A DNA stretch of 64,000 nucleotides from Henriciella sp. (GTDB taxonomy: Bacteria > Pseudomonadota > Alphaproteobacteria > Caulobacterales > Hyphomonadaceae): positions 310,001 to 374,000 of the forward strand of contig JASJAO010000002.1 in assembly GCA_030066975.1 (NCBI GenBank), in the 5' to 3' direction. Shown here one piece after another: positions 1 to 64,000 of this stretch (positions are counted from its first letter, which is position 1; each line of letters opens with the position of its first letter). A program made the position numbers and the translations under genes. Under the pieces are notes generated by a model that saw only the letters and a program-made list of their open reading frames with translations, did not search any database and was not told where the DNA came from.

Positions 1-90
1 AAAATCCCGCTTCGCTTCCTGGTCTTTTGCCTGGGCACGCTCATTCTGTTCGTCATGGCGGGAACGGAAGTCATTCGGGTCTTCCTGTAG
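1..90 (+). CDS. C-terminal end of an unknown membrane-associated protein (partial)
   Basis: Only the last 29 codons are inside the window, ending at TAG 88-90. The visible peptide is strongly hydrophobic (FLVFCLGTLILFVMAG), so it looks like a C-terminal membrane helix followed by a short polar tail. It ends 26 bases before prfA and probably belongs to the same transcript. The family cannot be told from this fragment. The open frame and the composition are what support it as coding. Confidence 0.45.
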   Translation, partial: KIPLRFLVFCLGTLILFVMAGTEVIRVFL

Positions 91-116
91 ACCGCGATAC
101 CGGCTAGAGCCGGGAC

Positions 117-1190
117 ATGGCTACAATACCCCAGTCCCGGCTCGAACAGGTGATCGAGCGATTTGAAGAAGTTGAAGCGCGCATGGGCGCGACGACAGAC
201 GGCGATGAAATCGTCGCGCTGTCGCGAGAACATGCCGAGTTGAAACCGGTTGTCGATGCGGCGCGCGATCTGATCGCCATGCGGGAAGGTCTTGTCGAAG
301 CTGAGGCGATGGCCAAGGGTGACGATGCCGACATGGCGGAACTGGCAGAAGAAGAAGCCAGCGACCTGCGCGAGCGTATTCCGGCCGCTGAGGCCGCGAT
401 GCAGCTTCTGCTCCTGCCAAAAGATGCCGACGACAAAGCCAACATCGTGCTTGAGATTCGCGCGGGCACCGGCGGGGATGAGGCGGCGATCTTCGCTGGT
501 GACCTGTTTCGCATGTATTCCCGCTATGCCGCGCTGCAGGGCTGGAAGATCGACCTGCAAAGCGCCTCGGACGGCGATGCAGGCGGCTATAAGGAAATCA
601 TTGCCAATGTCGAAGGCGATGGGGTGTTCGGGCGCCTGAAATGGGAAAGCGGCGTGCACCGGGTCCAACGTGTGCCCGCCACCGAAACGCAAGGTCGTAT
701 CCATACCTCGGCGGCTTCGGTTGCGGTTTTGCCTGCGCCAGAAGATGTCGAGATTGAGATCCGCAACGAAGACATCCGGATTGACACGATGCGGGCCTCC
801 GGGTCCGGCGGCCAGCACGTCAACACAACTGACAGCGCCGTTCGGATTACCCACTTGCCGACCGGGATCATGGCGACGAGTTCTGAAAAGTCGCAACATG
901 TGAACCGCGACAAGGCGATGCAGCAGTTAAAAATCCGCTTGTATGAGCGCGAAAAACAGGCCGCTGATGCCGAACGGGCCGAAGCGCGGGCAAGCCAGGT
1001 TGGATCCGGCGATCGGTCTGAAAAGATCCGCACATATAATTATCCCGAAAACCGGCTGACCGATCACCGAATCGGCCTGACGCTTTATTCACTCGACAAG
1101 ATTATTTCAGGCGACAAGCTCGAGGACGTGGTTGAGGCGCTGATGACGGAAGATCAGGCGCGCCGCCTCGCAGCCATGGAAGACGCGTGA
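117..1190 (+). CDS. prfA: Peptide chain release factor 1
   Basis: RF1 recognises UAA and UAG in the ribosomal A site and triggers release of the finished peptide. The 357-residue length is normal for the family. The stop-codon recognition tripeptide PAT is at residues 187-189 (RF1 type, not the SPF of RF2), and the GGQ hydrolysis motif is at residues 231-233, the glutamine being the residue methylated by PrmC. A small hairpin (CCGGC/GCCGG, 100-113) lies just before the ATG and overlaps the weak GGGA ribosome-binding site. The gene ends in a 4-base overlap with prmC, the usual partner. Assignment is secure. Confidence 0.97.
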
Positions 1191-2041
1191 CGCGGCAAAC
1201 CTATGCGGACTTGCTTCAGATGGGAATGCAGCGATTGCGAGAGGCTGGCATTGAAAACGCGCGTGGAGATGCACGAGCGCTTCTTTTGCACACCGCCGGA
1301 TTATCACCGGCTGAACTGATTGGAGTGGAGACAGAGACGCCGACCGATCCGGTGAAAGCGGCATTTATGCAAGCGATAGAGCAACGGGCGGCTCGAATTC
1401 CACTACAGCATATTCTGAAGCGGACATTTTTTTATGGGTTGGAGCTTTCAACCGATCCGCGTGCCTTGATTCCCCGCCCAGACAGTGAGCAGGTCGTGGG
1501 CTTGGCGCTGTCGCTTGGAGTCTCTGAACAAGCCGCCAAAATTGCAGACCTTGGAGCCGGTTCTGGCGCTTTGCTGCTCGCCCTGCTCGATCAACGCCCG
1601 GCCTGGACCGGCATTGCCGTTGAGCAGAGCGCATCAGCAATCACATTGATTGAAAAGAATATTTTAAGTCTTAGCCTCGGGGATCGAGCACGATGCTTCC
1701 ATGGCAGCTGGACCGAGTGGACGGGCTGGGGCGATTGCGATCTCATCATCTCAAATCCGCCCTATATTCGCAGCGCTGTGATCCCGACACTGGCCCCGGA
1801 AGTACGTGATCATGATCCGATTGAGGCACTGGATGGCGGACCGGATGGGCTTGAGGCCTATCGCGAAATTATCGCCCTTGCCGCGGCGCAGATGACGCCG
1901 GGTGCCTTTCTGGTCCTGGAGATCGGCTATGACCAGAAGGACGATGTGACCGACCTGCTGAACAAAGCCGGTTTCATTAAGATTCAGCACCAGAAAGATC
2001 TTGGCGGGCAGGATCGCGCAATCGCCGCGAAGCACCCATAA
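1187..2041 (+). CDS. prmC: Release factor glutamine methyltransferase PrmC
   Basis: PrmC transfers a methyl group from S-adenosylmethionine to the GGQ glutamine of RF1 and RF2 in the cytoplasm. The 284-residue protein has an N-terminal helical substrate-binding part and a Rossmann methyltransferase part. The SAM-binding stretch ADLGAGSGA is near residues 121-129 and the NPPY active-site motif is at residues 190-193. It starts at a GTG whose last two bases overlap the prfA stop (GTGA), which implies translational coupling. The prfA-prmC pair is conserved across bacteria. Confidence 0.95.
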
Positions 2042-2087
2042 CAGAAACCCCCTTGGCGAATCCCCCTGAGCGCGCTAGGTAAAGATC

Positions 2088-2125
2088 AAGGCAGGTGACT
2101 GGGGTTCAAGTCCCGCCTTTAGTTT
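2088..2125 (+). terminator. Possible intrinsic terminator after prmC
   Basis: AAGGC(2088-2092)..GG..GACT pairs with AGTC..CC..GCCTT(2109-2119) around an 8-base loop, giving an interrupted 11-bp stem followed by TAGTTT. It lies between prmC and the DUF4167 gene. The T-tract is poor, so it may only attenuate. Confidence 0.35.
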
Positions 2126-2210
2126 GCGCGACAGCATGAATGTAGACGAGGAAGCCTTCGCGCGGAAACCGTCCGGATAATTCGGGCCTAACAGATCAGG
2201 AAGATTGCCA

Positions 2211-2888
2211 ATGGCAATGCAGCGCAAGCGTCGCCGCCGCTCCGGTGGAAGCAGCAACAATAACAGCAACAATCCAAATCGTCACTTTGAGAGTAACGGT
2301 CCGGACGTCCGCATTCGCGGTTCTGCGCAACAAATCCTCGACAAGTACATGCAATATGCCCGCGATGCCCAAACCAGCGGTGACCGGGTCAAGGCAGAAG
2401 CCCTGTTCCAGCATGCTGAACACTATGCCCGTATCGTTGCGGTGTTTGAGAAGCAGAAGGAAGCTGACCGACTTGAACGGGAAGCCCGTGACGCGAAGCG
2501 GGCCGAAGAGCGCGCCGCCCGCGAAGCCGAACGCGCCGCCGAAGCGGCAGAACGTGGAGAGGATGCAAACCCGACCTCATCGGAAAGTGAAGCCGCGAAA
2601 GACGCCCCTGCAAACGGCGTCGACGGCGATGACGAAGCCGCCCGAAAGCGCCGGACACCGCGCCACAGGCGGCGGGAAACCGCAGAAGCTGATTCCGGAC
2701 CTTCCCCTCAAGACATCGCGTCAGATACACCGGAGCCAGTTACTGCCGAGACCGAAGCACCGGATGCAAAACCAAAGCGTCGCCGTACACCGCGCAAGGC
2801 TGAAGCCCCTGCGGATGAGGGGATTATGAAAACCCTGTCCCGAGGCGCAGATCCAGAGGCGGTCGCAAGCGCCGACGGCGACGGTTAA
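2211..2888 (+). CDS. DUF4167 domain protein
   Basis: A 225-residue highly charged cytoplasmic protein. It begins with a short arginine/lysine run (QRKRRRR), then a Ser/Asn-rich linker. Next comes the conserved DUF4167 block (VRIRGSAQQILDKY... through EALFQHAEHYARIV, about residues 30-75). The rest is an Ala/Glu/Arg-rich, probably disordered tail that is again basic near the end. The basic ends suggest RNA or ribosome binding, but no function is established. An in-frame TTG at 2205 would also open the frame; ATG 2211 is preferred because AGGAAG lies about 8 bases upstream. Position after prfA-prmC is typical in Alphaproteobacteria. Confidence 0.85.
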   Translation: MAMQRKRRRRSGGSSNNNSNNPNRHFESNGPDVRIRGSAQQILDKYMQYARDAQTSGDRVKAEALFQHAEHYARIVAVFEKQKEADRLEREARDAKRAEERAAREAERAAEAAERGEDANPTSSESEAAKDAPANGVDGDDEAARKRRTPRHRRRETAEADSGPSPQDIASDTPEPVTAETEAPDAKPKRRRTPRKAEAPADEGIMKTLSRGADPEAVASADGDG

Positions 2889-2895
2889 TCTGCGA

Positions 2896-4062
2896 TCAGA
2901 CCATGCTCGCATCGGTGGGCAGGTCAAACAATAACCGCCCGGTCAGCTCCCAAGTCGAGGGGGCTGTCACAATATGCTGGGTCATAGCATGCGCATCGCG
3001 AAACCGGCGCTGAAGATCGTTGTGGTTGAACAGTGCCGCCCCACCACCAAGGTCGTAGGTTTCTCTACAAATCTCTGCGGCGGTTCGAACCATATGGGTA
3101 CAGGCCATACGCAGGGCCGCGCGGCGTTCAACGGGAATATCGCCCTCAGTTTCTGCGACATCCCAGGTCTGCTCAATTTCATCATGAAGATAGGCCCGGG
3201 CAGCGCGGAAGTCTGCCGTCAGCCGCGCGAAAGCCGCCTGGACATTCGTCCGCTCGCTGAGCGTTTTGCGTGAGCCCTGGGGTTTCTTGGCACAGGCGAG
3301 TTCGGAGAAGGCTCGCAAAGCGCCTTTCGCGTTGCCGAGCGCGGTGGCCGCGACCCCCAGAGACAGCAGGCCAAACGCCGGAAATTTATACAGGGCGCCG
3401 TCGACCTTTGGTTTGTCGGTCACGAGTGACACCGAACGCGCCTTTGGAACCCGCAGGGCTTTCACTTCAATATCGCCCGATCCTGTGCCCTTCAAACCCA
3501 TTGTGTGCCATGTGTCGATCAGCTCTGCATCGCTTGCGGGAAAGATCATCATGCGCGCATCTGGGCGACCAGACGGAAGGGTTTTCAACTCGTCATTCTC
3601 GAAAATCAGCGAGCCACCGCAAAGCCAGGTGCAGTTTGCAGACCCAGACCCCCATTGCCAACGACCGGAAACGAGATAGTGATCGCCATGATCAATGGCT
3701 TTGCCCATGGGCGCAAAGACCCCGCCGGTGATCACATCTGGATCAGCATAGATTTCAGCAGCGTGTCCCGGCTCCAGATAAGCCGCATTCATCGCCGTCG
3801 TTGCCCCGATCATCACACACCAGGCCGCGCTCGCATTGGCCTCTGCAATCGCTTCGACGACGTCGACAATCTGTCGGGGCGAGCATTCGAGGCCCCCATA
3901 GGCCGCGGGCGTGACCAATCGGAAGAAACCAGCCGAGGCAAATCGCTTGGCAATATCTGCTGGCAAACGCCGCGCGTCCTCAATTTCCTGCGCCCGGCTC
4001 ATCAGCTCGGTGTGAAAACCGTGAGCGGAAGTGAGCAAGGGACTTGGTTCGTGCCGGGTCAT
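2896..4062 (-). CDS. Acyl-CoA dehydrogenase-like flavoprotein (HsaA/HpaB-type)
   Basis: A 388-residue protein with the acyl-CoA dehydrogenase fold: an N-terminal helical domain, a middle beta domain (around VSGRWQWGSGS and GLKGTGSGDIEV) and a C-terminal helical domain of the acyl-CoA_dh_2 type ending with DLGGGAALF. This arrangement is shared by true acyl-CoA dehydrogenases and by two-component flavin-dependent monooxygenases such as HsaA. The WxxGSG and GTGSxD signatures fit the second group better, but no reductase partner is next to it and the substrate is unknown. It is convergent with the DUF4167 gene, separated by 7 bases. No strong ribosome-binding site precedes the ATG. Confidence 0.75.
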   Translation of the reverse strand: MTRHEPSPLLTSAHGFHTELMSRAQEIEDARRLPADIAKRFASAGFFRLVTPAAYGGLECSPRQIVDVVEAIAEANASAAWCVMIGATTAMNAAYLEPGHAAEIYADPDVITGGVFAPMGKAIDHGDHYLVSGRWQWGSGSANCTWLCGGSLIFENDELKTLPSGRPDARMMIFPASDAELIDTWHTMGLKGTGSGDIEVKALRVPKARSVSLVTDKPKVDGALYKFPAFGLLSLGVAATALGNAKGALRAFSELACAKKPQGSRKTLSERTNVQAAFARLTADFRAARAYLHDEIEQTWDVAETEGDIPVERRAALRMACTHMVRTAAEICRETYDLGGGAALFNHNDLQRRFRDAHAMTQHIVTAPSTWELTGRLLFDLPTDASMV

Positions 4063-4171
4063 GGTTGAACGCTAGCGCATTTATGCGCACGCGCAACTGG
4101 TCGCGAGTGATTAGGGTTTCAATATCTTTGAGATCCCCTATGTCGATTGCGGAACTGAACGGAGAGGGCCA

Positions 4172-4519
4172 ATGACCTACACGCTAATCTATCATGCAGG
4201 CTGTGGAACCTGTCGCAAAGGCCTTGCCCTGCTGCAGGAAAAAGGGATCGAACCTGAGCTTCGCAAATATATGAACGTCAGCGAGCGCCTGACGGTTGAG
4301 GAGCTAAAAGACATCGCCGCCAAGATGGAAGGGGGGTCGCCGCGAGCCTTCCTGCGCGAGAAAGACGCCAAACTTAGCGGCCTTTCGGAAGCAGCCAGCG
4401 ATGACGAGGTCTTTGCCGCAATGGCCGATAACCCAAAACTGATTCAGCGCCCAATCGGCATTAAAGGTGACAAAGCTGTCCTCGGGCGTCCGAATGAGCG
4501 GCTACTCGATTTGCTCTAG
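4172..4519 (+). CDS. ArsC/YffB-family thioredoxin-fold reductase
   Basis: A 115-residue protein of the glutaredoxin-linked ArsC family. Features are the N-terminal beta strand with the Cys motif AGCGTCRK (residues 9-16), the central SPRAFLREKD stretch, and the C-terminal IQRPIGIKGDKAVLGRP block characteristic of ArsC proteins. Family members reduce arsenate or act as thiol reductases of unknown target. No arsenic efflux or arsR gene is nearby, so arsenate as substrate is not supported by context. A good AGAGGG site precedes the ATG. Confidence 0.85.
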   Translation: MTYTLIYHAGCGTCRKGLALLQEKGIEPELRKYMNVSERLTVEELKDIAAKMEGGSPRAFLREKDAKLSGLSEAASDDEVFAAMADNPKLIQRPIGIKGDKAVLGRPNERLLDLL

Positions 4520-4526
4520 AGTACGT

Positions 4527-4544
4527 TCGGTGAAATTTCACCGA
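4527..4544. promoter_or_regulatory. Perfect 18-bp palindrome
   Basis: TCGGTGAAATTTCACCGA reads identically on both strands. It sits 8 bases after the ArsC-like stop and about 60 bases before the next gene. No T-tract follows on either strand, so it looks more like a dimeric protein-binding site than a terminator. Confidence 0.5.
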
Positions 4545-4606
4545 TCGGGCAAACGTGTCTTCAATCCCGCTCTGTCATAAGGACCTTTCGCTGCCAAAGG
4601 TGCCTT

Positions 4607-4870
4607 ATGCTCGCGCTTCAGATCCTTGCTGCCTCACTGCTTGCCTTGTCGGCGGCCCTTATTTTCATGCCGCAAATCGTGATCTACGGTCCGCGGGCCT
4701 TGCCGATGCTGGCCGGAAACGGTCAGGCGCGTTTCATTGGCGGCTTCTTTGTGACAGCGCTCGCCCTGACCGTGTCAGCCCCGCACCTCGGCAGTGCGGC
4801 AGCATTCGGCGGCGAGACGGTGCTTCTGGTGGCGATCGACACCTTCACACTGACGTTTGGATTGGTCTGA
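4607..4870 (+). CDS. Small predicted membrane protein
   Basis: An 87-residue protein with two or three hydrophobic helices (residues 2-22, about 42-58 and 66-86) separated by a short polar GPRALPMLAGNGQAR segment. I do not recognise the family. AAAGGTG precedes the ATG at workable spacing. It lies between the ArsC-like gene and the MaoC gene, all plus strand, but the palindrome upstream may separate its transcription from the ArsC gene. Confidence 0.6.
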   Translation: MLALQILAASLLALSAALIFMPQIVIYGPRALPMLAGNGQARFIGGFFVTALALTVSAPHLGSAAAFGGETVLLVAIDTFTLTFGLV

Positions 4871-4926
4871 TTTCTTTCGCTGAGTAAGGCTTGACCTTGC
4901 CCCATCCGGCGCACTTAAAGGGCGCA

Positions 4927-5967
4927 ATGACCAAATCTTTTACCGGCTATTTCTTTGAAGATTTTCACGTCGGCATGGTGCTCAACCATGCGACACCTCT
5001 GACCCTGAGCACAGGCGATGTCAGCCTTTACCGCGCGCTGACCGGCAGCCGTTTTGCGCTGTTCGGCGCGGAAACCTTTGCCAGCGCCAACGGATTTGAG
5101 CGCTTGCCGATTGATCCCCTGCTGGCGTTTCACGTGGTTTTTGGGAAGACGGTGCCAGACATTTCGCTCAATGCCGTGGCCAATCTTGGCTATGCCGAGG
5201 GCCGTTTTCTGGCCCCGGTCTATCCCGGCGATACGTTGCGTGCGGTCTCTGAAGTGATTGGCGTGAAGCAAAACTCCAATGGGAAGACCGGTGTCGTCTA
5301 TGTCCGCACGCGCGGCTTCAATCAGGCCGACACGGAGGTCATGTCCTACGTTCGATGGGTGATGGTGAACAAGCGGGACGCCGCGTCTGCCGCCCCCGAT
5401 ACCGTGATCCCGGACCTGCAAAAGGCGGTTCCGGCCTCAGACTTGCCGAGCGACCTGAACTATAGCGGCTGGGATGACACGCTGGCGGGGTCTTCACTGC
5501 GCTTCCAGGACTATCAGATCGGTGAGAAGATCAATCATGTTGACGGCATGACGGTTGAGGAAGCCGAACACCAGATCGCGACGCGTCTCTACCAGAACAC
5601 GGCGAAAGTCCACTTTGATGGCCACAATCAGAAACAGAGCCGTTTCGGCAAGCGCCTGATCTATGGCGGTGTGGTGATCTCGATCGCGCGGGCGCTGAGC
5701 TTTAACGGCCTGGCCAACGCCGCAGATATGCTGGCGATCAATGCCGGCACGCATACAGGGCCGCTCTTCGCTGGCGATACGCTTTATGCCTGGAGCGAAG
5801 TGCTCGACACGGCAGACCTGAATGACACGGTCGGTGCGCTTCGCTTGCGTCTGGTTGCGGTGAAGGATCAGGATCCGGGCGATTTCGCCCTGCGGGGCGC
5901 GGATGGAAAATATGCGCCGGGTGTGTGTCTTGATTTTGACTATTGGGCAGCGATTCCTCGCCGCTAA
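4927..5967 (+). CDS. mch: MaoC-family double hot-dog dehydratase, probable mesaconyl-CoA hydratase
   Basis: 346 residues from ATG 4927 (AAAGGG site about 5 bases upstream; a TTG at 4891 also opens the frame). The protein has two MaoC-like hot-dog halves: the first begins FEDFHVG and carries HVVFGKTVPDIS...NLGYAEGRF, the second begins FQDYQIGEKI and includes IYGGVVISIARAL. This tandem layout and these strings match my memory of mesaconyl-CoA hydratase (beta-methylmalyl-CoA dehydratase) of the ethylmalonyl-CoA pathway, which interconverts mesaconyl-CoA and beta-methylmalyl-CoA. No malyl-CoA lyase or crotonyl-CoA carboxylase/reductase gene is in the window. Another MaoC substrate is possible. 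Confidence 0.72.
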   Translation: MTKSFTGYFFEDFHVGMVLNHATPLTLSTGDVSLYRALTGSRFALFGAETFASANGFERLPIDPLLAFHVVFGKTVPDISLNAVANLGYAEGRFLAPVYPGDTLRAVSEVIGVKQNSNGKTGVVYVRTRGFNQADTEVMSYVRWVMVNKRDAASAAPDTVIPDLQKAVPASDLPSDLNYSGWDDTLAGSSLRFQDYQIGEKINHVDGMTVEEAEHQIATRLYQNTAKVHFDGHNQKQSRFGKRLIYGGVVISIARALSFNGLANAADMLAINAGTHTGPLFAGDTLYAWSEVLDTADLNDTVGALRLRLVAVKDQDPGDFALRGADGKYAPGVCLDFDYWAAIPRR

Positions 5968-5973
5968 AGAACG

Positions 5974-6525
5974 ATGTCGATTGAAACGCGGCGCACCCGT
6001 CTTGAGGTTCTGGGCGAGCATCATGCGGAGCTGATGCAGCAATATTACGCTGAGAATGAAGCCCATCTCGCCCCCTGGGAACCCTTGCGTCCCGCCGGAT
6101 ACCATACGGCCGCGAATTGGCGGTTTCGGGGACGCCAGGCCGAGATGGATCATGCGCAAGGCAAGTCCCGGCGCTATGTCGCGATACTGAAATCAACCGG
6201 TGAGATCGCGGCCATCTGCAACTTTACCGGCATTACCGGCCCGCCCATGCAAGCCTGCTATCTCGGCTATTCGGTAGCTAAGCGGTTTGAGGGCCAGGGC
6301 GTGATGTCAGAGGTCGTCTCAGCGGCGGTCGAGCATGTCTTTGCGACGCTCGATCTGCACCGGATCATGGCGAACTACATCCCGGAGAATGCGAGAAGCG
6401 GCGCCATGCTGGCGCGTTTGGGTTTTCAAAAAGAAGGCCTTGCCAGATCATATCTGAAAATTGCCGGGCAATGGCGCGACCATGTGCTGACAGCCAAGAT
6501 CAACCCGCAGCATGAAGCGGATTAG
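5974..6525 (+). CDS. RimJ/RimL-type GNAT N-acetyltransferase
   Basis: A 183-residue GNAT protein. The acetyl-CoA-binding motif A is the stretch GYSVAKRFEGQGVMSEVV, followed by the LHRIMANYIPEN and SGAMLARLGFQKEG strings typical of RimJ-like enzymes that acetylate protein N-termini or small amines. It starts 6 bases after the MaoC gene and is likely cotranscribed. Its last 4 bases overlap the convergent marR end. Substrate unknown. Confidence 0.85.
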   Translation: MSIETRRTRLEVLGEHHAELMQQYYAENEAHLAPWEPLRPAGYHTAANWRFRGRQAEMDHAQGKSRRYVAILKSTGEIAAICNFTGITGPPMQACYLGYSVAKRFEGQGVMSEVVSAAVEHVFATLDLHRIMANYIPENARSGAMLARLGFQKEGLARSYLKIAGQWRDHVLTAKINPQHEAD

Positions 6526-6956
6526 TCTCGGGTGATCTTCAGGATCATTTGTGTCAGGCGGATCGCCTGATCCTGTCCAAAGGCATCGTTATAGCTTGCA
6601 AACAGGCGCTTCCAGCCCACATGGATCGCCGGAAGCGTCTCCTGTCCCTTGTCAGTCAGTCTGATTTGCACCTGGCGTCCTTGACCGTGGCGCTCACACA
6701 ACTCCATTGCCGTGAGTTTATCGACAAAGCGCGTGATCGTGGACGGCGCGAGGCTGAGAATCTCAGCGAGGTCACCGACAAGACTGTCAGGGCGTTCGGC
6801 CACCGCCATCAACAGAAACGCCTGACTTGGGGCGAGCCCCAGGGGACGAAAAGCGGCTTCGGCCATGCGGTTGAGATCCCGCTGCAAGCGCGACACGGAG
6901 AAGAACAGGCAGCCAGAGAAAAAATCGTCCAGCCGGACATCTGTATCAGTGCTCAT
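6522..6956 (-). CDS. MarR-family transcriptional regulator
   Basis: A 144-residue winged-helix protein. The DNA-binding helices are in LVGDLAEILSLAPSTITRFVDKL and the wing follows at RHGQGRQVQIRLTDKG, both MarR hallmarks. The frame stays open upstream to 7052, but ATG 6956 is preceded by AGGAGGA at 8 bases, so I start there. It faces the membrane-protein gene at 7061, and the space between holds an inverted repeat suited to a MarR dimer. The ligand is unknown. Confidence 0.9.
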   Translation of the reverse strand: MSTDTDVRLDDFFSGCLFFSVSRLQRDLNRMAEAAFRPLGLAPSQAFLLMAVAERPDSLVGDLAEILSLAPSTITRFVDKLTAMELCERHGQGRQVQIRLTDKGQETLPAIHVGWKRLFASYNDAFGQDQAIRLTQMILKITRD

Positions 6957-6986
6957 CGGGCGTGTCCTCCTGATCTGCTTTGCGTT

Positions 6987-7020
6987 TGTATATGCAACCA
7001 AGCTAAAGATTGCGTATACA
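6987..7020. promoter_or_regulatory. Inverted-repeat operator with outward-facing -10 boxes
   Basis: TGTATATGCAA (6987-6997) is matched by TTGCGTATACA (7010-7020), 10 of 11 positions complementary, centres 23 bp apart. Each arm holds TATACA reading away from the centre, so the arms can be the -10 boxes of the two divergent genes. This is a natural site for autoregulation by the adjacent MarR protein. Confidence 0.55.
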
Positions 7021-7060
7021 GAGTTACGCAGACCTATCGAACCGCCTCCCAATCCCCTAT

Positions 7061-7471
7061 ATGCGCACGATGCTCTCTGGCCTGACCCTAATCTCTGTTG
7101 CGCTGACCGTCCTCCTGTCCGCCTTTGTGCGGCTGGTTCAGACGATGCAGTTGCGCCAGCGTGTCATGGCGGGGCGGACCAGTGTGCGCGAGCTGTCGGA
7201 GCTGTCAGGCATCACCGACGCACGCGATCTGCAGGATATTTTCGGACCGCCCGGCATGAACCGGATCTGGGGCCACGTGACCTTAGCCACAATTGAAGCC
7301 AAACGTCGGCTCGCTGGCTATCTGATGGCCGACAGTCGGCTGCACTGGACCTGCATTGCGGCCGGCCTGCTGGCGCTTCTGATCAGTCACTGGATCGTTC
7401 AACTTGTCCTGATCGTAGCGGCGCTCGTTCAGATCGGTGCGTGGATTTCGGCCCTTCAACTCCCCAAATAG
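7061..7471 (+). CDS. Small predicted membrane protein divergent from marR
   Basis: 136 residues from ATG 7061. One hydrophobic helix is at the N-terminus (about residues 5-22). A charged cytoplasmic stretch follows, containing MAGRTSVRELSEL and IFGPPGMNRIWGHV. A hydrophobic pair near the C-terminus (LHWTCIAAGLLALLISHWIV and the next segment) completes it. I do not recognise the family. No clear ribosome-binding site precedes the ATG. Divergent placement from marR across a shared operator suggests it is the regulator's target. Confidence 0.6.
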   Translation: MRTMLSGLTLISVALTVLLSAFVRLVQTMQLRQRVMAGRTSVRELSELSGITDARDLQDIFGPPGMNRIWGHVTLATIEAKRRLAGYLMADSRLHWTCIAAGLLALLISHWIVQLVLIVAALVQIGAWISALQLPK

Positions 7472-7531
7472 GGATTTGATCATGTTGATGCACAAGGCTA
7501 TGAGCACCCAATTGGGACGAGGGACCACGCT

Positions 7532-8341
7532 ATGAGACTGTGGAAAATGAACGGAGCAGGAAACGCGTTTGCGATCTTTGACGCCCGCGATCGCGTGTTC
7601 ACCCCCACCCCGGAACAATTGCGCGACATTGGTCAGACCCTGAAAGCCGATCAGATCATGTCAATCGAGAGCGACGTGCGTGCTGATGCTTTCCTGCGCA
7701 TCTGGAACGCGGATGGCAGCGAGGTGAAAGCTTGCGGCAATGGCACCCGTGCGGTGGCGCATTTACTGCTGGAAGAGTCCGGCAAAGACCAAGTCCGCAT
7801 TCAAACCGAAGCGGACTTGCTGAAAGGCAGCCGGGCCGACGGCGGTCTCGTCTCTGTTGATATGGGCTCGCCCCTGCTGGGATGGGAAGACATCCCATTG
7901 TCAGAGAAAATGGATGTCCGCGGTGTAGATCTTAAAATCGGCCCGATCGATAATCCGATCCTGTCTCGACCCGCCGTAGTCTCGATGGGCAATCCGCATG
8001 CGGTGTTTTTCGTCGCCGATGTTGACGCGTTCGACATCCCCGCGATTGGCCCCCTAGTCGAGTGGCATCCCACGTTTCCAGAAGGCACAAATGTCGGCTT
8101 CGCGCAGATTCTTGATCGCCAAACGATCCGTTTGCGGGTGTGGGAACGCGGCGCCGGGCTCACCAAGGCATGTGGCACGGGCGCCTGCGCTGCGCTTGTC
8201 TGCGCCGCGCGTGCGGGCAAGACCGATCGGCAAGCCAAATTGATCCTTGATGGTGGTGAACTGCTTATCAATTGGGACGAGACGACCGATCATGTGATCA
8301 TGACCGGTCCAGTCGAACTGGAATCTACGCTGGAGATCTAG
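7532..8341 (+). CDS. dapF: Diaminopimelate epimerase
   Basis: DapF converts LL- to meso-diaminopimelate for lysine and peptidoglycan synthesis, using two thiols and no cofactor. The 269-residue protein has both: C68 in ACGNGTRA and C214 in KACGTGACA. The N-terminal KMNGAGNAF motif is also typical. Length is normal. It heads a plus-strand series (dapF, EEP hydrolase, mtaB, ftsY, 5-FCL); dapF-mtaB-ftsY is a familiar alphaproteobacterial order, here with a hydrolase gene inserted. Confidence 0.95.
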   Translation: MRLWKMNGAGNAFAIFDARDRVFTPTPEQLRDIGQTLKADQIMSIESDVRADAFLRIWNADGSEVKACGNGTRAVAHLLLEESGKDQVRIQTEADLLKGSRADGGLVSVDMGSPLLGWEDIPLSEKMDVRGVDLKIGPIDNPILSRPAVVSMGNPHAVFFVADVDAFDIPAIGPLVEWHPTFPEGTNVGFAQILDRQTIRLRVWERGAGLTKACGTGACAALVCAARAGKTDRQAKLILDGGELLINWDETTDHVIMTGPVELESTLEI

Positions 8342-8419
8342 TTTTCTATTGCTCTTGCAAGGCGCTCGCGCAATATCACTGTCGCGGGGAGAGAAGACCT
8401 CGCGCGTGGGGTTTTGGGG

Positions 8420-9385
8420 ATGAAAGCGTTCATCAAATTCATAGCGGCGGCGGCACTGGCCTTCGTGTCGACGCTCTGCGCGTTCGCCCTGTTCGGACAG
8501 ATTGTCGGCCCGCCCTACTCATGGCCGTTCGAGCTGATGGCGAGCTTTGCCCCACAATTGGCGATTGCCACCTTGATCACAGCAGCGCTCGCGGCGCGGT
8601 TTCAACCCAAACTCGCCATTGCCGCCGCAGCGGTTGGCATAGTCGCGGGCTTGCCGATTGTTTCATTTTCCAAATATGAATCGCCAAGTCGAAGCGCCTG
8701 CGGGCCGTCGGACTGCCTGACAGTGATCACCGCCAATCTCTGGGGACGCCAGGATGCGATGGAAGCGCTCAGTGAGATTGCAGAGCGCGAAGGCGCGCAG
8801 ATTCTCGGCCTGAACGAAGTGCCCGCGGAGATGGTGAATGACGATTTCCTGAGTACGTTTCCAGACCATACTCATATCGTCCATGCGGCCTGGGAGAATA
8901 TGCCCAAGCCGATGGGCGCGCCGATCGCCCTGATTTCCAGTGAACCGCTTGAAGACAGCGAACGTGTGCTGCGCGATGATACGGCGCGACGGGCTTACAT
9001 CACAGCAGATCTAGGCGGCGACTGGCAGGGCTTGCGTATGGTCGTGGCTCACCCTGTGACCCCCGGCTCCCCAACCGACTTGCGCAAGCGCAACATTCTC
9101 CTCGCCGCGGCGGGCGACGCGGCTGAACAATCTGAGAGTTTCGTCTTCATGGGCGACTTCAACCTCACGCCTTGGGCCCCCAAATTCCGGTCGCTCCCGG
9201 GGCAACGCGCCGCTGACCCGCGCGGCAGTTTCACCTGGCCTGTCGAGACCCCTGGCCTCGGCATTCCGATTGACCATGTCCTGTTCGATGGCGATCTGGA
9301 GCTCGTCGAGACACGGGTCCTGCCGAATATTGGCTCCGATCATCACCCGATCCTCGCCCGCTTCAAACGCAAGCGACAGGAATAA
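8420..9385 (+). CDS. Membrane-anchored endonuclease/exonuclease/phosphatase family protein
   Basis: 321 residues from ATG 8420 (a TTG at 8414 also opens the frame). About three N-terminal membrane helices (residues 1-85) precede an EEP catalytic domain. Its motifs in order are NLWG, LNEV (metal-binding Glu), GDFNLTPW, IDHVL and GSDHHPI with the final Asp-His pair. EEP proteins cleave phosphodiester or phosphomonoester bonds in nucleic acids, lipids or inositol phosphates. The helix arrangement should place the catalytic domain outside the cytoplasm, which argues against a DNA-repair role. Substrate unknown. Confidence 0.85.
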   Translation: MKAFIKFIAAAALAFVSTLCAFALFGQIVGPPYSWPFELMASFAPQLAIATLITAALAARFQPKLAIAAAAVGIVAGLPIVSFSKYESPSRSACGPSDCLTVITANLWGRQDAMEALSEIAEREGAQILGLNEVPAEMVNDDFLSTFPDHTHIVHAAWENMPKPMGAPIALISSEPLEDSERVLRDDTARRAYITADLGGDWQGLRMVVAHPVTPGSPTDLRKRNILLAAAGDAAEQSESFVFMGDFNLTPWAPKFRSLPGQRAADPRGSFTWPVETPGLGIPIDHVLFDGDLELVETRVLPNIGSDHHPILARFKRKRQE

Positions 9386-9441
9386 ACAGGCCCAGCGCTT
9401 GAGTTTCGAGAGGCGAAGCGCGATATCGCTTGAGAAACCTC

Positions 9442-10722
9442 ATGCCCAATTCTCCCGCCGCCCCCAGACCCTCGCAGGTCATCACCCTTGGCTGTCGCCT
9501 GAACAGCTATGAAAGCGAGGTCATGCGCGGACATGCCGAGGCCGCGGGCCTTGAGGGCGCCATCATCGTCAATACTTGCGCGGTTACCGCCGAAGCGGTG
9601 CGCACGGCGCGGCAAATGATCCGCCGTGCCGCCAAGGACAATCCGGACGCCCCGGTGATCGTGACCGGCTGCGCAGCCCAGATCGACGCGGACATGTTCG
9701 CTGAAATGCCGGAAGTGACCCGCGTCATCGGCAACCATGAGAAAATGCAGGCGGAAACCTGGTCACCGGTCGATTTGCTCGGCGGCACCGAAAAAGTCCG
9801 CGTCAATGACATTATGTCGGTTGGGGAAACGGCCGGTCACCTGATTGATGGTATGGACGGTCGGGCGCGTGCCTATGTTCAGGTGCAAAATGGTTGCGAC
9901 CATCGCTGTACCTTCTGCATCATTCCCTATGGCCGGGGAAACTCGCGCTCAGTCCCGGCCGGAGACGTCGTTGCGATGGTGCAGCGCCTCGTCGATACGG
10001 GTCATTATGAAGTGGTACTGACTGGCGTCGACCTGACCAGTTGGGGCAGCGACCTGCCGGGCACACCGCAGCTTGGCAATCTGGTGCAAAGAATCCTGAA
10101 ACTGGTCCCGGATCTGAGACAGCTCAGAATTTCTTCGATTGATGCGATTGAAATGGATGAGGCCTTGTTCGAGGCGATGGGCGACCCGCGGATCGCGCCC
10201 TTCATGCATCTCAGCCTGCAGCACGGCGACAATCTGATCCTTAAACGTATGAAGCGAAGGCACAGCCGCGAGGATGCGATTGAGCTTGCCAACCACCTGC
10301 GATCAGTTCGCCCGGATCTCGCCCTCGGAGCCGATATTATTGCCGGTTTTCCGACAGAGACCGAAGCGGCCTTTGAGAACTCGCTCGCCCTGATCAAGGA
10401 TTGCCACATCGCCTTCCTGCACGCGTTTCCGTTCAGCCCGCGCCCCGGGACCCCGGCAGCGCGCATGCCGCAACTGGACAAGGCTCTGGTGAAAGCCCGC
10501 GCAGCTGAGTTGAGAGCGGCGGGTGCGGAGGCTTTGATTCACCATCTCCAAGCCCATATTGGCAGCGTTTCCGAGGTTCTGGTGGAGACCGGCCAGCGTG
10601 GACGCCTGCCGGACTTTACGCCGGTTCATCTTGAGGGGTTTGCCCATGCTGAGGCTGGACGCCCTGTCCGCGCGCAGATAATCGGGCATGACGGTCAAAA
10701 ACTGAAAGCGGTGGCCCCATGA
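9442..10722 (+). CDS. mtaB: MiaB-like tRNA methylthiotransferase (MtaB)
   Basis: 426 residues from ATG 9442; TTG 9430 is an alternative. MtaB adds a methylthio group to threonylcarbamoyladenosine-37 of ANN-decoding tRNAs. The UPF0004 domain carries three cluster cysteines, C18, C46 and C77. The radical-SAM motif CDHRCTFC supplies C152, C156 and C159. The length and lack of a long C-terminal extension fit MtaB or a close MiaB-like paralogue better than MiaB itself. Its stop overlaps the ftsY start by 4 bases. Confidence 0.88.
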   Translation: MPNSPAAPRPSQVITLGCRLNSYESEVMRGHAEAAGLEGAIIVNTCAVTAEAVRTARQMIRRAAKDNPDAPVIVTGCAAQIDADMFAEMPEVTRVIGNHEKMQAETWSPVDLLGGTEKVRVNDIMSVGETAGHLIDGMDGRARAYVQVQNGCDHRCTFCIIPYGRGNSRSVPAGDVVAMVQRLVDTGHYEVVLTGVDLTSWGSDLPGTPQLGNLVQRILKLVPDLRQLRISSIDAIEMDEALFEAMGDPRIAPFMHLSLQHGDNLILKRMKRRHSREDAIELANHLRSVRPDLALGADIIAGFPTETEAAFENSLALIKDCHIAFLHAFPFSPRPGTPAARMPQLDKALVKARAAELRAAGAEALIHHLQAHIGSVSEVLVETGQRGRLPDFTPVHLEGFAHAEAGRPVRAQIIGHDGQKLKAVAP

Positions 10723-12428
10723 TCCTGTGGTTCGGCAAGAAAAAGAAAAAAGAAGAGGCGTTGAAAGCGGGCGCCGAGATGGAGGCCCCGGAACTCTCCG
10801 CCGAAGAGCTTGCTGCCCAAAAAGCCGCTGAAGAGGAAGCTGAACGCCTGGCGGCAGAAGAGGCCGCGCGCTTGGCCGCCGAGAAGGAAGAGATTGAGCG
10901 CAAGGTCGCCGAGGCGAACCGCGCCTGGGAAGAACGCCAGAAACGAGAGGCCGCCGAGGCTGAAGCTGCTGCGCAGAGGCTGGCGGAAGAGAATGCCCGC
11001 CGCGCCGAAGCCGAAGCCGAGGCCCGCCGCCAGGCCGAAGCGGCGCGTCTGCAAGCTGAAGCTGAGGCCCGCGCCGCAGAAGAAGCAGCTCGGGCTCAGG
11101 CCGAGGCTGAACGGCTTGCGGCCGAAGCTGAGGCCAAAGCTGCTGCGGATGCCGAAGCGGCCCGCCAGGCAGAAGCCGCCCGGGCCGAAGCTGACCGTCT
11201 GCGCGCCGAAGCCGACGCCAAACGCCTGGCCGACGAGGCAGCGGCTGAAGCTGCGCGCAAAGCTGAGGAAGACGCGAAACGGGTCGCCGAGGAAGCCGAA
11301 GCTGCGCGGGTGGCTGAAGAAGAGCGCCGGGCTGCTCAGGAAAAGGCCGCAGCTGAACTCGCCCTTCTGGAGAAACGCCGCGAAGATGAGAAATTGCGGG
11401 CCGAGCTTGCCGCGAAGGAAGCTGAGCGACAGGCAGCAATCGCGCGCGGTGAGCCGGACCCCTATGCCGAGGTCAGGGATCCGGGCTTCTTCACAAAAAT
11501 CTCGACCGGGCTTGCCAAGTCCTCTTCCAAAATGGGGGAAAGCATTACCGGGCTCTTCACCAAGCGAAAGCTGGACGATGAGGCGCTGGAGGACCTCGAA
11601 GACTTGCTGCTGACCTCTGACATGGGCGGCAAAGTCGCCGCCAAAGTCGCCGCAAACATTGCCAAAAGCCGATACGAGAAAGATGTCACCGACGAGGAAA
11701 TCAAGATCGCGCTCGCCGATGAAATCGAAGCGATCATGACGCCGCGCGAGGAGATCGTCGATTTCTCCGAAGGCTCTCGCCCGCGGGTTGTCCTGTTTGT
11801 CGGTGTGAATGGCTCGGGCAAAACAACTACAATCGGCAAGATCGCCTCAAAGCTGAAAGACCAGGGGGCGAAAGCGCTTCTGGTGGCAGGCGATACGTTC
11901 CGCGCCGCCGCGATTGAACAGCTGACGGTGTGGGGCCAACGCGCAGGTATTCCGGTTCTTTCGAAAGAGACCGGCGCTGATGCCGCTGGCCTGGTCTATG
12001 AGGCGATTGAAAAGGCCAAAGCCGAAGACCTCGATCTTGTCCTGGTCGATACAGCAGGCCGTCTGCAGAACAAAGCCGAGCTGATGGCGGAACTGTCCAA
12101 GATCGTGCGCGTGACACGCAAACTCGATCCGGATGCGCCGCATGATGTCATTCTGGTGCTCGATGCAACGGTGGGACAGAACGCCCTGTCCCAGGTTGAA
12201 GCGTTTCGCCACACGGCCGATGTGACCGGCATCGTGATGACCAAACTGGATGGGACGGCCAAAGGCGGCGTGCTGGTCGCAATTGCGGAGGCTCACGCTT
12301 TGCCGATCCACTTTGTCGGTGTCGGTGAAAAAGCCGAAGACCTGCAGCCTTTCTCGGCGCGCGCTTATGCCCGCGCACTGGTCGGGCTCAGCGATATCGC
12401 TGCCGAACCGGAGACCGAGCCTGCATGA
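10719..12428 (+). CDS. ftsY: Signal recognition particle receptor FtsY
   Basis: FtsY is the GTPase that docks SRP-ribosome complexes at the inner membrane. The 569-residue protein begins with a very long Ala/Glu/Arg-rich A domain (residues 1 to about 255), predicted helical or coiled-coil. The NG domain follows. GTPase motifs are GVNGSGKTT (from G362), DTFRAAAIEQL, DTAGR and TKLDGTAKGG. It overlaps mtaB and 5-FCL by ATGA at either end, so three genes are translationally coupled. The repetitive A domain creates several long out-of-frame open frames, which are not genes. Confidence 0.97.
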   Translation: MILWFGKKKKKEEALKAGAEMEAPELSAEELAAQKAAEEEAERLAAEEAARLAAEKEEIERKVAEANRAWEERQKREAAEAEAAAQRLAEENARRAEAEAEARRQAEAARLQAEAEARAAEEAARAQAEAERLAAEAEAKAAADAEAARQAEAARAEADRLRAEADAKRLADEAAAEAARKAEEDAKRVAEEAEAARVAEEERRAAQEKAAAELALLEKRREDEKLRAELAAKEAERQAAIARGEPDPYAEVRDPGFFTKISTGLAKSSSKMGESITGLFTKRKLDDEALEDLEDLLLTSDMGGKVAAKVAANIAKSRYEKDVTDEEIKIALADEIEAIMTPREEIVDFSEGSRPRVVLFVGVNGSGKTTTIGKIASKLKDQGAKALLVAGDTFRAAAIEQLTVWGQRAGIPVLSKETGADAAGLVYEAIEKAKAEDLDLVLVDTAGRLQNKAELMAELSKIVRVTRKLDPDAPHDVILVLDATVGQNALSQVEAFRHTADVTGIVMTKLDGTAKGGVLVAIAEAHALPIHFVGVGEKAEDLQPFSARAYARALVGLSDIAAEPETEPA

Positions 12429-13030
12429 GCGCAGACAGCAAAACAGCGCTTCGCGCCGAGATGAAAGCGCTACGCGAAGAACTCGCTGCGCGCGACCCTG
12501 ATGCCGGCGAAACGCTTGCCGGGAAATTCCCACTGAAACTGTTGGAACGCTACGGCCCCATTGTGGCCGTGTACCTGCCGATCGGTAGCGAGATTGATCC
12601 GCGTCCTCTGATGGAGAAACTGGAACAGGCAGGCGCAAAGCTTGCTCTGCCCTGCGTTCTGGACGATGGCAGCATGATCTATCGCCATTATCGGCGCGGC
12701 GATCCGCTGGAGGCGCGGCCCTTCGGATTGCTTGAGCCCAATTCGGAAGTCCCCGAAGTGCATCCGACCCTGGTGATCACGCCCCTGCTGGCCTTTGACC
12801 GGGCCGGAACGCGGCTTGGATACGGCAAAGGCCATTATGACCGCGCGCTCACCGCCTTGCGGGCGGAGGGGCGGGTCTTTGTCTGTGGCCTCGCCTTTCA
12901 GGGCCAGGAAGTGGACCAGGTTCCGGTAGAACCGCATGACGTACCGCTCGACTGGGTGATGACCGAACGTGGCTCCATCCCGCTCTTCATGATGCGCACA
13001 TTCGCTGAAAGTCAGGGCGACACACCGTAA
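12425..13030 (+). CDS. 5-formyltetrahydrofolate cyclo-ligase family protein
   Basis: This enzyme family converts 5-formyltetrahydrofolate to 5,10-methenyltetrahydrofolate using ATP. The 201-residue protein shows the N-terminal LRAEMKALREEL basic helix, the YLPIGSEIDPRPL segment and the family signature DRAGTRLGYGKGHYDRAL. It starts inside the ftsY stop (ATGA). In many proteobacteria this gene follows 6S RNA, but here it directly follows ftsY with no gap. Confidence 0.93.
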   Translation: MSADSKTALRAEMKALREELAARDPDAGETLAGKFPLKLLERYGPIVAVYLPIGSEIDPRPLMEKLEQAGAKLALPCVLDDGSMIYRHYRRGDPLEARPFGLLEPNSEVPEVHPTLVITPLLAFDRAGTRLGYGKGHYDRALTALRAEGRVFVCGLAFQGQEVDQVPVEPHDVPLDWVMTERGSIPLFMMRTFAESQGDTP

Positions 13031-13072
13031 AGTAAGCCTTTTCTGACAGAACTGGCAGGCATCTTGCTTCGC

Positions 13073-13095
13073 CTCTGAGTTGAATTTGCTCAGAG
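13073..13095 (+). other. Stem-loop between 5-FCL and the SGNH-like gene
   Basis: CTCTGAG (13073-13079) pairs perfectly with CTCAGAG (13089-13095) across a 9-base loop. No T-tract follows, so it is not a standard terminator. It lies about 30 bases before the AGGAGG of the next gene and could be a leader structure or a protein-binding site. Confidence 0.3.
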
Positions 13096-13127
13096 ACACT
13101 CTCGATATGCGCTAGGAGGTTGGGAAA

Positions 13128-14198
13128 ATGCACTGGAGCCTGTTTGCGCTCGCCGCGCTCGCCCTGATCGCTGCGCACAGTCTGAAACTGCCCTACGCGG
13201 CCAAAGGACGACTGTCAGCCCTCACTTTCTTTGCGGTTGGGCTAGTGTCCAGCGCGGTCCTGATCAAGGGACTGGCGCATGCAAATGGGATTGGCCGCAC
13301 GACAGACTTCGACAAGTTCGTCAACGCCGCCACCCTGACCGCTCAGCAGGACCCGGCCCCGCTGATTGTGTTTACTGGCGCCAGCTATTCCCGAAACGGG
13401 ATTGATCCAGAGCGTCTGACCCTGGCCTTGAAAGAGCGCGGCTACAATTATCGCGTCGTCAGTCTATCGATTGAGGCCGCCTCGATTCTCGAGCGCGATG
13501 CGCATCTCAATCAGTTCATGGACGCCATTGGAAGGGCCCCGACCGTGGTCTTTGTCGAAGTCTCGCAAGGGTTCGACGACAAAGTCGCTTACATGTTCGG
13601 AAACTCGAAATTTTCCCAGCGCGCAATTGAGCAATTTGACCTGCGCACCACCGCCTGGAGCCTGCTTGGGCTCAGCAATCGGGCTTGCGAAAACACATCG
13701 GAATGCGTGAAGGATACAGCCTTCCTTGGCCTTCATTCTGCGTTGAATTTCGTCAGTATCGGCCTGCTTGGCAAAAGTGAAATGGCCCGCGATGCCGAGG
13801 CTATTCCAGCTTACGATCCGCAGTTTGAGCCGCGCGAAACCGTCGATCCCACTGAGGCCCTCGAACGCGCTGACATTGTCCCGGTGGAAGGGAAACAATG
13901 GATTCGCTCCTATCGGTATCAGCAGCGCAAGCGCCTGCTGGCCGAGGGCGTCGCGCACGTCGCCTATTATCAGCCGCCTCTGCTCGATCAGGCTGAACGC
14001 GCTTATACAGAAGGGCTTTGCCGGGGAGAACTGATCGCCCTGCCCTGCATCCATGCCAATGACCCTGATCTGATGGCATCGCTGAACGGCGTTCACTGGT
14101 TTGATCGCGGGCACCTGCTCGACAGTGGCACGGCGATCTATAATGCCTGGCTGGTAGATCAGATGATTGCGAGCGGCATTCTGGAGCCGGGCGCGTGA
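13128..14198 (+). CDS. SGNH-like exported protein partnered with an MBOAT acyltransferase
   Basis: A 356-residue protein with two N-terminal hydrophobic helices and an extracytoplasmic domain. FTGASYSRNGI near residue 84 looks like the block I nucleophile of SGNH hydrolases, and HWFDRGHLLDSGTAIYN near the C-terminus looks like the Asp-x-x-His block V. Proteins of this type (AlgX/AlgJ/DltD-like) act with MBOAT proteins to transfer acetyl groups onto exported polymers. The stop overlaps the MBOAT start by GTGA. A strong AGGAGG precedes the ATG. The exact family is not recognised; activity is inferred from motifs and pairing. Confidence 0.68.
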   Translation: MHWSLFALAALALIAAHSLKLPYAAKGRLSALTFFAVGLVSSAVLIKGLAHANGIGRTTDFDKFVNAATLTAQQDPAPLIVFTGASYSRNGIDPERLTLALKERGYNYRVVSLSIEAASILERDAHLNQFMDAIGRAPTVVFVEVSQGFDDKVAYMFGNSKFSQRAIEQFDLRTTAWSLLGLSNRACENTSECVKDTAFLGLHSALNFVSIGLLGKSEMARDAEAIPAYDPQFEPRETVDPTEALERADIVPVEGKQWIRSYRYQQRKRLLAEGVAHVAYYQPPLLDQAERAYTEGLCRGELIALPCIHANDPDLMASLNGVHWFDRGHLLDSGTAIYNAWLVDQMIASGILEPGA

Positions 14199-15598
14199 TT
14201 TTTACAGATGCCATCTTCTTTGTGTTTCTGGCCGTGGTGCTGTCAGTCTACTGGACGCTGAAGCACAAGGAAGGGCGACTTGTTACATTGTTGATCGCCA
14301 GCGCCGTATTCTACGGCTGGTGGGATTGGCGCTTTCTGGGATTGATCGGCTTTGTCGTCCTTGTCAGCTGGGCCGTGGCGCTGTTCGCGGCCGGCCGACC
14401 GATTGGCAACAAAGTACGGCGATGGGCGCTTATCCTGGGTATCTGTGCCAATCTCAGCGTGATTGCGGTTTTCAAGTATTTTGGCTTCTTCGCCGGGTCA
14501 GCTGAAGCCGCGCTCGCCAGTATCGGGATTGAACCGGGTTGGACCGCGCTCAACATCTTGCTGCCCGTCGGGATCAGTTTCTACGTCTTTCAGGCGATCT
14601 CTTATATTGTGGACGTGGCGCGCGGAGATCTGGAACCAGAACGCAGATTGCGGCGTGTGGCGCTCTATATCGCCTTCTTCCCCCAGCTTGTGGCCGGGCC
14701 GATTGTCCGCGCGGCGAGCTTTTTCCCTCAAATGGAACGGGTCAAGACCTTCAGTGGCGCCCTCGCCTTCGCCGGGTTGCGCGCCTTTGCCCTTGGCTTT
14801 GCTTACAAAGCCGGCATCGCGGACAATCTCGCCCCGCTGGTCGACCCGGTCTATGGTGCTGACGACCTGTCTGTGTGGTCGAATAGCGCACTGGTCGGAT
14901 CAACGCTCGCTTTTGCTGGGCAGATCTATTTCGACTTTGCCGGTTATTCGCTGATGGCGATCGGTGTGGCGCGCTGGTTTGGCTACTACATCCCGAAGAA
15001 TTTCGACCATCCTTATAGCGCAACTGCTATAGATGAGTTCTGGCGGCGGTGGCATATCTCGCTATCGAGCTGGCTACGCGACTATCTTTACATTCCACTC
15101 GGCGGCAATCGCCTCGGCGAGATCAGGACATTGCGCAATCTGATGGTGACGATGTTGCTGGGTGGATTGTGGCATGGCGCGGCCTGGACCTTTGTCTTCT
15201 GGGGCGGGTTGCATGGTCTGGCGTTGGTCGTGCATCGGATCTGCTTTAAGGGTCGGGGTGAGCTTGGCTTTGTGATCGGGCTCTGCTTGACGCAGGTGTT
15301 TGTGCTGCTCACCTGGATTCCGTTCCGGGCGGAGTCCTTTTCTGATGGCTTGAATATGCTGCAGGCCTTTGCCGGTCTGCGGGCTGGCGGCGCCGAAATG
15401 CTTCCGATGGCTGTATGGCTTATCCTGCCACTTCTGGCGCTGGACGCCTGGCTTGGACGCGGGGGTTTGTCCCGCATTTCCCGTGCCGCCATCTGGAGCA
15501 GACCGTCCGTCTATTGGGGCGGCTTGGGCTCGCTGGCGGGCATCCTTCTGGCGCTGTACCCGTTGGAGGCTGCCCCCTTTGTCTATTTTCAGTTCTGA
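14195..15598 (+). CDS. MBOAT-family O-acyltransferase (AlgI-like)
   Basis: A 467-residue polytopic membrane protein. Residues such as RRLRRVALYIAFFPQLVAGPI and FWRRWHISLSSWLRDYLYIPLGG are characteristic of the AlgI/PatA branch of MBOAT proteins. The conserved histidines are in LWHGAAWTFVFWGGLHG. AlgI-type proteins pass acyl groups across the inner membrane for O-acylation of exopolysaccharides or cell-wall polymers. It starts at a GTG overlapping the stop of the SGNH-like gene. No polysaccharide synthesis genes are nearby, so the acceptor polymer is unknown. Confidence 0.93.
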   Translation: MIFTDAIFFVFLAVVLSVYWTLKHKEGRLVTLLIASAVFYGWWDWRFLGLIGFVVLVSWAVALFAAGRPIGNKVRRWALILGICANLSVIAVFKYFGFFAGSAEAALASIGIEPGWTALNILLPVGISFYVFQAISYIVDVARGDLEPERRLRRVALYIAFFPQLVAGPIVRAASFFPQMERVKTFSGALAFAGLRAFALGFAYKAGIADNLAPLVDPVYGADDLSVWSNSALVGSTLAFAGQIYFDFAGYSLMAIGVARWFGYYIPKNFDHPYSATAIDEFWRRWHISLSSWLRDYLYIPLGGNRLGEIRTLRNLMVTMLLGGLWHGAAWTFVFWGGLHGLALVVHRICFKGRGELGFVIGLCLTQVFVLLTWIPFRAESFSDGLNMLQAFAGLRAGGAEMLPMAVWLILPLLALDAWLGRGGLSRISRAAIWSRPSVYWGGLGSLAGILLALYPLEAAPFVYFQF

Positions 15599-15636
15599 TC
15601 CTCGTGCTGAGGTTGAGCACCCGCATGGATTGCGTT

Positions 15637-15646
15637 CGTATACGGA
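15637..15646. promoter_or_regulatory. Palindromic CGTATACG element upstream of lacI-family gene
   Basis: CGTATACGGA contains the perfect 8-bp palindrome CGTATACG and lies 35 bases before the preferred lacI-type start. The same 10-mer occurs at 41982-41991, upstream of the TonB-dependent receptor. LacI regulators bind palindromes with a central CG, so this may be an operator. The core is short, which limits confidence. Confidence 0.35.
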
Positions 15647-15680
15647 TTGGGCGATGAATAGGAAAAAGAGGAATGATCGC

Positions 15681-16709
15681 ATGGGCCTTGATCGCCCCCC
15701 ACGCGCAATAACCATTGACGATGTCGCTGATCGCGCGGGCGTTTCTGCGAAAACGGTCTCCCGCGTGCTCAACAATGAACCCAATGTCCGACCGTCGAAA
15801 CGGGAATTGGTGCTGAAAGCTTCACGCGAACTCGGGTATCGCCCCAACCCGGCAGCAAGAAGTCTTGCAAGTTCAAAGTCTTTTCTGATCGCCCACCTGC
15901 ATGATAATCCCGTGCCGGAATATGTGACCGCGCTGAATACCGGAATTTACAATGCCTGTCGGGCAAACGGCTTCTTCCTGTTACCCGAAAAAGTGGATCT
16001 GGATGCGCCAGACCGAATGGACCGGTTGCAAACCTTCCTGATGACCTCTCGCGCCGATGGCGTGGTCCTATCTCCGCCGGTTTGTGATGACATGGAAATC
16101 CTTGCCCTGTTGCAAGCCACCAACACACCCTATGCGAGTATCTCCCCGGCCAGACAACCAGTCCAGACCCCCGTTATTCGCCAGGATGACCGTCAGGCCG
16201 CCTATGAGATCACCCAGCACTTGCTTGATTTTGGACATACGCGGATTGCGTTGATCGCGGGGCCGGCAGGCCACAATGCTTCGACCAAACGCTATGACGG
16301 ATATTGCCAGGCGCTTGAAGATGCCGGTATCGGCTTTGACGAGACACTGATTGTAAGCGGAGACTATTCCCTGAGATCCGGACTGGAAGCGGCGCGGCTC
16401 CTGATCGCGCTCGATCCACGACCGACAGCGATTTTCGCGACCAATGATGATATGGCGGTTGGTGCCATGACCACCGTGATGGCCAGCGGGCTGACCATTC
16501 CGAAGGACATATCGATTGCCGGGTTTGACGATACGCGCCTGGCCTCTGCGGTCTGGCCGGCCCTGACAACCATTCGGCAACCGCTGGAGTTGATGGCGAG
16601 CAAAGCCGCGGAACGCCTCATGTCTCCTGACGATGCTGCCCCGCAAGAAAGTGTCTTCGATTTCGAACTGATCGTGCGCGCTTCGACCGGTCCGGTTCCT
16701 TCCAAATAG
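15681..16709 (+). CDS. LacI-family transcriptional regulator
   Basis: 342 residues from ATG 15681, which has GAGG about 9 bases upstream; an ATG at 15654 is an alternative and the frame is open much further. The N-terminal helix-turn-helix is ITIDDVADRAGVSAKTVSR with the hinge helix PNPAARSLAS. The rest is a periplasmic-binding-protein fold ligand domain, with AIFATNDDMAVGAM and the ISIAGFDDTRLA signature. Such regulators respond to sugars or sugar phosphates. No sugar gene is adjacent; the closest target candidates are itself and the TonB-dependent receptor sharing its upstream 10-mer. Confidence 0.93.
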   Translation: MGLDRPPRAITIDDVADRAGVSAKTVSRVLNNEPNVRPSKRELVLKASRELGYRPNPAARSLASSKSFLIAHLHDNPVPEYVTALNTGIYNACRANGFFLLPEKVDLDAPDRMDRLQTFLMTSRADGVVLSPPVCDDMEILALLQATNTPYASISPARQPVQTPVIRQDDRQAAYEITQHLLDFGHTRIALIAGPAGHNASTKRYDGYCQALEDAGIGFDETLIVSGDYSLRSGLEAARLLIALDPRPTAIFATNDDMAVGAMTTVMASGLTIPKDISIAGFDDTRLASAVWPALTTIRQPLELMASKAAERLMSPDDAAPQESVFDFELIVRASTGPVPSK

Positions 16710-16814
16710 AAGAGCAGCGTTACGCGACGATCACGCGTGCGCCTCTTGATCAAGCAGGCAGAGGCGCGCAAAGTTCGACTAGAACCAGATAGATGGGTCG
16801 ACTTGGAGGGCGCC

Positions 16815-18311
16815 GTGATAAAACGCATCGGACTAGGCCTTGGCGCATTCGTGCTGCTGCTGGTCGCAGTTTTGCTGATCAGAACCTTCAACTATGGCGG
16901 GCCGCACCGCGGCGCAGACATTGTTGAACTTGATCCGGCACCGAACATCAATGTCGAACGGGCCGCCGCGCGCCTTGGCGAGGCGATCCAGTTTCAGACG
17001 ATTACGCTGACGGCAGGTGACCCGCGTCCGGGCACCGAAGGCCCATGGCTCGAAATGCGGGACTGGATGGAGGCGACCTACCCTGCCTTTCATGCCGCCG
17101 CGACGCGCGAGATTGTTCCCGGCGGGTATACGCTCCTGTTTACCTGGCAAGGCAGCGACACGGCGCTGGATCCCCTGCTGTTAATGGCGCACCAGGACGT
17201 GGTGCCTGTCAACATGGGCACGCAAAGTGATTGGGAGGCACCTCCCTTCGATGGGGTTGTGCGGGACGGCTATGTCTATGGTCGCGGCACGATCGACGAC
17301 AAGGGGTCCATGGTCGGATTGCTCGAGGCCCTTGATGCGCTGGCCCGAGATGGGTTTCAGCCGCAGCGTACAATTTTGCTGATGCTGGGTCATGATGAGG
17401 AAGTCTCCGGGTCGGGTGCCTCCAGCGGCGTGCAATTGCTGAAAAGTCGCGGTGTATCGCCGGTCATGGCCCTGGATGAAGGCTTCATGGCGGTCGAGGA
17501 CAACCCCTTAACAGGCGGCACGGTGGGATACATTGGCGTTGCTGAGAAAGGCTATGTTACGTTCGAGATTACGGTCTCCGCGGAGGGCGGTCATTCTTCG
17601 ACCCCGCCGCGCAATTCAGCAACGGTTCGCCTCGCCAGAGCACTGGTTGCGCTTGATGAAAATCAGATGCCCGCCGATCTCGACTATCCGCTTGTGGCCG
17701 GCCTGTTCCGATCAACAGGTCATGAAATGCCGTTCGCGCAACGCATGGCGTTTGCCAATCAATGGTTGTTTGGCGGCTATCTGAAAAGCGTGTTGTCGAA
17801 TGTCCCAGCGGCCAATGCGATGATCCGGACAACCACCGCGCCAACCATGCTGGTCGGCTCAGCGAAGGAAAATGTTCTGGCGCAGCGGGCCACAGCCATT
17901 GTGAACTTCCGTATTCACCCACGAGACACCGAAGAGGATATTCTCAATCACATCAAACATGTGACCCGCGACATTGAGGGACTGGAAGTCAAATATGGAC
18001 GCACCGGCATTCGCGGCGCCGGGGCATCAAATGTTAGCCCGATGGACAATAAGGCCTATGCTGTCCTTCAGGCGATTGCGAGCGACGTTACAGATGGCGC
18101 CCCGGTTGCGCCTGGCCTCGTGCTCGGCGCGACCGACGGACGCTATGCCGAGGCCATCACAGACAGTGTTTATCGGTTTATGCCCGCGATCATGACGCCG
18201 GACGAACTGACGGGCTTTCACGGTACGAATGAGCGGATCTCGGTGGAGAATGTCGGACGTCTGGCACGTGGCTATGCCCAACTCGTGCTGGCCATGGACA
18301 AGTCCGAATAG
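16815..18311 (+). CDS. Membrane-anchored M20-family metallopeptidase (carboxypeptidase S-like)
   Basis: 498 residues from GTG 16815, chosen because GGAGGG lies 5 bases upstream; the frame is open to 16737. One N-terminal membrane helix (about residues 7-24) anchors an extracytoplasmic M20/M25/M40 enzyme. Zinc-site motifs are LLMAHQDVVPV, YGRGTIDDKG and GHDEEVSGSG, and the inserted dimerisation domain includes SAEGGHSSTPPR. The closest relatives are carboxypeptidase S-like enzymes that trim C-terminal residues from peptides. Peptide scavenging is the likely role; cleavage specificity is unknown. Confidence 0.9.
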   Translation: MIKRIGLGLGAFVLLLVAVLLIRTFNYGGPHRGADIVELDPAPNINVERAAARLGEAIQFQTITLTAGDPRPGTEGPWLEMRDWMEATYPAFHAAATREIVPGGYTLLFTWQGSDTALDPLLLMAHQDVVPVNMGTQSDWEAPPFDGVVRDGYVYGRGTIDDKGSMVGLLEALDALARDGFQPQRTILLMLGHDEEVSGSGASSGVQLLKSRGVSPVMALDEGFMAVEDNPLTGGTVGYIGVAEKGYVTFEITVSAEGGHSSTPPRNSATVRLARALVALDENQMPADLDYPLVAGLFRSTGHEMPFAQRMAFANQWLFGGYLKSVLSNVPAANAMIRTTTAPTMLVGSAKENVLAQRATAIVNFRIHPRDTEEDILNHIKHVTRDIEGLEVKYGRTGIRGAGASNVSPMDNKAYAVLQAIASDVTDGAPVAPGLVLGATDGRYAEAITDSVYRFMPAIMTPDELTGFHGTNERISVENVGRLARGYAQLVLAMDKSE

Positions 18312-18320
18312 TACCGGGCG

Positions 18321-18908
18321 ATGAGTGCAGCGGAGCCGGCATCTCTGATCCAGCGCGTTGAGGCGCTTGCCCACTCACGCTGGCTGTTGCCGGTCTTGCT
18401 GGTCATTGAGATCGCCGAGACAACCTTTGTTCCCTTGCCCTATGAAGCCCTTTTCATCGCCCTGTGCGCCGCAGCGCGAGACCGGATTTGGGTTTTCGTC
18501 GCCGTCACCATGTTGGGCAGTGCGATTGGCGGGTCGATCCTCTATCTGCTCGGCATGTCCTTTGCCGAGTCCATTGCCGCCATGTTTGGTGCTGAGGCGG
18601 CATTGGTTGAACTGACCGCAGTCTTCGCAGAACGCGGTGCATCCTTCATTATGTTGGGTGGGACAACGCCCGCGCCCTCCTATCTGATCAATCTCGCGGC
18701 TGGTGCAAGCGGCTATCCTTATCTCGCCTTTCTGTCCCTGTTCTCAGCGAGCCGCTTCATCCGTTTCGCGCTCCTGGGATTGCTGATCTATTATTTCGGC
18801 GACGAGATCGCCGGTTTCTGGAAGCGTTTGCCGAAATGGCTGCGCTGGGTCCTGAGCCTTCTGATCGCAGCGGCACTGGTCTACTGGTTCGTATCCGGGT
18901 TCGTTTAG
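18321..18908 (+). CDS. YqaA/DedA-family membrane protein
   Basis: A 195-residue protein with about four to five membrane helices. The VIEIAETTFVPLPYEALF segment, the GSAIGGSILYLLG helix and the GGTTPAPSYLINLAAG loop match the SNARE-associated/DedA (VTT) family, YqaA branch. DedA proteins support membrane homeostasis, and some members flip lipid carriers. It starts 10 bases after the M20 gene and is probably cotranscribed. Substrate unknown. Confidence 0.85.
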   Translation: MSAAEPASLIQRVEALAHSRWLLPVLLVIEIAETTFVPLPYEALFIALCAAARDRIWVFVAVTMLGSAIGGSILYLLGMSFAESIAAMFGAEAALVELTAVFAERGASFIMLGGTTPAPSYLINLAAGASGYPYLAFLSLFSASRFIRFALLGLLIYYFGDEIAGFWKRLPKWLRWVLSLLIAAALVYWFVSGFV

Positions 18909-19024
18909 CACGCCCGCCGGATCGCACTTATAGCTAATGCGGTGTTACCGCACGCGGCAAAATCTTAATGCCCCGCTGAGGCCGGATTTAAACACTCTCA
19001 TTTAACGGTTGTCAGGAACCTAGA

Positions 19025-19789
19025 ATGGGCCTCGATATGCCGACTGATATTCATAAACTCAAAGAAACCGCGATCTTCTTCGCTATGGTCGTTGCCACAG
19101 CGCTGGCACTGTCCTTCATCGTTGCGGTTGTGATGTATAATTTCGGCGTGTCCGATCATTCTCAGAAATATCTTCTGACCAGCGTCTACATCTCTGTCTG
19201 TGTCGGTTTGCCGGTGGCGATCATCGCCTCGCAGAACCAATTCCGTTTGATGATGCATCGCGACCCTCTGGAGACCCTGGCGACGCGAGACGGTCTGACC
19301 GATCTGCTCAGCCGCCGCTATTTCCTGCAAGCTGCCAATCAGCAAATCCAGCGCATGCAGCGCACGGAAAAGATGGCCGGTGTGATCGTGTTCGATATTG
19401 ATGGCTTCAAGGATATCAACGACAAGTTCGGCAACGCCATGGGCGACAAACTCCTGATGGCGGTGGCAACGTTGGCACGCGAAGAATTGCGCAGCCGTCA
19501 GGATCTGATGACCCGCTGGTGGGGCGACGAGTTCGTGATCATGCTGCACGCGACCACGCCTGAACTGGTGCGCCTGGTGTCGGAGCGTGTTCGCAAGCGG
19601 ATCGATGAAACGCCGATCATGCTTGGCGACAATGAGGTGAAGGTCACCGCCAGCTTTGGCTTCGCTGTCTTGTCCAAGTATGACACTTTGGAAGGGGCTA
19701 TGGGCCGCGCCGATGAAGCGATGAAGCTGGCGAAATCCGAAGGCAAGAACACCGTCCGCACCTGGTCGATTGCGCAACTGGCAAGCTAG
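19025..19789 (+). CDS. Membrane GGDEF-domain protein with altered active-site motif
   Basis: A 254-residue protein with two membrane helices (about residues 15-37 and 48-65) and a cytoplasmic GGDEF domain starting at RDGLTDLLSRRYF. GGDEF enzymes make cyclic di-GMP from two GTP. Here the signature reads WGDEF (residues 166-170): the first glycine is tryptophan. The inhibitory RxxD site also lacks its arginine at the usual place (SRQD). The metal-binding FDIDGFKDIND segment is intact. It may be active without product inhibition, or be a receptor. No periplasmic sensor domain is present. Confidence 0.88.
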   Translation: MGLDMPTDIHKLKETAIFFAMVVATALALSFIVAVVMYNFGVSDHSQKYLLTSVYISVCVGLPVAIIASQNQFRLMMHRDPLETLATRDGLTDLLSRRYFLQAANQQIQRMQRTEKMAGVIVFDIDGFKDINDKFGNAMGDKLLMAVATLAREELRSRQDLMTRWWGDEFVIMLHATTPELVRLVSERVRKRIDETPIMLGDNEVKVTASFGFAVLSKYDTLEGAMGRADEAMKLAKSEGKNTVRTWSIAQLAS

Positions 19790-19813
19790 AGCGAGGCTCG
19801 ACGTGGCGGCGCG

Positions 19814-20869
19814 CTAAAGCTCCGCCACAATCGCATCCGTCATTTGCGACGTGGACAGCGATCCGCCAAGATCTGCCGTCCGCGCGCCATTTTCCAGGGC
19901 TTTACCAACCGCTGAAAACACGCGGTCTGCTACCTCCGGGCGCCCCAGTGACCACCGCAAAGCCATTTCCAGCGACAGGATCGTGGCACACGGATTGGCT
20001 CTGCCTTGACCGGCAATATCGGGTGCTGAGCCATGTACAGGCTCGTAAAGCCCGGGCGTGCCCTCCTTGCCCAAGCTGGCCGACGGCAGCATGCCGATTG
20101 ATCCGGTCAGCATCGCGGCGGCGTCGGACAGAATATCGCCGAACAGGTTGCCAGCCAGGATCGTGTCAAACTGGGTCGGCGCGCGGACAAGCTCCATCGC
20201 GCAGGCATCTGCATACATGTGGCTGAGCTCAACGCCAATCCCTTCCTCAGCATGCAGCGCGGTGACAGTCTCCCGCCAGAAGAGGCCAGATTCCATGACA
20301 TTAGACTTTTCCGTCGAACAGACCCGGCCTTGTCGGCCTCTGGCAATGTCAAAGGCAACACGGGTGACACGTTCAATTTCACCGGCTGTATAGCGCGAGG
20401 TCTCAAACCCGAAACTCTTCTCGCCGATGCCCCGCTCAATCCCGCGCGGTTCGCCGAAATACACCCCGGAGGTCAGTTCGCGCACAATCATGATGTCGAG
20501 CCCTTCGACATGCTCGCGTTTGAGCGTCGAGGCATCGACGAGGGCCGGAAAACAGAAGGCGGGCCGCAGGTTGGCGAACACATCCATCCCCTTGCGCAGC
20601 TGCAGCAGGCCCATTTCGGGGCGCAAATTACGTTCCACGTCGACCCATTTCGCACCCCCGACTGCGCCGAGCAAAACCGCGTCGCTTGACTTGGCCATGA
20701 CCAGCGTCTCGACGGTAAGGGGCTCGCCATTCGCATCGATCGATGCCCCACCGACCAGGCCGGTTTGAAAGGCCAGGTCCGGGGCCACGATCTCGGCAAC
20801 GCGCCGGGCTTCCGCGATCACCTCAGGCCCAATGCCGTCGCCGGGCAGGAGAAGCAAAGTCTGCGTCAT
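19814..20869 (-). CDS. leuB: 3-isopropylmalate dehydrogenase
   Basis: LeuB oxidises and decarboxylates 3-isopropylmalate to 2-oxoisocaproate with NAD in leucine synthesis. The 351-residue protein has the expected N-terminal [12 protein letters not shown], the substrate-binding [14 protein letters not shown] loop and the C-terminal [19 protein letters not shown] signature. It is the last gene of the minus-strand leucine operon, 18 bases after the upstream ABM gene. Assignment is secure. Confidence 0.97.
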
Positions 20870-20887
20870 GGCGTTTTACCTTATGGG

Positions 20888-21190
20888 TTAGACGTCGCGC
20901 GTCTCACGAACCTCGTGGGCGCGAAGGGAGCGTTCCAGGAATTTCACGTCCTTTAGCGCTGCCCGCCAAGGTTCCATATGCGACATCTTGAAATGGGCCT
21001 CAAGCGTCTCCCAACTGTCCCACCGCTCCAGCACGCGCATGATGTGCGGGTCGAGGACATCAATGGCGTAAGTGTAATCGATACAGCCACCTTCGGCTCG
21101 GCTCGCTTCAATCTGTGCCGTGGCCGCGCCGCGCACGCGCTCAAAGTCGCCGGCATGCTGCATCCGAACATACCCTTCGACAACAATCAT
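20888..21190 (-). CDS. ABM-domain protein, copy 1 (putative quinol monooxygenase type)
   Basis: A 100-residue single-domain ferredoxin-like protein. MIVVEGYVRM, then the helix with SRAEGGCIDYTYAIDVLDP, then RVLERWDSWETLEAHF and HM are typical of the ABM superfamily (YgiN, ActVA-Orf6, EthD relatives). It is clearly a paralogue of the next gene upstream: both begin MIxVEG, share EGGCI/EAGCI plus LDP, and end the core with ERWxxxxxLxAHF. The two overlap by 4 bases. ABM proteins are often cofactor-free oxygenases acting on quinols or aldehyde-like compounds. Its place in a leucine operon does not reveal a substrate. Confidence 0.82.
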   Translation of the reverse strand: MIVVEGYVRMQHAGDFERVRGAATAQIEASRAEGGCIDYTYAIDVLDPHIMRVLERWDSWETLEAHFKMSHMEPWRAALKDVKFLERSLRAHEVRETRDV

Positions 21191-21489
21191 AGCGGCAGCG
21201 GCTGCGGCTCGGCATCATACATCCGAACTTGCAGATCTTGCGGGCCGATCTCCGAGAGCGCCTGTCGAAACACCGCCATGTGCGGTTCGGCAAAATGCGC
21301 CTGCAGTGCGGCAAGGTCTTTCCAGCGTTCAATGATCCGCAGCAGGTCGGGGTCCAGCGCGTCTCGGCTATAGGCGTATTCGATACATCCAGCCTCCTCC
21401 CGGCTCGCCAGGATCATGGCCTCCATTGCTGTGAGCGCCTGATCCCAGGCATCGGTCGGAATGCGCGCGCTGCCTTCAACAATAATCAT
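21187..21489 (-). CDS. ABM-domain protein, copy 2 (putative quinol monooxygenase type)
   Basis: A 100-residue ABM protein, first of the tandem pair in transcription order. The shared core includes SREEAGCIEYAYSRDALDP and RIIERWKDLAALQAHF with a following His-Met pair. The copies differ most in the first helix and the C-terminal tail, so they are diverged rather than recent duplicates. ABM proteins work as dimers, so the pair could form a heterodimer. It overlaps both its neighbours by 4 bases, the inhibitor gene upstream and copy 1 downstream. Substrate unknown. Confidence 0.82.
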   Translation of the reverse strand: MIIVEGSARIPTDAWDQALTAMEAMILASREEAGCIEYAYSRDALDPDLLRIIERWKDLAALQAHFAEPHMAVFRQALSEIGPQDLQVRMYDAEPQPLPL

Positions 21490-21911
21490 CGTCTTGCATT
21501 CACATTCAGCATCAGCGTTTCTGCGACATCCGCTTCATGGCGCTGATAGGACAGGTTCAAAACCGTAGAGCCTCTTCCGGCCCCTTCAAACGTGAACACC
21601 TGCATACCGCCGCTGCCGACCAGACCTTCTGGCGCGGGGTCGGCGACATAGTCTTCGGAGACCAGAGTGATGATCGACTCGTCTGTCCCATCGAGGAGAT
21701 ACCAGAAATAGCCAGTGGTCGGATTGCTTTCCAGGCGCACCACCACCGTGCCGCCCCTGCGGATATTGATATCGGTACCGGTCGACGGGTTGGTAAGCGT
21801 CTGCACGGGCGCTGCCCCCTCCAGACCACGTACCTCCGGTTGGGTGTTCAGCACGTCCTGTGCACAGGCGCTTAGACTCAGTACCGCTGCAGCCAGTAGC
21901 CAGTGTTTCAT
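21486..21911 (-). CDS. Lipoprotein of the chagasin/I42 cysteine-protease-inhibitor family
   Basis: A 141-residue exported protein. The signal peptide ends in a lipobox (LSAC, cysteine at residue 16). The mature part has the three loops of I42 inhibitors: NPTTGYFW near residues 63-70, GSGGMQVFTF in the middle, and the late strand LNLSYQRHEAD. Chagasin-like proteins block papain-family peptidases by inserting these loops into the active-site cleft. It is sandwiched between leuD and an ABM gene with ATGA overlaps on both sides, so it is cotranslated with leucine enzymes. Its target peptidase is not apparent here. Confidence 0.83.
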   Translation of the reverse strand: MKHWLLAAAVLSLSACAQDVLNTQPEVRGLEGAAPVQTLTNPSTGTDINIRRGGTVVVRLESNPTTGYFWYLLDGTDESIITLVSEDYVADPAPEGLVGSGGMQVFTFEGAGRGSTVLNLSYQRHEADVAETLMLNVNARR

Positions 21912-22537
21912 CCTATAGTCTCCAACCAGGGTGTTGTGAGTTTACGCTGCGCTTCAAAACGCTCAATGTCCGGTGCGCGCTGTAAAGTCATGGCGATATC
22001 ATCAAGACCATTCAGCAGTTTGTCCTTGCGACCGGGGTCAATCTCGAACCTGTAATCGGTGCCATCCGGCCCGGTCACCGTCTGATGTTCCAGATCGATT
22101 TCAAACACACTGTTGCCGCCACCCGCCTGCTCGGCAAGCTTTTCGCAAATCTCCTGCGGAAGACGCAGGGCTAATATGCCGTTCTTGCCGCTATTGTTGA
22201 AGAAAATGTCGGCATAACTCGGTGCGATGACGCAGGTTATGCCCTGATCCAGAAGCGCCCAGGGCGCATGCTCCCGAGACGAGCCGCAGCCAAAGTTCTC
22301 GCCCGCGATCAAAACGCCAGCGCCTTTATATTTCGGCTTATTGAGGACAAAGTCGGGGTTCATCGACCCGTCCGGCAAAGTCTTCAACTCGTGAAACAGG
22401 CCTTCAGCCAGGCCGACACGTTCGGTGGTTTTCAGGAACTGTTTGGGGATGATCATGTCGGTGTCGACATTGGCCATCAGCTTGCCTTTGTCGGTCAGCG
22501 GGGCAGCGGTTGTGCGTAATTTGGTGAAGGGTTTCAT
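21908..22537 (-). CDS. leuD: 3-isopropylmalate dehydratase small subunit
   Basis: LeuD pairs with LeuC to isomerise 2-isopropylmalate to 3-isopropylmalate. The 209-residue length is normal. Signatures are ANVDTDMIIPKQFLK, the catalytic-face motif GENFGCGSSREHAPWAL and the SYADIFFNNSGKNGIL segment. In this operon leuC and leuD are separated by two unrelated genes (GNAT and VOC), whereas in many bacteria they adjoin. Confidence 0.97.
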   Translation of the reverse strand: MKPFTKLRTTAAPLTDKGKLMANVDTDMIIPKQFLKTTERVGLAEGLFHELKTLPDGSMNPDFVLNKPKYKGAGVLIAGENFGCGSSREHAPWALLDQGITCVIAPSYADIFFNNSGKNGILALRLPQEICEKLAEQAGGGNSVFEIDLEHQTVTGPDGTDYRFEIDPGRKDKLLNGLDDIAMTLQRAPDIERFEAQRKLTTPWLETIG

Positions 22538-22546
22538 GATCCTGTC

Positions 22547-23389
22547 CTAGCGCGGCGTATGATGAATGAACAGCGTCGGGATTCCAAGCGTTCCGTTTCT
22601 CAAGGTGAAGACCTCACTGCCCGGCTTGCGTCCGGTGCGGATTTCGCTGATGTCCAAACCGGCTTGGGTCAGTCGGTCATGTGCCGCTCTTAGATCGTCT
22701 ACAGCCCAGGTTGCACCCCAAATTTCATCCGAAGCGGACGAATCATGGTCCTGATCGAGACGATGAATGACTTCCAGGGTCAGCCCGCCGACACGGAAGA
22801 ACAGAAACCGCGTCTTCCATTGCGGCGCATTGCGATCAAGCGCGAACCGTAATCCGAGTCGCGCGCCATAGAACGCGACCGCTCTTTCGGGGTTTGGTGT
22901 GTTGATAACCAGATGATCAAGTCCCGATACGGAACCCATAATCTGATCAACGGGCCGATCGAGTGAATCATTTCGTTCTAAAACGAAACTCTTTATCCCC
23001 GCAGCTGCCTCATCGGGTATTCGGAATCGCGACCACGACGTCCAGGATTGGGTTTTGAGGTCAACACTGGTCCCCGGCGAAATGTCACTCGGACTCAAAC
23101 CGCGCCGTGTCATAAGATGATGATCCGCACCCAGATCATCGCTTTGATAGACCAATGTCGACAGCCGCGGTCCCGATTGCGTTAAGTCTCGTATACTGTC
23201 AGCAACCGATCCTGACCCGCTCGGCGCCATCAGTTCAAGACAGGTATTGCCGGCATGAAACAGGGCTGTCGCCGCGCCGTCCGCATCCGTCTGCCAGACT
23301 GGATCAGCGCCCATTACGATGGTATAGTCTTCCATGCCTTGCTCAATGTCAGGACACAGCAGGACGACGTGATCCAACGCAGTGATCAT
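22547..23389 (-). CDS. VOC/glyoxalase-like double-domain protein
   Basis: A 280-residue protein with two vicinal-oxygen-chelate halves: the first opens ALDHVVLLCPDIEQGMEDY, the second opens GLDHLVINTPNPERAVAFYGARLGLRFAL. The N-terminal half fits the glyoxalase-like domain family with a longer insert. VOC proteins include lyases, dioxygenases and binding proteins, and no catalytic assignment is possible from this sequence alone. It overlaps the GNAT gene by 4 bases and sits 9 bases before leuD. Confidence 0.8.
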   Translation of the reverse strand: MITALDHVVLLCPDIEQGMEDYTIVMGADPVWQTDADGAATALFHAGNTCLELMAPSGSGSVADSIRDLTQSGPRLSTLVYQSDDLGADHHLMTRRGLSPSDISPGTSVDLKTQSWTSWSRFRIPDEAAAGIKSFVLERNDSLDRPVDQIMGSVSGLDHLVINTPNPERAVAFYGARLGLRFALDRNAPQWKTRFLFFRVGGLTLEVIHRLDQDHDSSASDEIWGATWAVDDLRAAHDRLTQAGLDISEIRTGRKPGSEVFTLRNGTLGIPTLFIHHTPR

Positions 23390-24054
23390 GCACGAAACTC
23401 CTCTAGGCGCTTCTTCTGTTGGCCCGCAGCATCAAAGTTGGAGGGTGACAGCCAGGCCTGAAACGCAGCCTTGATCGCAGGCCAATCTGCGTCTGTCATC
23501 GCGAACCAGGCGGTGTCGCGATTGGTACCCTTCACCACCATGTCATTGCGAAACACGCCTTCAAACTTGAAGCCGAAGCGTTCGGCCGCCCGCCGTGATG
23601 CGGCGTTGTCATTGTGACACTTCCACTCATAGCGACGATAACCGAGCTCATCGAACACATGGGATGCCATCAGATACATGGCCTCCGTCGCTTCCCGGCT
23701 GCGTTTGAGCTTTGATCCAAAAGCCACCGCGCCAACCTCAACACTGCCATGCGATTTGCGCAGGCGCATATAGCTCGACATGCCGAGGATGTCCCGGGAC
23801 TGCGCCTGCCGAATGACCATGATGGCCCAGCCCAGATGATCTGCTATCGCGCCGAAGCGGTCCCTGAAATCCATTTCATCCTTGTACGGACCATCAGGCA
23901 TATAGCGCCAGATCTCATTATTCTTGCGACCGCTTACCGCGTCGGTTAGACCTGTAAGATGCACATCACAATCAATGGGTTCCAAAACGGAATATACTCC
24001 CGGCAGTGGCCACTCACCCGGCGCAGCGCGCGGCGTCCAGTCTTTCAGGCTCAC
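23386..24054 (-). CDS. RimJ/RimL-type GNAT acetyltransferase in the leucine operon
   Basis: A 222-residue GNAT protein. [27 protein letters not shown] contains the acetyl-CoA-binding region, and [31 protein letters not shown] is the C-terminal motif typical of this subgroup. The preceding [12 protein letters not shown] region is also common in these proteins. It overlaps leuC and the VOC gene by ATGA on both sides. Substrate unknown; amine, amino-acid-derived molecule or protein N-terminus are all possible. Confidence 0.82.
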
Positions 24055-25448
24055 CCAATCACTCCGCTGATCGCGGCGCGGGCTGCAAGGTACGGGCTCA
24101 TTAAATGCGTGCGGCCGCCGCGGCCCTGGCGACCTTCAAAGTTCCGGTTGGACGTTGAGGCGCAGCGCTCACCCGGGGCGAGAATGTCGGGGTTCATGCC
24201 AAGACACATGGAACAGCCCGGCTCGCGCCATTCAAATCCAGCGGCGCTGAAAACTGTATCCAGGCCTTCTGATTCAGCTTGCGCCCGCACCAGTCCTGAT
24301 CCCGGTACGACCATGGCGCGCACGCCATCAGCCACCTTGCCGGTCTTCGCGACCTCAGCAGCTGCTCGCAAATCTTCGATCCGGGAATTGGTGCACGATC
24401 CGATGAAGACCCGCTGGATTGGTGTCCCGGCAATTCTCTGACCCGCTTCAAGTCCCATATAGTCGAGTGCGCGTGTCGCAGCCGAGCGCTTGATCGGATC
24501 TGTCATCTGAGCCGGATCAGGCACCTTTCCAGACAGAGCAATCGCCTGTTCCGGACTGGTGCCCCAGGTCACGGTCGGTTCAATATCTGCCGCGTTGATA
24601 TGGACGACCTCGTCCCATTGGGCATCGTCGTCGGAATAGAGCGTGCGCCAGTGCTTCTCCGCGAGTTCCCAGGCACCGCCTTTCGGTGCGGCCGGACGCC
24701 CACGCACATAGTCAAACGTGACCTCGTCCGGCGCGATCAGGCCTGCCCGTGCCCCGCCTTCAATCGACAGATTACAGAGCGTCATCCGCCCCTCCATCGA
24801 CAGGGCGCGGATGGCTTCCCCGCGATACTCCATCACATAACCGGTGCCACCCGCGGTCCCGATATGCGCGATCAGGTGCAGGGCGAGGTCCTTGGCGGTG
24901 ACCCCTTCATTCAGGCGTCCAGACACTTCGATCGCCATATTTTTCATCTTGCGGGCCCGAAGCGTTTGTGTGGCGAGCACATGCTCGACTTCGCTCGTGC
25001 CAATGCCATGCGCCAAAGCCCCAAAAGCCCCATGCGTCGAGGTATGACTGTCACCGCAGACAACCGTCATGCCAGGTTGTGTACGCCCCTGCTCTGGCCC
25101 GACCACGTGGACAATGCCGTTGCGCAACTCCCCCATCGGGAAGAACTCGATGCCGTGCTCTTTGACGTTTCTTGTAAGCGCCGTCAGCTGGTTGCGGGCC
25201 GCCTCATCCCTAACACCGGCGAGGCCCAGCGCCTGGTTCTCTGTAGGAGTATTGTGATCGGCAACGGCCAGTGTGAGATCAGGTCGGCGCACAGCCCGTC
25301 CTGCCGCTTTCAGACCTGCAAAAGCCTGCGGCGTTGTCACTTCATGGATCAGGTGCAGATCGATATAAAGCACCGCTTCGCCCGTGGCGGCGTCCTCGCC
25401 AACCAGGTGAGCATCCCAGATCTTGTCGTACAGCGTCTTTCCGGTCAT
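24051..25448 (-). CDS. leuC: 3-isopropylmalate dehydratase large subunit
   Basis: LeuC carries the [4Fe-4S] cluster of isopropylmalate isomerase. The 465-residue protein has the cluster cysteines in GSCTNSR and in CSMCLGMN further on, plus the [15 protein letters not shown] and [17 protein letters not shown] regions. It is the first gene of the eight-gene leucine operon. About 125 bases separate it from the terminator of the upstream repeat-protein gene, which must hold the operon promoter. Confidence 0.97.
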
Positions 25449-25571
25449 CGGTTCCGTCTCTTGTTTTGAGCGTAAACACCATGCTCAGCAGGTTCGCGCA
25501 AGCGTACAATCGTCGCTGAGCGCACGAGAATGACCACGGGCACTACAGTTTGGAACATTTGCATGCACAAC

Positions 25572-25600
25572 AAAAAGGCCGATCACCTGGTGACCGGCCT
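25572..25600 (-). terminator. Intrinsic terminator of the repeat-protein gene
   Basis: On the minus strand AGGCCGGTCAC pairs with GTGATCGGCCT around a short loop, with one mismatch, followed by TTTTTG. It ends transcription of the secreted repeat protein before the leucine operon. Confidence 0.85.
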
Positions 25601-25638
25601 CCTTGCTTACCTGATTTGGGCAGTCTGCCCGGGTCAGA

Positions 25639-27045
25639 CTAGTTACAGTTACACGGGGCGCCGACGTTCAGGACGACGAGGCTGGCGCGAACGGTTTCAT
25701 AACGGGTCGCATTGGTGACGGTTTCCTTGACCGCGTTCACGCGGCGATACTCAATCGGCTGGATGATCGTGCGGACCACGGGCTGATAGATATCACGCTG
25801 TGTCACAGCTTCGAAATAGGTCTCGGAACGCTCCTCAACATAGTCCTCGGTGACCTGTGGGATATAGTTCACGACCGTATCCGGAACCGACACGTCTTCG
25901 ACAATACCGCTGAGAATTTCCTCTTCGTAGCGGGTGTCATTGGTGATGGTCTCTGTGCGCTCATTGACCAGTACATTCTCGACCGGCTGAATGGTTGTCA
26001 CCACGACCGGTTGGATGATGTTACGCGTCACCTGGTCGATATAAACATCCTCAACCTCCAGAACCGTCCGCTCAGTAACCTGTGGAATGATCGTCTCGAG
26101 CAGATCTGGCGCGACGTCCGTTTCAACGATGAGCGGCAGACGCTCTTCTTCGTAACGGGTGTCTTCGGTGATCGTTTCCGTCGTACCACGCAGGATCTGA
26201 CGTTCAATCGGCTGGATCGTGGTCCGGGTCAGCGGCTGATAGACATTCCGCGTCCGGACGTAGGGTACGATTGTCTCGGTGATCTGCTCTTCGGTCACTG
26301 TGGTAACGTCTTCTGTCAGCGTTTCGATTGTCTCCGGGATCGGCTGCGCGCGGCGATCCAAAGGCGCCCGTACTGTCTCATAGCGGGTTTCGTTGGTAAT
26401 CGTCTCGGTCACCGGGCGCACAATACGGCGCTGAACTGGCACAACTGTTGTCCGCTCAATCGGCTGGATCACGTCACGCTCTGTAATCACATCGTAATAG
26501 GTCTCAGTGATTTCTTCGGTGTTCTCGACCGTAACCTGAGGAATGTAGTTCTCGACCAGCGTTGGCACTTCATCGCGCTCGATGATTACCGGCAAGCGGT
26601 TTTCTTCGTAACGCATGTCTTCAGTAACGTCCTCGACACTGCCTTGCAGGATCCGACGCTCAATCGGCTGGATCAGCGTGCGCTTGACCGGTTGAATAAT
26701 GTCGCGGCGGCTAACCACGTCGACATAAGTTGTTGTTTCTTCAATCTCGGTCCGCGTCTCGATCTGCTCATCAAGGTTTTCACAGCAGAGCGTGGTTTCG
26801 ATCGCCGTCTGCGATCCGCCCATATAACGCACGTCTGTGTTCGCATCAGGTGCCCCGGCCTGGGCAATGATGTCGCGGATTTCAGCATCCGTTAGCGAAC
26901 GGTCTGAAGTATCAGCACCGGTGATTTCGTAGCGCTCCCCAGCGGCGGCTTTATCATAGCTCGATTTATCGCCATCTGCGAACGCCGCAAACGGAAGTGC
27001 CACAGCAGCGACCATTCCGACGATAAGCGTCTTTGTTTGTCTCAT
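25639..27045 (-). CDS. Secreted protein of five tandem 76-residue repeats
   Basis: 468 residues from ATG 27045 (GGGGAAGG upstream; a GTG at 27051 is in frame). A signal peptide ends at AFA (about residue 23). The next region to residue 100 is non-repetitive. Five repeats follow, each centred on a QP pair at Q118, Q194, Q270, Q345 and Q421: spacing 76, 76, 75, 76. Each repeat has the shape RDIIQPxxRTxIQPIERR, then TETITxxTRYE, then an acidic stretch ending IPQVTE; the last is cut short. The only cysteines are CC at 87-88, before the array, and two in CNCN at the C-terminus. I do not recognise the family. The Thr/Val/Ile-rich alternation suggests an extended beta structure, perhaps envelope or surface. 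Confidence 0.88.
   Translation of the reverse strand: MRQTKTLIVGMVAAVALPFAAFADGDKSSYDKAAAGERYEITGADTSDRSLTDAEIRDIIAQAGAPDANTDVRYMGGSQTAIETTLCCENLDEQIETRTEIEETTTYVDVVSRRDIIQPVKRTLIQPIERRILQGSVEDVTEDMRYEENRLPVIIERDEVPTLVENYIPQVTVENTEEITETYYDVITERDVIQPIERTTVVPVQRRIVRPVTETITNETRYETVRAPLDRRAQPIPETIETLTEDVTTVTEEQITETIVPYVRTRNVYQPLTRTTIQPIERQILRGTTETITEDTRYEEERLPLIVETDVAPDLLETIIPQVTERTVLEVEDVYIDQVTRNIIQPVVVTTIQPVENVLVNERTETITNDTRYEEEILSGIVEDVSVPDTVVNYIPQVTEDYVEERSETYFEAVTQRDIYQPVVRTIIQPIEYRRVNAVKETVTNATRYETVRASLVVLNVGAPCNCN
25642..26736 (-). repeat. Tandem coding repeats, five units of about 228 bp
   Basis: These are the DNA of the five protein repeats. The units have diverged in sequence but keep an almost constant length of 225-228 bp, so they are old duplications under length selection. 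Recurrent strings on the plus strand include the reverse complement of IQPIER and of TRYE. Confidence 0.8.
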
Positions 27046-27064
27046 ATCCACCTTCCCCTAAGTC

Positions 27065-27078
27065 TGGCTTCGAAGCCA
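27065..27078. promoter_or_regulatory. 14-bp palindrome in the leader of the repeat-protein gene
   Basis: TGGCTTCGAAGCCA is a perfect palindrome about 20 bases upstream of the ATG at 27045, just before the ribosome-binding site. In RNA it can fold into a small hairpin and may affect translation or stability. Confidence 0.35.
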
Positions 27079-27154
27079 AAAGGTTATTTTTGTTGCGCCC
27101 CGAACCATTTCGAAACAGCAACAAAATGCGACGCAATATTCGCGCCTCTCGTTT

Positions 27155-27183
27155 CGTATATGTAATGAAAACAACGCGTCCAA
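27155..27183 (-). promoter_or_regulatory. Candidate sigma-70 promoter for the repeat-protein gene
   Basis: On the minus strand TTGGAC (27183-27178) is followed after 17 bases by TATACG (27160-27155). The predicted start gives a leader of about 100 bases. Confidence 0.4.
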
Positions 27184-27331
27184 ACAGATTCACCCAGAGC
27201 GGGAATCGCTTCGAATAGCGCTCGCTTGTTGAATCTGAGGTCAGATTCGACCTGAAAAGCCGCTACGTTAACGATAGAATCTCAGTGATGATCGCAGCAG
27301 TGCGCAGGCCCACAAGACTGGCAGCGCAGAC

Positions 27332-27360
27332 AAGAAACCCCAGCGCAGAGGCACCGGGGT
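27332..27360 (-). terminator. Intrinsic terminator after rplS
   Basis: On the minus strand ACCCCGGTGC pairs with GCGCTGGGGT (two wobble pairs) around a CTCT loop, followed by TTTCTT. It lies 32 bases beyond the rplS stop. Confidence 0.75.
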
Positions 27361-27391
27361 CATTCGGAACTTTTTACAGTTGGGGTCGGCG

Positions 27392-27940
27392 TTAGGCCTC
27401 GCCGTCGCCTTCTGCAGCAGCCGCTTCTTCGGCTGCGGCGGCCTTGGCTTCGGCGGCTTTCGCTTTCTCCAGCGCAATGCGCTCTTCAGCGGCTTCCTCG
27501 CGGCGTGCCACCTTCGCGGCATCCCGCTGACGGCGCAGTTCGGTTTTTGAAGTGGTGATTTCGGTGGTCTCAATGCCACGACCGCTGGTCCGCTCTGCGA
27601 TGCGTGCAGACTTCCCGCGGCGATCGCGCAGATAATAAAGCTTGGCGCGGCGCACGCGGCCCTTGCGCTTGACTTCGATGCTTTCGATCATTGGTGAGAC
27701 AACCGGGAACACACGCTCGACGCCTTCGCCGAAGGAGATTTTGCGGACGGTGAAGCTCTCGTTCAGGCCCTTACCAGCGCGCGCAATGCACACACCTTCG
27801 TAGCGCTGGACGCGCTCGCGGTCGCCTTCCTTGATCCGCACATTCACAGACAGGGTGTCACCTGGTGAAAATTCCGGGATGTTCTTACCAGCGGTGACGC
27901 GGGCAACTTCTTCAGCTTCAAGCTGTTCAATCATGTTCAT
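27392..27940 (-). CDS. rplS: 50S ribosomal protein L19 with long C-terminal extension
   Basis: L19 sits at the interface of the ribosomal subunits. The core (residues 1 to about 125) has the usual [26 protein letters not shown] region and the C-terminal [14 protein letters not shown] block. About 55 extra residues rich in Ala, Glu and Lys follow, giving 182 residues against roughly 115 in E. coli. Such tails occur in some Alphaproteobacteria. The start lies inside the end of trmD (14-base overlap), so the two are coupled. Confidence 0.95.
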
Positions 27941-28655
27941 CGTCCGTCTCCGACGCTCGTGAATGGGGTCCGTTGAGGAAAGCCGCCCATAAATCGGGAC
28001 GGCGGGCTTTTGTCAATGCCTTGCTCTGCTGATTCCGCCAGGCCGCGACCTTTTTATGATCGCCGGATGTCAGTACCGCAGGTGTTGCATGGCCTTCCCA
28101 GTCGCGGGGCAATGTATATTGGGGATATTCAAGCAGGCCATTGGCAAAGCTTTCGTCTTCAATCGAGGCCTGATTGCCTGCCACATCGGGAAGCAGCCGC
28201 AGGGTCGCCTCCAACATCGCCATGGCCGCAACTTCGCCGCCGGCCAGCACGAAATCGCCGAGGGAGACTTCAACCATATTGCGCGCGGCGATGACACGCT
28301 CGTCCAGCCCCTCGAATCGTCCACAAAAGAAGATGAGCCCGGGGCCTTCCGCCCAGTTGTGTGCCATAGACTGAGCGAAGGGCCGCCCTCTGGGGCTCGG
28401 ATAGATGATCGGGCGGTCAGACCCGGTCAGACTGTCAATCGCATTGGCCGCAATATCAGGGCGCAAAACCAGTCCCGCACCGCCACCGGCAGGTGTATCA
28501 TCGACCTGACGATGTTTGCCGCGCCCGAACGAGCGCAAGTCAACGGTTTCAAGTGACCAGAGCCCATTCTGGCGCGCGCGTTCGAGGATCGACACGCCCA
28601 GCGGGCCGGGAAACGCGTCCGGATAAAGCGTGATAATACTTGCAGCAAAGGCCAT
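27927..28655 (-). CDS. trmD: tRNA (guanine-37-N1)-methyltransferase
   Basis: TrmD methylates G37 of tRNAs reading CNN codons and prevents frameshifting. The 242-residue protein has the trefoil-knot SPOUT signatures: [26 protein letters not shown] and [13 protein letters not shown]. The DNA-binding-like C-terminal domain includes RRPDLWAAF. It precedes rplS as usual, but rpsP and rimM are not upstream; a Tag-like glycosylase gene takes their place. Confidence 0.96.
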
Positions 28656-28688
28656 GCGGGCAGCCTTAGCGGTTTGAACGCCCTCTGC

Positions 28689-29360
28689 CTATCCTATCGA
28701 CAGCGCCAGGATGCGTGAAATGACCGATCGCGGGAGACCGCTCTGCTCGGCGAGGTCTGCGAAGGCTGCGTCGACTTTCTTCAGTGCCGTCTTGCTGGTG
28801 GCCGAGGGTTTGTCCAACACGCCTTCGCGCATCAAGGCCGCACAGACATCTTTTGACGTGATCCAGCCATCATAGCCGGAGAAGCGCAGAAAGTATTGCG
28901 CGGTCGCGCCGCCGAGCCGCGCCCCATGCTTGCCCAGATAGGCGAGAAGGCCAGCTTGGTCATCTGCTGGCCATTGCGCCAGAAAAGCGCCGAAACTGCC
29001 ATACTGCTTGATCGTCTCGACGATGAACCGGGCATTGTCGATGGTTGCTTTGATCTTCTGTCCATTCCGGACAATGCCCGGATCTGACAAGAGCCTGTCC
29101 ATGTCTTCATCTGAATAGAAAGCGACGCGGTGCGGGTCGAAGCCGTCAAAGGCCGCTTCAAATCCCGGCCATTTATTGCGGATGACGGTCCAGTTAAACC
29201 CGGCGCTGAACACAGCCTTCGTCATCTCAGAAAAGTAATGACTGTCCGCGATCGCGGTCAGGTCCGCTGTGAGATGCTCATTCGCTGCCTTGTCGAGTAC
29301 AAGTTCTTCACCGCCATGATGTTGCGCCGCAAGCGCAAGGATTTCACTGAAATTTCTCAA
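28689..29360 (-). CDS. DNA-3-methyladenine glycosylase I (Tag)-like protein
   Basis: About 223 residues with the Tag superfamily pattern: FSAGFNWTVIRNKWPGF, FDGFDPHRVAFYSDEDM, LLSDPGIVRNGQKI and the following helical region. Tag enzymes excise 3-methyladenine from DNA. The zinc-binding Cys/His set of classical Tag is not evident, so it may be a divergent branch. The frame is open to 29483, but that would place the start upstream of the DUF2853 terminator. I use TTG 29360, where homology-like sequence begins; no strong ribosome-binding site supports it. Confidence 0.78.
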   Translation of the reverse strand: MRNFSEILALAAQHHGGEELVLDKAANEHLTADLTAIADSHYFSEMTKAVFSAGFNWTVIRNKWPGFEAAFDGFDPHRVAFYSDEDMDRLLSDPGIVRNGQKIKATIDNARFIVETIKQYGSFGAFLAQWPADDQAGLLAYLGKHGARLGGATAQYFLRFSGYDGWITSKDVCAALMREGVLDKPSATSKTALKKVDAAFADLAEQSGLPRSVISRILALSIG

Positions 29361-29433
29361 AAGTCTGACCGGTCTGGTTAATGGTCGGACGAGTATCGTT
29401 AACCCGCACGCTGCAGGCAAGGCGCCGGACAAG

Positions 29434-29465
29434 ACAAAAAGGGCGACCCGGTTCGGGGTCGCCCT
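29434..29465 (-). terminator. Intrinsic terminator of the DUF2853 gene
   Basis: AGGGCGACCC (29440-29449) pairs perfectly with GGGTCGCCCT (29456-29465), followed on the minus strand by TTTTTG. A clean 10-bp stem, 25 bases beyond the stop. Confidence 0.92.
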
Positions 29466-29489
29466 AATAACTCTGCGCTGCAACCAGGC

Positions 29490-29834
29490 TTACTTGTTGT
29501 AGACGCTCTTTTTCCGGAAATGGACAGCCAGCAGGTAATAGACCACAGCGCGATACTTCGCGCGGGTGGACTTGCCATACTGTTCCATGACAGCCTCAAT
29601 CCCCTCGTCCAGCTTTGGCGTATCTTTCAGGCCCAGCTTCTTGATCAGAAAATTCTTCTTCACCGTCGCCAGTTCTTTTGGATCGCTCGCCGACACTGTC
29701 GAGGAGTCCCGGTTATAGATCGATGGGCCGCAGCCAATGGTAACTTTCTTAAGGAATGCCATGTCAGGTTCAACACCGCACTTCTCTTTCAGATCCTTGG
29801 CATATTTGGCGATCAGATCGTCGCGTTTGCTCAT
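29490..29834 (-). CDS. DUF2853 family protein
   Basis: A 114-residue small basic cytoplasmic protein matching the DUF2853 pattern: MSKRDDLIAKYAKDLKEK at the start, KVTIGCGPSIYNRDSSTV in the middle and KYRAVVYYLLAVHF near the end. The family has no known function; it is short, helical and common in marine bacteria. It has its own terminator and appears to be a single-gene transcript. Confidence 0.85.
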   Translation of the reverse strand: MSKRDDLIAKYAKDLKEKCGVEPDMAFLKKVTIGCGPSIYNRDSSTVSASDPKELATVKKNFLIKKLGLKDTPKLDEGIEAVMEQYGKSTRAKYRAVVYYLLAVHFRKKSVYNK

Positions 29835-29928
29835 CTCGGTCTCTCCTAATGAGTCGATTCTTTACTCTACGCGCAGACGCTGCCCGATTTAGATTTGTAA
29901 ATCAACGGTTTGGAGTCAGGCCAAGCGG

Positions 29929-31392
29929 TCAACTGATGTCCTGGCCATCAATCTGGCAGACTCCGGCGCGATAATTTCCAACCGTTCGGATGACTTCTTC
30001 GCCATCTGGCTCAACGCGAACGCCGGAAACGAGACTTTCCAGAACCCGCTGTACCAGGCCGTCGAGACGGGTGACGACATAGCAGTCAACGGTGGGCTCT
30101 GCATGCGGATTGCCGATGCCGCTATCATCGGTCAGGAACAGGTAGCGCCCGCCGGTAATCTGAGCCATGCCGCGCATCAGAAACTCGGCTGTTTTGTCGA
30201 CGCCGCTGGCTGCGAGCGGCACGATATGGATGCCGCGTGTTCGGGAGATCAGGCCGCTATCCCAGGTCTCTGGAATATGTTCGTCATGCGGCGGCGCGTC
30301 AGCCACCAGCATGTTCACTTTCACCGCATCGTCCCGCCAATCGAACTTTAGCCCGGCTGAAAGCGCGTCATGCATGGCCTCCGGGAAGTCTCCGCCTCCG
30401 CGCGCGGACTGGTCGGCGAGTTCCGCCTCAAAGGCCGATAAGTCATCGGTAAACGGGTAGTCCTTCACCACATAGGCATCGCCTTCGTCGCGATAGACGA
30501 TGAAGCCGGCGCGAATATCCAGTTCTGAATTCGACTCGCGCACCCGTTCCAGAATGCCGAGCAACTCAGCCTGCAGATAAGACATCTCATCGCCCATCGA
30601 CCCGGTCGCGTCGATGGTCAGCAGAAGGTCGAGCTTCTGTACCGTTTTGATGTCTTTGGAGAGATCAAACGTGACAGTTCCTCCAAGATCCAGGCGCTCT
30701 TGAGACAGGCGGTGGGTGATCTTTCGCGCGCCATCGGAGGCGACGGTAATCTTCATCCCGGCCTCGATCACATCATAGCTCGGATAGATATAGGCCATAC
30801 CATCGGCGCCGGTGCGCAGGGGGAACATCGGGTCGCCCTCCGCCGTCGTCAGCGAAATTTTGGCGAGCGGGACCGGCTTTCCCAACCGGTCCACAACTTT
30901 GATCCCGATACGGCGATTGGCATCGACATAGGGAAGTTTCTTGCCGGAGAGCTCGTCTTGAAGAACCTTGTCGAGATAGGCCTTGTAGAGATCCGGGTTG
31001 AGGACATCATCATAGTCGCCCGCCGTGAGCAGACCCGCTTGCGGTTCGGGCTGCTCGACTTCAGGCTCGATCGAGCGATCTTCCTTGAACTCAGACAGTG
31101 CCCGCTCCGTGGGGCTCGCCGTTTTCAGCGACCGGCTGCCGGTGACCACAACCTCGTCAGCCATAGCGCCAGCCTCAGCTGCGACTGCCCCTGTGTCTGA
31201 TCTGATCACCGGAGGTGGCGGCGGGGCCGGAGGAGGCCCTGGCGGTGACGGCGCCACCGGCTCTCCCCCTACATCCGCAGATCCGACTTCGGACCCGGCG
31301 GCCTCACCCGAAGTCCCCGACGTGGTTTCACAACCCGCCAGTATGATAAGCGCGGCACCGGCCACTCCCATTGATCGAAAAGTCGGTTTCAT
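29929..31392 (-). CDS. von Willebrand factor A-domain lipoprotein
   Basis: 487 residues from ATG 31392 (GGAG 7 bases upstream). A signal peptide ends in the lipobox LAGC (Cys21). A proline-rich linker follows (about 45-62), then DEVVVTGSR at 79-87, a carboxypeptidase-regulatory-like beta segment (about 160-245) and a vWA domain starting at LLLTIDATGSMGDEM. The MIDAS metal site DxTxS is D261, T263, S265. The VVVTGSR string resembles the start of TonB-receptor plug domains, which is odd in a lipoprotein. vWA domains mediate metal-dependent protein binding. Partner and role unknown. Confidence 0.85.
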   Translation of the reverse strand: MKPTFRSMGVAGAALIILAGCETTSGTSGEAAGSEVGSADVGGEPVAPSPPGPPPAPPPPPVIRSDTGAVAAEAGAMADEVVVTGSRSLKTASPTERALSEFKEDRSIEPEVEQPEPQAGLLTAGDYDDVLNPDLYKAYLDKVLQDELSGKKLPYVDANRRIGIKVVDRLGKPVPLAKISLTTAEGDPMFPLRTGADGMAYIYPSYDVIEAGMKITVASDGARKITHRLSQERLDLGGTVTFDLSKDIKTVQKLDLLLTIDATGSMGDEMSYLQAELLGILERVRESNSELDIRAGFIVYRDEGDAYVVKDYPFTDDLSAFEAELADQSARGGGDFPEAMHDALSAGLKFDWRDDAVKVNMLVADAPPHDEHIPETWDSGLISRTRGIHIVPLAASGVDKTAEFLMRGMAQITGGRYLFLTDDSGIGNPHAEPTVDCYVVTRLDGLVQRVLESLVSGVRVEPDGEEVIRTVGNYRAGVCQIDGQDIS

Positions 31393-31473
31393 CGCGCGTC
31401 TCCCAAATGACATGAAAGACATAAAACCATACGGTTTGAGGCGTAAACATGACGCCGGTAAGAGAATTCGGTG

Positions 31474-32742
31474 TCAGGCCTCAGAAACGTCGTCCAACAA
31501 GGGCACAACTTTCAGACCGGTGATCTGGTTGCGGGTTTTGCGAACAATATCAAACCGATGTCCGTGGAAAGCGAACCGTTGGCCGGGTTCAGGAATGGTC
31601 TGGGCCTCATGAATCACCAGTCCGGCAATGGTCACAGCCTCTTCATCCGGCAGCTCCCACCCTGTCGCGCGATTGAGATCACGGATGGTGACCCAACCTT
31701 CAACATAGACCGCGCCATCGCCTTGTGGGCGCACGCCCTGGACGACGACATCATGCTCATCACGAATGTCGCCGACGATCTCTTCCAGAATGTCTTCCAG
31801 GGTGACGAGACCTTGCAGCGCGCCATACTCATCCACGACAAGGGAGAAGTGGCTGCGTTGCTTGAGGAACAGGTCGAGCTGGTCTTCGACACGCGTGGTT
31901 TCCGGAATGAACCAGGGGTCACGGCAGATATCGAGAATATCGACTTTCTCGGTCTTGCCGCCATGCTGGATGACCGCGCGCAGCACATCCTTGACGTGCA
32001 GGATGCCGACAATTTCTTCCTGATCGCCGCGATAGAGTGGCAGCCGTGTGTGCGGGCTTGCCAGCGCCTGGCGAATGATCGCATCGGCGGGCTGATCCGC
32101 ATCAATCATAACGATGTTCTTGCGGTGGATCATCACCTCTTCCACCGACATATCTTTCAGGTCGAGCGCGCCGACAAGGCGGTGGCGCTTTTTGGCGTCC
32201 AGCCCTTCTTCGGAATGGTGCAGGTCAATCGTGCCGCGAATATCTTCTTCAGCCGTCACATCATCATCTGGTGGTTTCACACCGGCGGCCCGCAGGGTGA
32301 CATTCACGATCGCCTGGATCCCCTTCACCACCCAGCTTGCCACCGCGACCAGCCAGCTGATCGGGCGCGCGACGGACATGGCCATCGAATCAGGTCGCGT
32401 GATCGCATAGGTTTTCGGCAGCACTTCAGCAAAGACCAGAACCAGCACCGTCATCACAGCCGTCGCGATCGCCACACCGCTCGCCCCGAACAGGATGATG
32501 AACAGATTGGTCGCCAAAGCCGAGGCGAGAATATTGACGAGATTGTTGCCCAGCAGGATCGCCCCGATCAGGCTCTCTCGGTCGGAGATCAAGCGATTGA
32601 CCAGTCCGGCGCGTTTGTCACCGTCCTTTTCAAGTTGGTGAATGCGAGATCGGCTTGCGGCAGTCAGTGCCGTTTCAGAACCCGAGAAAAATCCCGACAT
32701 CATAAGCAGGATCAGGATGGTAACAGCAGTGCCGATAATCAT
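31474..32742 (-). CDS. HlyC/CorC-family transporter (CNNM, DUF21-CBS)
   Basis: A 422-residue protein. The N-terminal DUF21 domain has about four membrane segments (SGFFSGSETALTAASRSRI is its signature). A CBS pair follows (around THTRLPLYRGD and FSLVVDEYGALQGLVTLEDILEEIVGDI), then the CorC_HlyC domain. Family members are linked to magnesium efflux and cobalt resistance. The gene overlaps the aroB start by one base at 32742; aroK-aroB-CorC is a recurrent alphaproteobacterial order, so cotranscription is expected. Confidence 0.92.
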   Translation of the reverse strand: MIIGTAVTILILLMMSGFFSGSETALTAASRSRIHQLEKDGDKRAGLVNRLISDRESLIGAILLGNNLVNILASALATNLFIILFGASGVAIATAVMTVLVLVFAEVLPKTYAITRPDSMAMSVARPISWLVAVASWVVKGIQAIVNVTLRAAGVKPPDDDVTAEEDIRGTIDLHHSEEGLDAKKRHRLVGALDLKDMSVEEVMIHRKNIVMIDADQPADAIIRQALASPHTRLPLYRGDQEEIVGILHVKDVLRAVIQHGGKTEKVDILDICRDPWFIPETTRVEDQLDLFLKQRSHFSLVVDEYGALQGLVTLEDILEEIVGDIRDEHDVVVQGVRPQGDGAVYVEGWVTIRDLNRATGWELPDEEAVTIAGLVIHEAQTIPEPGQRFAFHGHRFDIVRKTRNQITGLKVVPLLDDVSEA

Positions 32743-33869
32743 CAGCGGTTCGATAGCTCCTCAGCTAGAAAATCAGATACGTCGGACAGGTCCGCATCCG
32801 GATAGATGAAAGACTGGCCAATGCCCTTGGCGAGAATGAGGGGAACCCGCGCGCCGCGCGCTTTCTTGTCCTGTTTCATCGCCTCGGCCAGATCGCTCGC
32901 GATATAGGGCCCACCGGTCAGGTTTGCCAGCCTGGTTTCCAGTCCGCAGGCGGCAATCGCCCGAATGCCGCGCTCAGCATCCTGTCCCTTCATCAAGCCA
33001 AGGCGAACCGAGTAGCGCAAAGCAAGCGCCATGCCTGCGCCGACAGCTTCCCCGTGCAACAGCGCTGGGCCATAGCCGTTCGCCGCCTCCAGCGTATGCC
33101 CAAATGTGTGCCCCAGGTTCAGCAGCGCCCGCACCCCGCCTTCGCGCTCATCCTGGGCGACGATACGAGCCTTGGCACGGCAGGAGACCGCGACGGCCTC
33201 CGTGACCGCTTCCGGATCGAGATCCACAACCCCCGCGCCATTGACCTCTAGCCAGTTCACGAACGCCGGATCGTCAATCAGCCCGTATTTGACAATTTCA
33301 GCATACCCGGCCTGGCGCTCGCGCAATGGCAGCGTCGCCAACAGGTCAATGTCGGCGAGCACGAGCTGGGGCTGATAGAACATGCCGACGAGGTTCTTCC
33401 CGTGCCGCGTATTGACGGCGGTCTTGCCGCCGACCGAGCTGTCGACTTGGGCCAGCAGTGTCGTGGGCACCTGAACCAATCTCATGCCGCGCTTCGTCAG
33501 GCCTGCGGCCAATCCGGTAAGATCGCCGACCACACCGCCGCCAAAAGCGATGAGAACATCATCACGTCCTGCGCCTGCATCAAGCAGCCATTCGACCAGG
33601 TCGCCGAGCTGCTGCCAGTTTTTGGTGGCTTCACCCGCCGGGACAGTGTGACAGTGGCAATCAATGTTTCCGGTATCCAGTGCAGCTTGCAGCGCCGCGC
33701 CGTGCAGGCCCCACACGGTCTCATCCGAGACCACAAAGACGCGATCACGGGCCAGCACCGGCTGCAAGTGGTCTGCGATCGAGGCGGCGAGGCCCGGGCC
33801 AATACAGATATCATAACCGCGCTCACCAAGGTCCACGCGAACCCGAACCGGCGTGAATGTGTCTGTCAT
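32742..33869 (-). CDS. aroB: 3-dehydroquinate synthase
   Basis: AroB turns DAHP into 3-dehydroquinate in the shikimate pathway using NAD and zinc. The 375-residue protein has IAFGGGVVGDLTGLAAGLTKRGM, the QVPTTLLAQVDSSVGGKTAVN signature and the zinc ligands in LNLGHTFGHTLEA. It lies 4 bases after aroK. Confidence 0.97.
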   Translation of the reverse strand: MTDTFTPVRVRVDLGERGYDICIGPGLAASIADHLQPVLARDRVFVVSDETVWGLHGAALQAALDTGNIDCHCHTVPAGEATKNWQQLGDLVEWLLDAGAGRDDVLIAFGGGVVGDLTGLAAGLTKRGMRLVQVPTTLLAQVDSSVGGKTAVNTRHGKNLVGMFYQPQLVLADIDLLATLPLRERQAGYAEIVKYGLIDDPAFVNWLEVNGAGVVDLDPEAVTEAVAVSCRAKARIVAQDEREGGVRALLNLGHTFGHTLEAANGYGPALLHGEAVGAGMALALRYSVRLGLMKGQDAERGIRAIAACGLETRLANLTGGPYIASDLAEAMKQDKKARGARVPLILAKGIGQSFIYPDADLSDVSDFLAEELSNR

Positions 33870-33873
33870 GTTT

Positions 33874-34443
33874 TCAGCCGTTCCATTTCTTCAAGGCGCC
33901 CAGAATCGCATCCACGGTGATGGCATGGGGGCCATCCACGCTGGCGACGACGACATCAGCCAATTCGTAAACCGGGCGGCGTTCATCCAGCAGGTCTGAC
34001 AAGACTTGCTTTGGATTGGGCTGTTGCAATAAAGGCCGGTGCGAGCGACGGGACACCCGCTTCCAAAGCGTTTCCAGTTCGGCGTTGATCCAGACCGTGA
34101 CCGTTTTATCGCGCATCAAATCGCGAATTTCCGGATTGAGGAACGCCCCTCCGCCAGTTGCCAGAACATGCGGGGGGCCAGCCAGAAGCCGTTCCAGCAC
34201 CCGTTGTTCTCCCCGTCGAAACTCTGGTTCACCATGCACAGAGAAGATGCTGGCCACAGACATGCCGGCCGCCTTTTCGATTTCATCGTCACTGTCAAAA
34301 AACGGACGGTTCAGCGCGGAGGCCAGTCTGCGCCCGACACTGGTCTTTCCGGCCCCCATCATACCCACCAGCGCGATCGTGCGGTCTGGCACGCCTGCCT
34401 CATTTATGTCGGGATTTAGAATAGAACTTCGTTCTTCAGCCAT
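33874..34443 (-). CDS. aroK: Shikimate kinase
   Basis: 189 residues from ATG 34443; a TTG at 34464 would add seven residues but its Shine-Dalgarno-like GACAGG is too close. AroK phosphorylates shikimate at the 3-hydroxyl. The Walker A motif is GMMGAGKTS, the shikimate-binding FFDSDDEIEKAAG follows, and the LATGGGAFLNPEIRDLM and RRSHRPLL lid region complete the set. First gene of aroK-aroB-CorC. Confidence 0.95.
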   Translation of the reverse strand: MAEERSSILNPDINEAGVPDRTIALVGMMGAGKTSVGRRLASALNRPFFDSDDEIEKAAGMSVASIFSVHGEPEFRRGEQRVLERLLAGPPHVLATGGGAFLNPEIRDLMRDKTVTVWINAELETLWKRVSRRSHRPLLQQPNPKQVLSDLLDERRPVYELADVVVASVDGPHAITVDAILGALKKWNG

Positions 34444-34536
34444 GGTCTTTTCGGGTTCACACAACCTGTCCTATACAGGCATGGCGGTTCCGGCAATGTT
34501 GGAGCTGGGCACGATTGCATCGAAAGGCAACCGGTA

Positions 34537-34671
34537 ATGAAAAAATGGCTGATTATTCTGGTGCTGCTCGCCGTGGGAATCCTCGGCACCTTGTGGTGGC
34601 TGGGTCAGTCCCTGAATGCGCATAAGCCAGCAGCGGGCGAAGTGCGCCAGGAGATCGAACATGTGTTTTAG
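34537..34671 (+). CDS. 44-residue single-pass membrane protein
   Basis: Too short for a usual gene call, but well supported. It has AAAGG about 12 bases before the ATG, a leading MKKW, one strong hydrophobic helix (about residues 4-22) and a polar tail ending EIEHVF. Its last 11 bases overlap the start of the following exported protein, and that gene's AGGAGA ribosome-binding site lies inside this frame. The overlap implies translational coupling, possibly a leader or a small partner. It is divergent from aroK. Confidence 0.55.
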   Translation: MKKWLIILVLLAVGILGTLWWLGQSLNAHKPAAGEVRQEIEHVF

Positions 34672-36442
34672 ATCGATCGCGATCGCAGCGATCATGTCTC
34701 TGGCCCTACCCGCTTCGGCGCAAGTTGCCAGTGAAGGCATGGGTGATCTGAACGCCTGGGGCGCACGGCACCTCGACACAACTGAGCCAGAGTTTCCATC
34801 CCAGCTCTGGCTCGGTTCTGACGATGAAACATTACTCGGCCTGATGCAGGCGACGCGGACCAGTCAGCTGACCCCGGCAGAGCGTGCATTGTTGCGCCGT
34901 GTGGTGCTCTCGCCGACCCTCAGGCCGACGGGCGAAAACGCCGAGGCGCTTCTCGCCGAACGCGCACGGCTGATGCTTGAGCTCGGCGAGGCCGAGGCAG
35001 CTGCCTCGATCGCGCCGCAACTCAAAGAAGAGGCGCGCGGGCTTGATGCTGAAACGATTGCTGTAGATCTGGAGCTGGCAGCCGGGAACGAAGCGTCGGC
35101 CTGCCGACGGCTGAACGGACCGGTTTCAGATGGCCTGTACTGGTTGAAACTGCGCGCAGTCTGCGCTGTTTTGGCAGATCGTTATTCAGATGCGGAACTG
35201 GCGGTTGAAGTGGCCACTGCACAAGGCCTCGACGATCCCTGGTTCATTGAGGCGATCTTTGCCGCCTCCGGCGATGCGCTGACCCCACCCGATGCTAAAT
35301 ACAATTCCGGCCTCAATATCGCGCTGTCATCGAAAGCCAATCTCAGCACAGATCGCGTGACGGTGTCCGGTTCCCGTCCGGATCTGGCCGCAGCAGCAGC
35401 GATCCGCCCGGGCGTGACCCCTGATCTGAAAGTCCGTTTTGCCGCCATGGCCAGTGATCGCGGCCTGATCGACGGGGCAACACACCGTGAGATTATTCTG
35501 GAGCATTTGGCGCAAGACGACGTCTTGCCCGGGTCGGCCTTGGAACAGACGCTCGCGCAAATCAGTGATCCCCTGATCGATCCGGACCTGCGGGCAGCTG
35601 CGCTCGCACGGGCCTTGAACGGCGCGGCTGGTATTGATATTTCGCGCTATCGCAGCACGGCGAGTGTGTTCCGTGAGGACCTGCACTCCCTGCCCCATAA
35701 CAATGATACCCACCCATACGCCCAAGTGTTCGCCCGCGCGGCTTTGACACTGGGTGACACAGACCTGGCCCATCGCTGGATTACCGTTCCCGGTCTTCCG
35801 GGACAGCCGGTACAGGACCCGTTCGAGATGGAGTTTCTCGCCGCACTCGACCTTATGTCAGGCGGGGATGACAGCAACGAGGTGCAGGCGATGCGACAGG
35901 ACAGCCTGATCGCGCTCGCAGAAACCGAAGACCAAAAGCAGGCAGTTGCGGACCTGTTCGTGATGTGGACGGGGTTTGACTATGACCTTGGTCCCGCCGC
36001 CCGCGCCCTGATCCGGGAACAATCGGCCCTTGATGCGCAGATCGCCCCGACCACACTGGTGACGCTGGGAAGTGCGGCGCAAGCAGAGGCGATCGGGGAA
36101 ACCGCGTTGGTCATCCTGTCTGAGACACGAGGCGATCCGGCAACGCTCGCCCCGAGTGATGTCGCTGCGCTGATCAGCGCGTTGGTCGAGATTGGTGCGA
36201 AAGACATAGCCGGTCAGCTGGCGCTGGAGGCCAGCCGGTTCTGGCAACGTGAGACAGTTTTGCTGCCCCCGCTCCCCATCCCCGTGGAAGAGCCGGCAGA
36301 ACCTGAGGCGAGCGGCGCCACAGAAGGTGAGCCGTCTGGTCCGCTCAGTCTGATCCCACCTATAGACACCCCCGAATCCGAAGCCTCTGAAGCAGAACCG
36401 GGGGAACCGGGCGAACCCGCCCCGACAGACGACCCGGTTTAA
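34661..36442 (+). CDS. Exported protein of unknown function with acidic Pro/Glu tail
   Basis: 593 residues from ATG 34661 (AGGAGA 8 bases upstream); the frame is open to 34616. A signal peptide ends at ASA (about residue 20). The mature protein is mostly helical and Ala/Leu-rich, with repeated short helix pairs that look like TPR-type solenoid structure (for example EAEAAASIAPQLKEEARG and DAELAVEVATAQG). A low-complexity Pro/Glu/Ser tail fills the last 45 residues. I do not recognise the family. Its end overlaps the convergent phosphotransferase gene by 4 bases. Confidence 0.75.
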   Translation: MCFRSIAIAAIMSLALPASAQVASEGMGDLNAWGARHLDTTEPEFPSQLWLGSDDETLLGLMQATRTSQLTPAERALLRRVVLSPTLRPTGENAEALLAERARLMLELGEAEAAASIAPQLKEEARGLDAETIAVDLELAAGNEASACRRLNGPVSDGLYWLKLRAVCAVLADRYSDAELAVEVATAQGLDDPWFIEAIFAASGDALTPPDAKYNSGLNIALSSKANLSTDRVTVSGSRPDLAAAAAIRPGVTPDLKVRFAAMASDRGLIDGATHREIILEHLAQDDVLPGSALEQTLAQISDPLIDPDLRAAALARALNGAAGIDISRYRSTASVFREDLHSLPHNNDTHPYAQVFARAALTLGDTDLAHRWITVPGLPGQPVQDPFEMEFLAALDLMSGGDDSNEVQAMRQDSLIALAETEDQKQAVADLFVMWTGFDYDLGPAARALIREQSALDAQIAPTTLVTLGSAAQAEAIGETALVILSETRGDPATLAPSDVAALISALVEIGAKDIAGQLALEASRFWQRETVLLPPLPIPVEEPAEPEASGATEGEPSGPLSLIPPIDTPESEASEAEPGEPGEPAPTDDPV

Positions 36443-37863
36443 GGCGAGATCCCCCACACCTTTTGGGCATAGGCCAGTCCGGGATATTTCGGCTGATCGA
36501 GATACAGCGTCTCTAAAACGCAATAGCGCAGATGCTGGAGCAGGTTCGGGTCTTTGAAATCAAGCGCCCCCTCAGAGGCGGCCTCAAACAGACCAACCTC
36601 CGTCATCGAAAGGCTGGCAAGTCGGTCTGCCGCCGCGCAGCGGAACCGCTCCCCGAACGCGGTATGGCGCTGTAACATGCCGAGCGCATTGCGCGCCACG
36701 AGCGCCTGAAACTTGTCGCGCCCTGACACGTTTGGCTGCACATCAGCTTTAACCCACTCGGCCAGGGCTTGGGTCAATTCAAACGGCACGGTTTCGCCCG
36801 AAACAACAGGATCTTCGGGCACGGCCCAATCCACTCGGGCCTCAACCGGCGGTGCGTCCCCTTCCAGCAAGAGGAGCAAATCCAGCTCAACTTCTGACAC
36901 GCGCCGTCCGATCACGGCCCTTTCCAGCGTGCGATCGAGACCCGTGCGCCAGACATTGGCCATGGTCAGACAGGCCACACCCCACCATAGCGTCGAATAG
37001 ACAAGCCAGTACTGAAACCGGCGGCGATCAATCTGCCGCCCGCTTTCGACCTCATAGGCCCTGAGCAAATCCTCAATCTCGCCGATCCCCGCCACCGGCT
37101 TGTCATAGATCGCGAACCGCCAGGCGGGGACGCAGATGTAGGCGAGGTCCTGAACCGGATCACCGCGATGGGCGGTTTCCCAGTCGAGCACACCGGTCAG
37201 CTCAGTTTCACTGAGCAGCAGATTGCCGAGCCGGAAATCGCCATGCACCAAACATATCTCACCGCCGGGTTCGGGCCGATGCTCGGACAGCCAGGCAAAA
37301 GCCGCCTCAAACATGACCGAGCGCGCACCATACATCCGGTACCGCTCTTTCAGGCTGGTCAATGACGCCTGCGCGTCGAGCAACGGCAGATCGGCCACGG
37401 CCCCTCGCACCGGCGTCTTATGGATACGTGCGATCTCGCGCGCGCAATCTGCAATGAAACGGTCTCGCGCCGGTTGATAGGCTGGATCACTCTGCAGCAC
37501 TTTTGCAAAGGCTTCGCCCTTGATCCGTGTCATCAGAAACCCGCGGCTCAGGCCCTCAGCCGGGTCAAGTATACCGACAATGGCCGGGGCGGTCACACCC
37601 GCTTTCCCGGCGGCGCGGATGATCTCGGCCTCCTGCTCAATCGTCATACCCGCGAGCGTGTCGGGCGTTTCGGCCTCTGCCATGGCTAGCGGTAAACGGC
37701 GCATGACCAATTGATGCGCGCCGTAATCAAATGCCCAGGATTCCATGCTTGCGCCGCCGGTGAGCCGTTTCAGTCCGGACACTTCAGCTGTCTCGCCGAG
37801 ACAGCGCTCGCAAACTTTGGCGAGCCTGGCGGCGATGCCGGAATGGGTCTGGATCTCAGTCAT
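36439..37863 (-). CDS. APH-type phosphotransferase fused to a DUF6285-like domain
   Basis: A 474-residue protein. Residues 1 to about 330 form an aminoglycoside-phosphotransferase-like kinase, similar to ACAD10/11-type proteins, with the catalytic LVHGDFRLGN (H207, D209) and the metal-binding LDWE (D227). Residues from about 360 on (TQALAEWVKADVQPN... KFQALVARNALGMLQRH) resemble DUF6285, usually a separate small protein beside such kinases. These kinases are linked to acyl-CoA metabolism, for example hydroxyacyl substrates. Substrate not determinable. The DUF6285 call is from memory. Confidence 0.82.
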   Translation of the reverse strand: MTEIQTHSGIAARLAKVCERCLGETAEVSGLKRLTGGASMESWAFDYGAHQLVMRRLPLAMAEAETPDTLAGMTIEQEAEIIRAAGKAGVTAPAIVGILDPAEGLSRGFLMTRIKGEAFAKVLQSDPAYQPARDRFIADCAREIARIHKTPVRGAVADLPLLDAQASLTSLKERYRMYGARSVMFEAAFAWLSEHRPEPGGEICLVHGDFRLGNLLLSETELTGVLDWETAHRGDPVQDLAYICVPAWRFAIYDKPVAGIGEIEDLLRAYEVESGRQIDRRRFQYWLVYSTLWWGVACLTMANVWRTGLDRTLERAVIGRRVSEVELDLLLLLEGDAPPVEARVDWAVPEDPVVSGETVPFELTQALAEWVKADVQPNVSGRDKFQALVARNALGMLQRHTAFGERFRCAAADRLASLSMTEVGLFEAASEGALDFKDPNLLQHLRYCVLETLYLDQPKYPGLAYAQKVWGISP

Positions 37864-37941
37864 GCGAGATAACTAGCCGCCGATCAAGGCAGCCGTCCAC
37901 GCCTCCCCAAGGGAGAGCCCATCCTGGCTTCAGGCCTGGCT

Positions 37942-38970
37942 TTAGTTAGACAGGCCCAGCGCTTGTTCGACGCGCGCCCAATCCACCAGCTTGAAATTCT
38001 GATCCACGCCCGAGGCCGGGTTGCCATCATCCTGAACGACGAGCAGACCATTTGGATAGTTTGGCAGAGGAGTGGCCATGACATCCAGACCGTCTGTGTG
38101 GCTGACAGAATCAATACTGCCATCCGCTGTGCCGGTTACGGTGAAAATCCCGCGCGGTGCATGCGGCGGCAGGCGATCATAAACGACAAAGCGATCCGCC
38201 TCCTGCGCCGAAGCGATGAGATATCCGGCTCCTTCTGCGCCTTTCAAGAGGGTCAGCCCCTCAACATCCGCAACAAGCCCATTGCCGTTTTCAATTGTAT
38301 CTACAATTATCGGCTGAGCGTCCGGACCACTGAGGTCGAGAGACCAGATGCCGTAGGCCTCTTCACCGATAAAGATCCGGTCGTGCGCTTCATCGAAAAC
38401 ACAGCCTTCGAGCTGTGAGTCGAGTTTTATTGTATGAACAAGTTCAGCTGAGACCGAGTCGCTACTCTCGACCTCACCTTCCCAGAATTGCACCGTGCCG
38501 TCCTTGTAGGTCACCGCGGCAATCGACTTCCCGAACTTGTCGCCCAGGCAAACACCGTAAGGCTCGATCTTCTCAATCGCGGTATTCCCGATATGCACGA
38601 CGGGCGCGTCGACATGGCCTGTGATCTGAAACCAGGACAGCCCGCCAAACTCATCATTACTCGCCACCGCGAGATTGGAGCGGATATCGACATTATTGAG
38701 CTGGCCCACATCAAGAAACTGAACCTCTGCGCCGTCCAGCGTGTAGACGTGAAGGCCTTCATCCTTGTTCGTGCCGAGAACAAGCGATTGGGCGGGGTTG
38801 CCTGTATTGATCCAGATGGCCGGATCGTCCGCCTTGTCGCCTTCCCCCAACATCGGCTCGGTTTCAATACTGGCCGCCACTGGTACAACCGGAAACGGCA
38901 ATACTTCAGGGGCTGTGGCGCAAGCCGTTAAAGACAGGAAGCCGAGCGGGACGAGCAGCGATTTGGTCAT
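37942..38970 (-). CDS. Beta-propeller phytase lipoprotein
   Basis: 342 residues from ATG 38970 (GAGGA 7 bases upstream). The signal peptide ends in a lipobox, LTAC with Cys17. The protein matches 3-phytase/beta-propeller phytases: DDPAIWIN at 48-55, the LVLGTNKDEGLHVYTLDG strand pair, NNVDIR, GLVADVEGLTL and NGLLVVQDDGNP. These calcium-dependent enzymes remove phosphate from inositol hexakisphosphate. Lipid anchoring puts it in the envelope, and the TonB-dependent receptor gene lies 84 bases upstream in the same orientation. The two very likely work together in phytate use. Confidence 0.9.
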   Translation of the reverse strand: MTKSLLVPLGFLSLTACATAPEVLPFPVVPVAASIETEPMLGEGDKADDPAIWINTGNPAQSLVLGTNKDEGLHVYTLDGAEVQFLDVGQLNNVDIRSNLAVASNDEFGGLSWFQITGHVDAPVVHIGNTAIEKIEPYGVCLGDKFGKSIAAVTYKDGTVQFWEGEVESSDSVSAELVHTIKLDSQLEGCVFDEAHDRIFIGEEAYGIWSLDLSGPDAQPIIVDTIENGNGLVADVEGLTLLKGAEGAGYLIASAQEADRFVVYDRLPPHAPRGIFTVTGTADGSIDSVSHTDGLDVMATPLPNYPNGLLVVQDDGNPASGVDQNFKLVDWARVEQALGLSN

Positions 38971-39054
38971 GACGAGATCCTCGTGATTGTCGCATAAAAG
39001 GCCGGATCGCCGACGCTGGAAAGTCCCGGCCCGCGATCCTGTCAATTTGCCAGA

Positions 39055-41892
39055 TCAGAAAGTAAAGCGCGCGCCCACGATCCAGCTTGATCCGAACTCA
39101 TCATACTGCATCAAGCGGCTTTCATCACCGAAATAGTAGTATTCAGGTTCATCGGTCAGGTTCTTGCCCTCGACATAGATCTGTAGATTGTCGCTCACGT
39201 CATACTTCGCTGAAGCTTCGACCAGCAGACGATCATCAATTGTGCGATCCAGATCTTCCTCGATCAGCTCATCCAGATTGTTGCCGCGGAAGTTCGCTGA
39301 GACGCGCAGGTCCCAGGGGCCCTTGTCATACCCAAGCGCCAAGTTCCAAACCGTATCGGCCTGGTTCAGGAAACGTACCTCGCGGCCATCGGGCAGCGTG
39401 CTTTCTGAGTCGGCAAGTGTCAGGTTGGCAGAAACCAGGAAGCCTTCGAGGCTGGGGTTCAAGTCCGCAAGGCTTTGGACATAGTTGAGCTCGATCCCGA
39501 AAATATCGCTGTTCTCGACATTGATGAACGTGTCGACCTGAACAATCTCCGTACTGCCCAAAGCGCTGAGGTCGATCGGAACCCGGGCCTGGAAGTCGGC
39601 AAAAGTCTCGTCATCTTCACGTTCGTAACGGTTTCCGAAAATGGCGTCCTGAATGTCTTTGTAGAACACACCGACGGACAGGACTGACAGTTCGGTGGGA
39701 TAGTATTCCAGAGACAGATCGAAATTGTCGGCCTCATAGGGATCAAGGTTCGGATTGCCCGCCTCAACCTCGAAATCGTCATTGATGAAGGCCGCAGGGG
39801 CGACCTCGCCAAAGGCAGGACGCACAATCGCCGCATAGTAAGCGGCCCGACCAATCAGCTTGTCGCTGAACTCATACTTCGCATTGATGCTCGGCAGGAC
39901 GTGTGTGTAGTCGTCGTCAAATTGCGTGGCCTCGATGAAGGCATTTGGATTGGCTTCAAACGCGTCTTCGTCAGCAAGATTGACCGCAAAGCCATTAAGC
40001 TCAACATCGGTTTGCTCGATCCGCACACCGGCCACCAGGGTGAGTTTGTCGAGGCTGAACGTCCCCATGCCATAGGCGGCGAGGATCTGTTCGTTGATCT
40101 CATAGTCGGCGATTGTGCTGTCTATGATGCTGTCGACTTCCTGATAGCTGTCATCGCTCGGGTCGAAATCCCGCAGCGACATCGTGAGGTCCGGATCCGG
40201 CCAGGTCGGTTGCGGGACGCCCAGACGCCAGCCATCAATCAGTGTATCATTGGCGAAGTCGGCGAGGTTCAGATCGGGCTCATAGAATTCGAAATTCTCA
40301 TCGCGGATCTTCTCTCTGTCGCGATACTTCAAACCGGCTTTCCAGACGACCGGTGTGCCATTGAAGTCAGCGTCCTTTGAGACATCAAACCGTCCGGACC
40401 ATTCTGTGTCTTCGTTTACAGAAAACTCGCGCTCGAGCCCGTCCAGATCGTAATTGGCCGGGTCATAAATCGCATCGATCAGAGCCTGATCGCCGCTAAT
40501 GGTCGGGGTTTCGACATCGGTTAAATCGAACGTGATCGTACTGCCCGGGAAGTCTTCCTGAATGTCTTCATAGCGGAAGGTGACGTCGTGATTGTTGTCA
40601 TCCTGCTCGTCCGCGAAGGCGTAGGAGACCTCGTATGAGAAGTTCCAATCGTTGACTTGCGTGTCACCGCCAAGGGCGATGGTTTGAATGTTACGGGTTT
40701 CTTCACGAACGCGGACCTCTGCGTCCATTTCGTTCAGCGGAACAGTGGTTGCGCCCTCTTCGATCGCCCCGCCATCTTCTGAATTCTCAGAGTCGTCGAG
40801 ATCCCGGAACTCAAACTTGTTACGAACCTCATCGTCGACATAGTTGTTGAACAGCGTGCGCAGATAGAGATTGGTGTTCTCGGTCGGGCGCCAATCGAAA
40901 TTGGCGACCAGCCCGATCCGCTCGCGGGTCAGATCGTACCAGCGATTCTCGAAATCATCGTTCAGGTATCCGATCCCCTCATCGGTGAGACCAAACTCGC
41001 CCGCTTCATTATTGTGCGCCTCAATCGGCAAGTCCTGATAGTTCAGAGATACAGCGACGCCGAAATTGTCATTGAACACGTTGGAATAGGTGAGCGTCGC
41101 CTTGGGCGCGATCTCTTCGGTGATCTCATTCCACCGGCCCTCAACTTTTGCCCGGACAAATTGGCCGTCGCGGTCAAACGCTGAAATCGTTTTCAGATTG
41201 ATGATCCCACCAAGGCTGTCAGCGTCGACATCCGGGGTCAGGGATTTCTGAACTTCGATCCCATCCAGCAGATCAGATGGCACCCCGTCCAGAAGCACAC
41301 CGCGGCGATCCTCTGGTGAAGGCGTGCGCACGCCATTGATCGAGGCCGCGACCAGGTCGGTACTGATCCCGCGGATCGAGACATAGCGCCCCTCCCCCTG
41401 ATCGGTCACAATTGACAGACCCGGCACACGGGCGAGCGAATCGGCCACAGTCGTATCCGGGAAATTGCCCAGTCCATCAGAATCGATCACCGAGATAATC
41501 GCATCGGATGCGCGCTGCTGGTTAATCGCGCCCGCTTGTGCGGCGAGTGACCCAACGACCAGAACATTGTCGAGGTACCGAACATCACTGCCCAATGTCA
41601 GATCGAGAACAGCCCCGGTTGCTGCCACTGAAACTTCCGCCACCACATCATCGGTGCCGACATAGGAGACAATCACGGTGTGATCGCCGAGCGGGACATT
41701 GGCGATCCGGTACTCCCCGAAACGATTGGTCGTCGCGCTGCGGTTCAATCCGTCGATCGAGACAATCGCCCCTTCGAGCGGCGCTGTACCTGTCGCGTCT
41801 GTAATCGTCCCTGAAATAGTATCGGCATTGGCGAGCGGGATGGCCGCCAGCATGATCGTAGCAAGCGCCGTTCCAGTGAGAAAGCGAGTCAT
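39055..41892 (-). CDS. TonB-dependent outer-membrane receptor
   Basis: 945 residues from ATG 41892 (GGAGG 6 bases upstream; TTG 41904 in frame). The order is: signal peptide ending ANA; a carboxypeptidase-regulatory-like beta domain (ISGTITDATGTAPLEGA); a plug domain with LARVPGLSIVTDQGEGR and VSIRGIS; then a 22-strand barrel ending in the aromatic FTF. The plug includes the GVPSDLLDGIEVQKSLTPD string typical of this receptor branch. Next to a phytase lipoprotein, inositol phosphates or their products are the likely cargo; that is inference. No clear Pho box is visible upstream. Confidence 0.93.
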   Translation of the reverse strand: MTRFLTGTALATIMLAAIPLANADTISGTITDATGTAPLEGAIVSIDGLNRSATTNRFGEYRIANVPLGDHTVIVSYVGTDDVVAEVSVAATGAVLDLTLGSDVRYLDNVLVVGSLAAQAGAINQQRASDAIISVIDSDGLGNFPDTTVADSLARVPGLSIVTDQGEGRYVSIRGISTDLVAASINGVRTPSPEDRRGVLLDGVPSDLLDGIEVQKSLTPDVDADSLGGIINLKTISAFDRDGQFVRAKVEGRWNEITEEIAPKATLTYSNVFNDNFGVAVSLNYQDLPIEAHNNEAGEFGLTDEGIGYLNDDFENRWYDLTRERIGLVANFDWRPTENTNLYLRTLFNNYVDDEVRNKFEFRDLDDSENSEDGGAIEEGATTVPLNEMDAEVRVREETRNIQTIALGGDTQVNDWNFSYEVSYAFADEQDDNNHDVTFRYEDIQEDFPGSTITFDLTDVETPTISGDQALIDAIYDPANYDLDGLEREFSVNEDTEWSGRFDVSKDADFNGTPVVWKAGLKYRDREKIRDENFEFYEPDLNLADFANDTLIDGWRLGVPQPTWPDPDLTMSLRDFDPSDDSYQEVDSIIDSTIADYEINEQILAAYGMGTFSLDKLTLVAGVRIEQTDVELNGFAVNLADEDAFEANPNAFIEATQFDDDYTHVLPSINAKYEFSDKLIGRAAYYAAIVRPAFGEVAPAAFINDDFEVEAGNPNLDPYEADNFDLSLEYYPTELSVLSVGVFYKDIQDAIFGNRYEREDDETFADFQARVPIDLSALGSTEIVQVDTFINVENSDIFGIELNYVQSLADLNPSLEGFLVSANLTLADSESTLPDGREVRFLNQADTVWNLALGYDKGPWDLRVSANFRGNNLDELIEEDLDRTIDDRLLVEASAKYDVSDNLQIYVEGKNLTDEPEYYYFGDESRLMQYDEFGSSWIVGARFTF

Positions 41893-41981
41893 AAACCCCT
41901 CCAAGTTAACCTTGGCGGGCGTTTGACTTGTATTCGCAACACTTAAATGACGGACTTATAACGGTTTTTTGACTTGAAGTA

Positions 41982-41991
41982 CGTATACGGA
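41982..41991. promoter_or_regulatory. CGTATACGGA element upstream of the TonB receptor
   Basis: This 10-mer, with palindromic core CGTATACG, lies about 90 bases upstream of the receptor ATG. It is identical to the element before the lacI-family gene at 15637-15646. Possible LacI-type operator. Confidence 0.35.
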
Positions 41992-42037
41992 CAATAAATA
42001 CTTGACGTCTACATCCACAAACCGTTGTGAAACGAAG

Positions 42038-42068
42038 AAAAAAAGTCCGCCGACAGGCGCCGGCGGAC
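42038..42068 (-). terminator. Intrinsic terminator of aceBA
   Basis: On the minus strand GTCCGCCG (42068-42061) pairs with CGGCGGAC (42052-42045) over an 8-base loop, followed by seven T. It lies about 60 bases past the aceA stop. Confidence 0.9.
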
Positions 42069-42128
42069 AAGTCATATCCTCAATCGAGAGTGCAGGAACG
42101 ATTGAGCATAAGTTCTAAAGCGCGGCTT

Positions 42129-43727
42129 TTAGGACACAGCCTCGAACTGGTTCATCGTGTTGTGTTCCCCGCCCGCCTTCAGCGCACGCTCGCCGCCGGT
42201 CATTTCCTTGAACGTGTCGCCAAGGTCTGAACCAACCTCATGCTGGTGCTTCACCGCAGAGACGCCCTTGCGGATTTCTTCGCGCTGAACATTGGCCACA
42301 TAGGCCAGCATCTTGTCGTCGCCGAAATAGCCCTCGGAGAGATCGTTCATGCCTTTTGCGTCCATGTGGAAGGTCGGCAGCGTGATCAGATTGTGGAACA
42401 CACCGGCCTCGCGGGAGATGTCGGTCTGGAAGGCGCGCAGACGGTTGTCGGCCTCAATGCCCAGCGGGTCCTCATCATAACGTGGAGACATCAGCTGCGT
42501 ATCATCGGGATAAGCATCGGCTGATACTTGTCCGGATGCGATCCAGTCTTCGCGAACCTGTTTGCGCAGGTTCAGCGTCCAGTTAAAGCTTGGGCTGTTA
42601 TTGTAAGTCAGCTTGGCGTTTGGCACGACTTCCTTGACCCGGTTCACCATCGCGGCGATCTGCGCCACGTTCGGGGTCGCGGTCTCGATCCAGAGCAGGT
42701 CTGCACCGCCTTCAGTCAGACTGGAAATACAATCCTCGACCACGCGGTCTTCGCCCGTGCCTTCCATGAACTTGTACAGGCCATTGGGCAGACGGGCAGG
42801 CTTGCGCAGCTCACCGTTCAGTTTGATGACCACATCGCCGTCACTTACATCTTCAGCGGTTTCAACAGCAGTCGTCTCGAGCCACTTGGTGTATTGCGCC
42901 GCAGAGTCACCCGGTGCAGTCGACACAGGAATCTTCTGTGTCAGGCCCGCACCGAGGCTATCTGTCCGCGCGACGATTACACCGTCCTCCACACCCAACT
43001 CTTCGAACGCCATCCGACAAGCCCGCAATTTCTCGACAAAGTCCTCACGCGGCACCGTTACCTTGCCATCCTGGTGACCGCACTGTTTTGCGTCAGACAC
43101 CTGGTTTTCAATCTGCAGGCAACAGGCCCCGGCCTTGATCAGCTGCTTGGCGAGCAGATAGGTCGCGTGCACGTTGCCGAAGCCCGCATCAATGTCAGCA
43201 ATGATCGGACGCACATAGGTTTCAAACCCGTCAATTTTGGCGATAACCGCCTGGCGTTCAGATTCGGTCTTAGCCGCTTTCAGCTCAGCAAACAGGTCAT
43301 TGAGATCCACCTCATCAGCCTGGCGCAGAGACGTATAAATCTCTTCGATCAGTTCGGTCACAGCGGTTTTCTCATGCATGGACTGATCCGGCAGGTGGCC
43401 GAAACTGTTGCGCAGGCCGGCAACCATCCAGCCGGACAGATAGACATAAGAGCGGTCCAGCGTGCCTTTCTGACGCTTGATCGCGCGCATCATTTGCTGC
43501 GCATGAAAGCCGGACCAGCAGCCGAGCGACTGTGTGAACTGGCTGCTGTCAGCGTCGTAGCGGGCCATATCGGCGCGCATGACCTTGGCCATCGCCTTGG
43601 CAATGTCGAGATGGGTGCTGAATGTGTTTTGCGTTTTCAGCTGGGCGAGGTCTTCCAAGCTGATGCCAGCCGGTGCGCCGTTCGGGTACCGGGCCTGAAG
43701 CTCGGAAAGGGTTTGTGAATAGGTCAA
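42129..43727 (-). CDS. aceA: Isocitrate lyase (530-residue class)
   Basis: Isocitrate lyase splits isocitrate into succinate and glyoxylate, the first step of the glyoxylate bypass. The 532-residue protein belongs to the longer class found in Pseudomonas aeruginosa rather than the 430-residue E. coli type. The catalytic motif is KQCGH (K214 to H218, Cys216 the base). Other matches are DADSSQFTQSLGCWSGF and SGWMVAGLRNSFG. The start is TTG 43727, immediately after and in frame with the aceB stop; the ribosome-binding GGAGG lies in the last codons of aceB. No ATG occurs near enough to be an alternative. Confidence 0.95.
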   Translation of the reverse strand: MTYSQTLSELQARYPNGAPAGISLEDLAQLKTQNTFSTHLDIAKAMAKVMRADMARYDADSSQFTQSLGCWSGFHAQQMMRAIKRQKGTLDRSYVYLSGWMVAGLRNSFGHLPDQSMHEKTAVTELIEEIYTSLRQADEVDLNDLFAELKAAKTESERQAVIAKIDGFETYVRPIIADIDAGFGNVHATYLLAKQLIKAGACCLQIENQVSDAKQCGHQDGKVTVPREDFVEKLRACRMAFEELGVEDGVIVARTDSLGAGLTQKIPVSTAPGDSAAQYTKWLETTAVETAEDVSDGDVVIKLNGELRKPARLPNGLYKFMEGTGEDRVVEDCISSLTEGGADLLWIETATPNVAQIAAMVNRVKEVVPNAKLTYNNSPSFNWTLNLRKQVREDWIASGQVSADAYPDDTQLMSPRYDEDPLGIEADNRLRAFQTDISREAGVFHNLITLPTFHMDAKGMNDLSEGYFGDDKMLAYVANVQREEIRKGVSAVKHQHEVGSDLGDTFKEMTGGERALKAGGEHNTMNQFEAVS

Positions 43728-45377
43728 TTAGGCCTCCAAAATGTCATAAGCAGGTAGGGTCAGGAAATCGGGCAGGTCCGCAGACGTTGCCGTTTCGGTG
43801 AAGAGTTTCGCAGCCTCCGGGAAACGGCCTGAGACGAAAGCGTCATCGCCCATCTCGGCTTTCAGAGAGGCCAATTCATCGTCAAAGATTTTGCGGTAAA
43901 GCGCCGAGGTGACGGTGGTTTCGCTGCCATCCGCCATGATCGCCGTCGCACCGTGGCGAATCCATTGCCAGATCTGGGAGCGCGAGATTTCAGCCGTTGC
44001 GGCGTCTTCCATCAGATTGTGGATCGGCACAGCGCCGCGCCCACATAGCCAGGCGGCGGTATACTGGATCCCGACCGAAATATTGGTCCGAATACCCGCC
44101 TCCGTGATCGTACCGGTGTGCGGCGAGAGCAGCGAATCGGCAGTGATGTTCGGGAACTGGCGTTGTGACAGAACCTGGTTCTTTCCGGGCATCTCCGCAT
44201 CGAAGACCTCCATCGCCACAGGCACGAGATCGGGGTGCGCAACCCAGGTGCCATCATGGCCCTGATCAGCTTCGCGCTTTTTGTCTGCGCGTACTTTCTC
44301 AAATGCTGCAGCATTCGCCGCCTCATCATTCTTGACCGGAATTTGCGCGGCCATACCGCCCATGGCGTGGGCCCGGCGGCGGTGACAGGTCTGGATCAGC
44401 AGCAGGCTGTAGGCTTTCAGAAAACCGCGATCCATGCCGACTTGTGCGCGATCCGGCAGGACAAAGCGCTTATGGTTTTTCAGCGTCTTGATATAGCTGA
44501 AAATATAGTCCCAGCGACCGCAATTGAGGCCCGCCATGTGATGCTGCAGCTCATGCAGGATCTCATCCATCTGGAAGGCGGCTGGCAGGGTTTCGATCAG
44601 GACGGTTGCCTTGATCGTTCCGTGCGGAATGCCAAGTGCAGCCTGAGAGAAATTGAAGACATCGTTCCACAGACGCGCTTCCTGATAGCTCTCCATCTTT
44701 GGCAGGTAGTAGAAAGGCCCGCGCCCGTCGGCGGCGAGTTTCTTGCCATTGTGGAAGAGGTGCAGGCCGAAATCGACGAGGCTCGCCGACATCGGCTGGT
44801 CGTCCACGGTGATGTTCGCTTCTTCAAGATGCCAGCCGCGCGGGCGGACAATCATCTTCGCGATCTCGTCGTTCAAAGTGTAAGACTTGCCACGCGCTTC
44901 ATCAGTGAAAGACAGATTGCCGGTGGCATAGTCCTGCATATTGACCTGACCGTCCATCATATTGACGAAGGTCGGCGAGGAGGCGTCCTCGAAATCGGCC
45001 ATGAACATCTTTGCGCCGGAGTTCAGCGCATTGATCATCATCTTGCGGTCGACCGGCCCTGTAATCTCCACGCGGCGATCCTGCAGGGCGTCCGGGATAG
45101 GCGCGACTTCCCAATGGGATTTGCGCACGTGAGCGGTCTCGGGTGGAAAGTCCGGCAGTTCGCCGTCATCATAGCGGATCTGGGCCAGTTTACGGTCTTC
45201 CAGAAGCGTCTTCCGGGTCGGTCCAAAACGGCGTTCCAGGTCAGCCAGGAACAAAAGTGCGCCATCGGTGAGCACATCTTTATAGGCCGCCGGTACGCCG
45301 CCTTTCACCTTGGCCAGGACGCGGTGACGTGGAATTGGTTTGCTGGCCGGATTGGCCTCGCTCGAAACCACACTCAT
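43728..45377 (-). CDS. aceB: Malate synthase A
   Basis: 549 residues from ATG 45377 (GGAGGG 8 bases upstream). Malate synthase joins glyoxylate and acetyl-CoA to malate. The length is that of the A-type enzyme. Key segments are GPVDRKMMINALNSGAKMFMADFEDA, ATVLIETLPAAFQMDEILHEL with the catalytic glutamate region, and LNCGRWDYIFSYIK. The stop TAA is followed directly by the aceA TTG in the same frame. Divergent from scfR, with repeated TTGTAA motifs between them. Confidence 0.96.
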   Translation of the reverse strand: MSVVSSEANPASKPIPRHRVLAKVKGGVPAAYKDVLTDGALLFLADLERRFGPTRKTLLEDRKLAQIRYDDGELPDFPPETAHVRKSHWEVAPIPDALQDRRVEITGPVDRKMMINALNSGAKMFMADFEDASSPTFVNMMDGQVNMQDYATGNLSFTDEARGKSYTLNDEIAKMIVRPRGWHLEEANITVDDQPMSASLVDFGLHLFHNGKKLAADGRGPFYYLPKMESYQEARLWNDVFNFSQAALGIPHGTIKATVLIETLPAAFQMDEILHELQHHMAGLNCGRWDYIFSYIKTLKNHKRFVLPDRAQVGMDRGFLKAYSLLLIQTCHRRRAHAMGGMAAQIPVKNDEAANAAAFEKVRADKKREADQGHDGTWVAHPDLVPVAMEVFDAEMPGKNQVLSQRQFPNITADSLLSPHTGTITEAGIRTNISVGIQYTAAWLCGRGAVPIHNLMEDAATAEISRSQIWQWIRHGATAIMADGSETTVTSALYRKIFDDELASLKAEMGDDAFVSGRFPEAAKLFTETATSADLPDFLTLPAYDILEA

Positions 45378-45412
45378 TTTTACACCCTCCAATGTTATTG
45401 TAGAGTGACATA

Positions 45413-45510
45413 TTTTACAAAACAGCTGCGCCGTCTATAACCAATTGTAAAAACTGGGTATTGTTGTAAATTGTGTTATAGTGAATGCTTGTAATAGGAA
45501 AATCTTGTAA
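45413..45510. promoter_or_regulatory. Cluster of TTGTAA/TTACAA motifs between aceB and scfR
   Basis: TTACAA at 45415-45420 and TTGTAA at 45445-45450, 45464-45469, 45489-45494 and 45505-45510 lie in a 100-base AT-rich divergent region. The last touches the scfR ATG. The layout fits binding by the adjacent ScfR/RamB-type regulator to control both itself and aceBA. Confidence 0.5.
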
Positions 45511-46938
45511 ATGAGCTCACGCCCAGATAAACTTATCATCGGCCCACGCTTGCGCCGGTTTCGTCAAACATTGGGATTGACACAAACCCGGATGGCCGAA
45601 GACCTCGGCATCTCTGCCTCCTATCTCAACCTGATGGAGAGCAATCAACGCGCCATGAGTGCGAATGTCCTGCTCAAAATGGCTGAGCGCTATGATTTCG
45701 ACATTGCGAGCTTCACCGGCCAGTCGGATGCACATCTGGTCGCAGAATTGTATGAAACGATGCGTTCACCAATGTTCAAGGATGTGCCGGTCTCCAAGTC
45801 AGAGGCCGAGGACCTGGTCGCAGCAAGCCCAAACGCTGCGAAGGCATTTCTGCGGCTTTACAACAAGCACCGCGACCTCAATCTGCGCGGCAATGCCATG
45901 GAAGCCGACCGCGACCGAGTTGAGCTGCTCGAGCAGTCGGCCGAGGCGGTCGAGAGTGTCAGGCAGTTTATTGAGGCAGAAAGCAATTATTTCCCGGAAC
46001 TCGACGCGGTCGCCCAGGAGCTTGCGCGCGAACTTGGCTTTGACAAAAACGTTATGCCGTCGGTGCTGACCGAACGTTTGAAGATCAAGCACAATGTTCA
46101 GGTTCGGGTGGTTCCGGTCGACATCATGCCGCAAATGCTGCGCTACTATGATCGACACGCGCGGCGGATCAATCTGTCGGAACTGCTGCGTCAGTCCGGA
46201 CGGCGGTTTCAGCTTGCCTTTCAAATCGCTATGCTGGAGCAGCGCAAGCTGATCGACAAGATTGTAAAGTCGGCCAATTTGCCAGGCCCGGAAGCGGAAG
46301 GGCTGTGCCGCACGAGCCTCGCCAACTATTTCGCTGCCGCCTTGCTCATGCCCTATAATCGGTTCCTACAGGAGGCAGAAAAGACGCGTTACGATATCGA
46401 GCTTCTGTCCCACCGGTTCGGAACCAGTTTCGAACAGACCGCCCACCGACTGACCACGCTGCAAAAGCCGGACGCACGTGGTATCCCGTTTTTCTTCGTC
46501 CGGATCGATGTGGCTGGAAATGTATCGAAACGCTTCAGCTCAGGCAGGTTCCATTTCTCAAAATTCGGCGGCGCCTGCCCCCTCTGGAATATTCATGAAT
46601 GTTTCCAGACGCCGGGCCGCGTGCACACGCAGATGATTGAGATGCCGGACAACACGGTCTATTTCTCGATCGCGAGAATGGTCAGCCGGTCAGACGGAAC
46701 CTATGAGAACCCGGAGCAGAGACTCGCTATCGGGCTCGGCTGCGATATCGCTTACGCCCCGCGCCTGACTTATGCTGATCGGTATAATCTGGAAACGCCG
46801 CAACCGACCCCGGTCGGCGTCAATTGTTATCTGTGCGAGCGTGCCAATTGCCTGCAGCGCGCCCATGCGCCGCTCAACAAGACATTGAACTTCGACGAGC
46901 GTGCGCGAAGCATGTCTTTGTATAGATTTGGCGATTGA
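45511..46938 (+). CDS. scfR: ScfR/RamB-type short-chain fatty acyl transcriptional regulator
   Basis: A 475-residue protein. The N-terminal XRE helix-turn-helix is RLRRFRQTLGLTQTRMAEDLGISASYLNLMES. The central IrrE/DUF955-like region contains RRFQLAFQIAMLEQ and LANYFAAALLMPYNRF, without a complete HExxH zinc site. The C-terminal domain (DUF2083 type) carries the CYLCERANCLQRAHAP cysteine cluster. Proteins of this type (RamB, ScfR) control glyoxylate-bypass and acetate or propionate genes in other bacteria. Divergence from aceBA supports that role. Confidence 0.92.
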   Translation: MSSRPDKLIIGPRLRRFRQTLGLTQTRMAEDLGISASYLNLMESNQRAMSANVLLKMAERYDFDIASFTGQSDAHLVAELYETMRSPMFKDVPVSKSEAEDLVAASPNAAKAFLRLYNKHRDLNLRGNAMEADRDRVELLEQSAEAVESVRQFIEAESNYFPELDAVAQELARELGFDKNVMPSVLTERLKIKHNVQVRVVPVDIMPQMLRYYDRHARRINLSELLRQSGRRFQLAFQIAMLEQRKLIDKIVKSANLPGPEAEGLCRTSLANYFAAALLMPYNRFLQEAEKTRYDIELLSHRFGTSFEQTAHRLTTLQKPDARGIPFFFVRIDVAGNVSKRFSSGRFHFSKFGGACPLWNIHECFQTPGRVHTQMIEMPDNTVYFSIARMVSRSDGTYENPEQRLAIGLGCDIAYAPRLTYADRYNLETPQPTPVGVNCYLCERANCLQRAHAPLNKTLNFDERARSMSLYRFGD

Positions 46939-46952
46939 GCCAGATCCGAAGC

Positions 46953-47171
46953 TTACATGAAGCCCTTGAACTTGTCCTTGAAGCGGGACACACGGCCGCC
47001 GCGATCAAGGCCAGAGCTGTTGCCGCCCGTCCAGGCCGGGTGGGAGCTTGAATCAATATCAAGCACCAGACGATCGCCTTCTTTGCCATAGGTGGAGCGG
47101 GTCTGGTATTCGGTGCCATCTGTCATCACGACCGTGATGAAGTGGTAGTCAGGATGCGTATCGGCTTTCAT
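46953..47171 (-). CDS. rpmE: 50S ribosomal protein L31, zinc-free type
   Basis: 72 residues from ATG 47171 (AAAGG upstream; the frame is open further). [18 protein letters not shown] and SSHPAWTGG...[12 protein letters not shown] match L31. It has no cysteines, so it lacks the CxxC zinc ribbon of the C+ form. Its start of homology at MKADTHP fixes the start. It converges with scfR, 14 bases apart. Confidence 0.94.
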
Positions 47172-47293
47172 CGTCGATGCCTTTGAGTGCTGCGGCGCCG
47201 ATTGCTGACCGGTGCCTGAAATCTCGGAAAGCGCGTCATTACCTGAAGGACGCCCTTCGTGCAAGCCGCAAGAGTCAGGGTCTCGGCGAGGCT

Positions 47294-47989
47294 TTAAGTC
47301 GCCTCGTCAAGATCGGGCTGCAAATGGTCGGCTGTAATACGTTTATCGGCTTTCTCCATGCGCCAGGTGACAATGGCGAGTGTAATCCACGCAACGTGGA
47401 ACGCGAGCCCACCAGAGAGCGCCAGCCAGCCTGGAATATGTCCGATATGGACCCGGTACAGGAACTCTTCCCAGGTTTGCACATCACTCGGATGAATGGC
47501 GACTTTGGCGAAGTAAGCGATCGCCTGCACACCAAAAATCCAGCCATAATTGCTGCGAATTCGTCGCCCGAGGGCACGGATCTTGGAGATGCGATGACGT
47601 GGATGGACATAATCATCCGACAGCGCCGTCCCGCGATCCAGCGGAATTGTCGCGCCTTGTCCGCGCAGAATAGGCACATAATTGGCCAGTTCGATCATCC
47701 GGGCGCGAAATTTCCAGACATAGAAATAGCGGTAACGGCGGGCCTCGAGGTAAAGAAACATCACCGATAACAATCCAACCAGAACGATGGGGAGCGGCGA
47801 AGCATCCTTGTTGGCGAAACTGATCGAAAAAGCGATCCCGGTGGAGACCACAGCCCAATTGGTGGTCATATCGAGCCGTTGGCGCCAGACGGTCGAGCGG
47901 TACACCTCCGCGCGGTACAAATGAGCAAGCGCTCCGATCTCAGCCGACCCGGCAATCGGCAGGACTGGATCTGAATCAGGGTCTTCCAT
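47294..47989 (-). CDS. DUF2270 predicted integral membrane protein
   Basis: A 231-residue protein with about four membrane helices and a conserved central region: [28 protein letters not shown], then [22 protein letters not shown]. This fits DUF2270, a family of unknown function. The first helix is around residues 44-59 and the last around 190-210. It lies about 120 bases downstream of the next upstream minus-strand gene's end and may be transcribed alone. Confidence 0.82.
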
Positions 47990-48012
47990 ACGCCTATTAT
48001 AGTGTATTCTGG

Positions 48013-48774
48013 TTAATCAACCACATCTGGATCAGCTTGCGGGCAGTAGCCATGCTCAAGAATTGCGCGATAACCATCAAGGGCTTGGCGCACATGACGG
48101 GTATCTTCATCGTCAGCCTCGGACCGCACCCGATCCAACAACCGGCCAACACCGCCACTTAGGCGCGCGCTCCAAAACGCGTAGCGGAGGCTGTCTGGAT
48201 TATCAGTCAGCGACAGCACTTGCTGAAACATCGCCTGATCGCAGCGATACATGGCAAGTTCCAGCGCGGCGTGGGCCAGGCTTGGCTGTTCGAAACCGCT
48301 GGCAGACCTTGCCAAAGAGGCAAGTGCTTCATTCACGCGCCTGGCCTTGGCTGGTTCGGTCGATACAAAGTGCTGCCCGGCGGCCAACAGGATCTCAGCC
48401 CGACCGAAATTCAGCGGGGCCCGTTTGGCTCTGGCCGCTGTGAGCAAGCCTTCCAGGCCTTCCTGCTGCAGCACGTTGCGGGCATGACGCCAGCCAAAGT
48501 CCGGCTCTGCTGACCGGCGGGTTGGTTCAACCGCGGCCGTTCCCAATCGATCGGCCCAATTCTGCGCCAGATCTGCGCTTGCCAAACCCGCGGTCTCCAC
48601 CATCAAGCTGGCAATACGGTCTTTCTTCTCCTCCGGGAGCACCAGTGCCGCCGCCCAGACGGCATCCAGCACACATGCCGCTTCGGGTGCGCAGGTTGTA
48701 TCTGCATGAGACCATGCGCTGACGCTTACAGCGCACACAGCCGCGGCGAGGCCTGATTTAATCGGAATGCCCAT
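48013..48774 (-). CDS. Exported helical protein of unknown function
   Basis: About 253 residues from ATG 48774; another ATG at 48798 and an open frame to 48897 exist, and none has a strong ribosome-binding site. A signal peptide GIPIKSGLAAAVCAVSVSA ends near SHA. The mature part is Ala/Leu-rich and helical, with a short Cys-containing start (TTCAPEAACVLDA) and solenoid-like helix pairs (for example KARRVNEALASLARSASG). I do not recognise the family. It overlaps no neighbour and sits between queF and DUF2270. Confidence 0.62.
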   Translation of the reverse strand: MGIPIKSGLAAAVCAVSVSAWSHADTTCAPEAACVLDAVWAAALVLPEEKKDRIASLMVETAGLASADLAQNWADRLGTAAVEPTRRSAEPDFGWRHARNVLQQEGLEGLLTAARAKRAPLNFGRAEILLAAGQHFVSTEPAKARRVNEALASLARSASGFEQPSLAHAALELAMYRCDQAMFQQVLSLTDNPDSLRYAFWSARLSGGVGRLLDRVRSEADDEDTRHVRQALDGYRAILEHGYCPQADPDVVD

Positions 48775-48821
48775 GCTGGCTTTATACTGAACTTGCATGA
48801 ATGACCGATGATTAAACCCGG

Positions 48822-49289
48822 TCAGCCCCGTCCGCGATAAGACGCGACGCCGGTTTCGGGCACATAAAGTCCATCCGGCACAGCGCCTGATTGCCAAAAC
48901 ACGTCAATCGGAATGCCGCCGCGCGGATACCAGTAGCCGGATATGCGCAGCCAATTCGGCTCCAGCAGCCGCGCGAGGTACTTACCGATCCGAACCGTGC
49001 AATCCTCATGAAACGCCCCATGATTGCGGAAACTTGTCAGGAAGAGTTTCAAACTCTTGCTCTCTACCAGCCACGCCGCCGGTGCGTAGTCGATTACAAG
49101 ATGTGCGAAATCAGGCTGCCCGGTCACCGGACAAAGTGACGTAAATTCCGGGCACACAAACCGCGCCAGATAGAGCGTGTCAGGATGCGGATTAGGGACG
49201 CGCTCAAGCGTTGCCTCATCCGGTGAGGTGGGAGCGTCCACTTGCTGGCCAAGTTGATCAAGCCCTGAATAAATATCGCGATCCGTCAC
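48822..49289 (-). CDS. queF: NADPH-dependent 7-cyano-7-deazaguanine reductase
   Basis: 155 residues from GTG 49289, just 2 bases after the antiporter stop and with GGGGGC 5 bases upstream; the frame is open to 49451 but that sequence belongs to the antiporter gene. QueF reduces preQ0 to preQ1 in queuosine synthesis. The catalytic cysteine lies in [16 protein letters not shown] and the NADPH-binding motif is [20 protein letters not shown]. The length fits the short, unimodular QueF type. Confidence 0.95.
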
Positions 49290-49291
49290 AG

Positions 49292-50323
49292 TCAGCCCCC
49301 GATAGCCGGGATCAAGTCGAACCTCAGCCCGAGATATACAAGATAGCTCAGTAGCAGCACCGCGCCTTCCCAACGCGCGAGCTTGCGTCCGGTATAGGCA
49401 AACAGAGCAAGCAGGAAGAGCGACAAGCCGAGAGCGCCCATATCGGTCCACGTCACCACGCTCGTCGCGGCCTCAAATGTCATCGCCGCGACCTCCAGCG
49501 GGGCGCTCGCATCAACACTTCCACCGCCCGCAAGGGTGAAAGGGAATACGATCGCTGAAACTCCGATGATCCCCAGAATATTGAAGATGTTGGAGCCAAG
49601 AACATTTCCGAGCGCAACATCGGCCTTGCCTTTGCGGGCCGCAGCAATGGACGTCATGAGTTCTGGCAGACTGGTCCCAAACGCCAGGATCGAGATGCCG
49701 ATAACCGTTTCGGTGACACCGAGAGAACGGGCCGCTGCCGTACCGCCATCAACCAGAAAGCGCGCGCCGAAGACGACACCTGCAATGCCCCCAACTGTGA
49801 GGAGCGCTGCGAGCCAGATCGGATCATTGGTTTCGATCGTCTCGCTTTCCTCTTCATGCATATGCCCCGCTTCGCTGCCCTCTTGCCGGTCGAGAATGAT
49901 GGATCCGATCAGATACGTCACCAAGAGGACCACCATAAGGATACCGGTGAGGCGGGTGAACAAATCGAACCAGACCAACAACGCGAACAGGACGGTAACA
50001 GCCAGCACGACCAACCCATCGCGTGCCAATGCGCGCGGTGAGGTCACAATTGGCATTACCAGGGCTGCAACACCCAGCACGAGCAGAATATTGGCAACAT
50101 TCGAGCCAATCACATTGCCGATCGACAGGCCGACCGCCCCCTGATCCAGGGCTCTTAGACTGGTGACCAATTCCGGCAGGCTGGTGCCAAATCCAACCAG
50201 TGTGAGGCCAATCACGAGTTCCGACAGACCGAATTTACGCGCCACCCCAACAGAGCCGCGCACCAGGGCTTCACCGCCTGCAAACAGCAGAGCAAAGCCG
50301 CCCAAGATCAGCAGAATGGTCAT
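49292..50323 (-). CDS. Calcium/sodium antiporter (CaCA, YrbG-like)
   Basis: A 343-residue membrane protein with ten predicted helices in two inverted halves. The alpha repeats are [12 protein letters not shown] (residues 44-55) and [12 protein letters not shown] in the second half; their glutamates coordinate the cation. The middle acidic loop ([14 protein letters not shown]) is cytoplasmic. Exchange of calcium for sodium is the family activity. It is directly upstream of queF with a 2-base gap, so the two are cotranscribed. Confidence 0.93.
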
Positions 50324-50428
50324 GGCGTATTCCCCTTCGAGACACTGGCGCCCTTATGAACGAGCTTGCCAATCAGTCCAATGGGGTAAATGCTCTTCTT
50401 ACTGACCGAAAACAAGAGCGTATCTGCG

Positions 50429-51169
50429 ATGTCCGGCACCCGTATTCGACAACTCGTCTTCGCCTCCCACAACCACGGCGATATAGACAAACTGAAATCT
50501 GTTCTGGGTCTGGGTCCGGCCTTCGTTGACAAGGGCGTTGGCGAGTTTGGCCTGACAAATGGCGTGTTCGCCCTCGGTGACCAGTTTCTTGAAGTCGTGG
50601 TGCCGGTCGAGGACAATACGGCCGCCGGACGCTTTCTCGATCGCGGCGATGGCAAGGGCGGCTACATGATTATCTTCCAGACTGAAGATCTTGCGGCAGT
50701 GCGCGGCCGCGCTGATGCGCTTCATCTGCGCCGTGTCTGGAACATTGACCTACCTGATATTGCCGCCAGTCACCTGCACCCTGCGGATATGGGCGCGGCC
50801 ATCGTCTCAATCGATGAACCGCATCCGGAAGGGGCCTGGCGCTGGGGCGGCCCAGACTGGCAAGACCATTCGCGACCGGGTCATATTGCCGGCGTGACCG
50901 TTGCGGCGACCCAGCCTGAAGTTCTGGCAGAGAAATGGGCCGGTGTACTTGGCGTACGCTTTCACGAAACGGGACCTGCCTACGAGGTTGAACTGTCGGT
51001 GGGGCAGATCAAGATCATCCCCGGCGAAACCGATCGCCTGACGAACTTCCACCTCGCGGTTCCTGACCCTGACGGTGTGCTGACCCGCGCCGCCCGGTCT
51101 GGTCTGCCAATGCACGATGACAGGGCGTTTCAGTTGATGGGTGTATGTGTGACCGTTTCAGCACATTGA
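50429..51169 (+). CDS. VOC/glyoxalase-like domain protein
   Basis: 246 residues from ATG 50429; the frame is open to 50390. RIRQLVFASHNHGDIDKLKSVLG and GGYMIIFQTEDLAAVRGRA form the first VOC half; PGHIAGVTVAATQPEVLAEKWAGVLGV opens the second. The family includes many uncharacterised glyoxalase-like proteins. It lacks features that would tell a substrate. It is divergent from the antiporter gene and 48 bases before the ion channel. Confidence 0.75.
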   Translation: MSGTRIRQLVFASHNHGDIDKLKSVLGLGPAFVDKGVGEFGLTNGVFALGDQFLEVVVPVEDNTAAGRFLDRGDGKGGYMIIFQTEDLAAVRGRADALHLRRVWNIDLPDIAASHLHPADMGAAIVSIDEPHPEGAWRWGGPDWQDHSRPGHIAGVTVAATQPEVLAEKWAGVLGVRFHETGPAYEVELSVGQIKIIPGETDRLTNFHLAVPDPDGVLTRAARSGLPMHDDRAFQLMGVCVTVSAH

Positions 51170-51217
51170 TAACAGCCGAAGCGGAACTAGACTGCCGCTC
51201 GCACCAACTCTTGGGGG

Positions 51218-52114
51218 ATGTCGTTGAAACAGGGCACACTCGATCTGGACAGCCACAATTCGCGCCTCGAACAGGCGATTGAGAGCAAGCTGTTTCGCCA
51301 CTTCATTACCGGTCTGATCATTGTCAACGCGGTCGTGCTCGGCGTGCTGACCTATGAAGATGCCTTATCGACACAACTGGTCAGATCCTTGTCCTGGTTT
51401 GATCGGGCTGTCACGATCATCTTCGCGGTAGAGATCTTCCTCAAACTGATTGTCTACCGGTTTCGGTTCTTTGCCGAAGGCTGGAACTGGTTTGATTTTG
51501 TCGTGGTCGGGATCTCACTCGCACCCGGCTCCGAGGCCTTCTCGGTGCTGCGCGCCATGCGGGTGCTGCGGGTCCTCAGATTGCTGCACGTTGTCCCGAT
51601 GCTACGCCGGATTACCGAAGCGCTGTTGAAGTCGCTGCCTGGCATGGGGGCGATTCTCGCGGTGCTGGCGCTTTTGACCTATGTCGGTGCCGTCATGGCT
51701 ACCAATATGTTTGGCGATACTGACAATCCTGAAGTTCTGGAACTGTTCGGAGACCTGCCCAAGTCAGCCTATTCACTGTTCCAGGTTATGACGATGGATG
51801 GCTGGCGGTTCGAGGTCGTCCAGAAAGTCGTTGACGATGGCCATCCCTATGCGCCGATCTTCTTCCTGATTTTCATCTTTATCGCCAGTTTTGCCGTTCT
51901 GAATCTGTTTATCGCCCTGATCGTCGACGCCCTGGCAGAGAGTCAGCGGGCGCAAACCGAGCATCATCTGGAAGAAATTGATCACGAGATCGATGAAGCT
52001 TTTGAAGAAGCCGATAAGGAACGCAGTGAAATTCTTACGCGTCTCGCCCTGCTGCAGGAAGACATTGCAGCCATCAAGAACGCTCAAGACAAAAAGCCCA
52101 CCGATCAGAACTGA
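51218..52114 (+). CDS. Voltage-gated cation channel with TMDGW pore motif
   Basis: A 298-residue single-domain channel of the NaChBac class with six helices. S4 is LRAMRVLRVLRLL with arginines at 112, 115, 118 and 121. The selectivity filter reads TMDGW (192-196), with Asp where NaChBac and NavMs have Glu in TLESW. The C-terminal tail (240-290) is a highly charged predicted coiled coil, as in tetrameric bacterial channels. TxDxW filters occur in CatSper-type calcium channels, so ion selectivity is open. ATG 51218 is very close to GGGGG; TTG 51224 is an alternative start. Confidence 0.9.
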   Translation: MSLKQGTLDLDSHNSRLEQAIESKLFRHFITGLIIVNAVVLGVLTYEDALSTQLVRSLSWFDRAVTIIFAVEIFLKLIVYRFRFFAEGWNWFDFVVVGISLAPGSEAFSVLRAMRVLRVLRLLHVVPMLRRITEALLKSLPGMGAILAVLALLTYVGAVMATNMFGDTDNPEVLELFGDLPKSAYSLFQVMTMDGWRFEVVQKVVDDGHPYAPIFFLIFIFIASFAVLNLFIALIVDALAESQRAQTEHHLEEIDHEIDEAFEEADKERSEILTRLALLQEDIAAIKNAQDKKPTDQN

Positions 52115-52128
52115 CCGATGGGCCTTTA
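52091..52128 (-). terminator. Shared terminator hairpin between the channel and fasciclin genes
   Basis: GCCCACCGATCAG (52096-52108) pairs with CTGACCGATGGGC (52111-52123), two mismatches. The minus-strand reading is followed by TTTTTG, so it ends the fasciclin gene; the plus-strand reading has only a weak T-tract. It overlaps the end of the channel coding region. Confidence 0.75.
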
Positions 52129-52158
52129 CCGAGGCTCAATAATAGCTCGGCGGTTCTT

Positions 52159-52734
52159 TTAGCCTGCTGGCAGCAGAACCGTATCGATCACGTGGATCAC
52201 GCCGTTTGACGCGAGCACATCAGCGGTCACGACATTTGCCGAAGAACCCGGTGCAGTCACGGTCACGCCATCGGTGCCGTCCACTTCGAGGTCACCGTTC
52301 AGCGTTGCCGCCGTGGTTGTGGTTCCGGCGAGATCGCCAGATACGACTTTTCCGGAGATCACGTGCAGCTTCAGAATGCCCGCGAGCGCCTCTTTATTTT
52401 CAGGCTTGAGCAGTGTTTCAACAGTGCCTTCCGGCAGAGCCGCAAAGGCGTCATCGGTGGGCGCGAAAACCGTCAGCGGGCCGTCGGCCTGCAGGGCTTC
52501 AACCAGGCCAGCGGCTTCGGCGGCGGCCAGAAGCGTGCCGAATGAACCCACGGCGGAAGCGGTGCCAACAATATCTGGCAACTCCTTGCCATAGTCGACG
52601 TGATAAGCTGTTGCCGTCGACATTTCGGCCGAGTGGGCCGTCGTGTAAGACGCTTTCTTGCTGCTATTGCATTCAGCCAGAGCAACCGGCGTAGACAGCA
52701 GGCCAGCGGAGAGAATAAGGGTCGCGATTTTCAA
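52159..52734 (-). CDS. Secreted fasciclin-domain protein
   Basis: A 191-residue protein. A signal peptide ends at ALA (about residue 20). A linker with a Ser/Thr-rich part follows, then one FAS1 domain with [17 protein letters not shown] (the H1 region), [10 protein letters not shown] and [15 protein letters not shown] (the H2 region). FAS1 domains mediate adhesion or surface attachment. The single mature cysteine (CNSS) sits right after cleavage, but without a lipobox. Role in cell-surface attachment is inferred. Confidence 0.9.
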
Positions 52735-52908
52735 GGATAACTCCCGAGAATAAGAGAATTGCGCCGAATTATGTCGACGTAATTTGATATACGGTCTCCG
52801 ATATAAAATAGATTAAACATGACTCAGGGTTAATCATAATCTCGGTGTAATCATATAACTTAGAAACACTCACTCACACTTTCCGAAAAACCCGCTATAA
52901 GTGCGCGC

Positions 52909-53610
52909 ATGAACCTGTGGCAGAAACTTATCGATGGCGGAAAGCGCCTGTTTGACAGCGACCTGGACGACGAACCGGTCCCTGCTGATGTCAACTGTGC
53001 GCCTGATCCGCGTGATGTTGGCTTCACCGCCGCTGTGGTCGGCCTTGGCGCAAAAATGGCAAAAGCTGATGGCCGCGTGACGGATGACGAGGTCATGGTG
53101 TTTTCGCGCGTATTTCAAACAGCGCCGGAAGACGCCGCCGCAGTCCGCCGCGTATTCAATCTCGCTCAGCAAACGGTGCGCGGCTATGAATCCTATGCCC
53201 GCAAAATCGGTCGCAAATACAAGGCCCGTCCGTGTCTGCTGGAAGGGGTGCTTGATGGCCTCTTCATGATTGCGACCGCAGATGGCGTCGTGACCGAAGA
53301 CGAACTCGATTACCTGAAAACCGTATCAGAGGCGTTTGGCTTCACCGAGGCCACCTTCCGTCGGATTCGAGCGAGCCATCTCGGCGCGGACCGGGAAGAC
53401 CCGTATCATATACTCGGCGTCGCCCACGACGCCGAGTTCGACGATATCCGAATCGCTTACCGCCAGCTTATGGCCGACAATCACCCCGACCGGGTTGTCT
53501 ACAACGGCGCACCGCGGGAGTTTGAGACCGCAGCCCACGACAAAGCCGCTGCAATTACGAGCGCTTATGCCAAAATTCGTGCGGAGCGCGGGTTGATCAC
53601 TGCACATTAA
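52909..53610 (+). CDS. TerB-DnaJ domain protein (DjlA-like without membrane anchor)
   Basis: A 233-residue cytoplasmic protein. A TerB/DjlA-type helical domain (VGLGAKMAKADGRVTDDEVMVF and FMIATADGVVTEDELDYL, about residues 40-145) is joined to a C-terminal J domain with the HPD motif in DNHPDRV. J domains stimulate DnaK ATPase activity. The E. coli DjlA membrane helix is absent. Its promoter region lies in the AT-rich 170 bases shared with the divergent fasciclin gene. Confidence 0.9.
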   Translation: MNLWQKLIDGGKRLFDSDLDDEPVPADVNCAPDPRDVGFTAAVVGLGAKMAKADGRVTDDEVMVFSRVFQTAPEDAAAVRRVFNLAQQTVRGYESYARKIGRKYKARPCLLEGVLDGLFMIATADGVVTEDELDYLKTVSEAFGFTEATFRRIRASHLGADREDPYHILGVAHDAEFDDIRIAYRQLMADNHPDRVVYNGAPREFETAAHDKAAAITSAYAKIRAERGLITAH

Positions 53611-53678
53611 TCTCCCGATTTGAATTCTACATTGACGGCGCAGGTCTTGCATCCCATCTTACTCCAAGAAGGAACGCC

Positions 53679-53966
53679 ATGACCGCCACACACACCGCCC
53701 CGTTCGGATTTCCAAACACGCTGCTGACGACGCTTCGTCGCTTTGGCATTCTGTTTATGAAAGGGTGTCTTGCCATCGCGATTGTTCTGATTGCCGGATT
53801 TGTCGCGATTGCGACCGCCGCGGCAGGCATGGCGCTCGCCCTGGTGGCCATCCTGATGCGCTTGTTCGGCAACGATCGCCCGTCGCCACTCAAGACCGAT
53901 CCGAAAAGCGATCCCGGCATAACGCTTGAGGCGCGCAAAACACCGCGCGGCTGGACCGTCGAGTAG
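53679..53966 (+). CDS. Small membrane protein
   Basis: A 95-residue protein with a short cytoplasmic start, one long or two tightly packed hydrophobic helices (about residues 27-61) and a basic tail ending TPRGWTVE. No family recognised. GGAAC lies upstream of the ATG at acceptable spacing. It follows the TerB-DnaJ gene by 68 bases and nearly touches the convergent MscS gene. Confidence 0.6.
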   Translation: MTATHTAPFGFPNTLLTTLRRFGILFMKGCLAIAIVLIAGFVAIATAAAGMALALVAILMRLFGNDRPSPLKTDPKSDPGITLEARKTPRGWTVE

Positions 53967-53968
53967 GC

Positions 53969-55189
53969 CTAAGTCGCCTTTACAGGCCGCCCATTGACAG
54001 CGGGAGATGGCATGCCCTCAATGTACAAAGTCTGCGTCGGATAGGCGAACTCAATACCGTGTTCCCTGAACGTCGCCAGCAATCCGAGCAACACTTTTGA
54101 ACGCGCCGCCATGGCTGCATTATAGTCTGGTTTGAGGGTGTAGAAGACGAGCGAATAGTCGAGCGAGCTTGGCCCGAAGGCCGACATACCGCAGCGATCA
54201 AACACGACTTCAGGTATCTCTCGCATCATCTGGGCAACAATGCCCGGAACCTGTTCGGCCAGCTCAGCATCTGTTTGATAGATGATCCCAAACCCGGTCT
54301 CAATGCGGCGGCGGGTCATGCGCTGCATATTGTGTAATTCCTGCTCCAGAAGATTTGTGTTGGAGATAACAATCTGCTCCCCAGATCTTGACCGGATGCG
54401 GGTCGTTTTCAGACCGATATCTTCAATATCTCCCCAAGTCTCACCGTAGCGAATCGTGTCGCCAACCTGAAACGGCTTGTCGAGCACGATTGAAAGAGAC
54501 GAAAACAGATCGCGAAACACGCCCTGCGCCGCGATACCGATCGCGATACCCCCAATCCCCAGACCCGCCAGCAGCGCGGTGACATCTGCGCCGACATTGT
54601 CGAGGATCAGCAGCAATGCCACTGTGGCGATCGCGATATTGATAAACCATTTGATGATGTTAAAGGCGGATGCCAGCGCGACGGCGTCTCCCGGGCGTCG
54701 GTGCACATTCCGCAACATGAAAGACAGCGCGAATTCCCGCACCCATTCCGACGTCTGCAAGACCAGGGTCAACACAAACAGGACATGGGTGAAGGCCGAC
54801 AGGGTCGCGGGAAAAGCAAAAACCGAATTGGCCACCTGCAGCGCAATGGCGAACATAAAATAGGTCCGGAACCGCCGCACCAGACGCTGAAACATCGCCG
54901 AGAAGGAATAGTCATCAGCTCGGGGCAGCTGCACGATCCCTTTAAGGACGGCCCAGCGAAACAGCATCAGCAGGATCAGCACGGAAATGATCAGTGCCAC
55001 CGCGAGCAAAGCTTCGCGCTGACCTGACCGCACCCAGCTGAAGAATTCTGTCGCGGCCTGCGTGGCGTCTTCGGCCGTGTCAGAAATGGCGGTGAGCGGA
55101 TCTGAGACCTGTTCATCCGGCGGCGGATCACTTGCAGGCGATGTGTCCTGCAGCCTATACCACAACCAGAGCTCAAAACGTTTCAACAT
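53969..55189 (-). CDS. MscS-family mechanosensitive channel
   Basis: A 406-residue protein with about four N-terminal helices and the MscS core: the pore helix region ALLAGLGIGGIAIGIAAQGVFRDLFSSL, the beta domain DKPFQVGDTIRYGETWGDIEDIGLKTTRIRS and the C-terminal alpha/beta domain. These channels open under membrane tension to release solutes. The longer N-terminus compared with E. coli MscS (286 residues) places it in the YbdG/YnaI-like size range. Confidence 0.93.
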   Translation of the reverse strand: MLKRFELWLWYRLQDTSPASDPPPDEQVSDPLTAISDTAEDATQAATEFFSWVRSGQREALLAVALIISVLILLMLFRWAVLKGIVQLPRADDYSFSAMFQRLVRRFRTYFMFAIALQVANSVFAFPATLSAFTHVLFVLTLVLQTSEWVREFALSFMLRNVHRRPGDAVALASAFNIIKWFINIAIATVALLLILDNVGADVTALLAGLGIGGIAIGIAAQGVFRDLFSSLSIVLDKPFQVGDTIRYGETWGDIEDIGLKTTRIRSRSGEQIVISNTNLLEQELHNMQRMTRRRIETGFGIIYQTDAELAEQVPGIVAQMMREIPEVVFDRCGMSAFGPSSLDYSLVFYTLKPDYNAAMAARSKVLLGLLATFREHGIEFAYPTQTLYIEGMPSPAVNGRPVKAT

Positions 55190-55332
55190 AACTACACCCT
55201 GGCCTTCACTCTTGCCACGTCGAACCAGACTGACGCGCGTTCGTGACCAATGACGATCAGATTACTCTAAATGCCTTGAACGCGCAGTAAACTCTTGCTG
55301 GCATAGAGAGGCTCTGCTTCAGAGAGTCTTTC

Positions 55333-56358
55333 ATGGCGAAATCAAATTCCAGTCCTTTAAGTCTTGCCCTTCAGGGCGGCGGTGCCCACGGTGCATTTAC
55401 CTGGGGCGTACTGGACCGGCTGTGCGAAGAGCCCGGTCTCAATCTGCAAGCGATTACGGCGACTTCGGCGGGGGCGATGAATGCAGTCGCTTTTGCCGCC
55501 GGCATGGCCGAAGGCGGCATGGAAGGTGCCAAGGCCAGTCTGGAACGGTTCTGGCGCGTAATCTCACAAAAGGGAACGCCGTTCACGGCCTTCTCGCTGA
55601 CCAATTCGCCTTTGTCGCTGCTGCCTTTCGGTCCGTTTCAAGCCGCTATGGCCTTTGCCAGCATGGCGAGCCCGTACGAGTTCAATCCGTTCGATCTCAA
55701 TCCGTTGCGCGACGCCCTCGACGAAGCGGTGGATTTCGAAGCCGTTCGTGCCGCCCCACTTGAGATTTTCCTGTCGGCGACGAATGTTGAAACCGGCCGC
55801 GTGAAAGTCTTTCGCGAGCAGGAGATTACCCGGGACGCCGTGCTCGCATCCGCCTGCCTGCCACAGACATTTCGCGCCGTGGAGATCGATGGCCACGCCT
55901 ATTGGGATGGCGGCTATATGGGCAATCCCAGCCTGTTTCCCCTGATCTATTCAGACGCGCCGAGGGATGTCCTTCTGGTGCTGCTCAACCCGATCTCCCG
56001 CCTCGGCATTCCGAAACGTGTGCCGGAGATTATGGACCGGCTGAACGAGATCAGCTTCAACGCCTCCCTGATCGGCGAGCTGCGCGCGATCGCTTTCGTT
56101 CAGAAACTGCTGGATGATGGCATGCTGAAACAGCCCATCATCAGCAAGTATAAGCGTCTGAACATCCACGCCATTCGCGGCGGTCAGGTCTTACGGGATC
56201 TGTCTCTGCAGACCAAATACGACACCAGCTGGGGCTTTCTGACCGATTTGCGGGACAAGGGGCGAGTCGCGGCTGAAACGTGGCTCGGGACGTGTGCAAG
56301 CTATCTCGGCACACGTGAATCCAGTGTCGACCTGCAAGCAGAATTCCTCGACCCTTAG
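55333..56358 (+). CDS. Patatin-like phospholipase
   Basis: A 341-residue protein. The oxyanion loop is GGGAHGAF (residues 15-22), the nucleophile elbow is ATSAG with Ser45 (Ala in place of the usual first Gly), and the catalytic Asp192 is in the YWDGGYMGNP motif. Ser and Asp therefore form the normal patatin dyad. Family members hydrolyse acyl lipids. No signal peptide is seen, so it is cytoplasmic or exported by another route. Its last 4 bases overlap the convergent rsmD gene. Confidence 0.9.
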   Translation: MAKSNSSPLSLALQGGGAHGAFTWGVLDRLCEEPGLNLQAITATSAGAMNAVAFAAGMAEGGMEGAKASLERFWRVISQKGTPFTAFSLTNSPLSLLPFGPFQAAMAFASMASPYEFNPFDLNPLRDALDEAVDFEAVRAAPLEIFLSATNVETGRVKVFREQEITRDAVLASACLPQTFRAVEIDGHAYWDGGYMGNPSLFPLIYSDAPRDVLLVLLNPISRLGIPKRVPEIMDRLNEISFNASLIGELRAIAFVQKLLDDGMLKQPIISKYKRLNIHAIRGGQVLRDLSLQTKYDTSWGFLTDLRDKGRVAAETWLGTCASYLGTRESSVDLQAEFLDP

Positions 56359-56915
56359 CCCGCTTTCAAAAACCAGAGTTTCGCCGCGCCACTTTCGCGC
56401 GCATTGAGCACGATCCAACCGGCAAGATCCGGTGTTTCATCGACAGCCGTTTCTGCGATCACCACAGCCTGCTCACTCAGCCATTTACCCTGAGCAAGCC
56501 CGTCAAGACAGGGCTTGAGCAGATCCTTCCCATAGGGCGGGTCGAGAAAGGCAAAATCGAAGCCGACCTCCGACACTTGAGACCGTGGACCCAGCGATAC
56601 CGCATTTCGCGCCAGCAGTTTGGTCTGCTTTTGCGCTTTCAGCGCGGCGATATTGTCGCGAATGGCCGTCTGCGCAGGGCGGGCATTTTCGACGAACAGG
56701 CATTCTGAGGCGCCCCTTGAGAGCGCTTCCAATCCGAGCGCGCCCGAGCCGGCAAACAGATCAATCACACGTGCCCCAACCAGCGCAGGCGCCCAATCAG
56801 CATGTGCCAGAATGTTAAACAGAGATTCCCGCGCCCGATCCGACGTCGGACGGGTCGCGCGCGTCTTCGGCGCGACCAGCCGTCTGCCTTTGTACTGCCC
56901 GGAAACGATACGCAT
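56355..56915 (-). CDS. rsmD: 16S rRNA (guanine-966-N2)-methyltransferase RsmD
   Basis: RsmD methylates G966 of 16S rRNA. The 186-residue protein has the N-terminal RIVSGQYKGRRLVAP, the RPTSDRARESLFNIL block, the SAM site IDLFAGSGALGLEALSRGA and the catalytic DPPYG motif. Length is normal. It is divergent from tadA, a common neighbour pair. Confidence 0.95.
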   Translation of the reverse strand: MRIVSGQYKGRRLVAPKTRATRPTSDRARESLFNILAHADWAPALVGARVIDLFAGSGALGLEALSRGASECLFVENARPAQTAIRDNIAALKAQKQTKLLARNAVSLGPRSQVSEVGFDFAFLDPPYGKDLLKPCLDGLAQGKWLSEQAVVIAETAVDETPDLAGWIVLNARESGAAKLWFLKAG

Positions 56916-56953
56916 AGCTTGTCATTAGGTCCCTATCCGGCGAAGGAAAAGAG

Positions 56954-57421
56954 ATGACCGACAGCACTTCTCCCATGACGCGCGCTTTGGAGCTTGCTCA
57001 GCGAGCCGCAGACGCTGGCGAAGTGCCGGTCGGGGCGGTGATCATTGATCCCGCGACCGGCGAGATCGTCGCTGAGGGACACAATCAGCCCATTGCCCGG
57101 CACGACCCAACCGCCCATGCCGAGATCGTCGCGATCCGCCATGCCGCCGAAAAGGTTGGAAACTATCGGCTGCCCGGCTTGCATCTCTATGTGACGCTGG
57201 AGCCTTGCGCGATGTGTGCGGGTGCGATCAGTTTCGCCCGGATCGCCAAAGTAGTCTTTGCCGCCGATGATCCAAAAGGCGGTGCGCTTATTCACGGCCC
57301 GAAATTCTTTGATCAGCAGACCTGTCATTGGAGACCCGAAATCCAGCAGGACAAGGCCTCAGCCCCAGCCGCCTCAAGGCTTTTACGTGACTTTTTCAAA
57401 CAGCGACGCAAACAGTCTTAA
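56954..57421 (+). CDS. tadA: tRNA-specific adenosine deaminase TadA
   Basis: TadA converts A34 to inosine in tRNA-Arg(ACG). The 155-residue protein has the zinc deaminase signature: HAEIVAI with the catalytic Glu, and PCAMCAGA supplying two Cys ligands. It also has the VPVGAVIID start typical of the family. A diverged C-terminal part with FFKQRRK fits TadA. The first gene after the rsmD divergence. Confidence 0.95.
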   Translation: MTDSTSPMTRALELAQRAADAGEVPVGAVIIDPATGEIVAEGHNQPIARHDPTAHAEIVAIRHAAEKVGNYRLPGLHLYVTLEPCAMCAGAISFARIAKVVFAADDPKGGALIHGPKFFDQQTCHWRPEIQQDKASAPAASRLLRDFFKQRRKQS

Positions 57422-57521
57422 ATCTGTTACAGACGTAAACTGAGACAACAACTCCTATTTTGATATTGGCAGCTGACAAGACTTACGCTTAACTCGACGC
57501 TCAACATCCGGGAGGGAATCA

Positions 57522-59468
57522 ATGCTTCGAGCTTTAGTGGCAAGTCTGATCTTCGTTTGCGTTCCATTCACTGCGTTCGCACAATCGGCACCACAGCCAC
57601 CCTTAGAAGCCTATGGCAAGAAGGCGACGATCCGGTCTGTGTCCATGTCGCCAAGCGGCGAGAAAATCGCGATGATCGCGAGAACAGGCGATCAGGACAT
57701 TCTCTATATCTATAGCGACGCAGAAGGGGTGACGCCTTATGTCGATCTGACAAAACTGTCTGGCAATTGGGTCTGGTTTCCGACCGAAACGGATGTGATT
57801 ATTCGCGGATACAAGTCCACGCGTGTGTTCGGCTATAAGGGCGAATTGGATTATTCAGCGGCAATCGCGTTCAACCTCGAAAACCGGAAGTTTACCCAGC
57901 TGCTCAAGGGAACGGACGCGCTTTACCCGGCCCAATCGGGTCTTGGCAACATTGTCGGCCGACTTGAGGGCACCAATGAAGTGCTGATGCCGGCTTTTAC
58001 CGGCCGCACCGACAATGATGTCAGCACCGCTTTGTTCAAAGTGAAACTCAACCGAAGCCGTGGTCGGGTGTTTAAGAAAGGCAACAAGTATACAATGGAC
58101 TGGCTGGTCGATACCGACGGCACACTCCTGGCTCGCGAAGACATGTATGACCGCAGTGATCGCTATGCGATCTATACAGAGCAAGGCGGAGATCGACGCA
58201 CGCTGTTTGAAATGAACGATACGCCACAGCCCCCGTTTAGTCTGCTCGGCATCAAATATGATCGTTCCGCGCTGATCCTGTCCAATCGGAATCAGAGCGG
58301 CTATGGCGCCCTGGTTGAACTCGACTTTAGCGGCAATCTGAGCACCGCCGATTATGGGCTCGCGAGAAAGCCGCTGCAGCAGATCTTCAAGGACGGCAAT
58401 AATGTCGTTCACGGCGTCGAATATGCCGGCATGCGGCCCAGCTACAAGTTCTTCGACCCTGCGCTCGACGCCAAGATCCAAGCCATGATGAACCTCCTGG
58501 AAGGCTTTTCGGTCGACATTATCGATTATAGTGCCGATTGGACCCAGATCGTGCTGCGCGTGTTCGACGGCTATGACTCCCCTCAATACATCACGTACAA
58601 TACCAACACACAGGAATTGGTCGGGCTGATGCATGCGCGCCCGGATGTCCCGGCTGAAGCCGTGGGTGAGGTGATGTCGATCGAGTATCCGGCCCGGGAT
58701 GGCAAAACCATTCCCGCCGTCGTCACCTGGCCCGCGGGCAGCACTGCAGAGACCCGTTCCAACCTGCCAACCCTGATCATGCCACATGGCGGCCCCCGCG
58801 CCTATGACAGCATGAGGTTTGATTGGCTGGCACAGTATTTTGCCAATCGCGGCTATCTGGTTATCCAACCGAATTTCCGAGGCTCGAGCGGCTTCGGCTC
58901 TGACTTCATGAAGGCTGGTAATGGCGAGTGGGGCGGCAAGATGCAGGACGATGTTACAGATGGCCTGCAGGCGATGATCGACTCCGGCTATTCTGATCCA
59001 GACCGCACCTGTATCGTTGGCTGGAGCTATGGCGGCTATTCAGCCCTTGCTGGCGGCGCTTTCACGCCAGATCTGTACAATTGCGTCGTGGCCGTCGCAC
59101 CGGTTACGGACCTCATGCTGATGGCCCGGGACGAACGCCTGGATCATGGCAGCTCGTCCTATATCTACGACTATTGGAAGGATATGATCGGGGATCCCAA
59201 AACAGATGCGGATCGGATGAAAGACAGGTCACCGGTCAATCATGCCGAAGCGTTCACCGCCCCTGTGCTGTTGATCCATGGTCAGGATGACCGCATCGTG
59301 CCGTTCGAACACAGCAACAGAATGAAGCGAGCCCTGGAGCGCGCAGGCAAGTCCGTTGAGTTGATCCGGTTCAGGACAGACGGTCATTCACTCGTGGACA
59401 GCGACAACCGGGCTGAGGCGCTTCAGGCCATGTCGGACTTTGTCGAAGCCCATATTGGCGGCCAATGA
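57522..59468 (+). CDS. Exported S9-family (prolyl oligopeptidase type) peptidase
   Basis: A 648-residue protein. A signal peptide ends at AFA (about residue 20). The N-terminal beta-propeller part extends to about residue 390; an alpha/beta-hydrolase domain follows. The catalytic triad is Ser502 in GWSYGGYS, Asp590 in HGQDDRIV and His622 in TDGHS. Enzymes like this release dipeptides or acyl-peptides in the periplasm. An excellent GGGAGGG lies before the ATG. Exact specificity is not determinable. Confidence 0.92.
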   Translation: MLRALVASLIFVCVPFTAFAQSAPQPPLEAYGKKATIRSVSMSPSGEKIAMIARTGDQDILYIYSDAEGVTPYVDLTKLSGNWVWFPTETDVIIRGYKSTRVFGYKGELDYSAAIAFNLENRKFTQLLKGTDALYPAQSGLGNIVGRLEGTNEVLMPAFTGRTDNDVSTALFKVKLNRSRGRVFKKGNKYTMDWLVDTDGTLLAREDMYDRSDRYAIYTEQGGDRRTLFEMNDTPQPPFSLLGIKYDRSALILSNRNQSGYGALVELDFSGNLSTADYGLARKPLQQIFKDGNNVVHGVEYAGMRPSYKFFDPALDAKIQAMMNLLEGFSVDIIDYSADWTQIVLRVFDGYDSPQYITYNTNTQELVGLMHARPDVPAEAVGEVMSIEYPARDGKTIPAVVTWPAGSTAETRSNLPTLIMPHGGPRAYDSMRFDWLAQYFANRGYLVIQPNFRGSSGFGSDFMKAGNGEWGGKMQDDVTDGLQAMIDSGYSDPDRTCIVGWSYGGYSALAGGAFTPDLYNCVVAVAPVTDLMLMARDERLDHGSSSYIYDYWKDMIGDPKTDADRMKDRSPVNHAEAFTAPVLLIHGQDDRIVPFEHSNRMKRALERAGKSVELIRFRTDGHSLVDSDNRAEALQAMSDFVEAHIGGQ

Positions 59469-59488
59469 GTATTTTTGCGTCCTAAGGG

Positions 59489-59521
59489 AAGGCTTGCTTG
59501 TCGCTAGGACAGGCAGGCTTT
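59489..59521 (+). terminator. Strong stem-loop after the S9 peptidase gene
   Basis: A 14-base stem (59489-59502 with 59508-59521, three wobble pairs) over a GCTAG loop. Only TTTGTGG follows, so it is a weak intrinsic terminator or an RNA-stability element between the peptidase and the enoyl-CoA hydratase gene. Confidence 0.45.
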
Positions 59522-59551
59522 GTGGCGTTAAAAGCGCTTCAGGAGACCAGA

Positions 59552-60253
59552 ATGACAGCCCCCGCCACAGTTGAAATCAAAGACGATATCGCGATCATCA
59601 CTATGGACGACGGCAAGGCCAATGCCATCAATCCACCCATGCTGGAAGCGCTGCATGCCTGCCTAGACCAGGCTGAAAAAGACGCCAAGGCCGTGATTAT
59701 CACGGGACGTGAGGGACGGTTCTCGGGCGGGTTTGACCTCAAACTGATGATGAGCCTACCGGGTCATGAGGTGAAAGCATTGGTGGATGGCGGTGGTGGA
59801 TTGGCCCTGCGCCTCTACACATTCCCGATGCCGGTCATTGCCGCCTGTTCCGGTCATGCCGTTGCGATGGGATGTTTCATCCTGCTGTCCTGCGATATCC
59901 GCGTCGGCACCTCAGGCGCGTTCAAGATCGGCGCGAACGAAACCGCGATCAATATGGTGCTGCCGATTTTCGCCTCTGAGCTGGTCAAAGCGCGGGTCGC
60001 TGATGACTACAAGACCCGGTCCATGATTTTTGCCGAACTGTTTGATCCTGAAACCGCGCGCGAAGCCGGATATCTTGATGAAGTCGTGGCTGCCGACACG
60101 CTCCTCGCCACCGCCAGACAGGCGGCAGACAGCCTGAAGGGGCTGACCGGGTCGTCGCTGACCGGCAACAAATTATTGCTGCGCGAAGCCACGATCGCGA
60201 CGATCAAGGCCTCTCTGCCCGACTATAGCACGCCCGCGGCGCGCAGCAGGTAG
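59552..60253 (+). CDS. Crotonase/enoyl-CoA hydratase-like protein
   Basis: 233 residues from ATG 59552 (AGGAGA 7 bases upstream; the frame is open to 59498). The crotonase fold signatures are DGKANAINPPM, the oxyanion-hole strand FSGGFDLKLM and SGHAVAMGCFILLSCDIRVG. The usual catalytic glutamates of enoyl-CoA hydratase are not both apparent, so the reaction could be hydration, isomerisation or another acyl-CoA change. Its end overlaps the convergent TauE-type gene by 31 bases. Confidence 0.88.
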   Translation: MTAPATVEIKDDIAIITMDDGKANAINPPMLEALHACLDQAEKDAKAVIITGREGRFSGGFDLKLMMSLPGHEVKALVDGGGGLALRLYTFPMPVIAACSGHAVAMGCFILLSCDIRVGTSGAFKIGANETAINMVLPIFASELVKARVADDYKTRSMIFAELFDPETAREAGYLDEVVAADTLLATARQAADSLKGLTGSSLTGNKLLLREATIATIKASLPDYSTPAARSR

Positions 60254-60969
60254 ATACACCCGATCGCGGTGACAAGCCCTTTCATCCAGGCGACAAAATT
60301 GACATCGGTCATGCCCCTCAAGATCACGTTGCCAAGGCGTGTTCCGATCATGGAGACCGGGGCCGCCAGGAGCAACAGCCAGATCGGAGGTAAGGCCTGA
60401 AATCCGGCGGCACTGATGACCGGGACACTCCAGAAACCAATTTTCACCAAATGGCTCAGCGTCTGGGTCACGGACTTCGTGGCAACGATTTCCTGCCGCG
60501 TCATATCCGCCCGAACGAAAAACAGATCCAGCAATGGCCCGGCCACCCCGGCCAGTGTGTTCATGCCCTGCACCATGGTTCCTGCTAAAACGGCCTGTAC
60601 TGGTTTGCGAATATCCAGATGCAGCCAGGTCTTCGGCAGCCAGATCAACAAAGGCGCAAGACCAAGGATCAGATAGACCGTCCGCTTGTCCGGCACCCAA
60701 CTGATGAAGAACAAGGCCGCGATTCCCGCCGCCGCGCCAACTGAATAGAGCCGAAACACACGCCAGTCGATCGCGTCTCTCAGCAACCAGGCGCGATAGC
60801 CGTTTGCAACCATCATGATGGCGCCATGCACGATCATCGCTGTGGCAACGCTGACCACCGCGATCAGGACACCCATCAGGATCAGCCCGCCCGCCATTCC
60901 GAAGATCCCGGAAATGAACGAAGTCACCAATGTGGCAGCCAGTATGATCAGCGCGGTTAGCAGCGGCAT
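60223..60969 (-). CDS. TauE/SafE-family membrane transporter
   Basis: A 248-residue membrane protein with about seven helices in two similar halves (FISGIFGMAGGLILMGVLI in the first, TLAGVAGPLLDLFFVRADM in the second). The family exports organosulfonates, sulfite or related anions. No sulfur-metabolism gene is nearby, so the substrate is open. It converges with the crotonase gene, sharing 31 bases. Confidence 0.88.
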   Translation of the reverse strand: MPLLTALIILAATLVTSFISGIFGMAGGLILMGVLIAVVSVATAMIVHGAIMMVANGYRAWLLRDAIDWRVFRLYSVGAAAGIAALFFISWVPDKRTVYLILGLAPLLIWLPKTWLHLDIRKPVQAVLAGTMVQGMNTLAGVAGPLLDLFFVRADMTRQEIVATKSVTQTLSHLVKIGFWSVPVISAAGFQALPPIWLLLLAAPVSMIGTRLGNVILRGMTDVNFVAWMKGLVTAIGCIYLLRAAGVL

Positions 60970-60993
60970 GGCTGCCTGCGTGCCGTGATTGTC

Positions 60994-61055
60994 AAAAAAA
61001 AGCCAGACCCTCAGCTTTCAGAATAAGGGAGTATTCTTGAAAGCTTTGGATCTGG
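60994..61055 (-). terminator. Long intrinsic terminator after the M56-GIN gene
   Basis: On the minus strand a 53-base hairpin (61055 to 61003), with long AGCTTTCA/TGAAAGCT and GAATA/TATTC arms and outer CCAGA/TCTGG, is followed by eight T. An unusually long stem for an intrinsic terminator. Confidence 0.88.
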
Positions 61056-61085
61056 AAGAGCGGTGTTTTGCGTTTCGCCGACAGG

Positions 61086-63386
61086 TTACTGGATAGACAC
61101 CGAAGCGCCGCTCGAAGTGTCCTTTTCGACATTCGCCGGATTGCCTTTGACGCGGATGGATGACCCGCTGGAGGCATCAATGATGACAGACTCTGAGGCA
61201 TAGACTGTGATCGATGATCCACTTGATGCATCGATCTCCGCGTCTGCGCATTCCAGCTCGCCGAGAGACAGGTTGGAGCCGGATGACGCGTCGACGGTCA
61301 GTTCGTTACACGCCCCCGACAGGGAGACCATCGAGCCTGAAGACGCATCGACTTCCAGATTGTCGGCGACAAGGTCACCTTTGAATGAGGATCCGGAGCC
61401 AATATCAACGGTCTCAAGGGCTGACGACTGGGCATACACTTCAAGGCTGAGATAACGGCTGCCGGACCAGCCAAGGTTGCCCGAGCGGCTAATATCCAGG
61501 ACGCCGTCATCGACACTGATCTCTACATCATCCCAGTCTCCGCCGCGCAGGATGGCTGTGACACCCGGCTCTGGAGATTGCGTGTAGGTGACTGAAAACC
61601 CGCCAGACAGGTCGACCTCATTGAAATCGCCAACAGAGAACGCCTTGGTTTTCTCTGTCATGTCGACATTGTCGCGCTCATTCTGATGCTTGATCCGCTC
61701 CTGACGAGCCTGCTCGCGTTCGACCCGACGCACAGCGCGTTCCTGCTCACGCTCCACCCGTTCGGCCATGCGTTCGGCCTGTTCAGCGGCGCGTTCAGCC
61801 TGACGCTCAATCTGCTCAGCCTGTCTGTCCCAATTCCAGCTCCAATTATGGGCGAACTTGGCGGCTTCGGCCTCAGCCATGGCCTCAATATGGGGTTCGA
61901 TCTCTTCAACCCAGGCTTCGGCGCGGGCCTCAACCTCTTCGCCCCAGATTTCCATCTCTTCGGCCCAGGCTTCCATCGTGGCCTCAAACTCCTCCATCTG
62001 AGCCTCGTCGAGTTGAAACGCCTGACTGTCGAGCTCCAGATGGAAACTGTTGCCATCATTGAACATGACAAAGCCAGGGATGCCCTCCAGAGTCGGCACG
62101 TCAGGCATGGGAGGCAAATCATCGAACGAGAACTCAAACGTCTCGCCATCAATATTGATCGACATGTTCATGCCTTCAAGCGCATGTGTATCGACATGAA
62201 CATGGACGTCGTCGTCGATCTGGATATCCTCATCGAAATCGACGTCCGCTGTTTGAGACTGGCCAGGGCCTCCGGCAAGCTCTGCCTCTGGGGTCTGGGC
62301 CGTTGAGGAACAGGATGCGGTCGTGAAGATGGCCGCGGCACCAAGAGCTCCGGCAAGCGCGGTGCCCATCAAACGGCGACGAAAATCAGGTGTAGGGTGC
62401 TGCATCATTATCAGTCTTTCTTTTATCGGATGAGCAAGGGTCAAACTGGCAGCCGCCATGCGGCGATCAGAGGGCCTGGCGAGCTTGGCCGCCTTAACGA
62501 GGGTCCGGCCATACGCCGCTGGTGAGAGTTTCGCCCGGTTCAGAACATCGGCGTCGCACGCCGCTTCCTGGTCGGTGCGGAAGGCTTTCAGGGCGATGTG
62601 TGCAAAGGGGTTGAACCATTGGACCGCGGCGACAATCCGGGCAATCTGGAACGCCCACAGGTCGCGCCGTTTCAAGTGCATCAATTCGTGGATCAAGGCA
62701 TCGCGTTGCTCAGATGGCGTATAGTCTTCTTCAAACCAGTAAGGCAGCAGCACAACCGGATCTTTGAGGCCCGTCACCAAGGGTCCGCTACACAACAGGC
62801 TGGAGCGTACGTGCGGCACGTTCTTGAGCTTCAGCATCTTTGCAATCGCCGCTGTCTCTTCGAGGATAGTATCAGAGGCGGGATCGGAATCGTCCCAGAT
62901 CAGGCGTTGGAACACATCCTGGCGGCGCAAGGACAGGCCGAGCCAGAGGAGCGCCCCGAGAACCCAGACAGCGGTCAGGATCATTGGAGCCTGGGCCAGA
63001 GCGCCCTCCAGCAAACCGTTCCAGAATGACGGCGCAGCGGGCGCGACCATATCATATATCGGAGGCACTTCAGCGACTACAGGCGGCGCTGGCGCAGCCA
63101 CGACGTTCACCTCAGGCGCCATGACGAAAACCTGCTCAGCCACGGCTTCAGGCTCGGCTGTCGTCGGCATCAGCATCGATATCCAGCCCGAGAGCGACCA
63201 GTTGGCGGGCAGCGGCGGCATCACGAACCGCGCGAGCGGCAGCAACCAGAGCGCGTACGCTGCCTTCGGCCCAAAATGGCGGGCGAAGGGTCTGCGGATG
63301 AGCAGAACGAAGGCGACAAGTATCCCCACGGCGAGCGTGGTCAGTCCAGCTTCCTGGATAAACGGGTGAAGATCAGTCCAGTTCAT
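61086..63386 (-). CDS. M56 (BlaR1-type) metallopeptidase fused to a C-terminal GIN/DUF2807-like domain
   Basis: A 766-residue protein. Residues 1 to about 340 are a BlaR1/M56 membrane peptidase with helices at about 15-30, 43-60 and 133-152 and the zinc motif HELMH (233-237). A further helix lies at 340-358. Then come an acidic segment, a coiled coil (about 465-575, Glu/Arg/Ala-rich) and a C-terminal beta-helix-like domain (about 582-766) with repeated DASSGS strings, as in the GIN/DUF2807 fold. The usual penicillin-binding sensor of BlaR1 is replaced. It overlaps blaI by 4 bases. An envelope-stress sensor is likely, ligand unknown. Confidence 0.88.
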   Translation of the reverse strand: MNWTDLHPFIQEAGLTTLAVGILVAFVLLIRRPFARHFGPKAAYALWLLPLARFVMPPLPANWSLSGWISMLMPTTAEPEAVAEQVFVMAPEVNVVAAPAPPVVAEVPPIYDMVAPAAPSFWNGLLEGALAQAPMILTAVWVLGALLWLGLSLRRQDVFQRLIWDDSDPASDTILEETAAIAKMLKLKNVPHVRSSLLCSGPLVTGLKDPVVLLPYWFEEDYTPSEQRDALIHELMHLKRRDLWAFQIARIVAAVQWFNPFAHIALKAFRTDQEAACDADVLNRAKLSPAAYGRTLVKAAKLARPSDRRMAAASLTLAHPIKERLIMMQHPTPDFRRRLMGTALAGALGAAAIFTTASCSSTAQTPEAELAGGPGQSQTADVDFDEDIQIDDDVHVHVDTHALEGMNMSINIDGETFEFSFDDLPPMPDVPTLEGIPGFVMFNDGNSFHLELDSQAFQLDEAQMEEFEATMEAWAEEMEIWGEEVEARAEAWVEEIEPHIEAMAEAEAAKFAHNWSWNWDRQAEQIERQAERAAEQAERMAERVEREQERAVRRVEREQARQERIKHQNERDNVDMTEKTKAFSVGDFNEVDLSGGFSVTYTQSPEPGVTAILRGGDWDDVEISVDDGVLDISRSGNLGWSGSRYLSLEVYAQSSALETVDIGSGSSFKGDLVADNLEVDASSGSMVSLSGACNELTVDASSGSNLSLGELECADAEIDASSGSSITVYASESVIIDASSGSSIRVKGNPANVEKDTSSGASVSIQ

Positions 63387-63751
63387 CGCTTTAGTCTCCC
63401 CAACAAAGCTTCGAGGTCTTCAATATCCTGATCGCTAAGCCCGCGGGCATCGGCGAGTTGCGCAACAAGCGGCGCTGCACGACCGCCAAACAGGCGATCC
63501 ACAAGCTGGCCAGCAGCGTTCTTCTGATACGCCTTTTCGTCCACAAGCGGGCTGTAGAGATAACGGCGGCCTTCCTGTTCAATCGACAGCGCGCCTTTAT
63601 CAACCAGGCGGGACAAGAGCGTCTTGATTGTGCGGATGTTCCAATCCTGCTGGCCTTCAAGGGCTTCAGCGACTTCAGAGGCGCCAATGCCCGGCTTGCG
63701 CCAGATCACTTTCATGATTTCGAGTTCAGCCGTTGAAATTTGCAGGGTCAT
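63383..63751 (-). CDS. BlaI/MecI/CopY-family repressor
   Basis: A 122-residue winged-helix repressor. LQISTAELEIMKVIWRKPG and ASEVAEALEG are followed by the recognition region WNIRTIKTLLSRLVDKGALS, all characteristic of BlaI/MecI. These repressors dimerise on TACA-type operators and are cleaved when the M56 partner signals. Two operator-like sites lie directly upstream, so it should repress its own operon. Confidence 0.95.
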   Translation of the reverse strand: MTLQISTAELEIMKVIWRKPGIGASEVAEALEGQQDWNIRTIKTLLSRLVDKGALSIEQEGRRYLYSPLVDEKAYQKNAAGQLVDRLFGGRAAPLVAQLADARGLSDQDIEDLEALLGRLKR

Positions 63752-63764
63752 GATTCACTCGTAT

Positions 63765-63782
63765 TGACTACAAGTGTGGTCA
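63765..63782. promoter_or_regulatory. BlaI-type operator 1
   Basis: TGACTACAAGTGTGGTCA, an interrupted dyad (TGACTACA/TGTGGTCA, 7 of 8 matched). It lies 14 bases before the blaI start and just after the predicted -10. Confidence 0.7.
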
Positions 63783-63808
63783 TTACCCTTGACTACAAAT
63801 GTGGTCAA
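63780..63808 (-). promoter_or_regulatory. Promoter of blaI-M56 overlapped by operators
   Basis: On the minus strand TTGACC (63808-63803) and TAATGA (63785-63780) are separated by 17 bases. The operators cover the -35 and spacer, and the region from the -10 into the start site. Confidence 0.65.
63790..63807. promoter_or_regulatory. BlaI-type operator 2
   Basis: TGACTACAAATGTGGTCA, identical to operator 1 except at one central base, centred 25 bp away. It covers most of the -35 and spacer. Confidence 0.7.
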
Positions 63809-63828
63809 TAGAAAAATTATGACAATTT

Positions 63829-64000
63829 CTAGGCAGTCTTGTTGACGCTCGGATAGGTCTGTGGGGCCCGGTCGACGGCTTCGTCAAACCCCACCGTTTC
63901 AGCCACAATATAGAGAGGACGGGCTTTCACCTCGGTGAAAATGCGTGCCATGTATTCGCCGAGCACGCCGATCCCGATCAACATAATCCCATTGAAGAAC
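63829..64000 (-). CDS. C-terminal end of a family-2 (DPM1/GtrB-like) glycosyltransferase (partial)
   Basis: The last 56 residues up to the stop at 63829-63831 read FFNGIMLIGIGVLGEYMARI, then TEVKARPLYIVAE and a polar tail. This is the pattern of the C-terminal membrane helix of GtrB/ArnC-like glycosyltransferases that make polyprenyl-linked sugars. The catalytic part lies beyond the window. It is 21 bases from the second blaI operator and in the same direction as blaI. Confidence 0.8.
   Translation of the reverse strand, partial: FFNGIMLIGIGVLGEYMARIFTEVKARPLYIVAETVGFDEAVDRAPQTYPSVNKTA

Follow-up and report, generated by a model that had tools for sequence, protein, structure and literature searches.

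A protein of five tandem units, each 76 residues long or one residue shorter, is encoded in the window (the whole stretch of 64,000 nucleotides of a Henriciella genome analysed here), and its only four cysteines sit in two pairs at the ends of the array, the last cysteines of the two pairs occupying equivalent positions within the repeat. From these ends and from an apparent signal peptide we tentatively propose, with less than even confidence, that the protein (P0001, 468 aa) may be a Sec-exported, elongated structural protein of the envelope, the ends of which would be joined head-to-tail by disulfides outside the cytoplasm. Its site would probably be the periplasm, the outer membrane or the cell surface.

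Gene and repeat architecture

The gene occupies 25639..27045 on the minus strand, with its ATG at 27045 and the stop, at 25639-25641, included; a GTG six bases 5′ of the ATG is an alternative start that would lengthen P0001 to 470 residues. It is present in a single copy in its own Henriciella genome. Read by eye, the N-terminus has a basic start, a hydrophobic core and the residues AFA followed by DGD, which together make up an apparent Sec signal peptide of about residues 1-25 (26971..27045, minus strand) and agree with the initial annotation in pointing to an exported protein. The N-termini of the relatives resemble that of P0001, except for L028, whose sequence begins at a contig end. The segment that follows, residues 26-87 (26785..26970, minus strand), carries a conserved LTDxEIRDII-like stretch and varies in length among relatives.

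The vicinal pair C87-C88 (26782..26787, minus strand) stands at the junction phase that opens unit 1. All five units lie on the minus strand: units 1 (residues 88-163, 26557..26784), 2 (164-239, 26329..26556) and 3 (240-315, 26101..26328) have 76 residues each, unit 4 (316-390, 25876..26100) is one residue shorter at 75, and unit 5 (391-466, 25648..25875) again has 76 and ends in a VVLNVG run-out ahead of the terminal cysteines. The latter, C465 and C467, form a C-x-C within CNCN (25645..25653, minus strand), and C467 is phase-equivalent to C88. The near-constant repeat length first reported is thus confirmed at 76/76/76/75/76, and the QP sites given with it, at residues 118, 194, 270, 345 and 421, are exact; further QP pairs lie at 126, 234, 278, 353 and 429, and in unit 2 the second QP is replaced by VVPV. 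Likewise as first described, the cysteines are confined to positions 87, 88, 465 and 467.

The repeat is far beyond chance: the mean BLOSUM62 score of P0001 against itself is 1.79 at an offset of 227, 1.51 at 303 and 1.35 at 76, and the maximum over all offsets in 500 shuffles of the sequence was 0.51. The initial annotation had also described an alternation of hydrophobic and charged residues, but this is not a simple alternation, since the autocorrelation of hydrophobic residues drops to -0.30 at lag 2 and reaches +0.14 at lag 4 and +0.15 at lag 8, a period of four. Within the array (residues 89-462) there is no Cys, His or Trp; Val makes up 14.4%, Ile 10.4%, Thr 15.2%, Lys 0.5%, Gly 1.1%, Ala 1.9% and charged residues 30.1%. 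Because His and Trp are missing too and Lys is so scarce, composition accounts in part for the lack of cysteine there.

Distribution and genomic setting

Relatives were sought across the Hyphomonadaceae, where the initial annotation had suggested looking, and the protein search found them in 28 of the 105 family genomes and 4 of the 10 genera (a Hyphomonas MAG is among the bearers, besides Henriciella), or in 23 of the 89 most complete genomes. There was no match in the other 77 (66 of the most complete), and for that reason any role of the protein would not be essential for the family. A profile of two units recovered the same 28 genomes. At wider ranks, where the genome sets are samples of larger groups, 19 of the 299 order genomes matched, every one of them in the same family as the source; a class-level profile search matched 1 genome of 385, the source itself; and the two-unit profile matched 4 of the 398 phylum genomes, three of them of the same genus and the fourth (G778) through two proteins (E 1.3e-4 and 0.003), in which the runs VQPVV and EQVTEQVTEQ are short and were set aside as chance. 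No credible relative was found outside the family in the samples searched, and none among the viral contigs, plasmids and phages searched. For a genome of a different genus that has the gene, 9 of 40 relatives carry it too, with no additional genus gained.

Within the genus, the gene is present in 19 of 29 genomes, in all 19 between rplS and leuC. Nine loci were examined among the ten genomes that lack it, the tenth genome (G022) having yielded only a distant aconitase: at five of them, leuC and the matched part of rplS are separated by 213-428 bases; two others have rplS and leuC about 1.1-1.3 kb apart with other reading frames in between; and at the last two, rplS is absent from the flank. 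Four loci were read in other genera, and no partner gene common to the genera lies beside the repeat gene at them; because the neighbours differ from genus to genus, an operon-based function was dropped. At both loci read in one of these genera (g7; L099:2393-4725 and L101:7340-9656), apparent ahpC and ahpF genes, for peroxide reduction, lie near the repeat gene, a proximity treated as coincidence; the source genus has the rplS/leuC setting instead.

After rplS in the window, a terminator-like hairpin (27336..27361, minus strand), identified by a consensus match only, would give the repeat gene its own transcription unit; the scan found 8 sites of this type, where shuffled sequence has 2.5 on average. 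An Rfam scan of 25000-28000 returned no match. Farther along the window, the minus-strand frame at 29929-31422 is lipoprotein-like by eye and has a VWA_4 domain and a DEVVVTGSR stretch that resembles the start of TonB-dependent receptor plugs. Judged by its setting and distribution, the repeat gene is a stand-alone, lineage-restricted, dispensable, single-copy accessory gene. Values of dN/dS across 12 pairs of relatives range from 0.03 to 0.17, strong purifying selection, and the protein is therefore maintained.

Conserved cysteine ends and how they might be joined

Twenty-six relatives were aligned, one row of which (L034) has unread residues in its array. C87, C88, C465 and C467 are invariant in all 26, and no cysteine was seen between the two pairs in any of them, L034 with its unread residues included; homologues with cysteines scattered among the repeats, looked for as evidence against the initial annotation's picture, did not appear. 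Two genomes omitted from the alignment, inspected at the ends only, have the same cysteine ends, and two rows each have one extra cysteine outside the array, in the signal peptide in L027 and near the C-terminus in L026. Among the 25 five-unit relatives, residues 88-467 contain 1 gap column in 381, and residues 25-87 contain 28 in 69. In 24 of the 26, C88 and C467 stand 379 residues apart; the distance is 380 in L027 and 303 in the four-unit relative L035. If lengths of 76, 76, 76, 75 and 76 are cut off from C88 onward, C467 falls where a sixth unit would begin, and at the phase that C88 and C467 occupy, the unit junctions inside the array read VEN, IET, LET and VVN.

The units are not interchangeable. 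Across 24 proteins, units at the same position are 59-66% identical and units at different positions 36-47%, and since the former are the more alike, the five units were probably distinct before the genera split. In L035 (1492-2664, plus strand), the four units resemble, in order, a 1/3 hybrid, 4, 2 and 5, the last being clearly unit-5-like only in its second half. Judged from this one relative, unit number and inner order appear to be changeable, with the cysteine ends and their phase kept.

Since the end cysteines are invariant and C88 and C467 share a phase, the two ends would fit a covalent repeat junction, either between molecules or within one; the sequence is consistent with both, and the disulfides themselves are what we infer. 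As we envisage it, P0001 would be exported by Sec, and its array would fold into a rod or coil rich in beta structure; in the periplasm, oxidation of the DsbA/DsbB type would then pair the C-terminal CxC of one molecule with the N-terminal CC of the next, and the repeat would continue across molecules as a covalent head-to-tail chain. With the cysteines at the unit junction, a four-unit molecule should be joinable as well as a five-unit one. The source genome has one DsbB match and two Thioredoxin_4 (DsbA-like) matches. The head-to-tail step is the least certain part of the proposal: either cysteine pair might form a disulfide of its own or attach to another protein, and position-specific units oppose a uniform polymer of interchangeable repeats. 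We rank it first, by a small margin, over self-closure and a monomeric rod. Of the end-to-end disulfide linkage suggested at the outset, then, the part that stands is the fit of the ends, given the phase equivalence of C88 and C467; linkage between molecules, and with it a fibre or surface lattice, is less secure, as self-closure would fit no less well and the cysteines may instead pair locally or stay as free thiols.

An AlphaFold2 model of the full-length protein (26 rows; mean pLDDT 72.8, pTM 0.30) gives each unit short strands and a single long one, of 53-61 residues, with pLDDT under 50 for residues 1-49. In a model of a two-unit fragment (95 rows), pTM is 0.18 and the long strands are gone. 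Because of the low pTM of both models and the loss of the long strands in the second, no fold is established, and a beta-rich, extended array is a lead. Foldseek searches of the PDB and a viral library with the unreliable full-length model gave nothing at E <=0.001 (best 0.24 and 0.029); of the solved beta-solenoids and functional amyloids considered (FapC, CsgA), FapC was the PDB match at E 0.24, with a probability of 0.02, and from the same model VIA-align returned a single row (Z 2.3, rmsd 23.6 over 85 residues). A missing structural match from an unreliable model is no evidence of a new fold.

The least improbable of the alternatives, though we doubt it, is a monomeric rod or spacer in which local C87-C88 and C465-C467 disulfides, or bonds to a partner, would cap or anchor the ends while the array spans a distance in the manner of SasG. 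Both CC and CxC are able to close locally, the fixed length of the array suits a spacer, and the full-length model predicts extended beta structure. However, no neighbour is conserved between genera in the loci read, although a partner could be unlinked, and the repeat phase shared by the last cysteine of each pair would be left unexplained. The staphylococcal SasG/Aap G5-E proteins have tandem beta-rich units of about 50-80 residues. By analogy, P0001 would be like them in being exported, built of tandem units and beta-rich. G5-type Pfam profiles leave P0001 unmatched at E values up to 10 and are absent from the 25 listed of the 26 families that the relatives match (E <=1). SasG is described in PMC4458895 as lacking covalent cross-links.

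Self-closure, in which the end cysteines would pair within one molecule and clasp it into a ring or closed coil, comes next and is likewise unlikely in our estimation. It depends on C88 and C467 being in phase just as the chain does; moreover, position-specific units of fixed length suit a closed object of defined size, and L035 would simply be a smaller ring. Against this, both models fall short of a compact shape predicted with confidence (pTM 0.30 and 0.18, which is weak evidence), and four- and five-unit proteins, with their units reordered, would not obviously both close.

Lower still we place a polypeptide that lacks an independent fold and is mostly extended, reliant on a partner or disordered, a distinctly improbable reading that would accommodate the two-unit fragment predicted without long strands and an array rich in Pro, Glu, Thr and Arg, but that sits badly with 1 gap column in 381 and the low dN/dS. 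Near-gapless arrays with low dN/dS are unusual for disordered linkers.

Comparison with articulin-like and other proteins

A homologue among the known enzymes or repeat families would have told against the initial annotation, and the search for one came up empty for P0001 itself: there was no match in Pfam or NCBIfam up to E 10 and none in PADLOC up to E 1, and the best PDB sequence matches (E 2.6 and 1.8) are not credible. The 26 relatives together touch 26 Pfam families at E up to 1, and because P0001 has none and the families are mutually unrelated, these are read as chance. At their head stands PF23559, a plant winged helix, matched by 9 of the 26 relatives at a best E of 3.3e-6; it was set aside as composition-driven, and so were Ribosomal_L9_C, with 2 relatives and a best E of 0.0015, and AceK_regulatory, with 14 relatives and a best E of 0.0057. 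Four weak PHROGs families (best E 0.002), in which no stretch passes alone, were also set aside. Planctomycete YTV repeat proteins (PF07639) have Val/Thr-rich repeats, as does P0001, but their profile does not match it at E values up to 10; a genome search with PF07639, run without a positive control, carries no weight. Word searches of open-licence PMC papers gave no paper on the repeat family among the matches listed.

The initial annotation had likened the array to alveolin-type repeats, in style only, and that qualification was apt: P0001 has no IMCp match, far more Thr and no 12-residue period. By PMC6212826 and PMC4303705, the alveolins, articulins and plateins share with P0001 repetitive arrays of Val/Ile and charged residues from which Gly and Ala are nearly absent. 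Long beta-strands without helix are predicted for their arrays, and P0001 has such strands in its full-length model but not in the two-unit fragment. They differ from it in repeats of 12 residues rather than 76, in Thr and Lys contents and in matching IMCp. PMC6212826 gives epiplastins as V 25+/-7, I 9+/-4, K 9+/-4, T 3+/-2 and charged 35+/-6%, with Gly and Ala near-excluded. Against these values the Ile, charge, Gly and Ala of the P0001 array fit, Val is 1.5 SD low and Lys 2.1 SD low; the deciding mismatch in composition is Thr, at 15.2% some 6 SD high. The IMCp profile (PF12314) has no match in P0001 (up to E 10) or in its genome, with a positive control in Caulobacter vibrioides, and it matches 2 of the 299 order genomes, both of one genus in another family. 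The 12-residue tandem periodicity that PMC4303705 reports for epiplastins by HHrepID is missing from P0001, in which the unit is 76 and the lag-12 hydrophobic autocorrelation (0.03) is within the shuffle range.

The two IMCp-matching proteins of the order (L102:988-2088, minus strand; L103:1144-2202, plus strand) are articulin-like proteins of one genus, and each opens with what looks like a Sec signal peptide and closes with a tail rich in Cys and Gly. L103 lies near the Pfam IMCp cut-off of 21.1, scoring 18.8 in the protein scan and 22.2 in the genome search. They are like P0001 in the apparent signal peptide, a repetitive array of Val, Pro and charged residues and C-terminal cysteines, and unlike it in their short, Lys-rich repeats of the VYVDRPVEKK type and in a tail of about 160 residues rich in Pro, Gly and Cys. 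A profile comparison with them aligned only the signal peptide (probability 10), a weak test, as their profile consists of two rows 93% identical. 'Articulin-like' proteins are reported from Caulobacter (PMC6212826, PMC4303705), and plateins are described as articulins with signal peptides (PMC4303705). According to PMC6212826, the bacterial proteins have yet to be localized, and a submembranous plaque is offered there as one possible site in Caulobacter; the words 'signal peptide' and 'signal sequence' are absent from its main text. The features of L102 and L103 suggest that export may be likelier for these proteins than the submembranous location proposed for the Caulobacter articulins.

That P0001 itself is a bacterial representative of the articulin/alveolin superfamily (epiplastins, Pfam IMCp), serving as an intracellular skeleton, is very improbable and its membership largely refuted, as far as sequence comparison can tell: a Gly/Ala-poor array of Val/Ile and charged residues (30.1% charged against 35+/-6), the Caulobacter proteins and the precedent of plateins with signal peptides (PMC6212826 and PMC4303705) speak for it, and the missing IMCp match, Thr at 15.2% and Lys at 0.5%, the missing 12-residue period, a profile comparison confined to the signal peptide (weak as that test is) and an apparent export signal, though plateins have one too, speak against it.

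Beyond the head-to-tail proposal for P0001 lies a wider idea, which we put forward as speculative and consider unlikely to hold in full: that these proteins may form a new exported family whose covalent chains or rings have a set number of units, made of specialised units of fixed length and spliced, between molecules or within one, by extracytoplasmic disulfides at junction cysteines, a convergent counterpart of the protist articulin and platein skeletons. If true, this would be a simple natural rule for linking proteins covalently into chains or rings once they have left the cytoplasm, in which any whole number of units could be joined, because the cysteines lie at the unit junction at both ends; and the family would offer a tractable exported comparison for the bacterial 'articulin-like' proteins of PMC6212826.
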